In this document: positions 1-64,000 of the stretch, one piece after another | How positions within the stretch are numbered: position 1 is the stretch's first letter | Layout: each line of letters opens with the position of its first letter | DNA from: Flagellimonas nanhaiensis | GTDB taxonomy: Bacteria > Bacteroidota > Bacteroidia > Flavobacteriales > Flavobacteriaceae | NCBI RefSeq assembly: GCF_003382275.1 | Contig: NZ_QTJX01000002.1 | Coordinates: 558,001-622,000 of the forward strand | DNA length: 64,000 nucleotides | Direction: 5' to 3' | Notes under the pieces: generated by a model | Told to the model about the DNA's origin: nothing | What the model saw: the letters and a program-made list of their open reading frames with translations, nothing else | Database searches by the model: none | Translations under genes and position numbers: made by a program

Positions 1-2
1 AG

Positions 3-902
3 GAAATCTATCAAGAAAGAAAAATGTTGGGAAAACTTGTTTTTCCACAGATACTAAAGGCCATTGACCATGATATGGCAAAGACGGTCTTCTCGTACAT
101 ACCCAACACAGCGGAAACATCATTCTTTGGTCTGGTCAAGGAGGCTCAAAATTATCTGAACCGAAGAAAGGAAGAACAGATTCTTGCATTGGGACCCAAT
201 ACAACACGTGAAGAATTGCATAAAATCCTGGATGTACGTCCTAGAATAGAAAAAGTGGCCATCAAGGATGCGAAACTCAGAACCTTTATTACCCAGGACA
301 GTAGTAGGGATGACCTAGTTACCCACGTTTATGATGTCTCCTACGGGTCGGTGAATAAAAATGATAACCTTGTAATTATTGACGACAGTATTGTACGAGG
401 TACTACATTGAAACGTAGTATTCTCAAAATTTTGGACCGCCTCTCGCCAAAGAAAATCATTGTGGTTTCCTCTGCCCCCCAAATACGATATCCTGATTGT
501 TATGGGATAGACATGGCCAAATTGGAAGACTTTGCTGCGTTTAGGGCAGCAAAAGCACTCCATGAAGATCATGGAACCACGCATGTCATCAAGGAAATCT
601 ACGAGAAATGCATAGCCCAGACAGCGAATAAGGACAAGGATGTTGTAAACTATGTAAAGGAATTCTACGCGCCATTTACGGCAGATCAAATTTCCAAAAA
701 GATAGCTGAGATATTGAGTCCTCCAGGAATCAATGCGGAGGTTGATATAATCTATCAGAGTATCGAGGGGCTTCACCAGGCCTGTCCCCAAAACCTTGGG
801 GATTGGTATTTTACCGGAGATTACCCCACACCAGGAGGGAATCGGGTTGTCAATCGGGCCTTCATAAACTTCTACGAAGGCAAAAACCAAAGGGCGTACT
901 AA
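3..902 (+). CDS. purF: Amidophosphoribosyltransferase, C-terminal half (5' end outside window)
   Basis: Glutamine PRPP amidotransferase makes phosphoribosylamine, the first committed step of purine synthesis in the cytoplasm. The frame is open to the left edge, so only about 300 codons are visible; the ATG at 24 is internal. The phosphoribosyltransferase domain is clear: the PRPP loop VIIDDSIVRGTT lies around codon 125 of the visible part, preceded by a YIPNTAE segment. The N-terminal Ntn glutaminase domain must lie upstream. The length visible fits the second half of the longer (about 630-residue) PurF found in Bacteroidota. The family assignment is firm; nothing about its promoter can be seen. 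No strong terminator follows directly; the first good hairpin downstream belongs to the repeated element at 1008. Confidence 0.93.
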   Translation, partial: EIYQERKMLGKLVFPQILKAIDHDMAKTVFSYIPNTAETSFFGLVKEAQNYLNRRKEEQILALGPNTTREELHKILDVRPRIEKVAIKDAKLRTFITQDSSRDDLVTHVYDVSYGSVNKNDNLVIIDDSIVRGTTLKRSILKILDRLSPKKIIVVSSAPQIRYPDCYGIDMAKLEDFAAFRAAKALHEDHGTTHVIKEIYEKCIAQTANKDKDVVNYVKEFYAPFTADQISKKIAEILSPPGINAEVDIIYQSIEGLHQACPQNLGDWYFTGDYPTPGGNRVVNRAFINFYEGKNQRAY

Positions 903-1007
903 TTTACATTTCTATAATCTTAAGTTAACACATGCATTTCGTCGATGATATGTGCAGATTACCGTGTTTTTGCGTGGCAGGTGAATGTCAAACTTACTTT
1001 AGTATTG

Positions 1008-1080
1008 CCATAGCATAAGTAGGTTAAGTTCATGGTAAGATTTGGGGCAAAAAAGGTGGAAGCTATTCCACCTTTTTTAT
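1008..1080 (+). ncRNA. Tandem small-RNA candidate, copy 1 (conserved 40-nt core plus terminator)
   Basis: The core at 1008-1047 begins CCATAGCATAAGTAGG and ends ATGGTAAGATTTGGGG. It recurs almost unchanged at 1227 and 1419. It is followed at once by a perfect 13-bp hairpin (1049-1061 with 1066-1078, loop GCTA) ending in six T, an intrinsic terminator. The hairpin sequence differs between the copies while its position and form are kept, which argues for an RNA product. A TAGTATTG just before the core is one base from the Bacteroidota -7 box. Inside the core CCAT can pair with ATGG. Upstream, 903-999 shows no gene. The RNA reading is inference; the repeat and hairpin are seen directly. Confidence 0.6.
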
Positions 1081-1226
1081 TTTAAGCTATTTCGTGTCTT
1101 CCTTTCCGTAATCCTTTTCCTTAACATTAGTACTCACAAACGGCAATCATGGCAATTCATCCAAATTAAAAGGGTTTCATCTAAAAAGCTTTTTCAAAGG
1201 CACCCCCTTGGCGTACATTTGGAGGA

Positions 1227-1296
1227 CCATAGCATAAGTAGGTTAAGTTCATGGTAAGATTTGGGGAAAGAAGGCGGACAGTGTCCGCCTTCTTTA
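1227..1296 (+). ncRNA. Tandem small-RNA candidate, copy 2
   Basis: The 40-nt core (1227-1266) is identical to copy 1 over its full length. The hairpin that follows has an unrelated stem: 1267-1279 pairs with 1283-1295 (13 bp, GC-rich centre, loop AGT), and the 3' arm ends in CTTCTTT. A perfect Bacteroidota -7 match, TACATTTG, lies at 1214-1221, a few bases ahead of the core; I see no clear TTG partner about 19 nt before it. The 146 nt between the copy 1 hairpin and this site are not repeated. The likely product is an RNA of about 70-75 nt. Confidence 0.6.
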
Positions 1297-1418
1297 TGTT
1301 TGAATCCCAAGTATTTAAGTGAATTTGTGAGATAAATCTTCTTTTCATCTCGCTTTCAAATCCAAAAAAAAATTCAAAACCTTTTGTTATTTCTCACAAT
1401 ACCAGTATTTTAGTCTCG

Positions 1419-1490
1419 CCATAGCATAAGTAGGTTAAGTTTATGGTAAGATTTGGGACGAAAAGGGCGGGGGCTTCCTCGCCCTTTTCT
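1419..1490 (+). ncRNA. Tandem small-RNA candidate, copy 3
   Basis: The core (1419-1457) differs from the other copies by one C-to-T change and by GGGA instead of GGGG at its end. The terminator has a third, unrelated stem: AAAAGGGCG at 1461-1469 pairs with 1480-1488, extended inward by a G-T and two G-C pairs, followed by CTATTG. Homology with copy 1 extends a few bases upstream (TTTAGT..T..GCC), so the conserved block may be nearer 50 nt. Copies start 219 and 192 nt apart. Confidence 0.6.
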
Positions 1491-1515
1491 ATTGTACCCT
1501 TTTTGAAAAAGAGAA

Positions 1516-1532
1516 GGGCGCCATTGGCGCCC
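1516..1532 (-). terminator. Probable terminator of the lipoprotein gene
   Basis: GGGCGCC and GGCGCCC form a 7-bp all-GC stem with loop ATT. Read on the minus strand it lies about 30 nt beyond the stop codon of the lipoprotein gene and is followed by TTCTCTTTTTC. Opposite strands converge here with the small-RNA array. Confidence 0.6.
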
Positions 1533-1561
1533 CCACAATAATCCTAAACCCTAAAAAAAAA

Positions 1562-3112
1562 TTATTTTACGAAAATGGATAGTCCTAACGATTCACCTGT
1601 TCCATCTATATCCATATCTAGAACTTGAACAATTTCTCCGCTGTCCTTATTGATCTTCCATACTTTTGCTACTATCATATCAAGACCAAAATCAATTTCC
1701 ACTCCTGTAACAAAAACATCATCCCCAAAAACCTGAATTGACACAAACCTTGTAATGGATTCTTCGTTTAGGGTAACCCATTCTACACCATTTTTCCAAA
1801 TCATGCCCTCTACTCCTTGATGACCTGCCACATAGATATCCCCATTATCCACTGCTACTGATCGAGCCTCTGAATCATCCGCTCCATTGCCCAGAACTAC
1901 ACTTTCCCCTTCACCACCGGTCCAATATTTTGCTACGTCCACTCCATCGGCATTTTCTTCATATCCCACGACCAGATATCCTCCATTGCCATCAGGTTTT
2001 ATAGAAAATGCATCGGCATAGTATTCGCCACTGTTCAGCAAAACTGGTGTTTCACCTCCATCCCAGACCATTACATGTCTAGTAGGCCCATCGCCCATTC
2101 CCAATATATAAGTTCCTGTTTCATCAACAAACATATCAGCACCTCTTGTATTGGTATGCATTCCAGAAGTCAAATTGACAGGAGAACCATTTTTCCATGC
2201 AATGCCTATTTCATTTTCTTTAAACTCCTCTACAATACTACCAACAACCCAAACGTCCTGCCCATCAATATACACAGCATTTCCTCTACCATATCTTATA
2301 GGAACGTTGTTTAAAACCTCCTTTGTCCCATTTTTCCAGAGCCTAGGTTGCGAATCACCCTCAACATATTCGTGCCCTGTGGCAAATATGTCCTCTCCAT
2401 TGCCCACAATAGAGCTTACCCCGGCATCCCCCGCTCCATTCAAAAGATATAATATGTTTCCATTTTTCCAGACTGTGGCAAAGTTATCGCCTTGCCTAAT
2501 TATTTCTCCTCCAACATATATGTCCGGGTTAACGGTTACTGTAATTTTAGCTGTAAGCTCTCCAATGGTAGCGGTAACCTCTATCGTGCCCACATCTACA
2601 GCAGTTATGGTTCCCTCACTATCGACCGTGGCTATGTTTGCATCACTGGTTTCCCATTCTGCCGTCTCTTCAAAGTCATCAATATTGTTTATGAGTATTG
2701 TTTCCGTGTCCTCGCGAAAAAGGACCAAACTGGTCTTGTTCAGTTCAATAGCGGAAGGCCCCTCTTTGGTGACCACAAAATCCGAAGCACTGGTAGCGGT
2801 CTTGTCACCCACCTTTACCGTGATCTTGCCCGTGGTGGCTCCATCGGGAACGGTGACCACCAACCGTGTGGTGCTCGCGGTTTGGATCGTGGCCGCCTGT
2901 CCGTTGAACTTGACCGTGTTGTCCCCTTTGGCGTCTCCAAAGTTCATTCCGTCCAAAACCACGGTGGTGCCCACCGGCCCAGTGTTTGGTTCTACCTTCT
3001 CTATTATTGGGACTTTGGTCTCTGGGGTTTGGGAATCATCGTCCTTTCCGCAGGAAAGGAACAGCAATGTCATTGACAATATCACCACCACCAAATATGC
3101 AATTTTTTTCAT
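1562..3112 (-). CDS. IPT/TIG and Big2 domain lipoprotein with repeated C-terminal region
   Basis: A 516-residue predicted lipoprotein: a hydrophobic signal ends in LSC at residues 20-22, followed by GKDDD, an acidic stretch typical of surface-exposed lipoproteins in Bacteroidota. Residues about 34-114 form an IPT/TIG immunoglobulin-like domain (VEPNTGPVGTTVVLDGMNFG). Residues about 118-195 form a bacterial Ig-like Big2 domain (ATVDSEGTITAVDVGTIEVTA). The rest, 197-516, has repeats of the type VWKNG, IYVAGH and DDVFVTG, resembling beta-propeller blades. No catalytic motif is seen, so the role is unknown; binding at the cell surface is a guess. The 5' third of the coding sequence is much richer in G+C than the remainder (39 of 60 bases at 2821-2880 against 21 of 60 at 2101-2160), suggesting the domains have different histories. 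Confidence 0.8.
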   Translation of the reverse strand: MKKIAYLVVVILSMTLLFLSCGKDDDSQTPETKVPIIEKVEPNTGPVGTTVVLDGMNFGDAKGDNTVKFNGQAATIQTASTTRLVVTVPDGATTGKITVKVGDKTATSASDFVVTKEGPSAIELNKTSLVLFREDTETILINNIDDFEETAEWETSDANIATVDSEGTITAVDVGTIEVTATIGELTAKITVTVNPDIYVGGEIIRQGDNFATVWKNGNILYLLNGAGDAGVSSIVGNGEDIFATGHEYVEGDSQPRLWKNGTKEVLNNVPIRYGRGNAVYIDGQDVWVVGSIVEEFKENEIGIAWKNGSPVNLTSGMHTNTRGADMFVDETGTYILGMGDGPTRHVMVWDGGETPVLLNSGEYYADAFSIKPDGNGGYLVVGYEENADGVDVAKYWTGGEGESVVLGNGADDSEARSVAVDNGDIYVAGHQGVEGMIWKNGVEWVTLNEESITRFVSIQVFGDDVFVTGVEIDFGLDMIVAKVWKINKDSGEIVQVLDMDIDGTGESLGLSIFVK

Positions 3113-3222
3113 GGTTTAAACTTTTATGGTTTAGACCTTAAAGGAAAAACAAGGACGGCAATTAGGGAGAGGGGAATTTATGGATGCCCCTTTTCAATTG
3201 ACGGATGGAAAAATTGAGACAT

Positions 3223-3253
3223 AAAAAAGCCGGGGCAATCCCCGGCCTTTTTT
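3223..3253 (-). terminator. Terminator downstream of superoxide dismutase
   Basis: An A-run, GCCGGGG, loop CAAT, CCCCGGCC and a T-run form a strong hairpin. On the minus strand it follows the superoxide dismutase stop by about 20 nt. The A/T runs on both sides would let it work in either direction. Confidence 0.85.
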
Positions 3254-3273
3254 GATACTAAGATTGTTGTGGT

Positions 3274-3882
3274 TTACTTATTCGCCATATAATCTTCTGA
3301 AACTTTGTCCCAGTTGATCACATTATAGAATGCCGAAATATAATCTGGTCTTCTGTTCTGATAATTTAGGTAGTATGCATGCTCCCATACATCCAAACCT
3401 AAAATAGGGTATCCCCCACAACCTACTCCTGGCATAATGGGATTATCCTGATTTGGAGTGGAGCAAATCTCAACCTTACCTCCTTTTTGTACACACAGCC
3501 AAGCCCATCCAGAGCCAAATCTAGTAGCCGCAGCTGCGCTGAATTTCTCCTTGAATCCATCAAATGATCCAAAGGCTTCATCAATGGCTGCAGCTAAATC
3601 TCCGCTTGGGGTTCCACCGCCATTCGGGGACATTGCTTCCCAGAACAGGCAGTGGTTGTAAAAACCTCCTCCATTGTTTCGTACCGCTCCATTGGACATG
3701 TCCAGGTTAGACAAAATGTCCATTATATCCTTTCCTTCCAAATCGGTTCCCGCTATAGCACCATTTAATTTTGTAGTGTATCCATTGTGGTGCTTAGTAT
3801 GGTGGATTTCCATGGTTCTTGCATCTATATGTGGCTCCAAGGCATCATATGCATAGGGTAATTTTGGTAATTCAAAAGCCAT
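3274..3882 (-). CDS. sodA: Superoxide dismutase, Mn-type or Mn/Fe family
   Basis: Converts superoxide to oxygen and hydrogen peroxide; no signal peptide, so cytoplasmic. At 202 residues it is full length. The metal ligands are in place: His27, His77, Asp164 and His168 (the last two in DVWEHAYY). Two features favour manganese or mixed metal use rather than strict iron: the GGGFYNH segment before His77, and a Gln in the second-sphere position of Mn enzymes (NQDNP, Gln145). Iron enzymes carry the Gln in the NH-preceding segment instead. It stands alone, with its own terminator and about 110 nt separating it from the divergent helicase gene. The symbol is assigned on these residues; metal preference cannot be settled from sequence alone. 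Confidence 0.93.
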
Positions 3883-3993
3883 AATCGTATTGTTTTTAAG
3901 TTATTAATGACGATTGTAAAAATACGGCTTTATCGTTTATATTTTGTGTTGTTGTCATTAAGTTAAAGTTGGTAATCCGTAATTTGCGTAAAA

Positions 3994-6900
3994 ATGGTTT
4001 TGGAGGATTCCTATTTTAGAATATATAGCGCTTCGGCAGGTTCGGGCAAAACCTATGCCCTTACCAAGGAGTATCTCAAACTCCTATTGTCCAGTAGTTC
4101 TCCGCTGAAATTCAGACAGATCTTGGCCATCACTTTTACCAACAAGGCGGTAAATGAAATGAAAGGCCGAATTCTGGAAAATCTCTACGCTTTTGGGAAA
4201 GACCAAACTCCAAAGAAACAACTTTCCTTGTTCCAAGAGCTCTGCCAAGAGCTTTCTTTGGACCCTACTGAGCTTCGTAAAAAATCCAATGCCATACTCA
4301 AGCGGATATTGCACAATTATTCCTTTTTTGAGATTTCCACTATTGATAAATTCAACCATAAGATCATCAAGACTTTTGCCAGAGATCTTCAGATATCCCA
4401 AAATTTTGAAGTGGAGCTGGACACAGAACTTCTATTGGAGGAAGCGGTTGGAAGGTTGTTGGAACGTGCTGGAAGTGACAAAGAACTTACGGAGGTGCTA
4501 ATAGCCTTTTCTCTTGAAAAGATAGATGACGATAAAAGCTGGAACATTGCTTTTGACCTTGTGGAAATTGGGAAGCTGCTCTTCCAGGAGAACCACACTG
4601 GCCACATTGAGCCACTACGCACAAAATCCATCAAGGACTTAACACAGATAAAACAGAACATTGCCCTTAAAATCCTTTCCAAAGAAAAAACGATTGTAGC
4701 ATCTGCCGAAAATGTGCTCTTGGAATTAGAAAAAAGTGGTTTTGAGTTTTCTGATTTCCCTCGACAAACACTTCCCAATCACTTTAAGAAAATTGCCGGA
4801 GGTGAATTCAACCCAAAAAATCTCTACAACAACAAACTGGAACAAAATCTGGTCGAGGGCAAAATTCTAAAAGCGAATGATAGTAGAGATGTTTCAAAAC
4901 TGTCAACAGCATTGTTGGAAGCGTTTTTAAGAATCAAAAAACATATCTATGCCCGAAGTTATTTGAAGAATATTTATGGAAATATTGTTCCATTGACCGT
5001 GCTGGCTGAGATTGCCAAGGAAATCAAGAATATTGAAATCGACAGGGACATAGTCCCTATAAGTTCCCTAAACACCATCTTGTCCAAAGAGATCAAGGAC
5101 CAACCGGTTCCTTTTATTTATGAACGAATGGGGGAAAAATACCGTCATTATTTTATTGACGAGTTTCAGGACACCTCACAGACCCAATGGGAAAATTTGA
5201 TTCCACTTATTGGTAATGCCCTCGAAAGTGAAAGCCAAAATAATGAACGGGGGTCCCTCTTTTTAGTGGGTGATGTAAAACAGGCCATCTATAGATGGCG
5301 AGGTGGAAGGGCAGAACAGTTTCTGGATCTTATAAACAAAAAAGAGCTTCCTTTTGTAGTTCCTCCAAACATCCACTCATTGGACACCAACTGGAGGAGC
5401 CACGACCAGATTGTAACCTTCAACAATTCCTTTTTTGCCAATGTTGCCCCCGTTCTGCAGAACGAAGATTACCAGCAATTGTTCTTGAAAGACTCTTACC
5501 AAAAAACCAACAAGAGGCCTGGTGGTTATGTACAATTGACCTTTTTGGATAGCGATATTTTGGACAAAGAAGAAGTCCATTGCGGTCATGTCCTCGATAC
5601 TATACAATCTCTTATCTCCAAAAAATTCAAGTATTCCGATATCTGTGTTTTGGTAAGAGACAATAATAAAGGAATGGCACTGGCCCATTTTCTGGCTAAA
5701 AACAACATACCTATTATTTCGTCGGATGCGCTTTTGCTTCAAAACAATCAAAAAGTAGCTTTTTTGATTGCGCTGTTAAAGGTGGTTGAAAATGCAAAGG
5801 ACAAACAAGCGGCCTACGAGGTCTTACTATTTCTGTCCGGCGAAGAAAACAAAAAACACGAATTTATTTCGCAACATCTTGATTCCATCCAGGAATTTCT
5901 GCATAGAGCCTATGGTTTTAACCTGATGAATTTAAAAGGACAGCCGGTATCCTCAATTTTGGAAGCGGCCATCATCCTTTTTGAGCTTGCCCAAGATGCC
6001 CCGGCCCACCTTACCTTTTTAATGGATGAAGTACTGAATGTTGAAAAGAGTGAAGGGCCAAGCATTCATTCGTTTTTGAAATATTGGGAAATCAAAAAAA
6101 CCTCGCTTTCCGTTGCGTCCCCAGATAATCTGAATGCGGTAAAAATAATGACCATTCACAAAGCAAAGGGGCTCGAATTTCCCTTTGTCATATTTCCTTT
6201 TGCCAATTCGTTGTTGGATGACAAGCGAAAGAAAAAGAAATCATGGGTCCCGGCCCCACAAAGTGAAGAATCCTTCGGTTTGGATCAATTTCTCGTCAAT
6301 ACAAATAAGGAAATGCTAGAGTATTCCGAATCAACATCCATATTATATAAGGATGAAGAGGAAAAATCGGTGCTCGATGCCCTAAATGTTTTGTACGTGG
6401 CACTTACCCGCGCAGTTTTGGGGCTTTATGTGATTACTGAAAGAGGAAAAGAATTGGCTGCCGTGGCCCAAGCATCTTCCTATTCTGATTTGTTCCAGTT
6501 TTATGCTCAGAGCCAAAACCTGGCCCAAAATGAAATAGGTGCCTATTCCATAGGCTCCATACCCGAACTAGAAGATTCCGAGGATGAAATGCCGATTGCA
6601 AAGAACCCAATTTCGTATATAACCCGACCAAAACAGGACCACGGCTTTAACATTTCCACTTCTTCCATTCGTCTTTGGGACGATGAAAGAAGAGCCGCTA
6701 TAGATATGGGCAACTTGGTTCATTTTGCCTTGAGTAAGATCAAGACGGCCAAAGACATCCAAGAAGTGATGAGCAATCTCTTGGTGTCCGGGCACGCTCA
6801 AAAAGAGGTTTTGGATAAAATCCAACAAAAGATTCTTGATGTGGTGAATCACCCAGACCTCATAAAATATTTTGGAGAAGATCTGGAAATCATGAACGAG

Positions 6901-7119
6901 CAAGAAATTTTAACTGCAAATGGATTGGCCTTGCGCCCGGATAGAATTATGATTTCAGGAAACGAAGCCTCAGTTATTGATTATAAAACTGGGAGTCCTT
7001 CTCCATCCCATAAGGCACAAATCCTTCATTATGCTGAAATTCTAAAACAGATGAATTTTAAAATCAAAGATTCCATTATTGTTTATATTGATCAAAAAAT
7101 TAATCCCGTTTTCGTTTAA
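3994..7119 (+). CDS. addA: AddA-like UvrD/PcrA superfamily helicase with C-terminal nuclease
   Basis: A 1041-residue double-strand-break end-processing helicase-nuclease subunit. Superfamily 1A motifs run in order: Walker A ASAGSGKT at 13-20, TFTNKAVNEM motif Ia, FIDEFQDTS motif II near 390, LVGDVKQAIYRWRGG motif III, TIHKAKGLEFP motif V and YVALTRA motif VI. The C-terminus has a RecB-type PD-(D/E)xK nuclease: GNLVHFAL, then RPDRI and VIDYKTG near 986-1000. No RecC- or RecD-like gene is nearby, but an AddB-like nuclease follows two genes downstream, which points to AddAB rather than RecBCD. It is followed after 12 nt by kbl, so the two are probably cotranscribed. A loose -7-like TAATTTGC lies just before the ATG. 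Confidence 0.85.
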   Translation: MVLEDSYFRIYSASAGSGKTYALTKEYLKLLLSSSSPLKFRQILAITFTNKAVNEMKGRILENLYAFGKDQTPKKQLSLFQELCQELSLDPTELRKKSNAILKRILHNYSFFEISTIDKFNHKIIKTFARDLQISQNFEVELDTELLLEEAVGRLLERAGSDKELTEVLIAFSLEKIDDDKSWNIAFDLVEIGKLLFQENHTGHIEPLRTKSIKDLTQIKQNIALKILSKEKTIVASAENVLLELEKSGFEFSDFPRQTLPNHFKKIAGGEFNPKNLYNNKLEQNLVEGKILKANDSRDVSKLSTALLEAFLRIKKHIYARSYLKNIYGNIVPLTVLAEIAKEIKNIEIDRDIVPISSLNTILSKEIKDQPVPFIYERMGEKYRHYFIDEFQDTSQTQWENLIPLIGNALESESQNNERGSLFLVGDVKQAIYRWRGGRAEQFLDLINKKELPFVVPPNIHSLDTNWRSHDQIVTFNNSFFANVAPVLQNEDYQQLFLKDSYQKTNKRPGGYVQLTFLDSDILDKEEVHCGHVLDTIQSLISKKFKYSDICVLVRDNNKGMALAHFLAKNNIPIISSDALLLQNNQKVAFLIALLKVVENAKDKQAAYEVLLFLSGEENKKHEFISQHLDSIQEFLHRAYGFNLMNLKGQPVSSILEAAIILFELAQDAPAHLTFLMDEVLNVEKSEGPSIHSFLKYWEIKKTSLSVASPDNLNAVKIMTIHKAKGLEFPFVIFPFANSLLDDKRKKKKSWVPAPQSEESFGLDQFLVNTNKEMLEYSESTSILYKDEEEKSVLDALNVLYVALTRAVLGLYVITERGKELAAVAQASSYSDLFQFYAQSQNLAQNEIGAYSIGSIPELEDSEDEMPIAKNPISYITRPKQDHGFNISTSSIRLWDDERRAAIDMGNLVHFALSKIKTAKDIQEVMSNLLVSGHAQKEVLDKIQQKILDVVNHPDLIKYFGEDLEIMNEQEILTANGLALRPDRIMISGNEASVIDYKTGSPSPSHKAQILHYAEILKQMNFKIKDSIIVYIDQKINPVFV

Positions 7120-7131
7120 ACTAAAAATACT

Positions 7132-8325
7132 ATGTACGGTAAAATAAAAGAACACCTGAGCAAGGAGCTGGAAACCATTAAAGAAGCCGGTCTTTTTAAA
7201 AAGGAACGTATTATTACCTCTCCACAGGGTGCAGTCATAAAAATCTCAACTGGGCAGGAAGTCATTAACTTTTGTGCAAACAATTACTTGGGACTTTCGT
7301 CGCATCCAGATGTAATACAAGCTGCAAAGGATGCTATGGACACCCATGGATTTGGAATGTCCTCGGTACGATTTATTTGTGGAACCCAAGACATCCATAA
7401 AGAGCTGGAAGAAAAAATCGCAAGTTTCTACGGTACAGAGGATACCATATTATATGCAGCCGCTTTTGATGCCAATGGAGGCGTCTTTGAACCGTTGCTT
7501 ACCGCAGAAGATGCCATAATTTCTGATTCACTAAACCATGCCTCCATTATAGACGGAGTGCGTTTATGCAAGGCAAAGAGATATCGTTATGCCAATAATG
7601 ATATGGGTGATTTGGAAAAACAGTTGAAACAAAGTGTTGAAGATGGTTCTCGATTCAAAATCATTGTAACTGATGGAGTCTTTTCCATGGACGGTCTGGT
7701 TGCACCTTTAGATAAAATCTGCGATTTGGCGGATAAGTATGATGCCCTAGTTATGATTGATGAGTGCCATGCTGCAGGATTTATTGGGGAAACCGGTAGG
7801 GGAACCTTGGAAGAAAAAGGCGTGATGGACCGAATAGATATCATTACCGGAACCTTGGGAAAAGCCTTGGGTGGAGCCATGGGAGGCTATACCACAGGAA
7901 AAAAGGAAATCATAGAAATGCTCAGACAACGGTCCAGGCCATATCTCTTCTCCAATTCCCTGGCTCCTGCAATTGTTGGGGCATCCATTAAGGTTTTTGA
8001 TATGTTGAAAAAAGACACTTCCCTACGGGATAAGCTTCAAGAAAATACAGAATACTTCAAAAAGGGTATGAAAAACGCTGGTTTCGATATTATAGATGGT
8101 GATTCCGCAATTGTACCCGTGATGTTGTACGATGCCAAACTGTCCCAAAATATGGCAGATATGCTCTTGGAAGAAGGAATCTATGTCATTGGCTTCTTCT
8201 ATCCGGTGGTCCCAAAGGGAAAAGCCCGGATTCGTGTGCAATTATCCGCTGCCCATGAAAAACATCATTTGGACCATGCGATAAATGCATTTATTAAGGT
8301 AGGAAAAGCACTAAAAATCGTTTAA
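7132..8325 (+). CDS. kbl: Glycine C-acetyltransferase (2-amino-3-ketobutyrate CoA ligase)
   Basis: A PLP enzyme of the alpha-oxoamine synthase family. It cleaves 2-amino-3-ketobutyrate with CoA to glycine and acetyl-CoA, the second step of threonine breakdown. The length of 397 matches the family. PLP-binding residues are visible: Asp210 and His213 in MIDECHAAG, and the Schiff-base Lys244 in [10 protein letters not shown], at the same number as in the E. coli enzyme. Related enzymes (AONS/BioF, SPT) share the fold, but the N-terminal region and [17 protein letters not shown] are Kbl-like. Threonine dehydrogenase is not in the window. It lies 12 nt after addA with no promoter between. Confidence 0.93.
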
Positions 8326-8373
8326 ATGCGCAAAAAGTTCTATGTAATGCGTTAAAAAAAAAGAAAAATTGAT

Positions 8374-8404
8374 TTTGTTAATAGTTCTTAACAACTTACA
8401 TTTG
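8374..8404 (+). promoter_or_regulatory. Bacteroidota-type promoter of the OmpA gene
   Basis: TTTG at 8374-8377, then 19 nt, then a perfect -7 box TACATTTG at 8397-8404, 34 nt before the ATG. Both boxes and the spacing match the flavobacterial consensus; this is the best promoter in the window. Confidence 0.85.
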
Positions 8405-8438
8405 CAGCTGATAAACACTTAAACTTAAAATTTTGAGC

Positions 8439-9797
8439 ATGAAACATCTTAGCAAATTATTGGTTGTTGCCCTTGTCTTTGTAGGGTTTAACAGCATACA
8501 AGCGCAAGACGAGAATAATCCATGGCAGATTAGTTTTGGGATAAACGCAATCGATACGTATCCTACTAATGACGAGAACAATCCTTTCGCAAGCGAAACT
8601 TTGTTCAACGAATACTTCAATGTCTCTGACCACTGGAACATCTTGCCTTCAGTTTCATATGTGTCTGTTTCCAGATATATAGGAGATGGTTTCTCTGTTG
8701 GTGCCAGAGGTTCTTTGAACAGAATTGAAAAAAATGGTGACCAAGATGTTGACGACCTTTCTCACTATGCTATTGATGGTACTATTAAGTACAACTTCCT
8801 AAAGAATACAACTATCGATCCTTTCGTTGAAATCGGTGGTGGTTATACTTGGGTTGATGAAATAGGTGCCGGTACTGCAAACGGTGGTGTTGGTGTAAAC
8901 GTTTGGTTCTCTGAAAACATTGGTCTAACTGTACAGACCAAGTACAAGCATGCTTTCGAAGATTACCTAGTAAGACATTTCCAACACTTGGCTGGAATTA
9001 GCATCAGATTTGGTGGTACTGACACTGATGGTGACGGTATCTACGACAAAGATGACGCTTGTCCAGAAGTTGCCGGTTTAGAAGCTTTCAACGGATGTCC
9101 TGATTCTGATGGTGACGGTATCGAAGATGGTAAGGATAGCTGCCCTAACGAAGCTGGTCCAAAAGAATTGAACGGTTGCCCAGATGCTGATGGTGACGGT
9201 ATTGCTGATAAAGATGATGCTTGTCCTAACGAAGCTGGTCTAGCTGCTTTGTCTGGTTGCCCAGATGCTGATGGTGACGGTATTGCTGATAAAGACGATC
9301 AATGTCCTAACGAAGCTGGTCCTGCTGGAAACAATGGATGCCCTTGGCCAGATTCTGATGGTGACAGCGTTCTTGACAAAGACGATCAGTGCCCACAAGT
9401 AGCTGGTACTGTTGCTAACAACGGTTGCCCAGAGGTTACTGAAGAAGTTCAAAAGCAATTGAACGATTACGCTAGAACTATCTTGTTCGATACTGGTAAG
9501 TCTTCTATCAAAGCAGAGTCTACTTCTGTAATGGTTGATATTATCCAAATCTTGAACGAGTATCCTAACGCTAAGTTTACAGTTGAAGGACACACTGATA
9601 GTGTTGGTAGAGAATCTACTAACCAAAGACTTTCTGAAGAAAGAGCTAACGCAGTAAGAGATTTCTTGATTGACAAAGGAATTGGATCTGATAGATTGTC
9701 TGCTGTTGGATATGGTGAGGCTAAGCCAATCGCCACTAACAACACAAGAGCAGGTAGAGCTCAAAACAGAAGAGTTGAAATCAACTTGATAAAATAA
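8439..9797 (+). CDS. OmpA-family outer membrane protein with thrombospondin type 3 repeats
   Basis: A 452-residue outer membrane protein that tethers the outer membrane to peptidoglycan. Signal peptide residues 1-23 end in SIQAQ. Residues about 25-190 form an OmpA-like beta-barrel. About 192-330 hold five calcium-binding thrombospondin type 3 repeats (DTDGDGI, CPN, GCPD units). The C-terminal OmpA domain contains [11 protein letters not shown] and LSEERANAV, with the Asp and Arg that grip diaminopimelate. The ATG at 8439 is chosen over an in-frame TTG two codons earlier because signal peptides of this type start MKHL. Codon choice is strongly skewed to GGT, GCT and AAC, unlike the neighbours, as expected for an abundant protein. 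It has its own promoter and a long terminator. Confidence 0.93.
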
Positions 9798-9820
9798 GAA
9801 GAAAACTAAGTTTTCTTTTC

Positions 9821-9852
9821 AAAAAGGCCCTGCATAAATGCAGGGCCTTTTT
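9821..9852 (+). terminator. Strong terminator of the OmpA gene
   Basis: A perfect 15-bp stem, AAAAAGGCCCTGCAT (9821-9835) with its complement (9838-9852), runs into TTTTTATTTTTA. The addB start codon lies only 13 nt after it. Confidence 0.92.
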
Positions 9853-9864
9853 TATTTTTATTGC

Positions 9865-12594
9865 ATGCACAAAAGTTTTCTTGAATATGTTCTGGACGAT
9901 TTGCAAAAACAGGAAACAGATTTTGCCACATGCACCTTTGTATTACCAAGCAAACGATCTGGAACTTTTTTAAAAAAATACCTTTCCAACATACTGGATC
10001 AAAATATCTTTGGGCCAGAGGTGTTGTCCATTCAAGATTTTGTCAGTCAAATCTCAGGACTAAGTCCCGCATCCAACATAGACCTCCTATTACTACTCTT
10101 CGATGTCTATAAAAAATCCAAGGTCGATTCCCATGATGATTTTGCCTCCTTCCTAAAATGGGGCAATACCCTACTCCAGGATTTTAATGATATAGATGGC
10201 TATTTAATCCCCCCAGGGGACATTCTAAACTATCTGTCCGCAATAAAGGAAATAAACCATTGGTCAGCACAAAAGAATCAAACAGACCTCATAAAAAACT
10301 ATCTTCAGTTGTGGAACCAGCTGGAATCTATATACAATGATTTCAATTCTTGTTTACTAGCTCAGAAAAAGGGCTATCAAGGTCTTATTTCAAAGACTGC
10401 GGTTGACAATCTCAATATTTTTGCCAAGTCTCACAAAAACAAGCCCATCATCTTTGTGGGGCTCAATGCACTTACCAATGCAGAGTCGCAAGTGGTTCAA
10501 TACTTCTTGGAACAAGGTAACAGTAAGGTCTATTGGGACATTGATTCTTATTTCTTTAACGACCCCGTGCACGATGCCGGACTCTTTATTAGAAACTATA
10601 AACACACTTGGGGCTACTACAAGGATGCCAACATTGCACCCCAGAACAACTTTCTTTCCCCTAAAAACATCTCCATAACCGGAGTTCCTAAAAGCATTTC
10701 GCAAACCAAATATGTGGGGCAGCTATTGCAAAAGCTGAAAGTGGAGGGACTTCTGGATGTGAGCCGTACAGCACTTGTTCTAGCGGATGAAACACTTTTG
10801 CCACCCATGACCAAAGCAATCCCCTCTTCTATTACCGGTGTTAACATTACTATGGGACTGCCACTTGAAAAAACAGTACTTTATTCTTTCTTTCTTTCGC
10901 TTTTGGAGTTAAACTCAAATCCTAGTGATAGAGGTTGGTTCTATGAGGGAGTATTGAACTTTATGTCAAATCCCTATACACAGTTTCTTTCCACATCTGA
11001 GAAGACGGATTTTGCCCGCTCGCTGACTAAAGAAACAAAAGAAAAAAACTGGCTGTACATTACTAAAAAGGAACTTAAGGGCTTTATGGAAACAAGCAAT
11101 GTGCTTGAGTTTATATTTCCTGAAAAAGAGATTTCTTCCACCCAATGGATCGACAACTGCCTTCAACTCATACAGCGGCTTAAACAACTATTTGAAAAAG
11201 AAGAGAACCCACTGGAACTGGAGCAACTATACAGATTCTTTACTCTTTTCAACCAATTAAGGACATTCACTGCAAGTGTAAGCTATGTTAGCGAACTCAA
11301 ATCCGTGAAAAGTTTGTTCAAGCAACTTGCATCCATGGAAACCCTGGATTATATCGGGGAACCTCTAACAGGCCTTCAAATTATGGGAATGCTGGAGAGC
11401 CGAAATCTGGATTTTGAAACGGTCATCATCACTTCTGTCAACGAAGGGATTCTTCCTTCAGGAAAATCAAACAACTCTTTTATTCCTTTTGATGTTAAAC
11501 GAGATTATGGACTGCCCACCTACAAGGAAAAAGATGCCATTTACACCTATCATTTTTATAGACTGATTCAAAGAGCTAAAAACATTCACATCATTTACAA
11601 TACAGAACCGGATGTTTTGGAAGGAGGTGAAAAAAGTAGATTAATAAGCCAGTTACTAACCGATGAAAACCTCGCTCCATACATAACCCACACCGTTACT
11701 TCACCTGAAGTATCCATTGAGGCCGCTCAACCCATAGAGATTGGTAAAAGTCCACAGCTAATGGAAGATATCAAAGCCTTTGCACACCGTGGATTCTCTC
11801 CCACCTCCTTAACCAACTACATTAGAAATCCCATTGAATTCTATACCAGAAATATCCTTAACATAAACGACCTGGAAGAAGTAGAGGAGAATATTGCGGC
11901 CAACACCTTCGGAACCATTATTCATGATAGCCTAGAAGAACTTTACACCCCGCTTATAGGGAAAATTCTAAATTCTGAGCATCTCCAGTCGCTTAAAAGA
12001 AACATTCAAGATGTGGTACAATATCAATTCAGGAAAAACCTTCCTGGAACAGATATTACTAAAGGAAAGTTCCTTTTGGTCAACAACGTAATCATAAAGT
12101 ATCTGCAAAACTTTCTTTCGTTGGAAGAAGGACTTGTTCAAAAACATCAAATAAAGATTTTGTCCTTGGAAAAGAAATATGAAACCCTTCTCTCCATCCC
12201 AGAATTAGGATTCCCTGTAAAGCTCAAGGGTACCCTGGACCGTGTGGACGAAATTGACGGAGTTCCAAGGATAGTGGACTACAAAACAGGGCGGGTGGAA
12301 CCAAGGCACGTAAAAATTTCAGACTGGGATGATCTAATTGCTAATTACGACAAAAGCAAGGCTTTTCAACTGCTGTGCTATAGCTTTTTATATGCCAAAG
12401 AGTATCAAACCGACAGCGTTGTGGCCGGAATATATTCCTTCAAGAATCTTAAACAAGGTTTTTTAGCTTTCAACAGTTCCAATTCTTCCTTTGTTGAAAG
12501 TGAAACCCTTACCTTATTCGAGACCTATCTGAAGCGACTCGTTTTGGAAATCTGTGACGTCAATATTCCATTCGTGGAAAAAACCGATAGCTAG
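9865..12594 (+). CDS. addB: AddB-like PD-(D/E)xK nuclease subunit
   Basis: A 909-residue partner for the AddA-like helicase in recombinational repair. The N-terminal region is a degenerate helicase fold (FVLPSKRSGTFLKKYL where active helicases have Walker A). Near residue 525 ETVIITSVNEGILPS resembles the inactivated motif V of AddB. The C-terminus holds a RecB-type nuclease: SPTSLTNYIRNPIEFY, FGTIIHDSLEELY, then LDRVDE and RIVDYKTG with the catalytic Asp and Lys. I see no Cys cluster like the iron-sulfur site of Firmicutes AddB. The ATG at 9865 is chosen because an earlier in-frame ATG lies inside the terminator stem. Expression must come from readthrough or a promoter hidden in the terminator. 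It is separated from addA by kbl and the OmpA gene. Its stop abuts the stop of the convergent SDR gene. Confidence 0.8.
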   Translation: MHKSFLEYVLDDLQKQETDFATCTFVLPSKRSGTFLKKYLSNILDQNIFGPEVLSIQDFVSQISGLSPASNIDLLLLLFDVYKKSKVDSHDDFASFLKWGNTLLQDFNDIDGYLIPPGDILNYLSAIKEINHWSAQKNQTDLIKNYLQLWNQLESIYNDFNSCLLAQKKGYQGLISKTAVDNLNIFAKSHKNKPIIFVGLNALTNAESQVVQYFLEQGNSKVYWDIDSYFFNDPVHDAGLFIRNYKHTWGYYKDANIAPQNNFLSPKNISITGVPKSISQTKYVGQLLQKLKVEGLLDVSRTALVLADETLLPPMTKAIPSSITGVNITMGLPLEKTVLYSFFLSLLELNSNPSDRGWFYEGVLNFMSNPYTQFLSTSEKTDFARSLTKETKEKNWLYITKKELKGFMETSNVLEFIFPEKEISSTQWIDNCLQLIQRLKQLFEKEENPLELEQLYRFFTLFNQLRTFTASVSYVSELKSVKSLFKQLASMETLDYIGEPLTGLQIMGMLESRNLDFETVIITSVNEGILPSGKSNNSFIPFDVKRDYGLPTYKEKDAIYTYHFYRLIQRAKNIHIIYNTEPDVLEGGEKSRLISQLLTDENLAPYITHTVTSPEVSIEAAQPIEIGKSPQLMEDIKAFAHRGFSPTSLTNYIRNPIEFYTRNILNINDLEEVEENIAANTFGTIIHDSLEELYTPLIGKILNSEHLQSLKRNIQDVVQYQFRKNLPGTDITKGKFLLVNNVIIKYLQNFLSLEEGLVQKHQIKILSLEKKYETLLSIPELGFPVKLKGTLDRVDEIDGVPRIVDYKTGRVEPRHVKISDWDDLIANYDKSKAFQLLCYSFLYAKEYQTDSVVAGIYSFKNLKQGFLAFNSSNSSFVESETLTLFETYLKRLVLEICDVNIPFVEKTDS

Positions 12595-13305
12595 CTACTT
12601 CAAATCAGGGCGAGATGGACGCACCTCAATCTTACTGGGCAACGTTCTAGGGTGCATCAGCAATAGGTCCACTACCAATTTTCCAATATCCTCAGGCTGT
12701 ATCTTCCATGTATCTTTATCGGAAGGTTCATTATTGTTGAAATGGGTCGATACGGAACCGGGCATAATGGTTGTGGCCTTAATGTTGTACTTTCTTAAGT
12801 CCAGCATAGCTGCTTGGGTAAATCCTACCACTCCATACTTGGTGGCATTATATCCTGCCCCTTGGGCAAAGAAATTAGTGCCAGCCAAGCTTGCAACGGT
12901 CATATAATAGCCTTCGGTTGTTTTCAAAGCTTCAACGGAGGCCTTTAAGGTGTGGAAAACTCCATTTAGATTGGTGTTTATCATTTGGTGCCAAGCCTCT
13001 TCTTTCATTTCATCAATTGGGGCAAAATGGCCCACTCCGGCATTGGCAATTACTACATCTAAACGGCTCCAAGTTTTCAATACTTCCTTGATGGCTTCTT
13101 CCTCATCTTTCAAAACTGAAACGTTAGAACAAAGTCCAAGAACGTTCTCCTTGTTGTTCAACACCTGAACTGCCTTTTCAACACCCTCTTTGCTTCTTCC
13201 GCTTATGGCCACCTTCATTCCTTGCTGAAGCAAACTTTCCGCTATTCCAAAACCTATTCCCTTTGTTCCTCCTGTGATGTACGCAACTTTCCCCGCTAAT
13301 TCCAT
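12595..13305 (-). CDS. SDR family oxidoreductase
   Basis: A 236-residue classical short-chain dehydrogenase/reductase, cytoplasmic. Nucleotide-binding TGGTKGIG spans 11-18, NAG 88-90, and the catalytic Ser139, Tyr152 and Lys156 (YNATK) are intact. The Arg/Ser-rich end of beta-2 (SGRSKEG) favours NADP(H). The substrate is unknown; similar proteins are often annotated as 3-oxoacyl-ACP reductase-like, but there is no fatty-acid context here. It is a single gene, converging with no gap on addB. Confidence 0.88.
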   Translation of the reverse strand: MELAGKVAYITGGTKGIGFGIAESLLQQGMKVAISGRSKEGVEKAVQVLNNKENVLGLCSNVSVLKDEEEAIKEVLKTWSRLDVVIANAGVGHFAPIDEMKEEAWHQMINTNLNGVFHTLKASVEALKTTEGYYMTVASLAGTNFFAQGAGYNATKYGVVGFTQAAMLDLRKYNIKATTIMPGSVSTHFNNNEPSDKDTWKIQPEDIGKLVVDLLLMHPRTLPSKIEVRPSRPDLK

Positions 13306-13358
13306 AATGTTTTCTCGTTTTAGTGACTATTTGTCGTCAAAATTAATAGTGCCAAACA

Positions 13359-13386
13359 AAAAACCATCCAAAATTGGATGGTTTTT
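13359..13386 (-). terminator. Terminator of the D-amino acid operon
   Basis: AAAAACCATCCAA pairs with TTGGATGGTTTTT (13 bp, tight loop). On the minus strand it lies about 50 nt after the last gene of the operon and ends in a T-run; its symmetry could also insulate the SDR gene. Confidence 0.85.
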
Positions 13387-13437
13387 GCCTTGAAGAATAT
13401 CAAATTCAAAATATTCGCAATGGGAACTTCTTATTGC

Positions 13438-15144
13438 TTAATTACGTTTTTCAAACCAAAGGTTTTTTACCCTACCGTTAGATACCAATGCTCCTGTAAT
13501 AACCCCTTTCTCATTTCTTTGGATTTTCACAATATTAAATGTGCTTTTTCCTCTTAGCACATCCTTCTTGATCATATCCATTTCAAAATCCCCATGACGC
13601 AAATGGTTTCCGGTTATCTTGTTGCCCTCTGTTGAAATGTAGTAGCTTGTTCTTATCTCAGGACTGTAATATTCTCCCGCGTAGGAAAGTAAAAGTTCAT
13701 CAGAATAAACCTCCGGTTCGAAAGCTTCAAAACTAGTGGTCAAATGGGAATCGGTATTCAATACCATAATCTTTCCTCCGTTCTCAGCCTTTTTAAACCT
13801 GACCCTACTGGATTCATCGAGTAGAAATTCATCTTTACTTAAAGGAATGAGTACACTTTTGTTGTTTTCACTACGAACATATCGGAGCGTATCCTTCTCT
13901 AAATAAATTTTACGGTGGATATTGTTTTTGTCATCCCAATAATCACCTACATAACCATTCAACACTTTGTTTGAAAGTTTCCTGGGCCTCTTCTTTGCGC
14001 TTCCAGCTTCAGTTTGATTCCGAGCGGCGCCTTCAAGCAACAGCTTGGCAATTTTGTCTGCTTTTTCGGATGGTGAAGAGGTTGAAAAATTGGTTATGAT
14101 GGCAATATTCAATTTCTCTGAGGGAAACGCGCATACAAAAGACCGATATCCTCCGATGGAGCCTCCGTGCTTAATACGTTTTATTCCCTTTAGCGAATCA
14201 ACTTGAACACCAAAAGCGTAGTTGCTATATGACCCATCATTCAGTGGGTCAAGAGTCTGTAGCATTTCAAAGGCCTTTTCCCAGCTTGGTGTCGGACTGG
14301 AAAAATTCTCCAACCATTTCAATAAATCTTCGGTTGAAGAATGCACATTACCTGAACCCACATATCCCCAAAACTCTATGGCCCTTTTAAAACCATCCTT
14401 TTCCTTATGGTAAGAAGTGGCATTATTGGGAACTACATTATCATAACTTCCTTCCACATAGGTGTTAGTCATCCCTAGCGGTTCAAAAACAGAAGTTTTC
14501 ATCCATGCTGAAAATTCTTCACCAGTTACTTCTTCAATAATCTTGGCCATATACATATAACTTGTATTGCAATAGAGATATTCGTCTCCTGGTACAAAGT
14601 TCAGGTCTCGCTGGTCTTTCATTATCCTATAGAGGTCCTCATTGGTACGGGAATCATCCTGTCTCCATCCTGCCAGTGCAAACAACGCATGAAGGCTTCT
14701 CAAGCCACTCGTATGATGCAGCATATGCCTAATTGTTACCTCATCGGCAAATTTGGAAAGTTCAGGCACATATTTTCTAAGGCTGTCATCAATTGAAAGC
14801 TTTCCCGAAAGATGAAGCCGAATAATCCCCATGGCGGTCAATTGTTTGGATACCGAAGCTACATTAAACCGCATTTGGGTAGTATTGGGCATCAAATACT
14901 CCAGGCTTGCCAACCCGTACGCTTTGGAAAAAACTACCTCACCATCTTTCATGACCCCAATGGCTCCTCCAGGGTGATTTGGGGTATTCCAAGAGACAAA
15001 AACACTGTCGATTTTCTGGTATTGAGAAGTTGATAACTGTGCATGCCCAAACTGAAAGCATGCACCCAATAGTAGAATCAATATTTGGCTTCTAAGTCTT
15101 AGCGGTGATATTAATCGGAACAACACAAATGCAAGCTTTCCCAT
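13438..15144 (-). CDS. Exported serine hydrolase, beta-lactamase/S12 family
   Basis: A 568-residue penicillin-binding-protein-like hydrolase. The N-terminus has a basic stretch and hydrophobic core ending FGHAQ near 36, a signal peptide for periplasmic export. SxxK is SVSK (Ser97, Lys100), the second motif is YCN, and the third HGG. After the catalytic domain (to about 400) a C-terminal beta-rich region of about 165 residues resembles domains seen after S12 peptidases such as D-aminopeptidases. The ATG is preferred over a TTG five codons earlier that nearly touches the previous stop. It is last in the operon, 15 nt after the next hydrolase. Fold is sure; substrate is not. The context suggests D-amino acid peptides or amides. 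Confidence 0.85.
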   Translation of the reverse strand: MGKLAFVLFRLISPLRLRSQILILLLGACFQFGHAQLSTSQYQKIDSVFVSWNTPNHPGGAIGVMKDGEVVFSKAYGLASLEYLMPNTTQMRFNVASVSKQLTAMGIIRLHLSGKLSIDDSLRKYVPELSKFADEVTIRHMLHHTSGLRSLHALFALAGWRQDDSRTNEDLYRIMKDQRDLNFVPGDEYLYCNTSYMYMAKIIEEVTGEEFSAWMKTSVFEPLGMTNTYVEGSYDNVVPNNATSYHKEKDGFKRAIEFWGYVGSGNVHSSTEDLLKWLENFSSPTPSWEKAFEMLQTLDPLNDGSYSNYAFGVQVDSLKGIKRIKHGGSIGGYRSFVCAFPSEKLNIAIITNFSTSSPSEKADKIAKLLLEGAARNQTEAGSAKKRPRKLSNKVLNGYVGDYWDDKNNIHRKIYLEKDTLRYVRSENNKSVLIPLSKDEFLLDESSRVRFKKAENGGKIMVLNTDSHLTTSFEAFEPEVYSDELLLSYAGEYYSPEIRTSYYISTEGNKITGNHLRHGDFEMDMIKKDVLRGKSTFNIVKIQRNEKGVITGALVSNGRVKNLWFEKRN

Positions 15145-15159
15145 ATTAAAAAGATTCAA

Positions 15160-16242
15160 TCAATTGCTGGATGATTCCAAGATAAGTTTAACCAATTTGC
15201 CAAATTCTCCGTTTTCCACACGATTGTTTTCCTTGTCCGTATTTACCCTATGCACAATAACCATGTCGTATTCGGGAATCACCAGCACATAGTGCCCGCC
15301 CGATCCTCGAGCCGAGTATGTTCCCTCTTTTAATTCTACTCCAGGCAAGTGCGGGTATTTGTTATAATCCTTGGCCACCCACCACATATAACCATAACCA
15401 TCCGATGCGTATAAGGTCGCATCTGAATGGTAAGATGTACTTTCTTCTACCCAATCTTTTGGAATTAATTGTTTCTCTTTCCACTTTCCTTTGTTAAGCA
15501 TCAACAGGCCAAAACGGGCCAAATCCCGAGCAGTTACCCTAAAAGGGTAAGCGCGGTGAATGGATTCTGCCCCGGAAACATAGTGGCCGTCTTCTGGCGA
15601 GTAGTCTTCCATCTGAATAGGGTCGGCAATCTCTGCTTTTATGGATTCAAAAATATCCTTACCCGTAAGCTTTGTGAAAATGGTACCTGAAACATTGAAA
15701 TCCCAATTGTTATAATACCAATGTATGCCGGCCTTTTCGGTAAATCGTTCGGGTTTAAGGGCTTTCATTCCTGCCGATTCATACAAAGCTGGATGGTATA
15801 TACCTGATCTGGCTTTCAGGCAATCACGAATAGTTGCTTTTTTTTCTTCTTCCGATAAAGGGGGTTTGTCATCGATGCCCAGCTGTTCCATAGAAAGGTC
15901 CAAGTCAATAATGCCCTGTTTTACATAGTTGCCATAAAGTGCACTTAGAAAACTCTTTCTTATGGAGTGTGTATTGTATTTAGTTTCTACACTCCCCCAT
16001 TCGTATAGTATTTTTCCCTTTACCACAATAATGACCGCTTCGGTATTAATACTTTCTGAATAGGTTTTTGCTTTTTCCAGATCTTTTATTGAATACCCCA
16101 AATCCTCTACATTCTCTACGTAATCCCAATGTTCTCCTGGGAAATTGTACGTTCCCTGCTGGGCCGAAGAGGTGTATACCACCCCTAGGACAAAAAGAAT
16201 ACTGCAAAGGGATATAAACGAAATTTTTGATTTTATCATCAT
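15160..16242 (-). CDS. Exported serine hydrolase, beta-lactamase family, shorter form
   Basis: 360 residues with a signal peptide (hydrophobic 8-24, TSSAQQ cleavage region). The class C-like motif SxxK is SIRK (Ser93, Lys96), followed by a YYN near 186 and a GSGG loop near 314. It lacks the extra C-terminal domain of the following gene and is only distantly related to it, so the two are unlikely to be a recent duplication. Members of this family (esterase EstB, 6-aminohexanoate-dimer hydrolase type, D-specific peptidases) cannot be told apart by eye. It lies 15 nt from both neighbours, third-to-last to last genes of one transcript. Confidence 0.85.
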   Translation of the reverse strand: MMIKSKISFISLCSILFVLGVVYTSSAQQGTYNFPGEHWDYVENVEDLGYSIKDLEKAKTYSESINTEAVIIVVKGKILYEWGSVETKYNTHSIRKSFLSALYGNYVKQGIIDLDLSMEQLGIDDKPPLSEEEKKATIRDCLKARSGIYHPALYESAGMKALKPERFTEKAGIHWYYNNWDFNVSGTIFTKLTGKDIFESIKAEIADPIQMEDYSPEDGHYVSGAESIHRAYPFRVTARDLARFGLLMLNKGKWKEKQLIPKDWVEESTSYHSDATLYASDGYGYMWWVAKDYNKYPHLPGVELKEGTYSARGSGGHYVLVIPEYDMVIVHRVNTDKENNRVENGEFGKLVKLILESSSN

Positions 16243-16257
16243 GTGGGCTTTTAAGGT

Positions 16258-17838
16258 TTAATTTTCGTTCTTTCTCAAAACTTTACCTGCTTTTATATTC
16301 TGAAAAGTCCCGTTATCAATTGACAATTGGCCATTGATCAATACATAAAATATCCCCTCCGGGTATTGATGCGGTTTTTCAAAGGTTGCCTTATCGATTA
16401 TGGTTTCAGGATTGAATATTACAATATCGGCCTTCATTTTTTCTTTGATGAGCCCTCTATCACTCAAACCAAGTGTAACAGCCGGAAGCTTCGTCATCTT
16501 ATATATTGCTTCAGACAAGGCAAGGGTTCCCTTCTCCCTAACATAATGCCCCAAAACCCTTGGAAAAGTTCCGTACCATCTTGGATGAGGGTGACCCATG
16601 CCAGGCTGGACAAGTCGTCCATCTGAGGCAATCATTGTTTGGGGGTGTTTCATGATCCTTTCCACATCTCCTTCATCCATGGCATGAAAAACGCAGGATG
16701 CCCCTCCATTTACCTGAGCTTCAATTACCAGGTCGGCACCGTTTTCTACTGTAGGTTCCAACCCTTTTTGTTCGCACCAGTACTTTAACGTTTTGCCCTC
16801 CAGTTCGGGCATCCATTTTACTTTGGCAAACTGTACCCTGTTTAGGTCACTTCCACCTCGATCATTTAGAATATTAAAGACAATCCCTGACTTTATACTA
16901 TCCCTAAGTTGTGGGTTCCTAACCCTTTCCTTAAAGGCTTTGTTTCCACCTGCTCTTGCCCAACTGGGAATAAGCACAGAAATACCAGTGTAGCTTGCAT
17001 TGTAAGGATATTGGTCTATTTTGATGTCAAGTCCCGCTGTCCTGGCAGAATCTACCATGGCCAATGTTCTTGTACTCTTTCCCCACATAGGTTTGCCAAT
17101 GACTTTATGGTGCGTCAACACTACGGGAATATCTGCTTCTTTGGAGATAACAATGGCCTCCTGGACAGCATCGAACAAGCCAAGACCTTCTTCCCTTAAA
17201 TGTGATGTATAGATTCCTCCTTCAGCAGATGCTATTTTTGACAGTGCTATCACCTCATCAACTTTTGAAAAAGCACCTGGCAAGTACTTCAAACCGGTAG
17301 AGATTCCATAAGCTCCATCTTGCATAGCCTGTTGAATTTGAGCTTCCATCTCAGACAATTCTTCTTCAGTGGGCGCCCGGTTCTCCAGTTTCATCACATT
17401 TCTCCTCACGGTATTATGTCCAATAAGATATGCAACGTTCATTCCAACTCCGATTTGATCCAATGTATCCAAATACTTGCCAAAAGGCCAAGGGCTGGTA
17501 CCATCGGGCCCTCCTAACGAAGTAGTAACCCCTTGTCTGACATGGCTTTCACAATTGGAAAGTTCAAGAATTGGGTCCAAATGAGCATGCACATCAATAA
17601 AACCAGGGGTCACTGCTAAGCCACTGGCATCAATGATTTGTGTTGCCTCAGCTTTAGAAAGGTCGCCAATTTTTTCTATGACATCGCCTTTTATGCCGAT
17701 ATCGATTATCATCGGATCACCTCCCGAACCATCATAGACGTTGCCATTTTTAATAATGGTATCATACTGCTCTGGCGAGGCACAGCTCCATGCCAGAAGC
17801 ACTATCAGAAATGAATAAAACAGATTCTTACAACTCAT
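16258..17838 (-). CDS. N-acyl-D-amino-acid deacylase (D-aminoacylase) family lipoprotein
   Basis: A 526-residue amidohydrolase-superfamily enzyme expected to free D-amino acids from N-acylated forms or D-dipeptides. The N-terminus is a lipoprotein signal with Cys19 (LLAWSCAS), so it probably acts in the periplasm or at the outer membrane rather than in the cytosol. The metal motif HAH is at 84-86 (FIDVHAHLD). THLRE-like TSHLREE and LTHHKVIGK supply further ligands and the Cys/Lys region, and IASDG supplies the late Asp. The start is the ATG at 17838; a TTG twelve codons earlier would spoil the signal peptide. A 132-nt gap separates it from the transaminase gene, containing a palindrome and a possible secondary promoter. 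Confidence 0.85.
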   Translation of the reverse strand: MSCKNLFYSFLIVLLAWSCASPEQYDTIIKNGNVYDGSGGDPMIIDIGIKGDVIEKIGDLSKAEATQIIDASGLAVTPGFIDVHAHLDPILELSNCESHVRQGVTTSLGGPDGTSPWPFGKYLDTLDQIGVGMNVAYLIGHNTVRRNVMKLENRAPTEEELSEMEAQIQQAMQDGAYGISTGLKYLPGAFSKVDEVIALSKIASAEGGIYTSHLREEGLGLFDAVQEAIVISKEADIPVVLTHHKVIGKPMWGKSTRTLAMVDSARTAGLDIKIDQYPYNASYTGISVLIPSWARAGGNKAFKERVRNPQLRDSIKSGIVFNILNDRGGSDLNRVQFAKVKWMPELEGKTLKYWCEQKGLEPTVENGADLVIEAQVNGGASCVFHAMDEGDVERIMKHPQTMIASDGRLVQPGMGHPHPRWYGTFPRVLGHYVREKGTLALSEAIYKMTKLPAVTLGLSDRGLIKEKMKADIVIFNPETIIDKATFEKPHQYPEGIFYVLINGQLSIDNGTFQNIKAGKVLRKNEN

Positions 17839-17908
17839 ACTTATGGTATTATTTTGCCAATCCTGCTTCGGCAATTGTTAGTGAAAAAGTAACAATAAAA
17901 CTGTTTAC

Positions 17909-17920
17909 AAACACGTGTTT
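17909..17920. promoter_or_regulatory. Palindrome and possible internal promoter before the deacylase gene
   Basis: AAACACGTGTTT is a perfect 12-bp palindrome. On the minus strand, TTTG at its edge is followed after 16 nt by TACTTTTT, one base from a -7 box, so the palindrome overlaps a candidate promoter for the last three genes of the operon. Confidence 0.4.
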
Positions 17921-17970
17921 TACTTTCATCATTCAGGTTTTTAGGATGTTAATGTAATTCTTTTCTGATT

Positions 17971-18813
17971 TTACTTCAGCTGGGATAATGCCTCTTGAAG
18001 TCTTTTGGTTATTTGGCCAACATCATCATTGGTGTAATACAAATGGTCGTCTATTTGCTTTACTGATGCTATTTGAGTGGTTGTACCGGTCAAAAATGCT
18101 TCATCCATGTTTGCTATTTCCTTTTTTGAAATGGCCTCTTCCCTAACCTCTACGCCAATATCTTTACAAAGTTCAATGGCAATTTGGCGTGTAATCCCAT
18201 CAAGTATATGCTCATTGGCAGGATGTGTATAGACCACATTATTTTTCACAAAAAAGATGTTGCTATGGGATCCTTCTGTAATGGCTCCCTCTCGTGAAAA
18301 GATTACCTCATAGTCTCCTTCTTTGGTGATTTCGGTATTTGCCATAACGTTAGCCAACAAAGACACAGATTTTATATCGCATCGGTGCCAACGAAAATCA
18401 TCCATTATTCTAACACTGGCCTGTTTTTGATTGATATCCGGAATTTCAAACGGCTTTGCATACATCATTAAGGTAGGCATGGCTTTCTCCGGAAAAGCAT
18501 GTTTTCTCGGAGCAACGCCCCGAGTAATCTGAATATAGACCAAACTATCTTTTTCATGTAAGTCGGAAGCTTTGAGCAAAGTCTCAATTTTATCGGGCAA
18601 GGATGCCAAATCAAATTCTAAATGAATTGCAAGAAGGCTTTTTGACAATCGGGCAAGATGCTCATCCCCATAAAAAAAACTGCCATTTATCTGAAGCATA
18701 ACCTCGTACACCCCATCTCCAAACAAAAATCCCCTATCAAATACAGAGATTTTTGCATCCTCATGATTCAGGATCTCTCCGTTTAGATAGACTTTTTGTG
18801 GATAATCGTGCAT
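17971..18813 (-). CDS. dat: D-amino acid aminotransferase (class IV)
   Basis: A fold-type IV PLP transaminase, 280 residues, cytoplasmic, exchanging the amino group between D-amino acids and 2-oxo acids (typically D-Ala + 2-oxoglutarate to pyruvate + D-Glu). The Schiff-base Lys148 sits in RCDIKSVSLL, as in Bacillus D-amino acid transaminase. The substrate-carboxylate motif RxH (Arg103, His105 in APRKHAF) distinguishes D-specific enzymes from branched-chain or aminodeoxychorismate enzymes of the same fold. FDRGFLFGDGVYEV near 25-38 is also typical. It lies 8 nt after the dehydrogenase gene, so the two are cotranscribed. Alanine racemase is encoded elsewhere in the window. Confidence in the class is high; the physiological substrate is inferred from context. 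Confidence 0.88.
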   Translation of the reverse strand: MHDYPQKVYLNGEILNHEDAKISVFDRGFLFGDGVYEVMLQINGSFFYGDEHLARLSKSLLAIHLEFDLASLPDKIETLLKASDLHEKDSLVYIQITRGVAPRKHAFPEKAMPTLMMYAKPFEIPDINQKQASVRIMDDFRWHRCDIKSVSLLANVMANTEITKEGDYEVIFSREGAITEGSHSNIFFVKNNVVYTHPANEHILDGITRQIAIELCKDIGVEVREEAISKKEIANMDEAFLTGTTTQIASVKQIDDHLYYTNDDVGQITKRLQEALSQLK

Positions 18814-18821
18814 CCTTTATT

Positions 18822-19817
18822 TCAATTTAGGTATCCCGGTACTGATACGGTTGACATAGTATGTAATCCTGGAGTGGCTTTTAATATGCTTTTCAGGCTA
18901 TTAACGGTTATGGCACAAGTTGCAATGTCGCCGTTTATACCTCTATCAATTTCCGAAACAAATGAAGGTACTCCTTTTATGGTAACCCTATCAAAAGATC
19001 TTGGTTCTCCAATTGCAGCCTTAAAGTGCATTTTAATTTTACAAGTTCCGTCTACATACCCATGGGATATCTGTTCTACCCCCCGGGCATCACCTTTCTT
19101 TATATCCATTGACGAAACACTAATGTCTTCTTCGGCCAGAACGGGATTGAGGTCTTCGGTTACATTGTCTAGTTTCAAACCGATACACTGGGCCAAAAAA
19201 TAAACAGATTCTTTTAATCCAACATGCCTTAACGTGCCTGTTTGCTCTTTCGCCTTAAAAGCCTCTAAACTTAGTCCGGCACCGATTTTTTTCTGGAAAG
19301 GAATCCTTCTTGGTGTAGCATCTTGAAAACGCTCCACAACGACCGAATCAATGTCCTTGCATACAGAACTCAAAACAGATGGAAGATAGTCCATTAAAAA
19401 CCCCGGATTTACACCTGTTCCAAGACATGCAACATTGTTTTTCTTGCAAATAGCGTCAATCCTATCACTTAACTCTGGATGTTCTGTCCACGGAAAGGAT
19501 AATTCTTCGCAAGTTGACACAATTGGTATGCCGTGTTTTACTATGTTTTCAATTTGTGATTCTAATTTTTTTACACTGGACACCGTGGTCAATATGGCAA
19601 CGTCCGGTTTTTTTTGAAGATTCTCCAGAGCATCTTCAATAGAATTTTCAATGAGGACCCCGGATGTTTCTCCAACAGAGAGCTGTCCAAAATCCTGCCC
19701 CTTTAAATCTTCGCTAATGTCCACTGCAGCAATTGTCTGGACCTGGTTTTTATCTGCTATATATTTGCCTATTTGCTGACCCAAGGGTCCTAAGCCTATT
19801 TGAATAACATTGATCAT
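18822..19817 (-). CDS. DapB-like NAD(P)-dependent dehydrogenase (2,4-diaminopentanoate dehydrogenase-like)
   Basis: 331 residues. A Rossmann fold starts at the N-terminus with GLGPLG (8-13). The middle, including GTGVNPGFLMDYLP near 133-146, matches the dihydrodipicolinate-reductase-like family that contains 2,4-diaminopentanoate dehydrogenase and native amine dehydrogenases. It is not lysine-pathway DapB: it is longer and lacks the usual H-H-x4-K-x-D motif. The likely reaction is oxidative deamination of an amine or amino acid, or the reverse reductive amination. As the first gene of the operon, beside a D-transaminase and opposite a MocR regulator, it probably handles a D-amino acid or a derivative. 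That substrate is inference. Confidence 0.7.
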   Translation of the reverse strand: MINVIQIGLGPLGQQIGKYIADKNQVQTIAAVDISEDLKGQDFGQLSVGETSGVLIENSIEDALENLQKKPDVAILTTVSSVKKLESQIENIVKHGIPIVSTCEELSFPWTEHPELSDRIDAICKKNNVACLGTGVNPGFLMDYLPSVLSSVCKDIDSVVVERFQDATPRRIPFQKKIGAGLSLEAFKAKEQTGTLRHVGLKESVYFLAQCIGLKLDNVTEDLNPVLAEEDISVSSMDIKKGDARGVEQISHGYVDGTCKIKMHFKAAIGEPRSFDRVTIKGVPSFVSEIDRGINGDIATCAITVNSLKSILKATPGLHTMSTVSVPGYLN

Positions 19818-19882
19818 CTACGATTTCGAATTTAATTTGGTTACTGGTTTTTGTGTTTAATTATAAAGCCAACGTTCTAGCT

Positions 19883-19911
19883 CAGTACCTTGCAAATTAT
19901 AATACAGTACC
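19883..19911. promoter_or_regulatory. Direct-repeat operator candidate for the MocR regulator
   Basis: CAGTACC occurs at 19883-19889 and 19905-19911, 22 nt apart (about two helical turns), in the 137-nt space between the divergent MocR gene and the operon. Known MocR regulators bind direct repeats in such divergent regions. The AT-rich TATAATTTGC-type stretch between the repeats (minus strand) could hold the operon promoter. Confidence 0.5.
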
Positions 19912-19954
19912 CTAATTTAGGCATACCAATTTTTTCATTTGAGACATAACAATT

Positions 19955-21445
19955 TTGAAGAATAAACTGAACAGCCTTCTTTTTTCCAATGGTTTTAATT
20001 ACCAAAAAGACGGGCATAGCATTTACGTTAAGCTATCCAATTCAATTGCAAAGGCAATTATTGAGAAAAAACTTGTGAAGGGATACAAGTTGCCCCCAAC
20101 TCGAATCCTTGCCAAGGATTTGAATTTATCTCGGAGTACCGTAATCAAAGCGTATGAAATCCTTTGTGATGAAAAATATATAAGTTCCAGACAAGGAGCT
20201 GGATATTTCGTGTCCAAAACCAATACTAAGAAGTTCAAATATCGTATTGGGTCAAATACTGAATTAAGTACAAGTACACTCCCCGATATCTCGGAAAGGG
20301 CCCACCAGTTCGGAAAATACGTAAATGCTATGAACAGGGGAGGACACAAAGGAATTGCATTTAGGCCAGGATTGCCCCCTCTGGATATCTTTCCCGTAAG
20401 ACAATGGCAAGGCTTGACCAACAATTATTGGAAAGATGTTACTTTTTCGGACCTGTCTTATAGAGATACTCTTGGGTTGGATAGTTTGCGAAAGAACATT
20501 GTTACTTACCTAAAAATCTATAGAAACATTCAATGTGATTATAAACAGGTGGTTATTGTAACCGGGTCACTGCACTCGCTTGCAATCCTTGGGGATTTAC
20601 TCTTAGATGAAAATGATCAGGTAATCGTAGAGAACCCAACATATGCCAATGCCATAGCGCTCTTTAAAAGCCTAAGGGCCAAAATTGTCCCTGCCGAAAT
20701 AGATGCCGAAGGGCTATCAGTAAAAAGCATCAAGAGTTCTAAGCTCAAACGGCCCAAATTGATTTACACTACACCCTCTAACCAATACCCGACCGGTGTT
20801 CAGATGAGCCTTAACAGACGATTAGAAATCTTGGAATGGGCGCGTGAAAAGAATGCACTGATCATAGAAGATGATTATGACCATGAGTTTAGCAATTGGA
20901 ACAAACCCATATCTTCCATTTTTGGGTTGGATAAGGGCAACAGTGTAATTTATTTAGGCACTTTTAATAAACTCCTGCACCCATCCATCCGATTGGGCTA
21001 TTTAATAGTGCCCCACCACTATGTAGATCCTATCAAGGCCATGTACGAACAATCATTACGGTTTGTTTCCCCGGTAATTCAAAAAGTAATGTCCGATTTC
21101 ATCGAAAAGGACTATTTAAGTCAACATTTAAGAAAGGTGGTCAGGGAGTCAAATGAACGAAGAGCTTTTTTTGTACGCTATTTTAAGGAGCTTTTTGGGG
21201 ACAAAGTTCAGCTGCACTCATTGCATAGCGGACTTCATTTAATTGCAAAACTTCCAGACCATGTTGATGATGTAGAAGTATCCAATTTCCTAGGGGAAAA
21301 TGAAATCGTCTCGTTCCCTTATAGCAAGTATTTTATCAAGGGTAAAAAAGGAAATGGACTGGTAATGGGATTTTCCTCCGTAAGTCAGCCGGTAATAAAG
21401 CAGAAATTGGAAAAAATGGCCCGCTTGATGTCAACTATTATCTGA
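19955..21445 (+). CDS. MocR/GabR-type transcriptional regulator (GntR wHTH fused to aminotransferase domain)
   Basis: 496 residues. The GntR winged helix is at about 20-88 (LPPTRILAKDLNLSRSTVIKAYEIL). A short linker leads to an aminotransferase fold type I domain (130-496) with EDDYDHEF (305-312) and the PLP lysine Lys339 in FNKLLHPSIRLGY, both intact. MocR proteins sense PLP or a PLP-amino acid aldimine rather than act as enzymes. Divergent placement from the five-gene operon implies it controls that operon, and itself, through the direct repeats in between. The start is a TTG with no in-frame ATG nearby to replace it. PdxR-type regulators of PLP synthesis are an alternative, but no pdxST genes are present. 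Confidence 0.88.
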   Translation: MKNKLNSLLFSNGFNYQKDGHSIYVKLSNSIAKAIIEKKLVKGYKLPPTRILAKDLNLSRSTVIKAYEILCDEKYISSRQGAGYFVSKTNTKKFKYRIGSNTELSTSTLPDISERAHQFGKYVNAMNRGGHKGIAFRPGLPPLDIFPVRQWQGLTNNYWKDVTFSDLSYRDTLGLDSLRKNIVTYLKIYRNIQCDYKQVVIVTGSLHSLAILGDLLLDENDQVIVENPTYANAIALFKSLRAKIVPAEIDAEGLSVKSIKSSKLKRPKLIYTTPSNQYPTGVQMSLNRRLEILEWAREKNALIIEDDYDHEFSNWNKPISSIFGLDKGNSVIYLGTFNKLLHPSIRLGYLIVPHHYVDPIKAMYEQSLRFVSPVIQKVMSDFIEKDYLSQHLRKVVRESNERRAFFVRYFKELFGDKVQLHSLHSGLHLIAKLPDHVDDVEVSNFLGENEIVSFPYSKYFIKGKKGNGLVMGFSSVSQPVIKQKLEKMARLMSTII

Positions 21446-21477
21446 CCCAAGTACCAATACTTTTGAGCATTAAAAAA

Positions 21478-21497
21478 GCCTTCACTTAAGTGAAGGC
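21478..21497 (-). terminator. Terminator of tRNA-Ala, possibly bidirectional
   Basis: A perfect 20-nt palindrome, GCCTTCACTT and its complement, is flanked by six A on one side and CTATTTTATT on the other. On the minus strand it ends the tRNA transcript in TTTTTT; on the plus strand it could end the MocR transcript. Confidence 0.85.
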
Positions 21498-21510
21498 CTA
21501 TTTTATTGTG

Positions 21511-21584
21511 TGGAGAATACCGGATTCGAACCGGTGGCCTCTTGCCTGCCAGGCAAGCGCTCTAGCCAACTGAGCTAATCCCCC
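21511..21584 (-). tRNA. tRNA-Ala (anticodon GGC)
   Basis: Read on the minus strand the cloverleaf closes completely: acceptor GGGGGAT with ATTCTCC, D arm GCTC...GAGC, anticodon stem CTTGC/GCAAG around loop CTGGCAG (anticodon GGC, reading GCC), T arm ACCGG-TTCGAAT-CCGGT and discriminator A. The G3-U70 wobble pair, the identity mark of alanine tRNAs, is present. The 3' CCA is not encoded. Confidence 0.97.
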
Positions 21585-21638
21585 AGAGAGCGCAAAGGAA
21601 ATACTTTTTGGTAAAGTTTCAAAATTTGTCGGCTGTCC

Positions 21639-22436
21639 TTAATCTTTTTTAACGCTCAGCACCAAAACCGGTATGGGCACATAAAACTCAGACTTCGGAA
21701 TAATGTTTTTCTCCCAGAGTTTTTTGAAGAAGCCCCTTTTCCTTCGGAACACACATAGCAAGTCCGGCTTTTTGTTCTGATAATGTTCCAAGACCCCGTG
21801 ATAGGTGGTAACATTTTCGGTCATTGTCAATTGGGTGCTAATATCCATAAGTGCGGTGTTCACTTGAAGGTCATCCTCAGCATACCCAGGTCTTTTTACC
21901 AGAAGCAAATTGATTTCGGACCGAAACTTATCCTTGATCGCCTCTAACGGATTCAATACCCTGGATCTCTTTAGAATTCCAGACCCAAAAGCGGTCAAGA
22001 CCTTTTTAATTGGTTTAAATTCGGTTCCTTTTGGAACAATCAATGTGGGAATGTTGGTCCTCTTAACAATTCTTCCCGAGGTATGACCCAAATACAGTTC
22101 TTCCTTTATGTCATTGCTTCGGGGAGCAATAATAATCAGGTCTATCCCCAATTCCTTGTTTATGTCCTTAAGCCCATCTATGATGTCACCGTTGTATGTG
22201 GCAATCTTTATTTCAACACCCTTGGTCTCAACTTGATCTATAACCCCCTTTAAATGTTCCTTGCTGCTTTCAGCTACTTTCTGCTCAACATTGGCCAAGC
22301 TTCCCGCTCCAGAAGAGACGGAGAAAACGTCCATTAAAAAAACCTTTGCTCCAAAATTGGCTGCAAAGTCAATGGCATACTGCAATGTGTCGCATGCATT
22401 TGGAGAGGTTCCTATGGGTACAAGTATATTATTCAT
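21639..22436 (-). CDS. Universal stress protein, two UspA domains
   Basis: 265 residues made of two Usp folds. The first (1-137) is complete, with ILVPIGTSPNA at the start and an ATP-binding-like GHTSGRIVKRTNIPTLIVP at about 116-135. The second (142-265) is degenerate: it keeps the KKVLTAFG and VPIPVLVLSVKK ends but lacks the nucleotide loop. Usp proteins bind ATP or other ligands and are linked to stress survival; no specific role can be read. It is a single gene diverging from the GNAT gene across 53 nt. Confidence 0.85.
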   Translation of the reverse strand: MNNILVPIGTSPNACDTLQYAIDFAANFGAKVFLMDVFSVSSGAGSLANVEQKVAESSKEHLKGVIDQVETKGVEIKIATYNGDIIDGLKDINKELGIDLIIIAPRSNDIKEELYLGHTSGRIVKRTNIPTLIVPKGTEFKPIKKVLTAFGSGILKRSRVLNPLEAIKDKFRSEINLLLVKRPGYAEDDLQVNTALMDISTQLTMTENVTTYHGVLEHYQNKKPDLLCVFRRKRGFFKKLWEKNIIPKSEFYVPIPVLVLSVKKD

Positions 22437-22489
22437 TCTATGGCGGTTAAGATTATCGCTTAAATTTACAATTTAATTGAAACGAATCC

Positions 22490-22990
22490 ATGATCAGACT
22501 TGCAAAGTTATCCGAAATAAAGGATATCCTAACGATTACCCAAGCCTGCGCTTTTAAAATGCAACAGAACGGAATTTATCAATGGAACGAGCATTATCCC
22601 ACAGAAGAACCATTTATTAAAGATGCAGAGCGAAACGAATTGTATGTAAAAGAGGACAATGGAGAAATCATTGGTGCTATTACGATTTCAACATATATGG
22701 ATCAGGAATATGTTCCGGTGACTTGGTTGACACCGAATGGAAACAGTACCTATATTCATCGACTTTGTGTTCATCCTGATAATCAAGGAAAAGGAATTGC
22801 TCAAGAACTGATGCATTTTGCAGAAAATTATTCCAAAAATCATGGTTTTGTTTCCGTGCGCTTGGACACCTTTTCACAAAACAAACGAAACCAACGGTTC
22901 TATGAACAACGCGGCTATCAAAAACTTGGGGATATTTACTTTCCAAAACAAAGTGAGCATCCCTTTCATTGTTACGAATTAGTGCTGTAA
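22490..22990 (+). CDS. GNAT family N-acetyltransferase
   Basis: 166 residues with the GNAT core: beta-4 and the acetyl-CoA pyrophosphate loop IHRLCVHPDNQGKGIAQELM at about 84-103, then SVRLDTFSQNKRNQRFYEQRGY, the usual C-terminal N-x-x-x-x-F-Y-x-x-x-G-Y signature. It transfers an acetyl group from acetyl-CoA to an unknown amine; the substrate cannot be read from sequence. The MATE gene starts a few bases after its stop, so the two are probably cotranscribed. Confidence 0.87.
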   Translation: MIRLAKLSEIKDILTITQACAFKMQQNGIYQWNEHYPTEEPFIKDAERNELYVKEDNGEIIGAITISTYMDQEYVPVTWLTPNGNSTYIHRLCVHPDNQGKGIAQELMHFAENYSKNHGFVSVRLDTFSQNKRNQRFYEQRGYQKLGDIYFPKQSEHPFHCYELVL

Positions 22991-22996
22991 CTTGCG

Positions 22997-24337
22997 TTGG
23001 TTTTGCGAACCGAAATCAATTTTAAGTCCATAAACCAACTGGCCATTCCTGCCACTATTTCAGGAATTGCGGAGCCCATTCTCTCCATTACAGACACGGC
23101 CATTGTTGGAAACATTCCTGTTGATGGTTTGGAGTCTCTTGCCGCTGCAGGAATTGTAGGCTCTTTTCTTTCCATGCTAATTTGGGTATTGGGACAGACC
23201 AGAAGCTCCATTTCGGCAATTATCTCGCAGTATTTGGGGGCAGGAAAAATAGAGGAGGTGAAAAACCTTCCGGCCCAGGCCATTTTCTTTAATATCCTAC
23301 TCAGCATCTTTGTGCTACTATCTACCATTTTTATCATTGATGAGATTTTTAGCCTGTTCGAGGCTTCAGGTAAGATTCTAAAATACTGTATATCCTATTA
23401 TTCTATTAGGGTTTGGGGCTTTCCATTGACCTTGTTCACCTTTGCGGTCTTTGGTATTTTCCGTGGTCTTCAAAATACATTTTATCCCATGGTCATTGCC
23501 TTGATCGGGGCTGTTCTGAACATAATTTTGGACTTTATACTAGTTTATGGCATCGATGGTCTTCTTCCAGCCATGTATTTGGAAGGCGCAGCGTGGGCAA
23601 GCTTGATCTCTCAGGCAGTAATGGCCATTTTGGTGTTTTTCCTATTGATTAAAAAAACCGACATAAGTTTAAAATTGGTGTTCCCACTTAACAAAGAGTT
23701 GAAGCGATTGGTATTCATGAGCCTAAATCTTTTTGTTCGTGCCCTGGCCCTAAATGCAGCTCTGATATTAGCCGTCCGGGAGGCCACCGCTCTGGGCGAT
23801 CGCTTTATTGGAGCCCACACCATAGCCATCAACCTCTGGTTGTTTGCTGCCTTTTTCATAGACGGTTATGGCGCAGCAGGAAACAGTATGGGGGGCAAGC
23901 TATTGGGTGCCCATGATTATAAAGGGTTGTGGAAGCTCGCCAAGAAAATCATATCCTACGGGTTGATAGTTAGCTTAATACTCATGATTGTAGGCTTTGT
24001 CTTTTACAGACCAATTGGCCGTCTTTTTTCAAATGAAACCATTGTTCTAGAAACATTTTACAGCATCTTCTATATTGCTATTTTAGGTTTGCCCATGAAT
24101 ACTTTAGCTTTTGTGTTTGATGGACTTTTTAAAGGACTCGGAGAAATGAAGTATCTAAGAAACGTATTGCTCACAGCAACCTTTTTAGGTTTTATTCCGG
24201 CCCTATATCTAGGAAAGTATATGGGATGGGGATTCTACGCCATCTGGATTGCCTTTGTGGTCTGGATGCTGATAAGGGGGTTGGCCCTGGTCTGGAAATT
24301 TAGAAGAAAGTTCGGGCCCTTAGCACAAAACGTTTAA
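22997..24337 (+). CDS. MATE family efflux transporter (DinF-like)
   Basis: A 446-residue integral membrane protein with about twelve hydrophobic segments in two six-helix halves, as in multidrug and toxic compound extrusion transporters. The N-terminus INQLAIPATISGIAEPILSITDTAIVGNI is a MATE/DinF signature. It would export small molecules using a sodium or proton gradient. No ATG fits the conserved N-terminus; translation probably starts at the TTG at 22997 or the one at 23003, just after the GNAT stop. The substrate is unknown. The enoyl-CoA hydratase gene follows after about 40 nt. Confidence 0.85.
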   Translation: MVLRTEINFKSINQLAIPATISGIAEPILSITDTAIVGNIPVDGLESLAAAGIVGSFLSMLIWVLGQTRSSISAIISQYLGAGKIEEVKNLPAQAIFFNILLSIFVLLSTIFIIDEIFSLFEASGKILKYCISYYSIRVWGFPLTLFTFAVFGIFRGLQNTFYPMVIALIGAVLNIILDFILVYGIDGLLPAMYLEGAAWASLISQAVMAILVFFLLIKKTDISLKLVFPLNKELKRLVFMSLNLFVRALALNAALILAVREATALGDRFIGAHTIAINLWLFAAFFIDGYGAAGNSMGGKLLGAHDYKGLWKLAKKIISYGLIVSLILMIVGFVFYRPIGRLFSNETIVLETFYSIFYIAILGLPMNTLAFVFDGLFKGLGEMKYLRNVLLTATFLGFIPALYLGKYMGWGFYAIWIAFVVWMLIRGLALVWKFRRKFGPLAQNV

Positions 24338-24379
24338 ATTCGTATGCATTGAAAACCCTTGAATTTATACTTAAGTATT

Positions 24380-25150
24380 ATGGCCACTGATAGAATCAAC
24401 GGAAGTCTTTATACCAAAATTGAAAATGGAATAGCCTTCGTGGAATTTGGTCATCCCGCAAGTAATTCCTTTGTTTCGGAATTGTTGGAACGCTTGGCCA
24501 AAGAGTTTCACACACTATCTGAAAACAAAGAGGTTTCTGTAATCGTGTTGAAATCTGAAGGAGACCGGGCCTTTTGTGCAGGAGCTTCTTTTGATGAGTT
24601 GGTGGCCATCCAAGACCTTGAACAGGGTAAAGCTTTCTTCAGTGGATTTGCCAATGTTATAAATGCTATGCGTGTTTGTACCAAACCTATTGTGGGAAGA
24701 GTCCAAGGAAAAGCTGTTGGGGGTGGAGTAGGATTGGCAGCATCCTGTGATTATGTCTACGCAACAGAAGCTGCTTCCATTAAACTTTCCGAAATCTCAA
24801 TAGGAATTGCACCCCTGGTCATTGCCCCTGCGGTAGAACGAAAAATTGGAAAATCCGGTCTTGCAGAGCTCTCCCTTAATCCCACCGAATGGAAAAATGC
24901 ATACTGGGCCAAAGAAAAAGGATTGTTCTCCAAGGTATTTGACTCTATAGCAGAAATGGACAAGGAATTGGATTTTCATATTCAAAGACTGGCCACATAC
25001 AACCCAGAAGCATTAGCAGAAATGAAACGCGTCCTTTGGGAAGGCACGGACCATTGGGAGCATTTGTTATTAGAACGCGCGGAGGCCTCTGGAAGATTGG
25101 CGCTTTCACCCAATACTAAAAAAGCATTGGAAAAATTCAAAAAAAATTGA
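24380..25150 (+). CDS. Enoyl-CoA hydratase/isomerase family protein
   Basis: A 256-residue crotonase-fold enzyme. Oxyanion-hole segments are seen: CAGASFDEL near 62-70, and GKAVGGGVGLAASCDYVYA near 110-130. The C-terminal half is shorter in typical catalytic glutamates, so hydratase and isomerase activity cannot be separated; a methylglutaconyl-CoA hydratase-like role in leucine breakdown is one option. The ATG at 24380 gives the usual N-terminus; a TTG seven codons upstream is less likely. It is followed after 3 nt by a small membrane protein gene, so they share a transcript. Confidence 0.83.
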   Translation: MATDRINGSLYTKIENGIAFVEFGHPASNSFVSELLERLAKEFHTLSENKEVSVIVLKSEGDRAFCAGASFDELVAIQDLEQGKAFFSGFANVINAMRVCTKPIVGRVQGKAVGGGVGLAASCDYVYATEAASIKLSEISIGIAPLVIAPAVERKIGKSGLAELSLNPTEWKNAYWAKEKGLFSKVFDSIAEMDKELDFHIQRLATYNPEALAEMKRVLWEGTDHWEHLLLERAEASGRLALSPNTKKALEKFKKN

Positions 25151-25153
25151 TCT

Positions 25154-25267
25154 ATGGATATTCTTTCATTCTTGAACAGTGACATTATTCTTCCCATGTT
25201 GGCCGTTTTGGTCATTGCGGTATATGTTATTACAAGATATCGTAATAGAAAACGATTTAAAAGATAG
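25154..25267 (+). CDS. Small single-pass membrane protein, 37 residues
   Basis: ATG to TAG encodes 37 residues. Residues 1-10 are polar (MDILSFLNSD), 11-27 are strongly hydrophobic (IILPMLAVLVIAVYVIT), and the C-terminus is very basic (RYRNRKRFKR). That charge pattern predicts one transmembrane helix with a cytoplasmic C-terminus. The spacing supports a real gene: it starts 3 nt after the hydratase stop and ends 5 nt before the DUF3592 start, all in one direction. I recognise no family. It may assist the DUF3592 membrane protein next to it; that is a guess. Confidence 0.65.
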   Translation: MDILSFLNSDIILPMLAVLVIAVYVITRYRNRKRFKR

Positions 25268-25272
25268 CCTCA

Positions 25273-25701
25273 ATGGCCGCTAAAAGATATACTATGTGGT
25301 TACTTTTATATGGCGGTTTTTTTGCATTGGGACTGCTCCTGTCCTACTTCGCGGTCCAGCAATATAACAAGACCCAAAATCTACTCATGGACGGGATTCG
25401 GACCACAGCGGTAGTTACTGAGCTCCAGACCAACTATGATAGCGACGGAACTACTTATACCCCTATTTTTGAGTTCAAGGACCGTACCAATGCCCTTAGG
25501 GAGTATATTAGCCCAATTGCCTCCAGCCCTCCCTCATATCAAGTAGGTGATAAGGTAAAAATAGTCTATGATAGAAAGGATTTTGGTAATGTAAAAATTG
25601 TAGCCTTTTGGGGGCTTTACAGAGCTAGTGTAATATTGATGATGATAGCTTCACCTTTGTTGGTCATTGGTGGTTCATATCTGTTATACACGTTAAGATA
25701 A
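25273..25701 (+). CDS. DUF3592 domain membrane protein
   Basis: 142 residues: a transmembrane helix at about 8-28, an extracytoplasmic beta-rich domain of about 80 residues (TTAVVTELQTNYDSDGTTYTPIFEF, then YQVGDKVKIVYDRKDF), and a second helix at about 115-138. This layout and the VGD-V-IVYDP-like motif are those of DUF3592. No function is known for the family. It is the last gene of the run that begins with the GNAT gene. Confidence 0.82.
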   Translation: MAAKRYTMWLLLYGGFFALGLLLSYFAVQQYNKTQNLLMDGIRTTAVVTELQTNYDSDGTTYTPIFEFKDRTNALREYISPIASSPPSYQVGDKVKIVYDRKDFGNVKIVAFWGLYRASVILMMIASPLLVIGGSYLLYTLR

Positions 25702-25736
25702 ACCCCAAACCTTTCTAAATACCTCCTTTAGTTGAC

Positions 25737-25744
25737 TATCTTTG
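25737..25744 (+). promoter_or_regulatory. Candidate -7 box for queD
   Basis: TATCTTTG followed by C matches TAnnTTTGC exactly, 18 nt before the queD ATG. No TTG sits at the expected 19-nt spacing, so only half the promoter is convincing. Confidence 0.5.
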
Positions 25745-25762
25745 CCCCCTAATAACATTGTT

Positions 25763-26212
25763 ATGGGAAATATTAGGATAACCAAGCAATTTACTTTTGA
25801 AACAGGTCACGCACTTTACGGCTACGATGGTAAATGTAGGAATGTCCATGGCCACAGCTATAAACTGTCGGTAACAGTTATTGGCTCCCCCATTACGGAT
25901 GTAAATCATGTAAAACTGGGTATGGTCATAGACTTTGGTGACCTAAAGAAAATTGTGAAGGAGGAAATAGTGGATAGATTTGATCATGCTACCATTTTCA
26001 ACAAGAACACCCCCCATGTTGAACTTGCGAACGAACTTGAAGCAAGAGGACACAATGTTATTTTGGCGGATTATCAGCCAACCAGTGAGAATATGGTGAT
26101 TGACTTTGCCAAAAAAATAAAATCAAGGCTTCCCAAAAACATTCAATTGCACTCCCTTAAATTGCAAGAAACCGAAAGTTCCTATGCAGAGTGGTTTGCG
26201 GCCGACAATTAA
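25763..26212 (+). CDS. queD: 6-carboxytetrahydropterin synthase
   Basis: Converts dihydroneopterin triphosphate to 6-carboxytetrahydropterin in queuosine precursor synthesis. At 149 residues it is full length. Zinc ligands His16, His29 and His31 and the catalytic Cys25 are all visible in the segment GHALYGYDGKCRNVHGHSY, at spacing matching E. coli QueD. Late residues FDHATIF and LQETESSYAEW complete the family pattern. The ATG at 25763 is preferred over a TTG seven codons earlier that overlaps the -7 box. 6-pyruvoyltetrahydropterin synthase is the close alternative. lpxH follows after 44 nt. Confidence 0.92.
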   Translation: MGNIRITKQFTFETGHALYGYDGKCRNVHGHSYKLSVTVIGSPITDVNHVKLGMVIDFGDLKKIVKEEIVDRFDHATIFNKNTPHVELANELEARGHNVILADYQPTSENMVIDFAKKIKSRLPKNIQLHSLKLQETESSYAEWFAADN

Positions 26213-26256
26213 AGTGTCCAAATCCCAAAGCAGGTTATTCTTATCTTTACAAGTAA

Positions 26257-27051
26257 ATGAAATCCATTACCCTTCCAGCAGGAAAGAAAGTCTACTTTGC
26301 AAGTGACAATCATCTCGGAGCACCCACCCGCAAGGACAGTCTGCCGAGAGAAAAAAGATTTGTAGCCTGGCTGGATTCCATCAAACATGACGCCCATGCC
26401 ATTTTTTTGATGGGGGATCTATTCGATTTTTGGTTTGAATACAAGACCGTAGTGCCCAAGGGGTTCACCAGAACCCTGGGAAAACTGGCCGAACTTTCAG
26501 ATATGGGGATTCAGATAACCTACTTTGTGGGTAACCATGATCTTTGGATGAATGGTTATTTTGAAGAGGAGCTAGGTATTCCTGTTTATCACAAACCGCA
26601 ACAATATTTAATCAACGATACTTCATTTTTCATAGGCCATGGAGATGGTCTGGGCCCTGGCGATAAGGGCTTCAAACGAATGAAAAAAGTGTTTACCAAT
26701 CCCGTCGCCAAGTGGTTTTTTAAGTGGTTACATCCTGATTGGGGCGTTCGTTTGGCTCAACACTTATCGGTCAACAATAAAATTATATCTGGAGAGGCGG
26801 ATGCCAAATTTTTGGGCGAGGACAAGGAGTGGCTCATCCTTTATGCAAAACGAAAACTGGAAATACAACATTTTGACCATTTTGTGTTCGGGCATCGCCA
26901 TCTTCCCATGGAAATTGAGCTAGGTGAAAAATCAAGATATACCAATCTTGGGGATTGGATCCAGTATTTTACCTATGCAGTTTTTGATGGAAACGAGCTT
27001 TCACTGCTTACCCAAAATAATGTGCCCCAGCCCAATAAGAAAAATCACTGA
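26257..27051 (+). CDS. lpxH: UDP-2,3-diacylglucosamine diphosphatase, LpxH-like
   Basis: A 264-residue calcineurin-type metallophosphoesterase. All metal motifs are in order: ASDNHLG (Asp17, His19), GDLFDFWFEY, GNHD, GHGDG and GHRH near 215. The FWFEY segment after the second motif is typical of LpxH, which hydrolyses UDP-2,3-diacylglucosamine to lipid X in lipid A synthesis at the inner face of the cytoplasmic membrane. It is somewhat longer than the proteobacterial enzyme, as is usual in Bacteroidota. A TATCTTTA near-match to the -7 box lies about 15 nt before the ATG. Confidence 0.85.
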   Translation: MKSITLPAGKKVYFASDNHLGAPTRKDSLPREKRFVAWLDSIKHDAHAIFLMGDLFDFWFEYKTVVPKGFTRTLGKLAELSDMGIQITYFVGNHDLWMNGYFEEELGIPVYHKPQQYLINDTSFFIGHGDGLGPGDKGFKRMKKVFTNPVAKWFFKWLHPDWGVRLAQHLSVNNKIISGEADAKFLGEDKEWLILYAKRKLEIQHFDHFVFGHRHLPMEIELGEKSRYTNLGDWIQYFTYAVFDGNELSLLTQNNVPQPNKKNH

Positions 27052-27093
27052 TCGGACTGGAGCACTTTCGTGGATATGAAAAAACCTGTATTT

Positions 27094-29814
27094 CTATTTA
27101 ATGGCAGCTTGTGCTGCTGCAACTCTGGCTATAGGCACCCTAAAGGGTGAGCAACTAACATAGTTGATTCCTGTTTTATAGCAGAATTCCACTGAAGTGG
27201 GTTCACCTCCATGCTCACCACAGATACCCACTTTAAGTTTGCTATTGGTTTCCCTTCCTCTATTGGTTCCCATTTTCACCAACTGCCCTACACCATTTTG
27301 ATCTAGAACCTCAAATGGATCCGCGGGCAATATTCCTTTCTCCAAATAAACAGGCAAAAACTTACTGGCATCATCTCTTGAGTAACCAAAGGTCATTTGG
27401 GTAAGGTCATTTGTTCCAAAGGAGAAAAATTCAGCCCTTTTCGCAATTTCCTCAGCCATCAATGCAGCCCTCGGCACCTCAATCATGGTCCCAATTTTAA
27501 ACTCTAGCGTGTCTTCGTATTCTTTGAAAACAGTTTCGGCAGTTTCTCTAATGATTTTTTCCTGTTCAACATATTCGCTTACCGTTCCTACCAGAGGTAC
27601 CATAATTTCAGGTTTGGAAACAATTCCTTTGGCTTTTAGGTTCAAGGCCGCTTCTATAATCGCCCTGGCCTGCATCTCTGTAATTTCTGGATAGGTATTC
27701 CCCAAGCGGCATCCTCGGTGTCCCAACATTGGGTTAAACTCTTCCAACTCTGCCACTTTCGATTTTACAGCTTCCAAAGAAATATGAAGATCTTCAGCCA
27801 ACTCTTTCTGAGTTGCCAACTGGTGCGGCACAAACTCATGAAGCGGAGGATCCAATAGACGTACAGTGACGGGCAGACCTTGCATGGCCTCGAACATTTC
27901 CTCAAAATCTTTGCGTTGCATAGGCAATAACTCTTCCAATGCTGCTTTCCTTCCCTTGACCGTGCTTGCCAAAATCATCTCCCGCATAGCTTTGATTCGG
28001 TCCATTTCAAAGAACATATGCTCTGTTCTTGCCAAACCTATTCCAGTCGCTCCAAAACTCCTTGCAACTTTTGCATCTTTGGGAGTGTCGGCATTGGCAC
28101 GTACCTCCATGGTCATGAATTTATCGGAAAGTGCCATGATCTCGGCAAATTCACCTGCCAACTCTGGTTGTATAGTGGCTACTTTTCCTTCAAAAACATT
28201 ACCTGTAGACCCATTTAGGGAAATCCAATCCCCTTCGTGGTATACCTTACCATCAACTGTCAATGTTCTTTTCTTATAGCTGATTTTCAAAGCACCAACA
28301 CCAGAAACACAACATTTACCCATTCCCCTGGCAACAACTGCTGCGTGGGAGGTCATCCCTCCTCTAGCGGTCAAAATCCCTTTGGCCAAGTTCATTCCCT
28401 CCAAGTCCTCCGGTGAAGTTTCCATACGGACCAAAATGGCATTTTTGAACTTATTGGCCTCATCAGCAAAAAATACAATCTGACCTGTAGCGGCTCCTGG
28501 CGAAGCAGGTAGTCCTTGTGCAATTACATGCGCTCTTTTCAATGCTTTTGGATCAAAGACCGGATGCAGTAACTCGTCCAGCTTATTGGGTTCTATCTTC
28601 ATCAGGGCTTCCTTCTCATCAAGTAGGCCTTCTTTTAATAAATCCATGCCTATTTTGACCATGGCAGCCCCTGTACGTTTACCATTTCTGGTCTGAAGAA
28701 TCCAAAGTTTTCCATCTTGAATGGTAAACTCCATATCCTGCATATCTCGATAATGCTTTTCCAACAATTCTTGATAGCCAAACAGTTCCGCATAGAGTTC
28801 GGGCATGATTTCCTCCAGTGAAGGATAATCTTTCAGTCTTTCCTCTTCATCTATCTGTGCCAATTGGGCCCATCGAATAGAGCCTAAATGAGTAATTTGT
28901 TGAGGCGTACGTACCCCTGCTACCACATCCTCTCCTTGGGCATTGACCAAATATTCGCCATTGAACTCATTGGCCCCAGTGGCGGCATCTCTGGTGAAGC
29001 ACACTCCCGTTGCAGAACTGTCTCCCATGTTTCCAAAGACCATTGCCTGAACGTTCACTGCAGTACCCCAATCCGCAGGGATACCATTAATTTTACGGTA
29101 ATATTTTGCCCTGTCTCCATTCCAGCTATTAAAAACAGCTATTATTGCTCCCCATAATTGATCCCAAGGATCAGTAGGGAAATCATGTCCGGTTCTTTTC
29201 TTGACAGCATCCTTAAAGTCATATACCAAATCCTGAAGATCCTGGATGGTAAACTGGGTGTCGTGCTGTATGTGTCTTTTCTCTTTAAGGTGATCTATAA
29301 TTTCTTCAAAGGGGTCTTCATCTTCTTTGGTCTCGGGTTTCATCCCAAGAACAACACTCCCGTACATTTGAATAAAACGGCGGTAAGAATCCCACGCGAA
29401 ACGTTCATTATCGGTTTTTTTAGCCAAACCCAGAACAGAATCGTCGTTCAATCCTAAATTAAGGACGGTATCCATCATTCCCGGCATGGAAACACGTGCT
29501 CCGGATCTAACGGACAACAAGAGTGGGTTTTCATTGTCGCCAAAGGAAGTCCCCATACTTTTTTCAATGTTCTCAACTGATTTTGCAACATCTTCTTGCA
29601 ATAAACCTATGACAGCGTCCCTGCCTAGATCGTTATATTCTGTACATACTTCCGTAGTAATTGTAAATCCAGGAGGGACAGGGATTCCCAGTTTGCTCAT
29701 CTCCGCTAGATTGGCTCCTTTGCCTCCCAGCAGGTTCTTCATTTCGCTGTTTCCATCGGTTTTTTTGTCACCAAAGGAATACACCCTGTTCTTGATTTTT
29801 GTCAACGTGTCCAT
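27094..29814 (-). CDS. ppdK: Pyruvate, phosphate dikinase
   Basis: A 906-residue cytoplasmic enzyme interconverting pyruvate + ATP + phosphate with phosphoenolpyruvate + AMP + pyrophosphate. Three domains are visible: the N-terminal ATP-grasp domain (GGKGANLAEMSKLGIPVPPGF at 30-50), the swivelling phosphohistidine domain with His490 in GGMTSHAAVVARGMGK, and the C-terminal PEP-binding barrel with MLGHRGCRLG, EVPRAAL and the catalytic-Cys motif GICGEHGGEP. Pyrophosphate-type PPDK is distinguished from PEP synthase by this layout and length. It is a single gene; about 200 nt upstream have no clear gene and no convincing promoter. Confidence 0.96.
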   Translation of the reverse strand: MDTLTKIKNRVYSFGDKKTDGNSEMKNLLGGKGANLAEMSKLGIPVPPGFTITTEVCTEYNDLGRDAVIGLLQEDVAKSVENIEKSMGTSFGDNENPLLLSVRSGARVSMPGMMDTVLNLGLNDDSVLGLAKKTDNERFAWDSYRRFIQMYGSVVLGMKPETKEDEDPFEEIIDHLKEKRHIQHDTQFTIQDLQDLVYDFKDAVKKRTGHDFPTDPWDQLWGAIIAVFNSWNGDRAKYYRKINGIPADWGTAVNVQAMVFGNMGDSSATGVCFTRDAATGANEFNGEYLVNAQGEDVVAGVRTPQQITHLGSIRWAQLAQIDEEERLKDYPSLEEIMPELYAELFGYQELLEKHYRDMQDMEFTIQDGKLWILQTRNGKRTGAAMVKIGMDLLKEGLLDEKEALMKIEPNKLDELLHPVFDPKALKRAHVIAQGLPASPGAATGQIVFFADEANKFKNAILVRMETSPEDLEGMNLAKGILTARGGMTSHAAVVARGMGKCCVSGVGALKISYKKRTLTVDGKVYHEGDWISLNGSTGNVFEGKVATIQPELAGEFAEIMALSDKFMTMEVRANADTPKDAKVARSFGATGIGLARTEHMFFEMDRIKAMREMILASTVKGRKAALEELLPMQRKDFEEMFEAMQGLPVTVRLLDPPLHEFVPHQLATQKELAEDLHISLEAVKSKVAELEEFNPMLGHRGCRLGNTYPEITEMQARAIIEAALNLKAKGIVSKPEIMVPLVGTVSEYVEQEKIIRETAETVFKEYEDTLEFKIGTMIEVPRAALMAEEIAKRAEFFSFGTNDLTQMTFGYSRDDASKFLPVYLEKGILPADPFEVLDQNGVGQLVKMGTNRGRETNSKLKVGICGEHGGEPTSVEFCYKTGINYVSCSPFRVPIARVAAAQAAIK

Positions 29815-30018
29815 TGAGATTAGTCTTTAGAATAATAAGTACCAACGAAGGTAAGGCCCTTATTAGAGGCGTTTTATGATTAAAGTCATGAAACGGGTGT
29901 GCCAGTATTTGAGGCTTCACCATCAGCTTTTCAAAAAAACTGATGCCGTTCATAAAAAAGAAATCCCGAGAATTGATTGAAAGATGTTGTAAAACAATTC
30001 TACCTGTTCACCTAGTAG

Positions 30019-31275
30019 TTATTCCTTCTGTTGGTCTTCGACATCTTTTGATAAATCCAGTTTCCTGAATGTTGGAGATACGAGGGCCGTAGTTCCAACA
30101 GTTAACAGGGTCATACACCCTCCAAAAACCACAGCAGGCACCGTACCCAAAAGCTTGGCGGCCAATCCACTTTCAAAAGCCCCCAGTTCATTGGATGATC
30201 CAACAAATATGGAGTTAACGGAGGCAACCCTGCCTCTCATATTGTCCGGAGTCTTAAGTTGTAATATGGTTTGGCGAATAATCATAGAAACTCCATCTAC
30301 CGCTCCACTAAGGAACAGGGCAATCACAGAGAGCCAAAACAGTTCGGAGATACCAAATACGAGTATACAAATTCCAAATCCGAATACAGCCCACAACAGT
30401 TTTTTACCTGCATTTTTATGTAACGGAAATCGAGTTGATCCCAACATGGTCAATGAGGCTCCAACAGCGGGGGCTGCACGTAAAATTCCGAATCCTTCCG
30501 ATCCCACATGCAATATGTCCTGGGCATAAATAGGTAAAAGAGCCACTGCGCCACCAAAAAGCACCGCTACCATATCCAAAGTCAACGCTCCAAAAATAGC
30601 TTTGCTTCCAAAAACAAATCGTAGTCCGTCTTTTAAGCTTTGAATTACTGGTTCCCCAATTTTTGGATTTAAAATGGGTTTTTGAGGAATTTTGAACAAA
30701 AAGAGAAGTGCAATCAATGAAAATGCAAAAATCAAGCACATAGACCAGTGTACTCCTATCCAGCTAATGGAAAATCCGGCAATGGCCGGACCCAAAACAG
30801 AAGCCAACTGCCAGGTAGAACTACTCCAAGTGGCAGCATTGGGATAAATTTTCTTGGGAACAATCAACGCAATCAGTGAAAAAACCGTAGGCCCGATAAA
30901 TGCCCGTACCAATCCTCCTAGGAAAACCAGAAAATAAATGGCATAAAGAATCTGGTTCTGCGGAATAGAAGCTTCCAGACTGGGGTCACTTACCAAAAAA
31001 AGCCCCAAACTAATTATGGAAAACCCAATGATACATTTAATCAGGAGGTTCCTCTTTTCCTTTTGATCCACTACGTGTCCTGCAAAAAGAGCCATGCCCA
31101 CTGCCGGAATGACCTCCATCAATCCTATAATCCCCAGAGATAGTGGATCTTTGGTAAGGGAATATACCTGCCACTCAATAACAATGAATTGCATGGACCA
31201 GGCAAAGACCATGGCAAAACGCACGACCAAAAATATATTGAATTCCTTATAGCGAAGAGCAGCGTACGGATCCAT
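30019..31275 (-). CDS. MFS transporter, EntS-like
   Basis: A 418-residue major facilitator with about twelve transmembrane helices. N-terminal segments VRFAMVFAWSMQFIVIEWQVYSLTKDPLSLGIIGLMEVIP and VDQKEKRNLL (the loop 2-3 region) match the enterobactin-exporter-like MFS_3 branch. In the C-terminal half, AVDGVSMIIRQTILQLKTPDNMRGRVASVNSIF is also typical of it. Efflux of a small molecule is likely, but no siderophore genes are nearby, so the substrate is unknown. It starts 5 nt after the recJ stop, so the two share a transcript. Confidence 0.87.
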   Translation of the reverse strand: MDPYAALRYKEFNIFLVVRFAMVFAWSMQFIVIEWQVYSLTKDPLSLGIIGLMEVIPAVGMALFAGHVVDQKEKRNLLIKCIIGFSIISLGLFLVSDPSLEASIPQNQILYAIYFLVFLGGLVRAFIGPTVFSLIALIVPKKIYPNAATWSSSTWQLASVLGPAIAGFSISWIGVHWSMCLIFAFSLIALLFLFKIPQKPILNPKIGEPVIQSLKDGLRFVFGSKAIFGALTLDMVAVLFGGAVALLPIYAQDILHVGSEGFGILRAAPAVGASLTMLGSTRFPLHKNAGKKLLWAVFGFGICILVFGISELFWLSVIALFLSGAVDGVSMIIRQTILQLKTPDNMRGRVASVNSIFVGSSNELGAFESGLAAKLLGTVPAVVFGGCMTLLTVGTTALVSPTFRKLDLSKDVEDQQKE

Positions 31276-31280
31276 AGGTT

Positions 31281-32969
31281 TTAGCGAATATGTCTCATTT
31301 TAAGTTGAAGGCTTACGGTTCCATTCCATTCATTTTCTTCCAAGGAATACACCAAATCAAAGCTTTTTTTGTTTTTGACTTTATCCAACTTATCTCCTAG
31401 GTTGAATCCGATGGCACCAATGGGCGGGGTTCCATTTTGGTAAGCAGAAAGTTTCAAGTGCCTTTTAGCTTCACCAACTGCCTTTGCATAACCTGTATCC
31501 TGAACATTTTCGGTCATAAAAACTGGGGTCATGTTCCCTGGGCCAAAAGGGGCAAACTGCCGTAAAATCCGCATTAATTTTGGATTGATCACATTCAAGT
31601 CTACCTTAAGGTCAACCTCAATTTCGGGTTGTAGTAAACTTGGGTCAATAGTGTCCGCTACAACTTGTTCAAATTGCTTTTTGAAGGCTTCGTACCTTTC
31701 TTCCAACATGGTTAGTCCAGCCGCATATTTATGTCCCCCAAATTGTATCAAATGCTCAGAGCATGCACTTAGGGCATTGTAGACGTCGAACCCTTTCACC
31801 GATCGTGCCGAAGCAGCTAATTTGTCTCCGCTTTTGGTGAACACCAATGTAGGACGATAATAGGTCTCGGACAAACGTGACGCCACAATGCCAATGACTC
31901 CTTTGTGCCAATTTTCATTGTAGACCACAGAGGTAAAATCTTCCTCTTCTTCATTTTCTTTAATTTGAAGCAGGGCCTCCTGTGTAATCTCCTGGTCTAA
32001 ACTTCTTCGTTCCGAGTTAAATTCTTCAATTTCTTTGGCAAACTTCTGGGCCGTTCCCCAGTCTGTCTCTGTTAAAAGGTTAACTGCATGCTCTCCGTGC
32101 TTCATTCTACCTGCGGCATTTATTCGTGGGGCAATAACAAAAACCACATCTGAAATGGTCAGGGTTTTCTTTTTAAGTTGGGCAATGATTGCCTTGATTC
32201 CAATTCTTGGACTTCTGTTGATCACCTGAAGCCCATAATACGCCAAGACCCTATTTTCGCCGGTCATTGGAACAATATCAGCGGCTATTGCTGTGGCCAC
32301 CAAGTCCAAATAGGGAATCAAGCTCTCTAAGTTTCTACCTTGTCCAAGGGCCAATGCCTGAATCAGTTTAAATCCTACCCCGCATCCACAAAGCTCTTTG
32401 TATGGGTACCCACAGTCTTCCCGTTTTGGGTCTAAAATGGCAACCGCGCTGGGTAACACATCCCCTGGGCGGTGATGATCGCAAATGATAAAATCAATTC
32501 CTTTTTCCTTGGCGTAATTGACTTGTTCAATAGCCTTTACCCCACAATCCAAGGCAATAATTAGAGAAATATCATTGTCCGCCGCATAATCTATTCCTTT
32601 TAAGGAAACCCCATAACCTTCCGAGTATCTGTCAGGAATATACGTGGCCACATTAGGATATTCTTCCTGCAAAAAGGAGGACATGAGGGCCACCGATGTA
32701 GTCCCATCCACATCATAATCACCATAGACCAATATATTCTCTCCAGCTTCCATGGCCTGCTCAATACGTTCCACCGCTTTTTCCATATCCTTCATTAAGA
32801 AGGGGTCGTGCAAATGATCTAATTCTGGTCTGAAGAAGGTTTTTGCCTCATCATAATTGGTGATGCCACGCTGTAGCAGCAGGTGGGCGATCAGCTTGTC
32901 TACCTTGAGCTCGGCAGAAAGCTTTTCAATAGCTTCGGGTGTAGGTTTTGGTTTTATGGTCCATCGCAT
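31281..32969 (-). CDS. recJ: Single-stranded-DNA-specific exonuclease RecJ
   Basis: A 5'-to-3' exonuclease on single-stranded DNA in recombination and mismatch repair. At 562 residues it has the standard length. DHH-family motifs are intact: VYGDYDVDGTTS near 81-92, IALDCGVKA, IICDHHRPG near 157-165, and APRINAAGRM near 280-290. The C-terminal DHHA1 region has the GGHKYAAGLT motif, and the OB domain follows. The upstream YhhN gene ends 19 nt before it, so a short operon YhhN-recJ-MFS is likely. Confidence 0.96.
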   Translation of the reverse strand: MRWTIKPKPTPEAIEKLSAELKVDKLIAHLLLQRGITNYDEAKTFFRPELDHLHDPFLMKDMEKAVERIEQAMEAGENILVYGDYDVDGTTSVALMSSFLQEEYPNVATYIPDRYSEGYGVSLKGIDYAADNDISLIIALDCGVKAIEQVNYAKEKGIDFIICDHHRPGDVLPSAVAILDPKREDCGYPYKELCGCGVGFKLIQALALGQGRNLESLIPYLDLVATAIAADIVPMTGENRVLAYYGLQVINRSPRIGIKAIIAQLKKKTLTISDVVFVIAPRINAAGRMKHGEHAVNLLTETDWGTAQKFAKEIEEFNSERRSLDQEITQEALLQIKENEEEEDFTSVVYNENWHKGVIGIVASRLSETYYRPTLVFTKSGDKLAASARSVKGFDVYNALSACSEHLIQFGGHKYAAGLTMLEERYEAFKKQFEQVVADTIDPSLLQPEIEVDLKVDLNVINPKLMRILRQFAPFGPGNMTPVFMTENVQDTGYAKAVGEAKRHLKLSAYQNGTPPIGAIGFNLGDKLDKVKNKKSFDLVYSLEENEWNGTVSLQLKMRHIR

Positions 32970-32988
32970 GGGCTAACGTTCATAGGTT

Positions 32989-33657
32989 TTAATTGGTGGT
33001 TGGGGTAATTTCAAATTTTTTGATCAATGAAAAGGTGATGCAAATATGGGCAAGATAGTAGGTAGGGGTAATTAGAAAATCGAACATGTGGAAGTCCAAA
33101 AATTCTTTGAAGGCTATAATCGTGTCCGAAAATAGAATAAGGATAATACCAAATACGTAACTCCATTTGGCAGAGGGATTTCCTTTCATCCCCATTGACG
33201 CGCCCAAAGAAAAACAAGAAATAAGCAGATAAATCAAGGATGCCACCATGAGTGCCATATCCGTGAAAGTAGGGTAAAGCACCCAAAAGAAAAATACGAG
33301 GTAAGCTGCAAGCAAGATGATGGTAAACTTCCATTTTATCTTGCCGTTCATCAACGCATAAAGTAAATAGCCCACGTGGGCCAAAAAGAAAAGGGCTATT
33401 CCTTTTACAAACATGAGGCTGTCTCCGTTCATATTGGACAAAAACCAATCGCCAATAATGGAAAATAGAAATGCGCCAATGATCATCCAAACATCTTTGG
33501 ACCGCCTACTTGCTCCAAAATTGAGGGCTGCCAGAATGATGATTCCCATTCCTGCTGTGCCCGATTTAAATATGAAGTTAGCTGTTGTTACTCCAAGAAT
33601 GGCAAGTATTATTGATACAACCAACAACCCATAAGCCCAATTTTTCTTATGTTGCAT
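32989..33657 (-). CDS. Lysoplasmalogenase-like YhhN/TMEM86 family membrane protein
   Basis: 222 residues with about eight transmembrane helices. Conserved acidic positions of the family are present: FSIIGDWFLS (GD) near 85-95 and ILFSDTIIAF (SD) near 178-188. Animal TMEM86 proteins hydrolyse the vinyl ether bond of lysoplasmalogens; the function of bacterial members is not established. A longer reading from 33717 adds twenty polar residues before the first helix, so the ATG at 33657 is preferred. It is probably the first gene of the unit ahead of recJ. Confidence 0.8.
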   Translation of the reverse strand: MQHKKNWAYGLLVVSIILAILGVTTANFIFKSGTAGMGIIILAALNFGASRRSKDVWMIIGAFLFSIIGDWFLSNMNGDSLMFVKGIALFFLAHVGYLLYALMNGKIKWKFTIILLAAYLVFFFWVLYPTFTDMALMVASLIYLLISCFSLGASMGMKGNPSAKWSYVFGIILILFSDTIIAFKEFLDFHMFDFLITPTYYLAHICITFSLIKKFEITPTTN

Positions 33658-33759
33658 ATTGTTTTTCAGTTTTATGTGTTGATCATTTATTGATCGTGGT
33701 TTTATCGGAAAAACCATTGTTTCAAAAAAGGACCGGAGGTTGTTTTCTAAAAGCCCACC

Positions 33760-34188
33760 CTAGGTATGGTGGTATAGAACTTTGATGTCCAACTTGGCAA
33801 ACCTACGAAACATCTCCATAACGCCACAGTACTTTTCCACGGATAGATCCACCGCCCTCTGAAGCTTATCCTCTTTGAGATTAGAGCCATGAAAATGATA
33901 TTCGATAACCACTGAATCATAATATTTGGGATGCTCATCTGTAAGATTGGCAATGGTCTCTATTTGAAAATGGTCTACATCCAATTTCATTTTTTTGATC
34001 AGCATTGCCACATCCAATCCGGAACAACCCGCCAAACCTGAAAGCATTAAGGCTTTGGGTCTCAATCCATCGCCTTCGCCTCCACTTTCTGGACCGGCAT
34101 CTATCTTTAAATTATGTCTAGATGGATTGTTACTTTCAAATGCCATTCCTCCCAACCATTTGGTGGTAACGTGATTTGTATTTGCCAT
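33760..34188 (-). CDS. OsmC/Ohr-like family protein
   Basis: 142 residues. The two redox cysteines of the OsmC fold are visible: LAGCSGLDVAMLI near 57 and VEKYCGVMEMF near 121. These thiol peroxidases reduce organic hydroperoxides. The spacing and RPKALMLSGLAGC motif place it with the YhfA-like branch, whose role is less clear. The start MANTNHVTTKW is preferred to one twelve codons upstream. It diverges from an AhpD-like gene across 48 nt, which suggests shared control of peroxide defence genes. Confidence 0.85.
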   Translation of the reverse strand: MANTNHVTTKWLGGMAFESNNPSRHNLKIDAGPESGGEGDGLRPKALMLSGLAGCSGLDVAMLIKKMKLDVDHFQIETIANLTDEHPKYYDSVVIEYHFHGSNLKEDKLQRAVDLSVEKYCGVMEMFRRFAKLDIKVLYHHT

Positions 34189-34236
34189 AAATTTCGTTTC
34201 TTGTGAAGGATAAAAATACAACAAAATAGACCTATA

Positions 34237-34839
34237 ATGGCATTAGTAAACCCACTACATCCAGATCATGATCCAGAAACTAAAAAACTATCCGAATTCT
34301 TCAACGAAACCTTAGGTTTTTGTCCGAATTCAGTATTGACTATGCAGTACAGACCGGCCATTTCCAAGGCATTTGTCAATATCAATAAGGCGGTTATGGC
34401 CAATGAGGGCAGGGTCACTTCAGCTTTAAAACGAATGATTGCCTGGGTGAGCAGTAATGCCACCGGATGCCGCTATTGTCAGGCCCATGCCATACGAGCC
34501 GCCGAACGTTACGGTGCGGAGCAGGAACAATTGGACAATATTTGGGAATACAAAACCCATCCGGCATTTTCTGAAGCGGAACGCGCCGCATTGGATTTTT
34601 CCCTTGCCGCTTCGCAGGTTCCCAATGCCGTTGATGCAGAAATCAAAGAAAGATTGTACCAACATTGGAACGAGGGCGAGATTGTAGAAATGTTAGGGGT
34701 AATCTCTTTGTTTGGGTACCTCAACCGATGGAACGATTCTATGGGAACATCCATTGAGGATGGTGCAGTTGAAAGTGCCGAACAATACTTGGGCAAGACC
34801 GGATGGGAAAAAGGGAAGCATGATGGGTCTAGATATTAG
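34237..34839 (+). CDS. Carboxymuconolactone decarboxylase (AhpD-like) family protein
   Basis: 200 residues, all helical in character. The AhpD-type redox motif CxxC with following His is CRYCQAHAIRAAE near 76-88, and the preceding VSSNATG segment is typical of the peroxidase-related branch. Such proteins reduce alkyl hydroperoxides through the cysteine pair. The C-terminal EMLGVISLFGYLNRWNDSMG matches the second conserved block. It is divergent from the OsmC-like gene; no downstream gene follows in the same unit. Confidence 0.87.
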   Translation: MALVNPLHPDHDPETKKLSEFFNETLGFCPNSVLTMQYRPAISKAFVNINKAVMANEGRVTSALKRMIAWVSSNATGCRYCQAHAIRAAERYGAEQEQLDNIWEYKTHPAFSEAERAALDFSLAASQVPNAVDAEIKERLYQHWNEGEIVEMLGVISLFGYLNRWNDSMGTSIEDGAVESAEQYLGKTGWEKGKHDGSRY

Positions 34840-34907
34840 ATTGTTGGAATTCTGAAGAACGCTTTTTGACACGAATGTCACCAAGGCTCACGAATGTTTT
34901 CTTTTTC

Positions 34908-34962
34908 GTCAAACTGAACCCGTCCGAACGGCACGGGCGGACTTGTTTCAGTTTCTCATGAC
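34908..34962. repeat. REP-like extragenic palindrome, unit 1
   Basis: Outer arms AAACTGAA (34911-34918) and TTCAGTTT (34947-34954) enclose an inner palindrome CCCGTCCG-AA-CGGCACGGG (imperfect). The element is bounded by GTCA and TGAC, and lies between two genes pointing the same way. Confidence 0.6.
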
Positions 34963-34971
34963 CATAATAAG

Positions 34972-35012
34972 ATTCTGAAATAAACCTGTCTGCCAACAGG
35001 CAGGTTCAGAAT
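34972..35012. repeat. REP-like extragenic palindrome, unit 2
   Basis: Outer arms ATTCTGAA and TTCAGAAT are perfect complements. Between them ACCTGTCTG, loop CCAA and CAGGCAGGT form a second stem (one G-T pair). It shares the CTGAA/TTCAG arm core with unit 1. The rest of this 295-nt intergenic region (34840-35134) shows nothing else recognisable. Confidence 0.6.
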
Positions 35013-35134
35013 GACACTTTTTTGATGTCAATTTCACCAATGGGACTAATACCAGATATCATTATTTCTTGATTTACATCAACATCTGTTGACTTTCGAA
35101 ACCTGAACTTTGCTGTAACAAAAAACGAACAGTT

Positions 35135-35704
35135 ATGGCACGCTTGATCTTAACATCGGAAAATCAGATTCAACGGCTCAACGGAATCTTGGGAAAGGTT
35201 GAAAAACTCCAGCAGTTGCCTTTGGATAGATTGACCATGTCTCCTCATGAAAAGTCTTGGTGCGTTGCTGAGGTGCTGGAACATTTAAACATCGCATATC
35301 GGCTATATTTTGATAAAATCAACCATGCTTTGGAACAGCTGGATGCCATTGATTCAGATTCCAAAGAATTTAAAGCCCGGGCCTGGCAAAAAATGGTCAT
35401 TGAAATGCAACGCCCAAAAAATGGCAAAAGAAAGTGGAAAATTAAGACCATGAAGCGCTTTGAGCCCGTTTTGGAGGTGAGCTCACTAGATCAGGAACAA
35501 GTAAATGTGGTTTTTGAGAATTTTTTCTCACTTCATGCCCATCTTAAGGATGCTATTCTGCAAAGCAGGGGCATGGATGTAAGGGGAATCAAAATCACAT
35601 CGGCCATAGGACCAATTGTCAATTTTTATTTGCCCGAAGCTTTTGAGTTTCTGCTATGCCATTTGGAACGGCACCTAGTGCAGATTGATAAGGTTTTGGG
35701 GTAA
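35135..35704 (+). CDS. DinB-like (DUF1569-type) four-helix protein
   Basis: 189 residues, helical. LTMSPHEKSWCVAEVLEHLNIAYRLYF near 34-60 is the DinB-family first metal-site region (His51 after the SWC-x-EVLEHL pattern), and EAFEFLLCHLERHLVQID near 168-185 gives the late His pair. The fold binds a metal; many members act as thiol-dependent transferases, with most bacterial ones of unknown substrate. It stands alone, downstream of the REP-like palindromes. Confidence 0.75.
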   Translation: MARLILTSENQIQRLNGILGKVEKLQQLPLDRLTMSPHEKSWCVAEVLEHLNIAYRLYFDKINHALEQLDAIDSDSKEFKARAWQKMVIEMQRPKNGKRKWKIKTMKRFEPVLEVSSLDQEQVNVVFENFFSLHAHLKDAILQSRGMDVRGIKITSAIGPIVNFYLPEAFEFLLCHLERHLVQIDKVLG

Positions 35705-35755
35705 GACAATAAATAATTCTTGCAACTTGGTTGACTACATACGTTTTAGAAATAG

Positions 35756-36298
35756 TTAATTATTATTCAAGTATGCAATATGAGTTTTGGCCAATATTTC
35801 GTTTCTTAAATCAAATTTTTCGTGACTTCCATCTTTCCATACGTACGTTACGGTCTTACCAGTTATAAGATCCAATAAATTGACAATTCTTTTCACATGT
35901 GGCAATAAATTATATCTAATCATATAATCATTGTCCTCTTTTCCAGATTCCAAATGCGCCAATTGTTTATGTCTTCTTTGGGTTTTTAGAGGCCTTAGTC
36001 CCGTTGTGAATTCAATCAGTTTTGATTTTATTTCAAAAATATCTTTATGAGAGTTTAATTCTTTTACTAGATTATGCAAAGAATGTGTCTTTTTATTTTT
36101 ATCGTCAAACTTTGATATTCTAATGACCAAATCATTTTCCAAAGCTTTCATGGAAATAATCCTGTCAACAAAATGTGATCTGCTAATTTTATCAAAGTCC
36201 TTTTTTCTGAATAATCTTAAAAGAGCAAAATAATATCGAAGGATCATTAAGGTTTCTTGTTGTAAGGCATCAAGATGTTGTTTTCCTTTTAATGTCAT
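35756..36298 (-). CDS. HEPN-like protein (AbiU2-type), AT-rich
   Basis: 180 residues, helical, strongly basic. RRHKQLAHLESG at 108-119 gives R-x5-H (Arg109, His115), the catalytic signature of HEPN ribonucleases, in a setting much like AbiU2-type HEPN proteins. No nucleotidyltransferase (MNT) partner or obvious antitoxin is next to it. The gene is far poorer in G+C than its neighbours (14 of 60 bases at 36001-36060, 15 of 60 at 36061-36120, against 28 of 60 at 36661-36720), a sign of acquisition from elsewhere. A defence or toxin role is inference; a non-catalytic HEPN fold is possible. Confidence 0.55.
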   Translation of the reverse strand: MTLKGKQHLDALQQETLMILRYYFALLRLFRKKDFDKISRSHFVDRIISMKALENDLVIRISKFDDKNKKTHSLHNLVKELNSHKDIFEIKSKLIEFTTGLRPLKTQRRHKQLAHLESGKEDNDYMIRYNLLPHVKRIVNLLDLITGKTVTYVWKDGSHEKFDLRNEILAKTHIAYLNNN

Positions 36299-36417
36299 TT
36301 CACATCTTTTTTATATTCATTGATAACTGGGCATATAAAAACTGTTTCAATGGTTTTTAGGACCCGATAAGTGAAGTTACTGGTTTTTGTCCAAAAAAAT
36401 CAATCTCAACCGCTCCC

Positions 36418-36433
36418 CTCCACTAAAGTGGAG
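36418..36433. repeat. Short hairpin in intergenic region
   Basis: CTCCACT-AA-AGTGGAG forms a 7-bp stem inside CGCTCCCCTCCACT...GAGACCTC. It is followed by no T-run, so it is not a simple terminator; probably a repeat element or protein site upstream of the Crp-like gene. Confidence 0.4.
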
Positions 36434-36465
36434 ACCTCTCTATTAGAGCGAGGAACTTTATATCT

Positions 36466-36473
36466 TATTTTTG
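36466..36473 (+). promoter_or_regulatory. Candidate -7 box for the Crp-like regulator
   Basis: TATTTTTG matches TAnnTTTG exactly, 18 nt before the ATG. No good TTG box lies 19 nt upstream. Its position rules out an in-frame TTG start at 36471. Confidence 0.5.
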
Positions 36474-36491
36474 AGGAAAATAATCTTCCAT

Positions 36492-37076
36492 ATGGATGAT
36501 GAAACTTTTCTTCGCCTAAAGGCGTTCTTCCCAGAAGTGAACTTAGGCTCTGATGATGAGACCTTTTTTAGATCCCTCTGGCACCCTAAATCATTTAAAC
36601 AATATGACCTCATCACAGAAGCGGGAAGTACTGAGCGCTATTTCTATTTTGTGCTGGAAGGGGTGCAAGCCATTTATTTGCTCAATGAAAAGGGTGAAAA
36701 GGTGGTGTTGGGGTTCTCCTATTCCGGAAGTCCGTCCGGGGTATTCGATTCGTTCATTGCCCAAGCGCCAGCACAAACTTTTTTAGAGGCCTTGAAACCT
36801 TCAAAGCTTTTGGCCATATCACATGCCGATTATTTGGAGCTTTTTAAAAGGTGTCCAGAGTTTCATCAATGGGGGCATGAGTTTTTTCAGAATATATTGT
36901 TCGGACGGTTAAGCAGGGAAGTGGAACTCTTAACGCTTTCTGCCGAACAACGCTATGTTGCCTTTATGCAACGCTGCCCCGAAGAGCTAAAAACGATACC
37001 ACAAAAATACCTGGCCTCTTATCTCAACATGAAGCCAGAAACGTTTAGCAGGCTTCGGTCCAATGTTTCTTACTGA
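36492..37076 (+). CDS. Crp/Fnr-family transcriptional regulator
   Basis: 194 residues. A cyclic-nucleotide-binding-like beta-barrel (about 35-115; YFYFVLEGVQAIYLLNEKGEKVVLGF) is followed by a dimer helix and a DNA-binding domain at about 150-194 (EELKTIPQKYLASYLNMKPETFSRLR). The phosphate-binding cassette of cAMP receptors (GE-x-A-L) is not seen, so the ligand is probably not cAMP. The target genes are unknown. Its end overlaps the convergent uracil-DNA glycosylase gene by 7 nt. Confidence 0.85.
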   Translation: MDDETFLRLKAFFPEVNLGSDDETFFRSLWHPKSFKQYDLITEAGSTERYFYFVLEGVQAIYLLNEKGEKVVLGFSYSGSPSGVFDSFIAQAPAQTFLEALKPSKLLAISHADYLELFKRCPEFHQWGHEFFQNILFGRLSREVELLTLSAEQRYVAFMQRCPEELKTIPQKYLASYLNMKPETFSRLRSNVSY

Positions 37077-37648
37077 ATTTTTAAATGTTCCGAAACCAAT
37101 TGCTTTAATTGGGGAAGCACCTCCTCTTCAAACCAAGGGTTTTTGCTCAGCCAGAATCGGTTTCTAGGAGATGGATGGGGCAATACAAAGTATTGGGGAA
37201 GGTATTTGTTATGATTTCTGACCGTTTCGGTCAAATTCTTTTCCATTTGTCTTGCTAAATAGTGTCGTTGGGAGTACTGGCCTATCAAGATGGTTAGTTT
37301 TAGGTTGGATAGGTTGTCCAAAATAGGTTTGTGCCACTGCGGAGCACATTCCGGTCTGGGTGGTAGGTCTCCAGATTTCCCTTTTCCCGGGTAACAAAAC
37401 CCCATGGGCATTTGTGCAATTTTGGTCTCGTCATAAAACTCCTCATCGGTTATACCCATCCATTTTCGCAATTGTTTTCCACTTTGATCATCCCACGGAA
37501 CCCCTGTTTGGTGCACCTTGGTTCCCGGTGCATGCCCTATGATCAAAATTCTTGCGCTTGCTGTTCCCGCCACAATGGGTCTTGGTCCCAATGGTAAATG
37601 CGGAGAACAAATGGTACAGTTTCTTATTTGGGTGAAAAGGGTTTCCAT
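37070..37648 (-). CDS. Uracil-DNA glycosylase family protein with Fe-S cysteines
   Basis: 192 residues. Cys11, Cys14, Cys85 and Cys101 follow C-x2-C-x70-C-x15-C, the 4Fe-4S pattern of family 4/5 uracil-DNA glycosylases. The active-site loop GHAPGTKVHQTGVPWDDQSG (38-57) has GxAPG, and the second motif is LPHPSPRN near 156-163. Differences in the first motif (H instead of E, T after G) resemble the less-studied UdgX-like and SMUG-like branches, so base specificity is open. It would excise uracil or damaged bases from DNA. Confidence 0.8.
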   Translation of the reverse strand: METLFTQIRNCTICSPHLPLGPRPIVAGTASARILIIGHAPGTKVHQTGVPWDDQSGKQLRKWMGITDEEFYDETKIAQMPMGFCYPGKGKSGDLPPRPECAPQWHKPILDNLSNLKLTILIGQYSQRHYLARQMEKNLTETVRNHNKYLPQYFVLPHPSPRNRFWLSKNPWFEEEVLPQLKQLVSEHLKIQ

Positions 37649-37678
37649 TTTGCTGAATTAATAACGTAAAATAATGAG

Positions 37679-37713
37679 AAATACCCCAACAAACTAGTTG
37701 CCAGGGTATTTCA
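37679..37713 (-). terminator. Possible terminator after the YHS protein gene
   Basis: GAAATACCC and GGGTATTTC form a 9-bp stem with a 17-nt loop about 25 nt beyond the operon's last stop. The T-run after it is weak (TCATTATTTTA). Confidence 0.4.
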
Positions 37714-37736
37714 GCACACAATCAATCAGGAGTAAT

Positions 37737-38210
37737 TTAATTGTAAGTGCTTTTCAACTTCTGCCAGTTGGAGTTGGCCTTTTTAATAAGTCCACTGTGG
37801 TTGTTTTCTGCCAACCAAAGTTGCTGTGCATCCAACTCTATATTATATAGGTACAAAAAGTACTTTCCATCCTTTACAATAAATTTGTTGGGGTCTGGTC
37901 TAAACTTGGCTCCTGCGTACACTCCAAAGGCGCAGTATCCGCCATATTGTGGCAAATATTTGCTCGGGTTTTTGTCAAACTTCTTTTTCTGCTCAGCATC
38001 GGTGAAGTAGTAAACCACTTTGTTGTGTTCCGATTTGAACTCTTTGATCCCCTTTTGGGCAATCCCCAAATCCAAATAGGAAACTGGGCTGTAGCCCTGA
38101 AGGGCGATATTACTGTTGTCAATGTTATTTGCTTTTTTGTCTTGTGAAAATGTTGTTGTTGTAGCCAACGCAGCTACCAATAAAATTGCTATGTTCTTTA
38201 AAGTTTTCAT
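37737..38210 (-). CDS. Exported YHS domain protein
   Basis: 157 residues with a signal peptide (1-22, ending TTTTFSQ), so periplasmic. The YHS-like region is about 32-95: ALQGYSPVSYLD, YYFTDAEQKKKFDKNPSKYLPQYGGYCAFGV, with one Cys. YHS domains occur in metal-binding and metal-handling proteins. Its operon mates are a four-helix membrane protein and a SnoaL-like protein, headed by a double-HTH AraC regulator. The combined function is unknown. Confidence 0.82.
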   Translation of the reverse strand: MKTLKNIAILLVAALATTTTFSQDKKANNIDNSNIALQGYSPVSYLDLGIAQKGIKEFKSEHNKVVYYFTDAEQKKKFDKNPSKYLPQYGGYCAFGVYAGAKFRPDPNKFIVKDGKYFLYLYNIELDAQQLWLAENNHSGLIKKANSNWQKLKSTYN

Positions 38211-38231
38211 TGTTTTTGTTTTTACTAGTTA

Positions 38232-38582
38232 TTATTTACTTGCACTTAGTGAAACCACCAAAAAGACCACGGTGGCGTTGAACCAATAATAGATGGCATC
38301 TATTCCTGAAAATCCGAATACAAAGGGGGCCACCATAAAGGTTACAGCAACCACCAAGTCTATGGCCAAATGCCCTTGAAAAGGGATCAACCGGTACGCG
38401 CTCAGTTTGTAATCTGTCAACAAGCTGGCTGCAAAAACAGCCAGACCCGTAAAAAAGGAAAACCAAATTGCCATACTTGAGGATTCTCCGAGATTCAACA
38501 GAAAGGGAGCGACCACAAGGCCCAAACCGGCAGAATAATCTGCAACTCCATGTAATGTTGGGGTAATAAACCTAAGTTTCAT
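38232..38582 (-). CDS. SPW-repeat-like small membrane protein
   Basis: 116 residues with four hydrophobic segments arranged as two similar halves: PTLHGVADYSAGLGLVVAPFLL and FQGHLAIDLVVAVTFMVAPFVF both follow the H-x3-D-x3-G/A-x-APF-type pattern of SPW repeats. No function is known. It lies between the YHS and SnoaL-like genes with gaps of 21 and 9 nt. Confidence 0.7.
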   Translation of the reverse strand: MKLRFITPTLHGVADYSAGLGLVVAPFLLNLGESSSMAIWFSFFTGLAVFAASLLTDYKLSAYRLIPFQGHLAIDLVVAVTFMVAPFVFGFSGIDAIYYWFNATVVFLVVSLSASK

Positions 38583-38591
38583 GTTCTTGTT

Positions 38592-38942
38592 TTAAGCGTT
38601 AAAGTATTCTTCATGAATTACTTGGCCCTGATCATTCCAAACTCTCTTAATGATTTCGTGCCAATACACTTTACTGTCATCCTTCATCAAAAAATCAAAT
38701 GTGAATTCTGAAGCGGAGACATTTCCGTCAACAAGGGTCCTGTGCAGCTCTATACCGTTTATTTTGGCAATTGCACCTAAAAAGCCCTCCATTTTCTCCA
38801 CCATCTGGGCTTTTCCCGTGGTGGTCACGTTGTTATAGTCCGAAGTATTCACGTCTTCCGCAAAGTACTTCTCCACAGCATCCACAATTGCGCCTTGCGC
38901 AACCATGCTGTCCATTTCTGTAGCTAGGGTTCTAATATCCAT
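38592..38942 (-). CDS. SnoaL-like / NTF2-fold protein
   Basis: 116 residues with the cone-like NTF2 layout: an N-terminal helix (MVAQGAIVDAVEKYFAEDVNT), then beta strands with WHEIIKRVWNDQGQVIHEEYF at the end. SnoaL-like proteins bind or isomerise small hydrophobic molecules; no catalytic set can be assigned here. It is the first gene after the AraC regulator, 78 nt downstream, where TAAATTTT on the minus strand is one base from a -7 box. Confidence 0.72.
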   Translation of the reverse strand: MDIRTLATEMDSMVAQGAIVDAVEKYFAEDVNTSDYNNVTTTGKAQMVEKMEGFLGAIAKINGIELHRTLVDGNVSASEFTFDFLMKDDSKVYWHEIIKRVWNDQGQVIHEEYFNA

Positions 38943-39020
38943 TTGCTATGCTTTTACTGATTAAATAAAATTTAGTTTGTAATTACATGGCAAATCTCCC
39001 CCTACTTTGGAAGAAGGTTG

Positions 39021-40088
39021 CTACAAAAAAGGAGTGTTCTCTTGTACTTTTTCTTTTCTGAATTGGGAAGGGTTTATCCCCGTTTGGTGTTTAAAGAATG
39101 TGGAGAAGTGATTGGGCTCTTCAAAACCCAGTTGGATGGAAACTTCTTTGATTGGGATATCCTCAACCAGGAGTTTTTTTGATGTATTCAGAATCTCATT
39201 TCGGATAAGTCTTCCCAGGGATTCGTTCATGCGGTCCTTGGTCTTTTTCTCCAATGCTTTTATGGAGAGGTTCATTTTATCGGCATAAAAAGCTAATGAT
39301 CGTTCGTGTCCATGATGGTCCCGGACCAACTGGATGATATCCTCAACAAAAGGGTCTTTTCGCTCATAGTCAAAATTCTCCCGAAACTGCGTGGGTGAGT
39401 AACCCGTTCGTTTTTTAAAGACCCTATTGAAATAGGCAGGATCCTTAAATCCCATGTCATAGGATACTTCTTGAATGCTTTTGTCGCTGAACACCACTTC
39501 CTTTTTGCTCTCCACCAACCTCTTACTGTCGAGCATGGTCCTCAGGGTTACTCCCAATTTATCTTTGACCAGGGCATGTGCCTGATATCCATTGTTTCGG
39601 AACAAGGCCGCCAAATCTTCGTTGTTCAGATGATTGGGGAATTCTTGGTCAATGACCTCTTTAATGTCAAAAATAACCTGGTATTCATTTTTACTGGCAT
39701 TGAACGGATTTTGCCAAAACCATTGCTTCAAGGAAGCATCAATGATCTCTTTCGTGTTGGTCTCAAAAACTGTTTCGGAAAGATATTTTTGACAGTCCGT
39801 GCACTCATTAAAATTGATATATCCTAGAGAGATCAGATGTTTGAACAGTACCCGAACATCTCTATTGTCAAAAACATGTTTAGAAGGAAACTCAATGGTC
39901 CGGACCACAAAATCATCGGACAAAAATTTAATGTACTGCCCTTTTTCCAAATAAATGGCCTTGTCCATCCAGTCCGTGTAATTCTTAAAATCAACCTGAA
40001 TACTCCCTGATCCAGAAAGGATATGGAAGAGGGTATATTTATTAATGAAATAGACCTTGTTGAACTCGGGTTTGAACTTTTTGACCAT
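39021..40088 (-). CDS. AraC-family regulator with two tandem HTH domains
   Basis: 355 residues. The N-terminus (1-90) looks like an AraC cupin sensor (LFHILSGSGSIQVDF, YLEKGQYIKFLS). Two complete AraC-type DNA-binding regions follow: about 155-242 (SIQEVSYDMGFKDPAYFNRVFKKRTGYSPTQFR) and about 255-347 (PIKEVSIQLGFEEPNHFSTFFKHQTGINPSQFR). Most AraC proteins carry one such region, so this is an internal duplication or fusion. It heads a same-strand set with the SnoaL-like, SPW-like and YHS genes and probably controls them. Ligand unknown. Confidence 0.85.
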   Translation of the reverse strand: MVKKFKPEFNKVYFINKYTLFHILSGSGSIQVDFKNYTDWMDKAIYLEKGQYIKFLSDDFVVRTIEFPSKHVFDNRDVRVLFKHLISLGYINFNECTDCQKYLSETVFETNTKEIIDASLKQWFWQNPFNASKNEYQVIFDIKEVIDQEFPNHLNNEDLAALFRNNGYQAHALVKDKLGVTLRTMLDSKRLVESKKEVVFSDKSIQEVSYDMGFKDPAYFNRVFKKRTGYSPTQFRENFDYERKDPFVEDIIQLVRDHHGHERSLAFYADKMNLSIKALEKKTKDRMNESLGRLIRNEILNTSKKLLVEDIPIKEVSIQLGFEEPNHFSTFFKHQTGINPSQFRKEKVQENTPFL

Positions 40089-40141
40089 CCCAAAGTTTTG
40101 GTTGTAGGGTATTGGTCGTATTTTTTTGGCAAGCTGACAGT

Positions 40142-40813
40142 TTATTTCTTTCCGGCCACCACAATTACAAACTCTCCTTTGGGAGCTTTTTGATTGAAGT
40201 GGTCCAAGACTTCGGATAAAGTTCCCCTTACGGTTTCTTCATAGAGTTTGGTAAGTTCCCTGGATACCGAAGCGGGTCTATCCTCCCCAAAGTGTTCCAC
40301 AAAATTTGTGAGTGTCTTGACAAGTTTATGGGGCGATTCATAAAAAACCATGGTGCGGGTCTCTTCGGCCAATTGTTGCAAGCGCGTTTGTCTTCCTTTT
40401 TTAATCGGCAGGAATCCTTCAAAAACAAAACGATCGTTTGGTAGTCCACTGTTTACCAGCGCAGGTACAAAAGCTGTTGCCCCGGGGAGGCATTCAACTT
40501 GAATTCCATGCTCCACACATGCCCTTGTTAATAAAAACCCGGGGTCTGAAATTGCTGGTGTTCCTGCATCGGAAACCAATGCAATGGTCAATCCAGATTG
40601 TAATTTTTCAATCAATCCATCCAATTGTTTATGCTCATTGTGCATATGATGGCTTTGCAAGGGGGTGGTAATGTCGTAATGTTTCAATAGCTTTCCGCTA
40701 GTGCGGGTATCTTCCGCCAAAACCAGATCTGCCTCTTTGAGTACATTGACCGCTCGGAAGGTCATGTCCTCAAGATTACCTATTGGAGTTGGAACCAAAT
40801 AAAGTTTTCCCAT
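40142..40813 (-). CDS. rsmI: 16S rRNA (cytidine(1402)-2'-O)-methyltransferase
   Basis: 223 residues. Methylates the 2'-hydroxyl of C1402 in the decoding centre of 16S rRNA using S-adenosylmethionine. The tetrapyrrole-methylase fold motifs are intact: LYLVPTPIGNLEDMTFRA at 4-21, LAEDTRTS near 33-40, VSDAGTPAISDPG near 81-93 and ECLPGATAFVPAL near 107-119. It lies 53 nt downstream of the AraC gene start and 9 nt after the DoxX gene on the same strand. Confidence 0.95.
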   Translation of the reverse strand: MGKLYLVPTPIGNLEDMTFRAVNVLKEADLVLAEDTRTSGKLLKHYDITTPLQSHHMHNEHKQLDGLIEKLQSGLTIALVSDAGTPAISDPGFLLTRACVEHGIQVECLPGATAFVPALVNSGLPNDRFVFEGFLPIKKGRQTRLQQLAEETRTMVFYESPHKLVKTLTNFVEHFGEDRPASVSRELTKLYEETVRGTLSEVLDHFNQKAPKGEFVIVVAGKK

Positions 40814-40822
40814 GGACCAAAG

Positions 40823-41179
40823 TTACGGCCTTACTTGCTTTCCCGTGAAATAAGAGATCAAAACAAAGACAAGTCCCATCGCGGCTCCCATTTGACTACC
40901 GTCACCAATCATGTAATGGGCAAAAAAAGCTAGGAGGGTATTAAAGAAGAATCCGGCATAGGCCCACTCTTTTAACCATTTTGAGAAATTGCCCCAAATG
41001 GCCAATAGGCCCAACAGTTTTGCTATGGCCAATGGATAAATAAGATAAATGGGATAGCCCATAGCTTCAAAAAAACCTTTTATGGCTTCATAGTTGAAAA
41101 AATAATTATAGACGGAAAAGAACATTAATGCCGTCAATAAAGCAGTGGACAGCCAAAAGGCAATCTTAGTAATTTTCAT
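40823..41179 (-). CDS. DoxX-like family membrane protein
   Basis: 118 residues with four transmembrane helices. The pattern MKITKIAFWLSTALLTALMFFS, then GYPIYLIYPLAIAKLLGLLAIW and AYAGFFFNTLLAFFAHYMIGD, is that of the DoxX-like family common in Bacteroidota. Function unknown. It precedes rsmI by 9 nt and probably shares its transcript. Confidence 0.8.
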   Translation of the reverse strand: MKITKIAFWLSTALLTALMFFSVYNYFFNYEAIKGFFEAMGYPIYLIYPLAIAKLLGLLAIWGNFSKWLKEWAYAGFFFNTLLAFFAHYMIGDGSQMGAAMGLVFVLISYFTGKQVRP

Positions 41180-41238
41180 GTTGGTGTTCTTGGAATGAGT
41201 ATTCCTAAAAATATAAAAAGTAATCGAAAATGAGCTCC

Positions 41239-41925
41239 TTAAGCAAACCTGCGTTCAATCAAGGTCGTAAAGCGCTGTTCGTATTGCTCTTTGCCTTCCC
41301 AATTATTGTACTCTGGTTTTACCATGTTGTGGATGAACGCTATTGATCTCTCTTCGGTATCAATGGTGTTCAATTGGGAGATTACACGCATGTAATCATC
41401 CATATTGTTGTTGAACAAATGTTTTACAAAAGCAAGCTTATCGTTCAATCCAATTTGAAGCTCCTTTACCAAGGTGTCGTTCAAGGATTTGGACGTGGCT
41501 TGTTCCGATTTTATTTTTTCTTCGGAAGGAGAAATGTTCTCCTTGTCGTTTTTCATATAATCAGGCTTGGCCACAAACTCTGTAAACACATGTTCAATGG
41601 CCATTTCTGAAGGCATTTCAGAAACCATATCCTTGATGGTGTCCATGCCTGGGGTCATAATGTCCTCTTCATGCGGATTGTTTTCTGGCACCGCAATATT
41701 TCCACTCAATACCGCATTTGCCATCTTCTCAAATCTTGATGCAATCACATTCTTGGATACGTCCACCTCAACATCGCTCAGTTTTTCGTCAATAAACTTT
41801 AAGACCGCCAATTTTTCATAAATTTCTTTGGCCTTGTCATAAAGCTCTGTCAATTCCTTATCCTCCCTGGAGGTAATGATGTCTGTGGACAATTTAATGA
41901 GTTCCTCCCTTAATTTCCTTATCAT
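41239..41925 (-). CDS. Conserved-looking protein of unknown function
   Basis: 228 residues, hydrophilic, no signal peptide and no transmembrane segment. The N-terminal third (1-75) is helical and probably coiled coil (LREELIKLSTDIITSREDKELTELYDKAKEIYEKLAVL). A low-complexity acidic linker follows (about 80-140), then a compact C-terminal region with LQIGLNDKLAFVKHLFNNNMDDYMRVISQLNTI and a Trp-containing end. The C-terminal part resembles a small helical protein-interaction module. I recognise no family. It heads the unit that runs into DoxX and rsmI, divergent from tdk. Confidence 0.75.
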   Translation of the reverse strand: MIRKLREELIKLSTDIITSREDKELTELYDKAKEIYEKLAVLKFIDEKLSDVEVDVSKNVIASRFEKMANAVLSGNIAVPENNPHEEDIMTPGMDTIKDMVSEMPSEMAIEHVFTEFVAKPDYMKNDKENISPSEEKIKSEQATSKSLNDTLVKELQIGLNDKLAFVKHLFNNNMDDYMRVISQLNTIDTEERSIAFIHNMVKPEYNNWEGKEQYEQRFTTLIERRFA

Positions 41926-42022
41926 CGCTTCGCTTCTTTACTATAAAAATAAAACCATTTTACATATACCCCTACGAACAAAAGGTTAAATTTTAATCCC
42001 CAGTCAAGGTATATTTTTTTAG

Positions 42023-42030
42023 TAGTTTTG
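42023..42030 (+). promoter_or_regulatory. Candidate -7 box for tdk
   Basis: TAGTTTTG matches TAnnTTTG exactly, 53 nt before the tdk ATG, in the space divergent from the unknown gene. No clear TTG box upstream. Confidence 0.45.
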
Positions 42031-42083
42031 TGCTTTCCCTTAATAAAACGAAAAAATCATACATTTTCGTTTAAAGTTACAAT

Positions 42084-42728
42084 ATGTTTCTCGAGAACAC
42101 GGTCAACCATAAAGAACAATTTGGATGGATAGAAGTCATCTGCGGTTCCATGTTTTCTGGAAAGACAGAAGAATTGATCAGAAGGCTCAAACGCGCACAG
42201 TTTGCAAAGCAAAAGGTGGAGATTTTCAAGCCAATTGTGGACACTCGCTATCATGAGGATATGGTGGTCTCGCACGATTCCAACGAAATCAGGTCTACTC
42301 CCGTTCCGGCCGCGGCCAATATCCGATTATTGGCAGATGATTGTGATGTGGTAGGGATTGATGAGGCACAGTTCTTTGATGATGAAATCGTAACGGTTTG
42401 TAACGATTTGGCCAATAGAGGTGTACGAGTGGTGGTAGCTGGACTGGATATGGATTTTAAAGGAAACCCATTTGGACCTATGCCAGCCTTGATGGCTACT
42501 GCAGAATATGTTACCAAGGTACATGCGGTTTGTACACGAACCGGAAACTTGGCCAATTACAGCTTTAGAAAATCCAACGATGACAAATTGGTGCTTTTGG
42601 GAGAGACTGGGGAATACGAACCTCTTAGTAGGGCTGCTTTTTATAAGGCCATGCTCAAGGAAAAAATAAGCCAACTGGACGTTGAAGTAGAAGAGGTGGA
42701 TACAAAAAAGAAAACGGCCGATGGATAA
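42084..42728 (+). CDS. tdk: Thymidine kinase, type II
   Basis: 214 residues. Phosphorylates thymidine to dTMP in nucleoside salvage. The P-loop [11 protein letters not shown] is at 21-31, the Walker B-like [12 protein letters not shown] near 89-100, and the lasso region with YEPLSR is present. Of the four zinc-binding cysteines of the usual enzyme, only the first survives (AVCTRTG in place of CxxC; PLSRAAF in place of the second pair), so the lasso is probably held without zinc. Its last 8 nt overlap alr, which suggests coupled translation. Confidence 0.93.
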
Positions 42729-43830
42729 AGTGGGTGAGACTACCTTGCAAATAGACCTGAATGCGTTGGAACACAACTACAGGTATCTCAAATCCAAGAT
42801 AAACCCAAAAACCAAATTTATGGCCGTGGTCAAGGCATTTGCCTACGGCAGCGATATGGTCACCATTGCCAAAAAACTTGAAGCCCTACAAGTTGATTAT
42901 TTTGCTGTGGCCTATGTAAAAGAAGGGGTATTGCTCAGAGATGCCGGAATTGAGACTCCCATTCTAGTATTGCACCCACAACCGGTTAATTTTGAAGAGC
43001 TCATTGACCGATGCCTGGAACCCAGTATATATTCCCCAAATATTCTTAAACAATTTCTTGAAGTTGCGCAAAAAAAGCAACAAAAAGGATATCCAGTGCA
43101 TGTTAAGTTCAATACCGGACTTAACAGACTAGGGTTTTGGGAAAATGACATTGATTTCATCTCAAAACAACTGGAAGAAAGGCACGAGCTCAAAATCGTT
43201 TCTATTTTTTCACATTTGGCCGCTTCAGAGGATGCCAACGAGAAAGAGTTCACCCAAAACCAGATTGCTGCTTTTGATAAAATTACGGGAGAATTCGAGG
43301 AAAAATTCGGGTATACTCCAATGAGACATATTTTGAATACCTCCGGTATACTAAATTATGATGAAGCTCAATTTGAAATGGTCAGAAGCGGTATTGGACT
43401 ATATGGATATGGAAATGACAAAGCAATAGATTCCCAATTGAAACCAGTGGCCACTCTAAAGACCATCATTTCTCAAATCCATAAAATAGAACCCAACGAA
43501 ACTGTGGGCTATAACAGAGCCTATACCTCAGCAGGTTATCGGCAAACTGCAACTCTCCCTCTGGGACATGCCGACGGTATTGGCAGGCAATACGGCAATG
43601 GAAATTCCTTTGTGGTCGTACAGGGAAAAAAGGCTCCCATTATCGGTAATGTCTGTATGGATATGATCATGATAGATGTTACGGGTATAGAGTGCAAAGA
43701 AGGTGACGAGGTGCTGGTTTTTGGAAGTGAAAATTCCGCAGAAACCTTTGCTTCTGGAGCCAATACCATATCCTATGAAATCCTTACCGCTATTTCGCAG
43801 CGGGTAAAAAGAGAGATTGTTTCCTACTGA
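42721..43830 (+). CDS. alr: Alanine racemase
   Basis: 369 residues. A PLP enzyme interconverting L- and D-alanine for peptidoglycan. The PLP lysine is Lys38 in [11 protein letters not shown]. The catalytic tyrosine lies in VGYNRAYTS near 260, and [11 protein letters not shown] near 135 and [12 protein letters not shown] near 310 complete the family pattern. In some Flavobacteriia alr and murF are fused; here the protein is single. It overlaps tdk and is followed by mscL after 76 nt. Confidence 0.95.
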
Positions 43831-43906
43831 TTCTATCCCTTGTTCATGGAAAAACCCCCTTTTTTAATTACATTGTTGGGGTATTAACCAATTACTAAAC
43901 TATAAA

Positions 43907-44308
43907 ATGGGATTTTTAAAAGAGTTTAAAGACTTTGCAATGAAAGGAAACCTGGTGGATATCGCCGTAGGTTTCGTTATGGGTGCCGCTTTTAATAAAG
44001 TGGTAGGTTCTTTCACCGGGGGAATTGTTTCTCCACTCATCGGGTTATTGTTCAATGCCGACTTCAAGGAGGTGAAATACATCATCAAGGAGGGCACTGT
44101 CAATGATGCAGGTGAAACTGTAGGGGAAGTTGCCGTTCTTTGGGGCGAGTTCCTTACCAATGTAATCGATTTCATTATTGTTGCTTTTGTAATGTTCCTG
44201 ATTGTAAAAGCTGTCAATAAAATGAAAAAGCCTGAAGCGCCGCCAGCTCCATCCGGACCAACTACCGAGGAACTGCTTGCCGAAATCAGGGATGCATTAA
44301 AGAAATAA
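43907..44308 (+). CDS. mscL: Large-conductance mechanosensitive channel
   Basis: 133 residues. A homopentameric inner-membrane valve that opens under hypo-osmotic tension. The first helix with FAMKGNLVDIAVGFVMGAAFNKVV (14-37), a periplasmic loop, second helix (about 80-104) and a charged C-terminal helix (TEELLAEIRDALKK) match MscL throughout. It is followed by a terminator hairpin. Confidence 0.96.
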   Translation: MGFLKEFKDFAMKGNLVDIAVGFVMGAAFNKVVGSFTGGIVSPLIGLLFNADFKEVKYIIKEGTVNDAGETVGEVAVLWGEFLTNVIDFIIVAFVMFLIVKAVNKMKKPEAPPAPSGPTTEELLAEIRDALKK

Positions 44309-44361
44309 AATACGTTTTCCCAATTTTTTAGGGAGACCGCTACACCACAATAATCCAAAAG

Positions 44362-44391
44362 CCGTCAATATGCTTCGCAACATATTGGCGG
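44362..44391 (+). terminator. Terminator of mscL
   Basis: An 11-bp stem with one G-T pair (44362-44372 with 44381-44391, loop CTTCGCAA) is followed by TTGTTTTATTTA. Confidence 0.75.
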
Positions 44392-44443
44392 TTGTTTTAT
44401 TTATAACATCTTGTTATTTTTTAATTATCCATCATAAAACTGC

Positions 44444-44473
44444 TTGTATAAATCATTGTCTGAAGTACCTTTG
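44444..44473 (+). promoter_or_regulatory. Bacteroidota-type promoter of asd
   Basis: TTG at 44444-44446, 19 nt, then TACCTTTG at 44466-44473, 19 nt before the ATG. Both boxes and spacing fit the consensus. Confidence 0.8.
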
Positions 44474-44492
44474 TCATCACAAATAAATTGAA

Positions 44493-45482
44493 ATGAAAGT
44501 AGCAGTAGTAGGAGCCACTGGAATGGTAGGCGAGGTTATGTTAAAAGTATTGGCAGAACGTGATTTTCCAATATCGGAATTGTTACTGGTGGCCTCGGAA
44601 CGGTCCATCGGGAAAAAATTGACCTATAAGGATAAAGAACATACGGTAATTGGACTAGCTGATGCTGTAGCTGCCAGACCTGATATTGCCATTTTCTCTG
44701 CCGGAGGAGGAACTTCTTTAGAGTGGGCTCCAAAATTTGCCGAAGTCGGCACAACGGTAATCGATAATTCTTCCGCTTGGCGTATGGACCCTACAAAAAA
44801 ATTGGTGGTTCCCGAAATCAATGCCCATGTGCTTACCTCAGAGGATAAAATCATTGCCAACCCCAACTGTTCAACAATCCAAATGGTGATGGCTTTGGAT
44901 CCATTGCACAAAAAATATGGTATGAAACGGGTAATCGTATCAACCTATCAATCTGTTTCCGGTACGGGAGTAAAGGCAGTGGAACAAATGGAAAATGAAG
45001 CTGCTGGAGTTCAGGGAGAAATGGCCTATCCGTATCCTATTCACCGAAATGCCCTACCCCATTGCGATGTGTTCCTGGAAAATGGATATACCAAGGAAGA
45101 AATGAAATTGGCCCGTGAACCACAAAAAATATTGGACGACCGTACTTTTTCAGTTACCGCTACCGCTGTGCGGATTCCAACCGCAGGGGGACATTCAGAA
45201 TCAGTAAATGTGGAGTTCTATAATGATTTTGATTTATCGGAAGTTAGAAAACTGCTAAGTGAAACCCCAGGTATTACCGTACAGGACAATCCTGATACCA
45301 ATACCTATCCCATGCCCATTTATGCCAATGGCAAGGACGATGTTTTTGTAGGGCGTATTCGCAGGGATGAAACCCAGCCCAATACATTGAACATGTGGGT
45401 GGTTTCAGATAATCTTCGCAAGGGTGCCGCAACCAATGCGGTGCAGATAGCGGAGTATTTGGTAGAGAACAATCTAGTTTAA
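44493..45482 (+). CDS. asd: Aspartate-semialdehyde dehydrogenase
   Basis: 329 residues. Reduces aspartyl phosphate to aspartate semialdehyde for lysine/diaminopimelate, threonine and methionine synthesis. The NADP-binding GATGMVGEVML is at 7-17, the catalytic cysteine lies in NPNCSTIQMV near 126-135, and SGTGVKAVEQ and the late His region RIPTAGGHSE are present. It has its own promoter. Its stop lies 2 nt from the stop of the convergent response regulator. Confidence 0.96.
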   Translation: MKVAVVGATGMVGEVMLKVLAERDFPISELLLVASERSIGKKLTYKDKEHTVIGLADAVAARPDIAIFSAGGGTSLEWAPKFAEVGTTVIDNSSAWRMDPTKKLVVPEINAHVLTSEDKIIANPNCSTIQMVMALDPLHKKYGMKRVIVSTYQSVSGTGVKAVEQMENEAAGVQGEMAYPYPIHRNALPHCDVFLENGYTKEEMKLAREPQKILDDRTFSVTATAVRIPTAGGHSESVNVEFYNDFDLSEVRKLLSETPGITVQDNPDTNTYPMPIYANGKDDVFVGRIRRDETQPNTLNMWVVSDNLRKGAATNAVQIAEYLVENNLV

Positions 45483-45484
45483 AG

Positions 45485-46213
45485 CTATTTTCTTAAGAGT
45501 TTATTTTTAGTAAGCAATTTCAAAACTTCATCCTTTTTGGTTCTTCCAATGGGTATTTTGTGTGTGGAAATAACAAGCATATTACCGCTTATGATCTGAA
45601 CCTTGTCCAAAGCAACAATGTACGATTTGTGCACCTGAAAAAACTTAGTTTTGGGCATCATCTCAAATGCATTTTTAAGCGGTAAATGTGCGGTATACAT
45701 TTTAGACTCTGTATGAATTTTGATATAATTCTGCATCCCTTCAATAAACAAAATATCCCTGTATTTGATTCTGACCAATTCTTTATCAATTTTCACGAAT
45801 AGATACTCTTCATCCATTTCCCTTTCAGCAGTGTTGTCTTTATTTTCTTGATTGCCAACAATCACAGAAAAGGCTTTGTTACATGCTTGAAGAAACCGCT
45901 CCATGGAAATGGGTTTCACCAAATAATCAACTACATCATATTCAAAGCTCTCAACCGCATATTCGGTATAGGCCGTAGTAAATATGACTTTAGGTGGGTT
46001 TTGCAATGACTTTAAAAAATCCATCCCTGAGATCAAAGGCATTTCAATATCCAAAAAAACAAGGTCAATAGACTCAGTTTTTAAAATAGTGTTGGCTTGG
46101 ATGGCGTTCTTGCACAGGCCTTTGAGTTCCAAAAAATCAATTTCCTGCACATAGGCTTGCAACCCTTTTCGTGCCAATGCCTCGTCGTCTATTATTAAAC
46201 AACTAATTTTCAT
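45485..46213 (-). CDS. LytTR-family response regulator
   Basis: 242 residues. A receiver domain (1-120; LIIDDEALARKG, phospho-acceptor Asp in LVFLDIEMP near 55, DYLVKPI near 104) is joined to a LytTR DNA-binding domain (about 140-240; LFVKIDKELVRIKYRDILFIEGMQNYIKIHT, FFQVHKSYIVALDKV). LytTR domains bind paired 9-10 bp direct repeats about 21 bp apart. The start overlaps the upstream kinase gene by 11 nt. Likely target: the divergent hydrolase genes, given the repeats at 47383-47462. Confidence 0.92.
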   Translation of the reverse strand: MKISCLIIDDEALARKGLQAYVQEIDFLELKGLCKNAIQANTILKTESIDLVFLDIEMPLISGMDFLKSLQNPPKVIFTTAYTEYAVESFEYDVVDYLVKPISMERFLQACNKAFSVIVGNQENKDNTAEREMDEEYLFVKIDKELVRIKYRDILFIEGMQNYIKIHTESKMYTAHLPLKNAFEMMPKTKFFQVHKSYIVALDKVQIISGNMLVISTHKIPIGRTKKDEVLKLLTKNKLLRK

Positions 46214-47303
46214 TTAGATCAATCATTAGGTCCACCTCAAATTTATGCTCGCTTGAAACTATCTCAAGTTCATGCTTTTTGTCTGGATAAATCAAATTAA
46301 GTCTGCGCTTTACATTCACAAGCCCGATGCCGCCATTGCTTTCCGGTTTCTTCTTGATTTTTGGATCACAACTATTCACCAAAACCATTCGAAATTTATT
46401 TTCACCGTCAATCATCATTTGCATTCTGACATAGTTCTTGGAGCTATCTGAATTATGGCTTAAGTATTTAAATGAATTTTCCAAAAAAGGTGATATCAGC
46501 AACGGTGCTATTTTGAGAGGTTTCAACTTTTCATCTTCATCAGGAAACTTTATATCAAACATGGCATCTTCTCCTTTTCTCACTTCTTCAATCTTGACAT
46601 AGCTCTTTAAATAATCCAATTCCTTGGTCAATGGTATAAAACTAACATTGCACTCATAGAGCTGATACCGCAACAACCCCGAAAATTGCAACAAAGTCTC
46701 TTTGGCCAAATCATTATCGGCACCTATAAGGTGATAAATACTGTTGATGCCGTTAAACAAGAAGTGCGGATTGATCTGTGCTTTTAAAAAACCAAGCTCA
46801 GAGCGCAGTTTGTCTTTTTCCAACTGATTCTTTTGTCTTTCATTCTCAATCCAATCCTTTGGAAATCTATACGCAAAAGCAAAAATCCAACAGGCTACGT
46901 TGGCCACAGTTGTGTTTGCAAAAACCCATACAAAAGAGACCCAAAAATCTCCTTGTCCCTCAGCTCCGTTTTCTTGGGAGCCATGTCTGTAGGTCAACAC
47001 AGAAATATCAATGACCGTTTCCAAAAGACAGACAAGCAGAACCAACAAAAAGCCATATGCCCAATATTTGAGTTTCTTGTTTTGGCTAAAGAATTTTGGA
47101 ATCAAATGATATAGGTTCAGATAAAAAATAACAGCTCCTAGTGCGGTTCCATACAATACTGGAAAAAAAATGGACCCATCCGCACGGGAAAAAAACCCCC
47201 AGATTAGCCCAACTGCTTCACTGCTCGCTAAAAGCACAAAAATGCTCCATGGCAACAAATGCATTAAAAACTTTGGTATGCTGTTCCTCTTGAAAACAAT
47301 CAT
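46203..47303 (-). CDS. LytS-family sensor histidine kinase
   Basis: 366 residues. Four transmembrane helices (about 12-150) carry no large extracellular domain, so the stimulus is probably sensed in or at the membrane. The His_kinase domain has LKAQINPHFLFNGINSIYHLI near 192-212 with the phosphorylated His, and the HATPase region keeps an LENSFKYL-type N box and a GGIGLVNVKRRL G box. It pairs with the overlapping LytTR regulator, and its start faces the divergent hydrolase operon across 216 nt. Confidence 0.9.
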   Translation of the reverse strand: MIVFKRNSIPKFLMHLLPWSIFVLLASSEAVGLIWGFFSRADGSIFFPVLYGTALGAVIFYLNLYHLIPKFFSQNKKLKYWAYGFLLVLLVCLLETVIDISVLTYRHGSQENGAEGQGDFWVSFVWVFANTTVANVACWIFAFAYRFPKDWIENERQKNQLEKDKLRSELGFLKAQINPHFLFNGINSIYHLIGADNDLAKETLLQFSGLLRYQLYECNVSFIPLTKELDYLKSYVKIEEVRKGEDAMFDIKFPDEDEKLKPLKIAPLLISPFLENSFKYLSHNSDSSKNYVRMQMMIDGENKFRMVLVNSCDPKIKKKPESNGGIGLVNVKRRLNLIYPDKKHELEIVSSEHKFEVDLMIDLNEN

Positions 47304-47382
47304 AATGCCTAAAAATCAATAGCTAACCAAAAGGTAGACCTTCCCTTTAAAAGGTCCAAAGATGTTTTACCAACTCAATGAA

Positions 47383-47462
47383 TTTGTTGACCAACTGCGA
47401 AAAATTGACAATTCTATTAAAAATCGTTGTTGGTCAACACTTGTTTAGCAATGGTCAACAAA
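47383..47462. promoter_or_regulatory. Phased repeats, candidate LytTR operator
   Basis: TGGTCAACA occurs as direct repeats at 47431 and 47452, 21 bp apart. The same motif occurs inverted at 47385-47393, in TTTGTTGACCA, the exact complement of 47452-47462. The centre copy is itself a GTTG-NN-CAAC palindrome. Centres are about 43 and 21 bp apart, all on one face of the helix. The 21-bp spacing is that of LytTR sites. Confidence 0.55.
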
Positions 47463-47519
47463 TTTTTTAAAAGGCAAATACCGGTTCTTCCTTTGTGGCA
47501 ATCTTTTAAAATTAATGAT

Positions 47520-48641
47520 ATGAGAGCTGGATTTTTAATATTACTTGGTTTTTTTGGAATGTCACTCGTCGGATGTGATAAAGATGACCATAACCCTATA
47601 GAGCCAACACTGGAAGTTGGCGTAGCGGGAGATACTTTGTTAGAGCCAAACATGAAAAAAATACTGGAAGATTATTCTATCCCTGGTTTGGCATCTCTAA
47701 CCCTCGATTCAAATGGTGTGGTTGAAGAAGTTGAAATTGGGATACAATCGATAGACGGAGAAAATGAAATAATTCAAAACAGTAAATGGCACCTTGGTTC
47801 CATTACAAAATCCATGACCGCTACTTTGGTGGGCATTTTAGTGGACCATGGTTATTTATCTTGGAACACTACCATTGGAGACGTAGCTTCTGAAGGTTAT
47901 TTAGAAGATTACAAAGATGTAACCATGGTACAACTGCTTTCACACACTGGTGGAATACTGGCAGAAGATTATCCCGTGGACCCATCGGACACTAGAGATG
48001 TTTCAGAAATCAGACAAGAATGGGCTCTTGCTGTACTGAATCAGCCACAGGGACAAATAGGGACCTTTTCCTATAGCAACAACAGCTATGTAGTTGCCGG
48101 TGTTATGTTAGAACTAATTACGCAAACTTCATGGGAAGAACTTATGGAAACCTTTTTGTTGGCGCCTCTAGGCATGACACAAACTGGTTTTGGTGCTCCC
48201 GGAAAGAATGGAAACGCCCACGAACCATGGGGCCATCATCTTGAAGGTGGGGAATGGTCGCCAAAGAACCCTACAGATATTTTTTCGGATAACCCCATGG
48301 CCCTAGGTCCAGGAGGAACTGTACATACTACGCTGAATGATCTAACAAAATACATTGACCTGCATTTAGGTGAGAGTAGCATTATAAATGCTTCCACCTT
48401 AGAAATGTTGCATACTGAAGTGAACGATTCCGGGTACGCACTTGGATGGAACATCAACGAAAATGGTATTTTCCATTCTGGTAGCAATACCAATTGGTTT
48501 GCTCAATTGTACATTGACCTGGATAATAACTTTGTGAACTTTGCCGTCACAAACTCGTATGATCTTCAAGGAGAAAGAAGTATTCCTGCTATAATGGAAA
48601 CTATGCGCGTTATGGGAACACGCTATGCCAACAGTCAATAA
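47520..48641 (+). CDS. Serine hydrolase lipoprotein, beta-lactamase family
   Basis: 373 residues. The lipoprotein signal ends in Cys19 (MSLVGCDKDD), so it is anchored outside the cytoplasm, possibly at the surface because of the DKDD after the Cys. SxxK is SITK (Ser94, Lys97), the second motif is YSN near 184, and the third HSG near 323. The ATG at 47520 is chosen because a longer reading from 47427 would cover the repeat region and bury the signal. It lies divergent from the LytTR system and 17 nt ahead of an alpha/beta hydrolase, so the pair forms an operon. Confidence 0.87.
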   Translation: MRAGFLILLGFFGMSLVGCDKDDHNPIEPTLEVGVAGDTLLEPNMKKILEDYSIPGLASLTLDSNGVVEEVEIGIQSIDGENEIIQNSKWHLGSITKSMTATLVGILVDHGYLSWNTTIGDVASEGYLEDYKDVTMVQLLSHTGGILAEDYPVDPSDTRDVSEIRQEWALAVLNQPQGQIGTFSYSNNSYVVAGVMLELITQTSWEELMETFLLAPLGMTQTGFGAPGKNGNAHEPWGHHLEGGEWSPKNPTDIFSDNPMALGPGGTVHTTLNDLTKYIDLHLGESSIINASTLEMLHTEVNDSGYALGWNINENGIFHSGSNTNWFAQLYIDLDNNFVNFAVTNSYDLQGERSIPAIMETMRVMGTRYANSQ

Positions 48642-48658
48642 TCATTAAAAGACAAACA

Positions 48659-49453
48659 ATGAAAGGTTTCAATTTTGTTGCAGTTGTTATATGCTCGATA
48701 ATGTTTGCAAATTGTTCAAGTCTTCAGAATACCACACAACAAACTGTCAACGGCCGAATCGTTGAACATGTGGTAAAGGGAAATGGCAAGGTCAGTATTG
48801 TTCTAGAAACAGGAATGGGGCCTACAATTGATACCTGGCGTAATATCTTGGATACACTTTCAACAGTTTCCAAGGTTTATGCCTACAATCGACCCGGTTA
48901 CGGAACCAGTTCCCTGCATAATCCTCCCTTCACGGTTACGGATGTGGCAAAGCAGTTGCATGACAACCTTAAGTCAAGCAACATTCCTCCTCCCTATCTT
49001 TTAGTTGGGCATTCTGCCGGCGGACTCTATATCAACATGTTTGCAAGACTGTTTCCAGATGAGGTTGCTGGGGTTATTTTTCTGGATGCGTCGCACCCCC
49101 AGCAGTTTGAGTATTTTAAAAATGAACAGCAATTGCTCTACAACACGCTCACCCTCTCCATTAAAAAGAGTACTAGAAAGTATGAATTGGATATCGTCAA
49201 AAACACATTATCAGATTTTGAGAAGGCCCCTCCTTTTCCAAAGGTGCCCATTTCTGTACTGACGGCCGGAAAGAAATCATCTTTTTTGGAGAGTAACGAA
49301 ATGAGACAGCAATGGCTCATCTTTCAAAAGGAATTGTCGCAACTTTCACCCAAAAGCAACCACATTATTGTAGAAGGTAGTGGACATTACATTCATCAAA
49401 ACAGACCCGATGTGGTCATTGAAGAAATCAAAAGAATTCTGGATAATAAATGA
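48659..49453 (+). CDS. Alpha/beta hydrolase lipoprotein
   Basis: 264 residues. A lipoprotein signal with Cys19 (IMFANCSS) is followed by an alpha/beta hydrolase domain: oxyanion region LETGMGPTID near 50-58, nucleophile Ser119 in VGHSAGG, and His in EGSGHYIHQNRPD near 245. NRPGYGTS near 77-84 is also typical. The substrate is unknown. With the preceding serine hydrolase it forms a two-gene secreted hydrolase set probably under the LytTR system. Confidence 0.87.
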   Translation: MKGFNFVAVVICSIMFANCSSLQNTTQQTVNGRIVEHVVKGNGKVSIVLETGMGPTIDTWRNILDTLSTVSKVYAYNRPGYGTSSLHNPPFTVTDVAKQLHDNLKSSNIPPPYLLVGHSAGGLYINMFARLFPDEVAGVIFLDASHPQQFEYFKNEQQLLYNTLTLSIKKSTRKYELDIVKNTLSDFEKAPPFPKVPISVLTAGKKSSFLESNEMRQQWLIFQKELSQLSPKSNHIIVEGSGHYIHQNRPDVVIEEIKRILDNK

Positions 49454-49548
49454 TTCCAAAAAGGGTACTTGATAATAGTTAAACGTTTTTTGTTGGGAGC
49501 CGTGAAAACATTTTTTATGGTATTTTTATCAGAATCAATCTGAAAAAA

Positions 49549-51711
49549 ATGCGAAAATCTATTATGTTGATTGCAACCTGTTTTTTTGTAGGATGTGGAT
49601 CATCTTCAAGATTATTGAAAAATACAAACCGAATTTTGAATTATCCCATTACACAAAAAGTTGATACAGTTGACACCTATTTTGGAACCCAAGTTGAAGA
49701 CCCATATCGTTGGTTGGAAGATGACCGAAGTGAGGAAACTGAAGCCTGGGTAAAAGAACAAAACGCCTCTACATTTGGGTACCTGGACAAAATCCCCTTT
49801 AGGCAAGACCTTAAAAACCGATTGGAAAAGCTTTGGAACTATGAAAAACTGGGTTCCCCATTCAAGGAAGGGGACTATACCTATTTCTATAAGAACAATG
49901 GACTCCAAAACCAATATGTAGTTTACAGGCAAAAAGACGGGGGCGAGGAAGAAGTCTTTTTAGACCCGAACTCATTTTCGGAAGATGGTACAACCTCATT
50001 AATGTCCCTCAGTTTTACCAAAGACGGTTCCAAAGCCGCTTATCTCATTTCTGAAGGCGGCAGTGACTGGCGCAAGGGAATAGTGATTGACGCTGAAACC
50101 AGGGAAATTGTTGAGGACACTTTGGTGGATATCAAATTCAGCGGTATTTCCTGGAAGGGAAATGAAGGCTTTTTCTACTCCAGCTACGACAAACCTGAAG
50201 GCAGTGAGCTTTCCGCCAAAACGGACCAACATAAACTGTACTTTCATAAATTGGGTACGCCACAATCCGAGGATGAGCTTGTTTTTGGAGGTACTCCAGA
50301 AGAAAAGCATCGATATGTTTGGGGTTCAGTATCGGAAGATGCCAAATATCTGTTCATCTCCGCCTCGGTTTCTACCTCGGGCAACAAACTTTTCCTTAAA
50401 GATTTAACGAACCCGGACAGCGAGCTTGTCACTATTTTGGATGATACTAATTCTGATACCTATTTGGTGGACAATGAGGGCTCCAAATTGTTCTTGGTGA
50501 CAGATAGAAATGCCCCAAACAAAAAAGTGGTAGTGGTTGATGCTTCCAGTCCATCCCCCGATAATTGGAAAGATTTAATTCCAGAGACCGAAAATGTTTT
50601 AACGGTTGGTACTGGCGGAGGTTATTTCTTTGCCGAATATATGGTGGATGCCATCTCCAAAGTGCTCCAGTACGATTATTCGGGCAAAATGATTAGGGAG
50701 GTTGAACTACCAGGCCTTGGGAGTGCCAATGGTTTTGGTGGAAAAAAAGAAGAGAAGGAGTTTTACTTTTCCTTTACCAACTACAACACCCCGGGTTCTT
50801 CGTACAAGTACAATGTTGAAACGGGTAACTACGAACAATACTGGAAACCCGAGATTGATTTTGACCCTGAGGCTTATGAATCCACCCAAATATTCTTTAC
50901 CTCCAAAGATGGCACAAAAGTGCCTATGATCATTACCCATAAAAAAGGATTGGAACTTAATGGTAAGAACCCTACCATCCTTTATGGCTATGGAGGATTC
51001 AACATTAGTCTTACTCCTTCTTTCAGCATCGTAAATGCCGTTTGGATGGAACAAGGGGGTATTTATGCCGTTCCCAACCTAAGAGGGGGAGGAGAATATG
51101 GGAAAAAATGGCATCTAGCAGGTACCAAACTCCAAAAACAGAATGTTTTTGATGATTTTATTGCCGCCGCCGAATATTTGATTGAAAACAAGTATACTTC
51201 CAAAGAGTATTTGGCTATTAGGGGAGGCTCCAACGGTGGATTGTTGGTTGGTGCCACCATGACCCAAAGACCAGATCTAATGCAAGTAGCATTACCTGCA
51301 GTTGGAGTTTTGGACATGCTCCGCTACCATACATTTACTGCCGGTGCTGGTTGGGCATATGATTATGGGACTTCAGAGGAAAGTGAAGAAATGTTCAACT
51401 ACCTAAAGGGATATTCCCCCGTTCATAATGTAAAAGAAGGTACAGAGTATCCGGCGACACTGATAACTACCGGTGACCATGACGATCGAGTGGTGCCTGC
51501 CCATAGTTTTAAGTTCGCTGCGGAACTTCAGGAAAACCAAACAGGAAATAATCCTACGTTGATTAGAATAGAAACCAATGCGGGACATGGCGCAGGAACC
51601 CCAGTAAGCAAGACCATTGAGCAGTATGCAGATATTTTTGGTTTCACTTTCTTTAATATGGGCTTCGACCAGCTTCCCAACCAAGCGGTGCTCAAAGAAT
51701 TTAAGGACTAA
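49549..51711 (+). CDS. Prolyl oligopeptidase family serine peptidase (S9A) lipoprotein
   Basis: 720 residues. A short lipoprotein signal ends at Cys16 (CFFVGCGSS). The N-terminal region [23 protein letters not shown] is the S9A signature, followed by a seven-bladed propeller (about 90-440) and a C-terminal hydrolase. The triad is visible: Ser561 in GGSNGGLL, Asp645/Asp646 in GDHDDRVVP and His680 in NAGHGAG. It cleaves short peptides after proline in the periplasm or at the surface. Eukaryotic and most bacterial POPs are soluble; lipid anchoring is common in Bacteroidota. No clear promoter box was found. Confidence 0.93.
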
Positions 51712-51747
51712 GGAAAGAGGACAGAAATTCTGTCCCATTGTTGAGGT

Positions 51748-52743
51748 ATGCTAAAAGTAGACATTGAATCTTTCTGTTATCAGGACCGAACCGTTCTTGA
51801 GGATATTTCCTTTCAGGTTGCCCAGGGAGAACACTTGGCTTTGATGGGTGAAAGTGGTTCCGGAAAAAGCACTTTGCTTAAAATTATCTATGGGCTTCTG
51901 CATGTAGAGAATGGTTCTGTTTCTTGGCAAAATGCTGCAGCTCTCGGGCCCAATTTTAACCTGGTTCCGGGGGAATCCTATATGAAATACCTCTCCCAAG
52001 ATTTTGATTTAATGCCCTTTACCACCGTGGAGGAAAATGTAGGTCAGTACCTTTCCGTGTTTGAACGTGATAGCCATCCACAGCGTATAAAAGAACTTTT
52101 GAAGCTCATAGAGCTGGAAGACTTTGCCAAAGTCAAAGTAAAAAACCTCAGTGGAGGGCAACAGCAACGCGTAGCACTGGCACGGGTCCTTGCCCTGGAA
52201 CCTGAGGTTCTTTTGTTGGATGAGCCCTTTGGGCACATCGATAATTTTAAAAGGAGTTCCCTGCGAAGAAACCTTTACGCCTATTTAAAGAAGCAGGGAA
52301 TAACCGTGTTAACGGCAAGCCATGATCCCAACGATGTTCTGCCCTATACCAACCGTACCCTAATCCTTGAAAATGGAAAAATGGCAGCTCTTGACGACAC
52401 CAAACTTCTCTTCAACAACCCGCCCAACTACTATATAGCTTCTTTGTTTGGCGAAGTCAACAAAGTCCCTATCAGACTTTTGAAATCCTATGCCGAAATT
52501 GACAGGTCCGTACTTGTTTATCCCCATGAGTTTAAGGTTTCTAAAACCACCGGCCTAAAAGTTGTGGTCAATAATTCCTTCTTTAAAGGAACACATTACC
52601 TCAACGAAGGGGTTACAGAAGAGGGTTCGGTTTTGTTCTTCAGTACTTCCAATGAATTGACTAACGGCGAAGCCATTTTTCTTAATGTATCTTTGGAAAC
52701 CATTAATGCGAGACTTCAGGTTGAACAAAGAACAAATACATAG
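51748..52743 (+). CDS. ABC transporter ATP-binding protein, orphan
   Basis: 331 residues. Walker A GESGSGKST at 34-42, Q-loop YLSQDFDLMPF near 80, signature LSGGQQQR near 135, Walker B VLLLDEPFG near 155 and H-loop TASHDPND near 188 are all intact, so it is an active ATPase. After residue 235 an extra 95-residue beta-rich region (VYPHEFKVSKTTGLKVVVNNSFFKGTHYL) resembles a TOBE regulatory domain of importers of the polyamine or molybdate type. No permease or binding protein is next to it. Its last 38 nt overlap arfB. Confidence 0.87.
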   Translation: MLKVDIESFCYQDRTVLEDISFQVAQGEHLALMGESGSGKSTLLKIIYGLLHVENGSVSWQNAAALGPNFNLVPGESYMKYLSQDFDLMPFTTVEENVGQYLSVFERDSHPQRIKELLKLIELEDFAKVKVKNLSGGQQQRVALARVLALEPEVLLLDEPFGHIDNFKRSSLRRNLYAYLKKQGITVLTASHDPNDVLPYTNRTLILENGKMAALDDTKLLFNNPPNYYIASLFGEVNKVPIRLLKSYAEIDRSVLVYPHEFKVSKTTGLKVVVNNSFFKGTHYLNEGVTEEGSVLFFSTSNELTNGEAIFLNVSLETINARLQVEQRTNT

Positions 52744-53128
52744 AGAATTACAGTTTAAGGCAGTTAGAAGTGGAGGAGCCGGGGGACAACATGTAAACAA
52801 GGTTTCCACTAAAGTGGAACTCTCTTTTGCCATACTTTCTTCCGAAGGACTTTCTGATGCTGAAAAGGAACGAATCCAGCTGAAGTTAAAATCAAGGTTG
52901 AACAATGAAGGGGTATTGGTCCTGAAGTGTGATGAAGCAAGAAGTCAACATAAAAACAAAGCTCTTGTAGTGAAGCGTTTTTTTGAAATCTTGAAAAAGG
53001 CGATTGAAGTTCCCAAAAAGCGAAGACCTACCAAGCCCACCAAATCTTCCGTGGAAAAACGCCTGAAAACCAAAAAAAGGGACTCTGAAAAGAAAGCCGG
53101 CCGTAAGAAACCGGATTTGGATCAGTAG
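52706..53128 (+). CDS. arfB: Peptidyl-tRNA hydrolase ArfB-like (RF-1 domain) ribosome rescue factor
   Basis: About 140 residues. It frees ribosomes stalled without a stop codon. The GGQ motif is in VRSGGAGGQHVNKVST, and the basic C-terminal tail (KKRRPTKPTKSSVEKRLKTKKR) that enters the empty mRNA channel is present, which distinguishes ArfB from true release factors. Three starts are possible (ATG 52685, ATG 52706, TTG 52721); 52706 is used here. Any of them overlaps the ABC ATPase gene, suggesting coupled translation. Confidence 0.9.
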   Translation: MRDFRLNKEQIHRELQFKAVRSGGAGGQHVNKVSTKVELSFAILSSEGLSDAEKERIQLKLKSRLNNEGVLVLKCDEARSQHKNKALVVKRFFEILKKAIEVPKKRRPTKPTKSSVEKRLKTKKRDSEKKAGRKKPDLDQ

Positions 53129-53461
53129 TTAATCTGATGCTCCCTCCACCTTCCAAATAAGTTCCCGCATTTGGTCCAAAAGAGCGGCTTCCTCAAAAGG
53201 AATGAGTTGGGCCGCCATCTCCAAAACGGTCTGGACGTGTACACGGGGCTCCTTTATGTTAGGGTGGTCCTCGGCGTTGGGGTTGCCCAGGGCCAAAGTA
53301 CAGACATTGATCAAGGCTTCCAGATGGAACAGCAGGTCTTGGTAGCCCTTTACATGAAAATGCTCCACTCCAAAACCCCCTTTTTGTGGCCGCAATGACC
53401 TAAAATGTTCCTGGGCCAAAAATTCCAGCCCCTTTAAAAAGGCATTTTCGTTGTTTTTCAT
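53129..53461 (-). CDS. Small protein of unknown function
   Basis: 110 residues, helical, soluble, no signal peptide. Features are FGVEHFHVKGYQDLLFHLEALINVC and an acidic C-terminal helix (FEEAALLDQMRELIWKVEGASD). Its stop abuts that of arfB on the other strand. The ATG at 53461 is used in place of a TTG two codons earlier. I recognise no family. Confidence 0.65.
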   Translation of the reverse strand: MKNNENAFLKGLEFLAQEHFRSLRPQKGGFGVEHFHVKGYQDLLFHLEALINVCTLALGNPNAEDHPNIKEPRVHVQTVLEMAAQLIPFEEAALLDQMRELIWKVEGASD

Positions 53462-53508
53462 GGTCAAAGATTTAAGTTTTCACCAAATGTAATCAAAACT
53501 ATCCTTTT

Positions 53509-53526
53509 TGCGGATTTACGTCCGCA
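53509..53526. promoter_or_regulatory. Palindrome upstream of the XRE-like gene
   Basis: TGCGGA-TTTACG-TCCGCA, flanked by T-runs, lies 36 nt before the XRE-like ATG. It could be the operator of that regulator or a small terminator; the flanks fit either. Confidence 0.4.
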
Positions 53527-53561
53527 TTTTTTATGCGAAGAACTCATTCCTTTGTTCTGAG

Positions 53562-53801
53562 ATGGATATAAATCGAACTATTTGCAATTATATAGCCAAG
53601 GAATGGGTTGCAAAAGCAAAATCTAAAAGAGCATTTGCGATAGACCATAATATTGATGAAAAAATTGTTCGAAAAATATCTCAACCGAAGGGTTATAACA
53701 TTCCTATAAAAACCCTGTACAAAATCTGTGAGGCAAGGGGAGTAAAACTATCCCAACTTTTTAAATCGATTGATGAATACCTAAAACCAAATTTGGATTA
53801 G
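53562..53801 (+). CDS. Small XRE-like HTH protein
   Basis: 79 residues. SKRAFAIDHNIDEKIVRKI followed by IPIKTLYKICEARGVKLSQLF is an XRE/Cro-type helix-turn-helix with the usual C-terminal helix; almost the whole protein is the DNA-binding domain. The ATG at 53562 is used; a reading from 53508 would pass through the palindrome. The gene is AT-rich (17 of 60 G+C at 53641-53700), unlike its neighbours. No partner toxin gene is adjacent. It is convergent with the Gre-like gene across 3 nt. Confidence 0.65.
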   Translation: MDINRTICNYIAKEWVAKAKSKRAFAIDHNIDEKIVRKISQPKGYNIPIKTLYKICEARGVKLSQLFKSIDEYLKPNLD

Positions 53802-53804
53802 TTT

Positions 53805-54251
53805 TCATGCGACTTCCAAAATGGTTTGTTCCTGTCCGTTAAAATAAAATGCTTCGCCCATTTCTTTTCCCATTAAATTTTGTGCTATGGGAGAGCCTGC
53901 GGAAATGCAGAAAACAGTTAGGTCCTTTTGCTTGAACACTTCGCTTGAGATGGCTACAAAATAATTGGCCAGATCAGTCTTCACCAGACTGCCCAAACTA
54001 ATTTTGTCACTCTTCTGGTTGACATCTATTCGAAGAAGAACACTTCTGGTCTTTTCCAACTCCAACAATTGCCTGGACAATTTTTCCTGCTCCAATTGTA
54101 CCATCGCCCTCCCAGTTTCGTGCTTATCGCCAGCGCTACTTTTGGTTTCAGAGCTCAACGAATCTTGAAGGGTCTTCATTCGGTCTTGCACAGTTTTGAA
54201 CTTAAGTTCAAAATGCTTCCAACAATGTTTTACCAAGTCTTCTTTGTTCAT
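53805..54251 (-). CDS. GreA/GreB-like C-terminal domain protein
   Basis: 148 residues. The N-terminal half is a coiled coil (FKTVQDRMKTLQDSLSSETKSS..., ending in LLELEKTRSVL). The C-terminal half (about 82-148) ends in SPIAQNLMGKEMGEAFYFNG, which matches the FKBP-like domain of transcript cleavage factors (SPLGKALLGKKVGD type). The acidic tip residues of true GreA are not clear, so transcript cleavage is uncertain; Gre-like regulators (Rnk, Gfh) are alternatives. It overlaps the upstream oxidoreductase gene by 4 nt. Confidence 0.65.
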   Translation of the reverse strand: MNKEDLVKHCWKHFELKFKTVQDRMKTLQDSLSSETKSSAGDKHETGRAMVQLEQEKLSRQLLELEKTRSVLLRIDVNQKSDKISLGSLVKTDLANYFVAISSEVFKQKDLTVFCISAGSPIAQNLMGKEMGEAFYFNGQEQTILEVA

Positions 54252-55363
54252 ACTAGTTCGGCCAATTCTTTTCCCACCAAACTACCAAGGGCAACCCCCA
54301 TTCCTCCCAAGCGAACTCCACAATAGATATTGTTGGACACCTGCTTTACAATAGGAGTCTTCTGCGTTCCTACCCCCATTATTCCGCTCCATCTATGGTC
54401 TATTTCCACTTTTTGGTTAGGTAGAATTACATCGGAAAGTAATTCTTCCAATCTATTCTGAATAATTTGGGTCTGTCCAAATTCCATGGTCTCTTCTCCT
54501 TTAACGTCCAAATTCCTTCCTCCACCAAACAAGATACGGTCATCCACATTTCGGAAGTAATAAAACCCTTCATCAAAATGAAAAGTACCCTTTATTTTCA
54601 GATTCTTTATGGGTTTGGTAACAAGGACCTGCGCTCTGGCCGGAAGGATGGTCTCATTTTTAAGGAGTTTTGAGGCGAACCCATTGGTTGCCACACAAAC
54701 ACGGTTGGAATTGAATTCAAAATTTTCAGTTACCACAGTTGCTTGTTGGCCACTTTCCTGTATTGCTGTTACGTGGACACCATTCAAGATAGGAATGCCC
54801 TGTTGCAAGCACTTTTGCAGCAGGGAGTACATCATTTTACCAGTGTCCAATTGACCTTCGAATTTGTGGGTGATGTAATGGTCCTGAACCTTTCCAAAAC
54901 CAAAGCTGTTTTCCGTTTTTACAAACGGATTATCTCTAAAAACGGGCTTGAGCAGTTTGTTTAAACGCTCCATTTCAGCACAACAATCCTCATAGAGCTC
55001 TTGATGACCTGATAGGAAAAGCTCATGTCCTCCGTGCTGCCCAAATCCAATAGAGCCATCTCCCAGAAGTTGTCGCAAAGCTTGAATTCCCTGCAAACGT
55101 TTCTGAACCAAGGCCACTACCTCTTCTTCGGCATGAGTTTTTAAGTCCGATAGGATTTCCGAAATGCTTCCGAAACAGGCAAACCCGGCATTTTTGGTAC
55201 TCGCACCTTGGGGCAGACTACCTTTTTCCAACACCAAGATTTTGCTTTTGGGGTATTTTTCCTTCAGATGAAGGGCACAGTTAAGACCGACTATTCCGCT
55301 TCCAATAATGGTAAAATCCACATTGGAAAGCCAAGTTTTATATTCCCAATAGCTTAATCCCAT
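54248..55363 (-). CDS. FAD-dependent oxidoreductase, DAO family
   Basis: 371 residues. The FAD-binding Rossmann motif IIGSGIVGLNCALHL is at 19-33 (GSGIVG, residues 21-26), followed by LVLEKGSLPQGASTKNAGFACFGS, typical of glycine oxidase and D-amino acid oxidase-like enzymes. The C-terminal IDHRWSGIMGVGTQKTPIV and GVRLGGMGVALGS complete the fold. It oxidises an amine or amino acid, substrate unknown. Its start lies just past the accC terminator, so transcription may depend on readthrough. It overlaps the Gre-like gene. Confidence 0.83.
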   Translation of the reverse strand: MGLSYWEYKTWLSNVDFTIIGSGIVGLNCALHLKEKYPKSKILVLEKGSLPQGASTKNAGFACFGSISEILSDLKTHAEEEVVALVQKRLQGIQALRQLLGDGSIGFGQHGGHELFLSGHQELYEDCCAEMERLNKLLKPVFRDNPFVKTENSFGFGKVQDHYITHKFEGQLDTGKMMYSLLQKCLQQGIPILNGVHVTAIQESGQQATVVTENFEFNSNRVCVATNGFASKLLKNETILPARAQVLVTKPIKNLKIKGTFHFDEGFYYFRNVDDRILFGGGRNLDVKGEETMEFGQTQIIQNRLEELLSDVILPNQKVEIDHRWSGIMGVGTQKTPIVKQVSNNIYCGVRLGGMGVALGSLVGKELAELV

Positions 55364-55372
55364 AAAGTAAAA

Positions 55373-55392
55373 ACCCCGATTTTCATCGGGGT
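55373..55392 (-). terminator. Terminator of accC
   Basis: ACCCCGAT and ATCGGGGT (loop TTTC) form an 8-bp stem. On the minus strand it lies 7 nt after the accC stop and ends in TTTTTAC, just before the next start codon. Confidence 0.8.
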
Positions 55393-55398
55393 CATTTT

Positions 55399-56751
55399 TT
55401 AATCTAAATATTTCGGGTCCATTTCAAAATCCTCCATGAACTTAGTGGTGTAGTTCCCCGCTAAATAATCGGGGTGATCCATAAGCTGTCGGTGAAACGG
55501 AATTGTAGTATTTATTCCCTCGATCACAAACTCATCCAACGCTCTGCGCATCTTATTAATGGCCTCTTCCCTTGTTTGGGCCGTTGTAATAAGCTTGGCA
55601 ATCATGGAATCATAGTTTGGTGGAATTACATAACCACTGTACACATGGGTGTCCAAACGCACGCCATGGCCTCCAGGTGTGTGCAGTGTTGTAATCTTTC
55701 CTGGGGAAGGCCTGAAATCATTATAAGGGTCTTCCGCGTTAATTCTACACTCTATAGAGTGTAGTTTTGGATAATAGTTTTTACCAGAAATAGGCACTCC
55801 TCCAGCAACTAGAATCTGCTCACGGATCAAATCATAGTCCACAACCTGTTCTGTAATGGGGTGCTCTACTTGGATTCTGGTATTCATTTCCATGAAATAG
55901 AAGTTTCGATGCTTATCCACCAAAAATTCTACGGTTCCGGCCCCTTCATACTTAATGTATTCTGCAGCTTTAACCGCCGCAGCTCCCATATCTTCCCTAA
56001 GGGAATCGGTCATGAATGGTGATGGAGTCTCTTCGGTCAGTTTTTGGTGTCTTCGCTGCACCGAACAATCTCTTTCAGACAGGTGACAGGCTTTGCCGTA
56101 CTGGTCGCCCACTACCTGTATTTCTATATGACGAGGTTCCTCAATCAACTTCTCCATGTACATACCGCCATTCCCAAAAGCTGCTGTGGCTTCTTTGACG
56201 GCACTTTCAAAGTTACTCTCCATTTCTTCCTCCGACCAAATGGCTCGCATTCCTTTACCACCACCACCAGCTGTAGCTTTGATCATTACGGGATACCCCA
56301 TTTTTTTGGCTTCTTTCTTGGCATGGCTTACATCCTTTAGCAAACCTTCAGATCCTGGTACGGTCGGCACCCCAGCCTTTCTCATGGTCTCCTTTGCGGT
56401 GGCCTTATCTCCCATCTTGTCAATCTGCTCTCCAGAAGCTCCAATGAACTTAATGTCGTGCTCTGCACAGATTTTTGAGAATTTGGAGTTTTCTGAAAGA
56501 AACCCATATCCTGGATGAATGGCATCGGCATTGGTAATCTCCGCTGCTGCAATGATGTTCGGTATTTTTAAATAGGATTCATGGCTCGGTGCCGGGCCAA
56601 TGCAAACCGCTTCATCTGCAAAACGAACGTGAAGACTTTCTTCATCGGCCTTAGAATAGACCGCTACGGTCTTAATTCCCATTTCCTTGCAGGTTCGTAT
56701 AATCCTTAAGGCTATCTCCCCTCTGTTTGCAATCAATATTTTCTTGAACAT
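55399..56751 (-). CDS. accC: Acetyl-CoA carboxylase, biotin carboxylase subunit
   Basis: 450 residues. Carboxylates biotin on AccB with ATP and bicarbonate, the first half-reaction of malonyl-CoA synthesis. The N-terminal [19 protein letters not shown], the ATP-grasp glycine loop [12 protein letters not shown] near 157-168, [14 protein letters not shown] near 287-300 and [16 protein letters not shown] complete the family set. It follows accB after a 90-nt, very AT-rich spacer (56752-56841) with repeated TTTAAATTTT-type runs and no recognisable signal. Confidence 0.96.
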
Positions 56752-56841
56752 AGAATTAAATTTTAAATTTTGAATTCTAAATCTTAAATGGTTTTAAACG
56801 ACTTTAAGATCAGTCACTTAAAATTTAGCATTTAAAACTTT

Positions 56842-57336
56842 CTATGAAGGGTCTACCAAAAATAATGGCTGATCAAACTCCACTGGTGAGGAGTCCTCAA
56901 CCAGTACCTTAACGATTTTACCGGAAACCTCGGACTCAATATCGTTAAATAGCTTCATGGCCTCAATAACGCAAAGTATGTCACCCTGATTGATGGTGCT
57001 TCCTACCTCAACAAACGGTGGTTTGTCCGGAGAAGGTTTTCTGTAGAACGTTCCAATAATTGGAGACTTTATGGTGATGTATTTTGAGTCGTCTTCGCCA
57101 GAACCTGCATCTGGAGCGGCCGGAGCAGCTGGCTCTTGCGCTACAGGAGCCTGAGGTTGAATAGGGGCCGCAGGGGCCTGTGCTACAGGAATCTGTTGTA
57201 CGATTGTGGTCTCAGGAGCGCTGGAAGCCTGTCCCGTGCGAATGGTGATCTTCACATCCTCCATTTCCAATTTCACCTCGCTAGCGCCAGATTTGGCCAC
57301 GAACTTGATTAAACTTTGAATTTCCTTAATGTCCAT
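56842..57336 (-). CDS. accB: Acetyl-CoA carboxylase, biotin carboxyl carrier protein
   Basis: 164 residues. The biotin-bearing subunit. The N-terminal [21 protein letters not shown], an Ala/Pro-rich linker (40-78) and the C-terminal biotinyl domain with Lys128 in [11 protein letters not shown] are all in place. The ATG at 57336 is used; an upstream in-frame start would add 22 residues overlapping fabH. It lies 23 nt after fabH, in the same operon. Confidence 0.96.
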
Positions 57337-57359
57337 CGAATATGATTTAGTTAGTTGTG

Positions 57360-58358
57360 CTATTTTGTATTGTAGGCCCACTTTAAATAAATGGCGCCCC
57401 ATGTGAATCCACCGCCAAATGCGGCAAAGATTAGATTATCCCCTTTTTTGAGTTGTTTTTCATAATCGTTTAACAACAAAGGTAAGGTGGCCGAGGTCGT
57501 ATTTCCGTACTTGTGAATATTGATCATGACCTTATCCTTTTCTAGGCCCATCCTGTTGGCGGTAGCATCAATGATTCGTTTATTGGCCTGATGTGGCACC
57601 AACCAATTTACGTCCTCTTTTTCCAGATTGTTCCTTTCCATAATCAATGCCGAAACATCGGCCATGTTGGAAACGGCAAACTTAAAGACAGATTTTCCGT
57701 CCTGAAAAACATAATGCTGTTTGTTCTTTACGGTTTCTTCCGAAGCAGGTAAAATTGAACCTCCCGCCTCAATCTTCAAAAACTGTCGGCCTACACCATC
57801 TGATCGTAAATGTTCATCCTGAAACCCTAATCCTTCCTCATTGGGCTCAAAAAGTACTGCTCCAGCACCATCTCCAAAAATAATGCAGGTGGTTCTGTCG
57901 GTATAATCAATTATAGAAGACATTTTATCGGCTCCTATAAGCAATACTTTTTTATACCTGCCAGATTCTATATAACTGGCCGCGGTTGACATTCCATAAA
58001 GAAAGCTAGAGCAAGCAGCTTGCAGGTCATAAGAGAAAGCATTGACAGCACCTATTTCCGAAGCAACAAAAGCTGCAGTAGCAGCAACCGGAATATCCGG
58101 TGTTGCGGTAGCCACCAAAACAAAATCTATTTCTGCAGGGTCCACCCCACTTTTTTGCAACAGGTCCTCGGCTGCTTTAATGGCCAAATATGACGTCCCT
58201 GCTCCTTCTTTTTTTAATATTCTTCGTTCCTTGATACCGGTTCTGGTAGTGATCCATTCATCGTTGGTATCTACCATGGTCTCCAAGACTTTGTTGGACA
58301 AAACAAAATCAGGAACATAGCCCCCCACAGCTGTAATTGCTGCTGTTGTTTTTTTCAT
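57360..58358 (-). CDS. fabH: Beta-ketoacyl-ACP synthase III
   Basis: 332 residues. Condenses acetyl-CoA with malonyl-ACP to start fatty acid synthesis. The triad is visible: Cys116 in [11 protein letters not shown], His in [10 protein letters not shown] near 248 and Asn in [13 protein letters not shown] near 278. The ATG at 58358 gives the normal N-terminus [16 protein letters not shown]. It begins the fabH-accB-accC unit after the rpmF terminator; its own promoter should lie in 58359-58480, but I find no clear box. Confidence 0.95.
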
Positions 58359-58481
58359 ATTGGTGTCTTTTTTTGTCAAAAACGTTAAGATTTGACCCAA
58401 AAGCGGTGAAAATTAGTCATTTTATATGACTTATTTATGAAAACAGGGTCGATTTTAATGATTGGGTATGGCCCATAAAAA

Positions 58482-58509
58482 AACTCCCGTTACATCAAAA
58501 ACGGGAGTT
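58482..58509 (-). terminator. Terminator of DUF177-rpmF
   Basis: AACTCCCGT and ACGGGAGTT (9 bp, 10-nt loop) lie 23 nt after the rpmF stop on the minus strand and end in TTTTTTT. Confidence 0.85.
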
Positions 58510-58532
58510 GTTAAATCTTATAGGGTTTACAT

Positions 58533-58733
58533 TTAAGCCGCTGTTTCTTCTTCGGTCTTGTCAATCAAAACCTGTCCTTTGTAGTACAGCTTGCCTTCAT
58601 GCCAATGTGCTCTATGAAACAAGTGCATTTCACCAGTTACAGAATCTTTGGCGATTGTAGGCATTGACGCTTTGTAATGGGTTCTTCTTTTGTCCCTTCT
58701 GGTCTTTGATGTTTTTCTTTTAGGATGTGCCAT
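58533..58733 (-). CDS. rpmF: 50S ribosomal protein L32
   Basis: 66 residues. The N-terminus [21 protein letters not shown] is the L32 signature. The zinc-ribbon cysteines of some bacterial L32 proteins are absent, with a C-minus form ending in [17 protein letters not shown]. It lies 7 nt after the DUF177 gene, the usual order in bacteria. Confidence 0.97.
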
Positions 58734-58740
58734 TGTAAAC

Positions 58741-59274
58741 CTATTTGTCCGTTAGTAACTTTTTTAAGTCATCCCATCTGGGATCTGTTTTTTCTGATTG
58801 TTCTTTGGTCTCTTTTGGTTGTAACTCTTCGAGCTTGTCCAAGATGTCTGATTTTAAGCTGCCGTCCAGAACACCTGGATGAACCCTTTTCTGCGGAACG
58901 GCCAAAACCAGCATTTCATAAACATACTGGGCTATGTTGAATTGGTGTTCTCCATGGGGAATAATCAGAATTTCATCGTCTTCATCATTATATTCCTCTC
59001 CGAACTTAACGACCAAATGAAGTTCTGAATCCACACTTTGATCAAAAGGCTCCCCTGTTAAATCACAATCCACGTCTACCGTTCCTCGGGCCTCAATGTT
59101 CAATTCCATCATATTGCTCATCTTTTCCAATATGGCGGTTATCTTTAATGATGCCCCATTAAACTCTTGGTAATCAAAAGATTCAAAGAACGTATTGTCT
59201 ATTTCGTACTCAAACTTGTGCTTTCCCTGCTTTAAACCAGAAAAAGGAATGAAAAACTCCTTCAACTTCATCAT
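58741..59274 (-). CDS. DUF177 (YceD-like) protein
   Basis: 177 residues. YceD-family proteins are linked to 23S rRNA accumulation and are usually encoded next to rpmF, as here. The N-terminal [25 protein letters not shown], the [16 protein letters not shown] segment with its Cys, and the conserved E-x-Y-x2-D-L-P-like region ([31 protein letters not shown]) match the family. The ATG at 59274 (or 59271) is preferred to one 15 codons upstream. Confidence 0.88.
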
Positions 59275-59383
59275 TTCAACACTTAAGGTTTGTGTACCAG
59301 CCTTTAAAGGCGGGTGCAAAGATACTACTTATTTATAAATGTACAATTACTTGCACAGAATTATGAAAACGCCCCAACAAAAT

Positions 59384-60436
59384 CTACCCTGCCTTTTTGA
59401 CCCTCTGCTTTTGCAATGGGTTTTTGGTCAGCTCTAAATATTCATTTCTGTTCTTGAACACCTTCAAAGCTGTAAAAACTGCTTCCTTAAAAGAACTTGG
59501 GTCAGCTTTTCCTGTCCCTGCAATTTCATACGCAGTGCCATGGTCCGGTGAAGTCCTGATTTTTTCAAGTCCGGCGGTATAGTTTACTCCTTTTCCGAAA
59601 GACAGTGTTTTAAAAGGAATTAGTCCCTGGTCATGATAGGCAGCCAAAACGGCATCAAAGTTTTGATGGCTGTTAGAGCCAAAAAAACTATCTGCAGAGT
59701 ATGGTCCGTACACCAAAGTTCCCTTGTCAAAAATCTCTTGGATAACCGGTTTTAAAATCTTGTCATCTTCCTCTCCAATAGTTCCATTGTCCCCACTGTG
59801 TGGGTTTATCCCCAACAAAGCTATTTTTGGGCGGCGGATGCCAAAATCCATCTTTAAGGATTTTTCCATGATGTTTACCTTATCCCGAATCAATTTTGGG
59901 GTGATGGCCTGGGCCACGTCCTTTACAGCAATATGGTCGGTCAACAAACCTACACGCAAATCATCTGTCACCATAAACATTAGGCTTTCTCCTTTGAGCT
60001 CCTGGGCGAGAAAATCTGTATGTCCCGGAAATTTAAACTCTTCGGATTGTATGTTGTTCTTGTTGATTGGTGCCGTGACCAAAATATCTATTTTCCCATT
60101 CTTTAAAGCTGCAACCGCAGCTTTTAACGACTTAATAGCAAATCTTCCTCCTTCTTGTGTAGCCTGACCAAACTCTACCTTTGGAACTTCTTTCCAAACA
60201 TTTACGATATTGATCTTTCCATCAACGGCTTGGGCCGCATCCTTGACCCCGTTGAAAGCTATATTTATCCCCAAATCTGATTTCTGCTGGGAGATTGCCT
60301 TGTTAGAAGCAAAAATGACCGGGGTGCAAAAGTCCATCATTCTGGAATCCTCAAAGGTCCTCAATGCCACTTCGCATCCTATTCCGTTTAAATCTCCAAC
60401 GGAAATTCCAAGTTTTATTTTTTGTTTTTCTTTCAT
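59384..60436 (-). CDS. pdxA: 4-hydroxythreonine-4-phosphate dehydrogenase
   Basis: 350 residues. Oxidises 4-phosphohydroxy-L-threonine with NAD in the DXP-dependent route to pyridoxal phosphate. Metal-binding His residues are seen in FPGHTDFLA, LLTDHIAVKDV and AAYHDQGLIPFK, and APINKNNI near the active site. The ATG at 60436 gives the normal N-terminus MKEKQKIKLGISVGDLNGIG. It diverges from ribE. It is located upstream of DUF177, with about 110 nt between them. Confidence 0.95.
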   Translation of the reverse strand: MKEKQKIKLGISVGDLNGIGCEVALRTFEDSRMMDFCTPVIFASNKAISQQKSDLGINIAFNGVKDAAQAVDGKINIVNVWKEVPKVEFGQATQEGGRFAIKSLKAAVAALKNGKIDILVTAPINKNNIQSEEFKFPGHTDFLAQELKGESLMFMVTDDLRVGLLTDHIAVKDVAQAITPKLIRDKVNIMEKSLKMDFGIRRPKIALLGINPHSGDNGTIGEEDDKILKPVIQEIFDKGTLVYGPYSADSFFGSNSHQNFDAVLAAYHDQGLIPFKTLSFGKGVNYTAGLEKIRTSPDHGTAYEIAGTGKADPSSFKEAVFTALKVFKNRNEYLELTKNPLQKQRVKKAG

Positions 60437-60469
60437 AAAATCAGCGCCGATATGGCTACTTTTACAGTA

Positions 60470-60477
60470 CAAAACTA
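60470..60477 (-). promoter_or_regulatory. Candidate -7 box for pdxA
   Basis: On the minus strand TAGTTTTG matches TAnnTTTG exactly, 33 nt before the pdxA ATG, in the divergent space with ribE. No TTG box at the expected spacing. Confidence 0.45.
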
Positions 60478-60494
60478 GTCAATAAAAAAGACAC

Positions 60495-61085
60495 ATGTTT
60501 ACAGGTATTATAGAGACATTGGGTAAAGTTGAAAAACTGGAAAAAGAAGGGGGCAATCTGCATATTACATTGTCCTCAAATATTACTTCAGAATTGAAAA
60601 TAGATCAAAGTTTGGCCCATAACGGGGTTTGCTTAACGGTTGTTGATTTGAATGGCAACAACTACACTGTTACTGCCATTGCGGAAACCCTTAGCAAGTC
60701 CAGTCTGGGAGATTTAAAGGTGGGAGACATTGTAAATTTGGAACGTGCCATGGTCTTGGGTGCCCGTTTGGACGGCCATATTGTTCAGGGGCATGTAGAC
60801 CAAATTGCGGTTTGCTCTTCTGTAGAGGAAAAAGATGGAAGCTGGGTGTTTGGTTTTGAATATGATCCTGGTTTCAACAATGTAACCATTGAAAAGGGTT
60901 CCATTACCGTGGACGGTGTGAGTCTTACCGTGGTCAATTCCCAAAAGAATACGTTTAGTGTGGCCATAATTCCCTATACCTTCGAAAATACCCGTTTCAA
61001 CATGTATGAAATTGGCACCAGGGTAAATCTGGAATTTGATGTCATCGGTAAATACGTGGCCCGTTTGATGGAGATGACAGCATAA
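60495..61085 (+). CDS. ribE: Riboflavin synthase, alpha subunit
   Basis: 196 residues. Converts two 6,7-dimethyl-8-ribityllumazines to riboflavin. Two similar lumazine-binding halves are visible: MFTGIIETLGKVEKLE with NGVCLTVVDL, and LDGHIVQGHVDQIA with ITVDGVSLTVVNS. No FMN riboswitch is seen in the 58-nt space upstream, so control is probably by promoter alone. It stands alone; its stop is 13 nt from the convergent acyltransferase. Confidence 0.95.
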   Translation: MFTGIIETLGKVEKLEKEGGNLHITLSSNITSELKIDQSLAHNGVCLTVVDLNGNNYTVTAIAETLSKSSLGDLKVGDIVNLERAMVLGARLDGHIVQGHVDQIAVCSSVEEKDGSWVFGFEYDPGFNNVTIEKGSITVDGVSLTVVNSQKNTFSVAIIPYTFENTRFNMYEIGTRVNLEFDVIGKYVARLMEMTA

Positions 61086-61098
61086 GCCCTTCACTCAA

Positions 61099-62193
61099 TC
61101 AAACCTTTATAAAAATCTTTCTTTTGTAAAGGACATAGGCCAGAAAGCAATAAAATGATACCACGCTAAGGCCATATAACAGGGAAGAAAATTCCAGGGA
61201 TAAAAAATCTTGGACATATATGGTGTTGAATAGCCATCTGTGCAATGAGGTTCCTTCCTCTACCTGAATCATGTAAAACAGCTTTGTGATAAAGCTGGAC
61301 AGGAAATAAACAACAATGGCGTTGGCACCAGCATACTTGAAAACACTTCCAAATTTGATTCCTTTAACATCGGTCAAATAATAGATGAGTGATAATACAA
61401 TATTGGCCCATCCCGCCGTGACCAGTACAAAGCTACTCGTCCACAATGCCTTGTTTATGGGGAATACTATATCCCAAAGGTGTCCTACTATCAACAAGCT
61501 TCCTCCCAGACCAAATAGAATTGTTGTTTTCTTTTCTTGGTTGGAGGTCAATATCAGTCCGGTAAAAATTCCTAAAAGAGAGCTAACAAGGGCCGGAATG
61601 GTGCTGAGAAACCCCTCGGGGTCATAGTCAGGTTTGTAATTGTGCGTGCCAAAGATTTTTACATCAAGATAATTGGCCAGATTGTTTGGAGCTCTTTCCA
61701 AGGTAGATGCTACTCCTTCCACGGGTACAAATGTCATCAAAAGCCAATATCCAACCAATAGAAAAATTGTAGTGCCGATTAATTTTTTCCAATCCAAGTT
61801 CAAAAAAAGAATGGCTGCAAAAAAGAACACCACACCGATGCGCTGAAGCACTCCTGGAAATCTAATTTGGGCGAATTCCTTTATAAAAGGAAAGCTTATG
61901 GTGAAAGCTCCAAGAAAAAGTCCCAGTCCAATAAGTTTTAATGCCCTAATTGAAATCTTTTTATAGGTGGCAGTATTCGCTTTTTTGTTTTGATAGGCAA
62001 ACACAATGGAAGTCCCAACAATGAAGAGAAAAAAGGGAAATACAAGGTCAGTTGGTGTATAACCGTGCCATTCTTTATGCAACAAAGGGGCATAAACATT
62101 TGACCAGGTTCCCGGGGTATTTACCAAAATCATCAAAACGATGGTCATGCCCCTAAAAATATCAACCGAAATAACCCTTTTACCCAATCCCAT
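61099..62193 (-). CDS. HGSNAT/NagX-like membrane acyltransferase (DUF5009)
   Basis: 364 residues with about ten transmembrane helices. The N-terminus RVISVDIFRGMTIVLMILVNTPG, and GYTPTDLVFPFFLFIVGTSIVFAY, are the signature of heparan-alpha-glucosaminide N-acetyltransferase relatives, called NagX or DUF5009 in bacteria. They are thought to acetylate amino sugars across the membrane. Its ATG overlaps the last base of the symporter stop (TAATG), so the two are translationally coupled, suggesting joint uptake and modification of a sugar. That is inference. Confidence 0.85.
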   Translation of the reverse strand: MGLGKRVISVDIFRGMTIVLMILVNTPGTWSNVYAPLLHKEWHGYTPTDLVFPFFLFIVGTSIVFAYQNKKANTATYKKISIRALKLIGLGLFLGAFTISFPFIKEFAQIRFPGVLQRIGVVFFFAAILFLNLDWKKLIGTTIFLLVGYWLLMTFVPVEGVASTLERAPNNLANYLDVKIFGTHNYKPDYDPEGFLSTIPALVSSLLGIFTGLILTSNQEKKTTILFGLGGSLLIVGHLWDIVFPINKALWTSSFVLVTAGWANIVLSLIYYLTDVKGIKFGSVFKYAGANAIVVYFLSSFITKLFYMIQVEEGTSLHRWLFNTIYVQDFLSLEFSSLLYGLSVVSFYCFLAYVLYKRKIFIKV

Positions 62194-64000
62194 TATAACA
62201 CCGATCCTTTAATGTTGTTCCATACCCGTACAAGCAAAAATCCTGAAATTATGACCACAACAGTCAATATTATAGCGCTTGTAGTTTTACCGTAGATCCA
62301 ATATCCTGTTGCAAACATGGTTGAATAAATCAATACACAACCCAACAACATGGCCAAGATGCCTGAAGGCACGCTCCATTTTTCCTTTTTGACATCCAAG
62401 GTCACATTATCATTCTTTGCCTGCTCCATTATCTTGTTCCAACCAGGCCCACCGGGTCTTATCTTCTTATAAAAATCATACAACACCTCCTTGCTTTCCG
62501 GTTGGGTAAGGAAAGTGGCTGCAAGCCAAAAAATTGATGTTATAAGCACAATTGCGGGAAGTCTGCTCCAAAATGGGAAAATCCCATCAACAGCTCCATC
62601 TCCAAAAAGATAGGTCCCAAGGGAGGAGAAGTTGAAAGCAAAGCTGACAATTGCCGCAGTGAACATGGCAGAGATTTCGCTCCACGCGTTTATTCTCCAC
62701 CAGAACCATCTAAGAATGTAGACCAGGCCTGTTCCGGCACCAAACTCCAAAATAATGGAGAATAATTGGGTAGCATTGGTCAAGTATAGCGCAAAAATTG
62801 CACTAAGAACCATAAGAATCACAGTAGTAAGCCTACCTACGTTAACCAATTCTCTTTCTGAAGCATTTTTATTGATCTGTTGTTTGTAAAAATCATTGAC
62901 CAAATAGGATGATCCCCAATTTAAATGGGTGGAAATAGTACTCATATACGCCGCTCCCAATGAAGCCAATACAATTCCCAAAAGGCCACTGGGCAGTTTT
63001 ATGAGCATTGCCGAATACGCCAAATCATGCCCTAGTTTGTCTTCTGGAACATTAGGAAAAGCCTCGGATATACTAGCAATGTCTGGATATATCACCAATG
63101 AGGCCAAGGCTACCAAAATCCATGGCCATGGACGTAGTGCGTAATGCATTATGTTGAAGAAAAAAGTAGCTCCAATGGCATGGTTTTCATTCTTAGCGGC
63201 CAACATCCGTTGAGCTATGTAACCTCCTCCACCTGGCTCACCTCCCGGATACCATGAACTCCACCATTGAACAGCCAAAGGAATAATCAAAATGGCAATT
63301 ACATTGCTCGAATCTGAAAAATCCGGAAGTATGGAAAGCTTATCCTTTACATTTTCATGGGTGAGCATTTGTTCTATTCCGCCCACTTCAGGTAAATTGA
63401 TCAAGTAATACGCAGCGCCCACCGCACCTGCAATGGCCACGAAAAAAAGAATAAAATCAGTATAAACCACTCCTTTGAATCCTCCGATTGCACTAAAGAT
63501 TACCGTGATGACCCCTCCCATCAGAATAGTCTCCACCGGTTCAAGACCCAACATTATTCCTCCTATTTTGATGGCGGCCAAGTTAACTGCCGAGAGTGCA
63601 AGAATGTTAAAAAGAAGGCCAAGATAAATGGACCTAAACCCTCTTAGAAAATGTGCCGGTTTTCCTCCATAGCGCAAGTCGTAAAATTCCAGGTCTGTAA
63701 GCACCTCTGATCTTCTCCATAGTTTTGCGTATACAAAAACGGTAAGGAGCCCTGTCAACAAAAATGCCCACCAGCCCCAATTGGCAGAAACCCCACTTTT
63801 TCTAACAAAATCCGTCACCAAATTTGGCGTGTCGGTGGAAAAAGTAGTGGCCACCATGGAAAAACCCAAAAGCCACCAAGGCATATTACGGCCTGATAAG
63901 AAAAACTCTGAAGTGTTTTTTCCGGATTTCTTTGATACGTAAATTCCTATGAAAAGAACTAAAGCGAAAAATCCGAATATTATGAAATAATCTAAAGTTT
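62193..64000 (-). CDS. Sodium:solute symporter (SSS family), 5' end beyond window
   Basis: About 601 codons visible. A reading from the ATG at 63884 would miss the first helix: the frame stays open to the right edge, encoding LDYFIIFGFFALVLFIGIYV, then SKKSGKNTSEFFLSGRNMPWW, the classic SSS N-terminus. Only the first few residues are therefore missing. About fourteen helices follow, with GFKGVVYTDFILFF and GAAYMSTISTHLNWGSSYLVNDFY as family landmarks. It would import a sugar or similar solute with sodium; the coupled NagX-like gene favours an amino sugar. Confidence 0.9.
   Translation of the reverse strand, partial: TLDYFIIFGFFALVLFIGIYVSKKSGKNTSEFFLSGRNMPWWLLGFSMVATTFSTDTPNLVTDFVRKSGVSANWGWWAFLLTGLLTVFVYAKLWRRSEVLTDLEFYDLRYGGKPAHFLRGFRSIYLGLLFNILALSAVNLAAIKIGGIMLGLEPVETILMGGVITVIFSAIGGFKGVVYTDFILFFVAIAGAVGAAYYLINLPEVGGIEQMLTHENVKDKLSILPDFSDSSNVIAILIIPLAVQWWSSWYPGGEPGGGGYIAQRMLAAKNENHAIGATFFFNIMHYALRPWPWILVALASLVIYPDIASISEAFPNVPEDKLGHDLAYSAMLIKLPSGLLGIVLASLGAAYMSTISTHLNWGSSYLVNDFYKQQINKNASERELVNVGRLTTVILMVLSAIFALYLTNATQLFSIILEFGAGTGLVYILRWFWWRINAWSEISAMFTAAIVSFAFNFSSLGTYLFGDGAVDGIFPFWSRLPAIVLITSIFWLAATFLTQPESKEVLYDFYKKIRPGGPGWNKIMEQAKNDNVTLDVKKEKWSVPSGILAMLLGCVLIYSTMFATGYWIYGKTTSAIILTVVVIISGFLLVRVWNNIKGSVL

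Follow-up and report, generated by a model that had tools for sequence, protein, structure and literature searches.

A tandem array of candidate small RNA genes at the purF–sodA locus of Flavobacteriaceae and its probable complementary RNA partner

The window analyzed here is a 64,000-nucleotide stretch of a Flagellimonas nanhaiensis contig. Near its start, between a purF-like gene and a superoxide dismutase gene, it carries three copies of a 40-nt block that begin at positions 1008, 1227, and 1419. The features of this locus, in window coordinates, are as follows.

3–902, plus strand: 3' part of a purF-like gene, the conserved left flank (NCBIfam TIGR01134 purF, 42 bits for this fragment only, with a whole-protein cut-off of 350; synteny)
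932–964, plus strand: LytTR-like direct repeat before copy 1 (TTCGTC at 938–943 and a degenerate second unit, ATTACC, at 958–963, 20 bp apart)
995–1002, plus strand: -7 box TACTTTAG of copy 1, a degenerate form at the same distance as in copy 2
1006–1080, plus strand: putative sRNA copy 1 (type 1), terminator hairpin at ~1049–1078, ends placed from the sequence
1156–1181, plus strand: LytTR-like direct repeat before copy 2 (TTCATC at 1156–1161 and at 1176–1181)
1214–1221, plus strand: -7 box TACATTTG of copy 2, from sequence
1225–1297, plus strand: putative sRNA copy 2 (type 2), terminator hairpin at ~1267–1295, ends placed from the sequence
1382–1405, plus strand: element conserved upstream of copies of the last type (TTTTGTTATTTCTCACAATACCAG), with no 20-bp repeat
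1406–1413, plus strand: -7 box TATTTTAG of copy 3, a degenerate form at the same distance as in copy 2
1417–1491, plus strand: putative sRNA copy 3 (type 3, TTTATGG seed variant), terminator hairpin at ~1460–1489, ends placed from the sequence
3274–3882, minus strand: superoxide dismutase gene (sodA), the conserved right flank (Pfam PF02777/PF00081; synteny)

A gene for a TIG/Ig-like-domain protein (1562–3112, minus strand) also lies between the array and sodA. In most of the named loci listed that show both, sodA closely follows the array, and this gene is probably an insertion in the window's lineage.

The 40-nt block is identical in copies 1 and 2; in copy 3 a C-to-T change gives the seed TTTATGG, and the fourth G of GGGG is replaced by an A. 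The recurrence of this element, as the initial annotation had reported, is beyond chance: a search of the 4.03 Mb genome with a 63-nt query (E <= 0.001) returned three strong copies, all in the array. The terminator hairpins and T-runs that it had placed directly after each block were confirmed as well. Their stems differ in sequence from copy to copy yet pair in all three, with folding energies of -24.9, -27.8, and -30.1 kcal/mol and z-scores of -3.6, -4.8, and -3.6 for copies 1, 2, and 3. Every copy keeps a fixed register, in which a -7 box of the TAnnTTTG kind is followed by 5 nt, (G/A)CCATAGC, the 40-nt core, the hairpin, and the T-run. The perfect box noted earlier before copy 2 is present, but it is not unique, as degenerate boxes lie at the same distance in copies 1 and 3. 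With promoter and terminator signals for each copy, the array agrees with the earlier proposal of a family of ~70–75-nt RNAs in series, and the three intervals look like separate RNA genes of ~75 nt, each with its own -7 box and terminator.

Folding predicts a 5' hairpin (ACCAU...AUGGU) in all three window copies. Over 20 copies, 91% of its pair cells form and covariation is no better than in shuffles, so the hairpin is treated as a prediction. The nearly invariant parts of the core are the loop side of this hairpin (AUAAGUAGGUUAAG), the stretch that follows it (GAUUUGGGG), and the segment CAUAAGUAGGUUAAG. An A-to-T change in the core (CAUUAGUAGG) was found in one genus. A conserved peptide (MVRFG, from ATGGTAAGATTTGGGG) was ruled out: a 1-nt deletion (ATGGTAGATTT) is frequent in relatives and shifts the frame.

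We searched 199 Flavobacteriaceae genomes, the F. nanhaiensis genome included and each from another genus, and 190 gave a DNA match at E <= 1. As counted from the result rows, 162 genomes had a strong array match (E <= 1.6e-8), 28 a weak one, and 9 none; family members without a strong match include genomes G131, G119, G174, and G267. A scan of named genomes gave at least 118 stretches, from genera that include Maribacter, Zobellia, Allomuricauda, Flagellimonas, Winogradskyella, Aquimarina, and Flavobacterium. Among the 118 loci listed, 114 show a purF, sodA, or recB-like gene in the stretch, and where both flanks are visible in these loci the array lies after purF, on the purF strand, and before a convergent sodA. 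When a model of the core only (R2) was run over 345 genomes of the phylum, strong matches were restricted to Flavobacteriaceae, the best match outside the family having an E value of 0.0087. Weak matches outside the family (L212–L218, L234–L237, and L399–L401) were set aside as chance, and among those tested none adjoined purF or sodA. The initial annotation had named a match to a known DNA repeat, such as a transposon end, as a finding that would speak against it; the array had no match in viral contigs (exact pattern) or in phages and plasmids (blastn).

Arrays in the loci listed hold 1–6 copies. For typing, we took 113 of the 118 loci listed and left out copies close to the end of a stretch, duplicate copies, and those in which the 17-nt core was not exact. 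On the sequence just after the core start, the 237 copies used fell into three types, with 12 unassigned. In the 19 listed loci with three copies, the first copy was type 1 in 17, the second type 2 in 12, and the third type 3 in 17. The order of types 1, 2, 2, and 3 in the 12 listed loci with four copies was held at the successive positions by 11, 11, 10, and 12 loci. The usual array among the loci listed therefore reads as one first type, zero to four middle types, and one last type, with expansion in the middle. Upstream sequences in the 19 three-copy loci listed had a likeness of 0.42–0.50 between copies of the same rank across genomes, compared with 0.37 between different ranks in the same genome. 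The spacers had been described as not conserved, which does not hold between species, where they contain conserved promoter and operator-like elements.

The -7 box was observed at its fixed place, among the loci listed, in 79 of 104 type 1 copies, 53 of 57 type 2 copies, and 61 of 64 type 3 copies, with shuffled means of 3.6, 0.9, and 1.4, respectively. A 20-bp repeat of TTYRHC-like units was present in 40/104, 32/57, and 2/64 copies of types 1, 2, and 3 in these loci (shuffled mean 0.01). The spacing between units in types 1 and 2 (loci listed) was 20 in 74 pairs and 21 in 8, with every other spacing seen in at most 6. In the window, copy 3 has no repeat units at 20-bp spacing, and in copy 1 the strict repeat rule detects only the first unit. 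Full units read GCATTTCATCGA, which is close to the repeat GGCATTTCAT described for the YpdB/LytTR site of E. coli, itself a direct repeat (PMC4847170). The likeness to such sites lies in GCATTTCATCGA-like direct-repeat units upstream of a promoter; the array period is 20 bp, whereas the general rule given in that source for LytTR sites is 9–11-nt repeats with 11–13 spacer nucleotides (PMC4847170). Because similar direct repeats stand before many first and middle copies and before the RNA units downstream of hflX described below, a LytTR-type response regulator probably drives both. We counted 27 LytTR domains in the F. nanhaiensis genome, none linked to the repeat, and the operator pattern gave 25 matches in this genome versus 8 for the control, 16 of the 25 within long frames. 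Separately, L294 1500–1670 (C8:481119 of the same genome) has a direct repeat of the GCATTTCAT type together with a TACATTTA box; a 28-aa hydrophobic frame and a gene for 5-formyltetrahydrofolate cyclo-ligase (TIGR02727) lie downstream.

A single secondary match was listed in the F. nanhaiensis genome, at C8:830526–830569 (E 0.18), downstream of hflX and on the hflX strand. This stretch has promoter-like and terminator sequence, holds only 13- and 16-aa frames at the site (non-coding by eye), and includes 18 nt exactly complementary to the array core. The identity of HflX was checked on the protein of genome G108 (TIGR03156, 441 bits versus 217), which is 89% identical to the F. nanhaiensis HflX. 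In F. nanhaiensis this stretch lies 271 kb from the array, and the distance between array and hflX is 270–350 kb in genomes with both located. We sought hflX by fetching stretches at that distance and found it in seven array-bearing genomes; in G314, G154, G190, G102, G172, and G080 it lay outside the stretches taken. Units downstream of hflX were present in five of the seven, namely F. nanhaiensis, G032 (three in tandem), G056 (two), G108, and G160. G143 and G104 have the array and hflX with no such units downstream. No Rfam family was found in the hflX loci L410 and L411.

Complementarity between these units and the core exceeds what shuffled sequences give. Five hflX units, one per genus and with the last 40 nt removed, contain 8 exact complementary sites of at least 8 nt, with a dinucleotide-shuffle mean of 0.58, none of 1000 shuffles as high, and no sites on the opposite strand. 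All eight units together contain 14 sites versus 1.02 in shuffles (0/1000 as high). Sites such as CCCCAAAT(C) and (A)ACCTACTT are typical and lie opposite GAUUUGGGG and AAGUAGGU in the sRNA. The predicted duplexes are strong for the F. nanhaiensis unit (-49.9 kcal/mol, z -8.0), G032a, G032b, and G056a, moderate for G160 (-30.9, z -3.2), and weak for three of the eight, G108 (z 0.2), G032c (-1.9), and G056b (-2.2). Upstream of all eight units we observed TTCATC (once TTTATC), followed 20 or 21 bp on by a second like unit (e.g., GTTAAT or CTTAAC).

The initial annotation had treated a core occurring widely without hairpins as evidence against its reading. The three strongest recurrences outside the array, all in other genomes, lack a terminator and lie antisense over gene starts. 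Secondary R2 matches in G309 (E 4.6e-5 and 0.0013) and G304 (E 4.3e-4) are antisense to CAP-domain lipoprotein genes (PF00188, 44–53 bits), where they cover the leader and the start codon, and they are not considered sRNA genes because no terminator follows. Matches in G125 (E 0.107) and G157 (E 0.0073) are antisense to the starts of 42- and 41-aa frames adjoining scoB. Of the 18 secondary matches listed in array-bearing genomes, 7 cover in antisense the start of some ORF (at least 40 aa), one of them also in sense; the remaining 11 are not over a start, 2 being in hflX units and 9 elsewhere. Random windows meet a start on one strand in 7% of cases. Among secondary matches in family members without a strong array match, 1 of 6 was antisense over a start (an enoyl-CoA hydratase gene), and among those from other families, 0 of 3. 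That hydratase start (L392, ~1019–1070), in a genome that lacks a strong match to the array, agrees with the core complement over a long stretch and may be a remnant target or chance.

A profile of the hflX units, run over 471 loci and the window, also matched stretches after scoB in G108, G104, and G056 (scoB identity from the G108 protein: TIGR02428, 322 bits versus 244). These three stretches are the promoters and leaders of a 35-aa frame. A fourth match (L454, genome G102) had no complementary sites, and matches near an F. nanhaiensis LytTR gene (L300/L360) and at L249 were rejected, covering the promoter part only with no site of at least 9 nt. The profile matched the antisense strand of many array cores as well (E 0.01–0.1), in agreement with the complementarity. 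Six peptides, from the three 35-aa frames, the G125 and G157 frames, and a second G108 frame, have L, KK, and FM in common near the C-terminus; the small proteins next to scoB are 35–42 aa long and end in LxKKxFM(L/F). No NCBIfam or Pfam match was found for the small-protein frames scanned. At L424 (14656–15620), two LxKKxFM(L/F) frames flank a 124-aa lipoprotein-like gene after scoB, where neither the first small frame nor the lipoprotein matched Pfam or NCBIfam.

Across five genera, the scoB leaders contain 8 complementary sites of at least 8 nt versus a shuffled mean of 0.54 (0/1000 as high), a count that is partly selected, since three of the five leaders came from a profile itself containing such sites. 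The three profile-found leaders alone have 4 sites versus 0.34 in shuffles (0/1000). The leader of the 124-aa lipoprotein-like gene of G108 carries CCCAAATC and AACTTAACCTAC directly before the ATG. Predicted duplex energies were -34.5 to -49.9 kcal/mol in 11 of the 15 pairs tested, with shuffled-sRNA means of -14.9 to -23.0; the z-scores are inflated because the targets were picked by pairing-like searches. Taken with the antisense-over-start matches, leader complementarity is seen in several lineages, with the same partial selection.

No mRNA targets were located in the F. nanhaiensis genome. A sample of its gene starts showed no pairing excess, with 27 of 246 at or below -14 kcal/mol versus 21 +/- 7 for shuffled seeds, the latter estimated on every second start. 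The complement-of-seed pattern gave 36 matches in this genome, 3 of them the array itself, versus 18 for the control, without a clear target set. The complement-of-loop pattern gave 25, 3 of them the array and 22 besides, versus 86 for the reversed control, and likewise no target set.

The complementarity of the core to a second RNA gene and to the start regions of small proteins and lipoproteins suggests an RNA control circuit that has not been described. On balance, we favor a reading in which the array encodes three independently transcribed, trans-acting antisense sRNAs of ~75 nt that would block translation of the leader mRNAs and would be titrated by a complementary decoy RNA downstream of hflX. 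Beside the directly observed gene anatomy, synteny, array order, complementarity beyond shuffles, and enrichment of promoter boxes and repeats, this reading supposes transcription, repression, a decoy role, a LytTR identity for the regulator, and an inducing signal. The signal would act through the putative LytTR-type regulator on transcription of the first and middle copies. The loop side of the 5' hairpin (AUAAGUAGGUUAAG) and the following GAUUUGGGG would then pair over ~20–40 nt with target leaders and start codons, from about -40 to the start codon. Predicted targets are the 35–42-aa LxKKxFM(L/F) protein next to scoB, the CAP-domain lipoproteins, and the 124-aa lipoprotein. By pairing, the sRNAs would mask the start region and so block initiation, and the hflX RNA, sometimes in tandem, would titrate the sRNAs through its complementary sites. 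Sponge RNAs are known to titrate sRNAs, and the suggestion in the initial annotation of redundant regulators or sponges was a fair outline; the complementarity points to regulators of mRNA leaders, and the sponge-like RNA would be a second gene, 271 kb away. Messenger RNAs of this phylum are described as being without Shine-Dalgarno sequences (PMC6847099). Repression is proposed because of the position of the pairing, by analogy with FopS in Bacteroides, for which this has been reported (PMC11697453).

The roles could also be reversed, or the sRNAs could stabilize their targets. With reversed roles, the array RNAs would be decoys and the hflX RNA the regulator, its longer transcript captured by the invariant core. 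Both sides can be tandem under similar repeats, and the near-invariant core positions coincide with the hflX RNA sites. Yet it is the array core that pairs with the mRNA leaders found, leaders and hflX RNA agree in sense, and two genomes keep the array without a unit after hflX; we regard this arrangement as unlikely.

No Rfam family matched the array region at its gathering score. Flavo-1, the family that the initial annotation had offered as a possible match, is absent from the 35 matches at E <= 10 in 880–1580, and weak matches there to sraA, STnc40, Yfr19, and RmaA were rejected as they seem to be based on generic hairpins. The closest comparison is FopS of Bacteroides thetaiotaomicron, described as multicopy sRNAs of ~65–70 nt with sigma-ABfr promoters and terminators, whose member FopS-10 blocks susC translation at the start region (PMC11697453). 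The array could be a Flavobacteriaceae branch of FopS that represses SusC-like transporters by start-codon pairing: both are multicopy, ~70 nt long, with a Bacteroidota-type promoter and terminator and pairing near start codons (predicted here), and the FopS consensus and the core have UUCAUGGUA..AGAUUU, with a 2-nt gap, in common, a likeness to the R1' seed of FopS that could be due to homology or to convergence. However, the FopS model (RF04319) scores the array at 21.0 bits, far below the gathering score of 56, which was passed by 2 of 296 genomes, both of one other family. FopS copies are dispersed, are reported in Bacteroidaceae and one phage, and are described with a 5' end predicted to be single-stranded and with RbpB, an RRM protein, as the bound protein (PMC11697453). 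The array instead is an ordered tandem with a predicted 5' hairpin, other predicted targets, and a complementary partner RNA; the F. nanhaiensis genome gave no RRM protein (PF00076), where a control Bacteroides did. Nor was a SusC bias found in this genome: the 14 SusC starts over the family cut-off have pairing energies of -5.9 to -17.0 kcal/mol, compared with a mean of -10.0 for the 246 starts, and 13 of the 14 are unremarkable. We consider a FopS branch improbable and do not file the array under FopS, from which it departs in model score, partner protein, and predicted 5' structure; it is best called a multicopy sRNA family of its own with a probable complementary partner RNA. The FopS model also gave a weak match (26.4 bits, E 0.13) elsewhere in the F. 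nanhaiensis genome, at C8:611451–611536 (window 53451–53536, plus strand), and, at L320 in another family of the order, one of 43.9 bits (E 6e-5) that stays under the cut-off of 56. A shared TTTTCATAGGATAAGGTTTAA..GGTTA with a terminator-like hairpin after it was seen in two genomes of another family (L321 and L337) and may mark one more FopS-like family.

RNAs that titrate proteins typically have tandem hairpins, and the array RNAs might bind a protein through the invariant hairpin loop, in the manner of CsrB or 6S, with mostly incidental antisense matches. The near-invariance of CAUAAGUAGGUUAAG fits this. Against it stand the complementary sites at hflX and at scoB, each in five genera and in excess of 1000 shuffles, and the 7 of 18 listed secondary matches that are antisense over starts against 1 in sense; we regard this reading as improbable. 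That the repeats with terminators lie directly after purF might indicate a cis-acting or mobile element, either serial attenuators of a neighboring gene or a DNA repeat, but we regard this as very improbable given that the right-hand neighbors are convergent (sodA in the named loci listed that show it), that the copies have their own promoter boxes, and that the synteny is fixed with no phage, plasmid, or viral-contig match.

Returning to antisense sRNAs with an hflX decoy, a fuller version can be put forward as a tentative possibility. It would be a two-sided circuit confined to Flavobacteriaceae, in which the ordered purF–sodA sRNA array and the complementary, sometimes tandem hflX RNAs, both under LytTR-like repeats, compete for and with the mRNA leaders of surface lipoproteins and of the tiny LxKKxFM(L/F) proteins. 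With one promoter class common to these leaders and the hflX RNA, target, decoy, and regulator would be transcribed together, and the copy number on each side would set a threshold.

Sibling sRNAs described in other phyla, such as Qrr, LhrC, and OmrA/B, likewise comprise several near-identical sRNA genes per genome (PMC11697453). The array is set apart from these and from sponge RNAs, as they are described, by its fixed order of promoter types and by a partner RNA that can itself form an array. Rfp18 of Flavobacterium psychrophilum is a conserved Flavobacteriaceae sRNA that acts on mRNAs, as is predicted for the array, and differs by description in having its pairing region in the third stem-loop and metalloproteases as targets (PMC9723704). 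Among the openly accessible journal papers that the searches listed, no title or abstract describes the array, and no paper was found for the letters of its core.

Functions are known for few Flavobacteriaceae sRNAs, Rfp18 being the case in the literature considered (PMC9723704). The F. nanhaiensis genome also gave no RRM protein like the one bound to FopS in Bacteroides. An sRNA found across the family, for which a partner RNA, leaders, and a candidate operator can be named, would make sRNA action in this phylum directly testable in a laboratory strain. Finally, the fixed order of promoter types in an expandable array may serve as a natural experiment on sRNA dosage.
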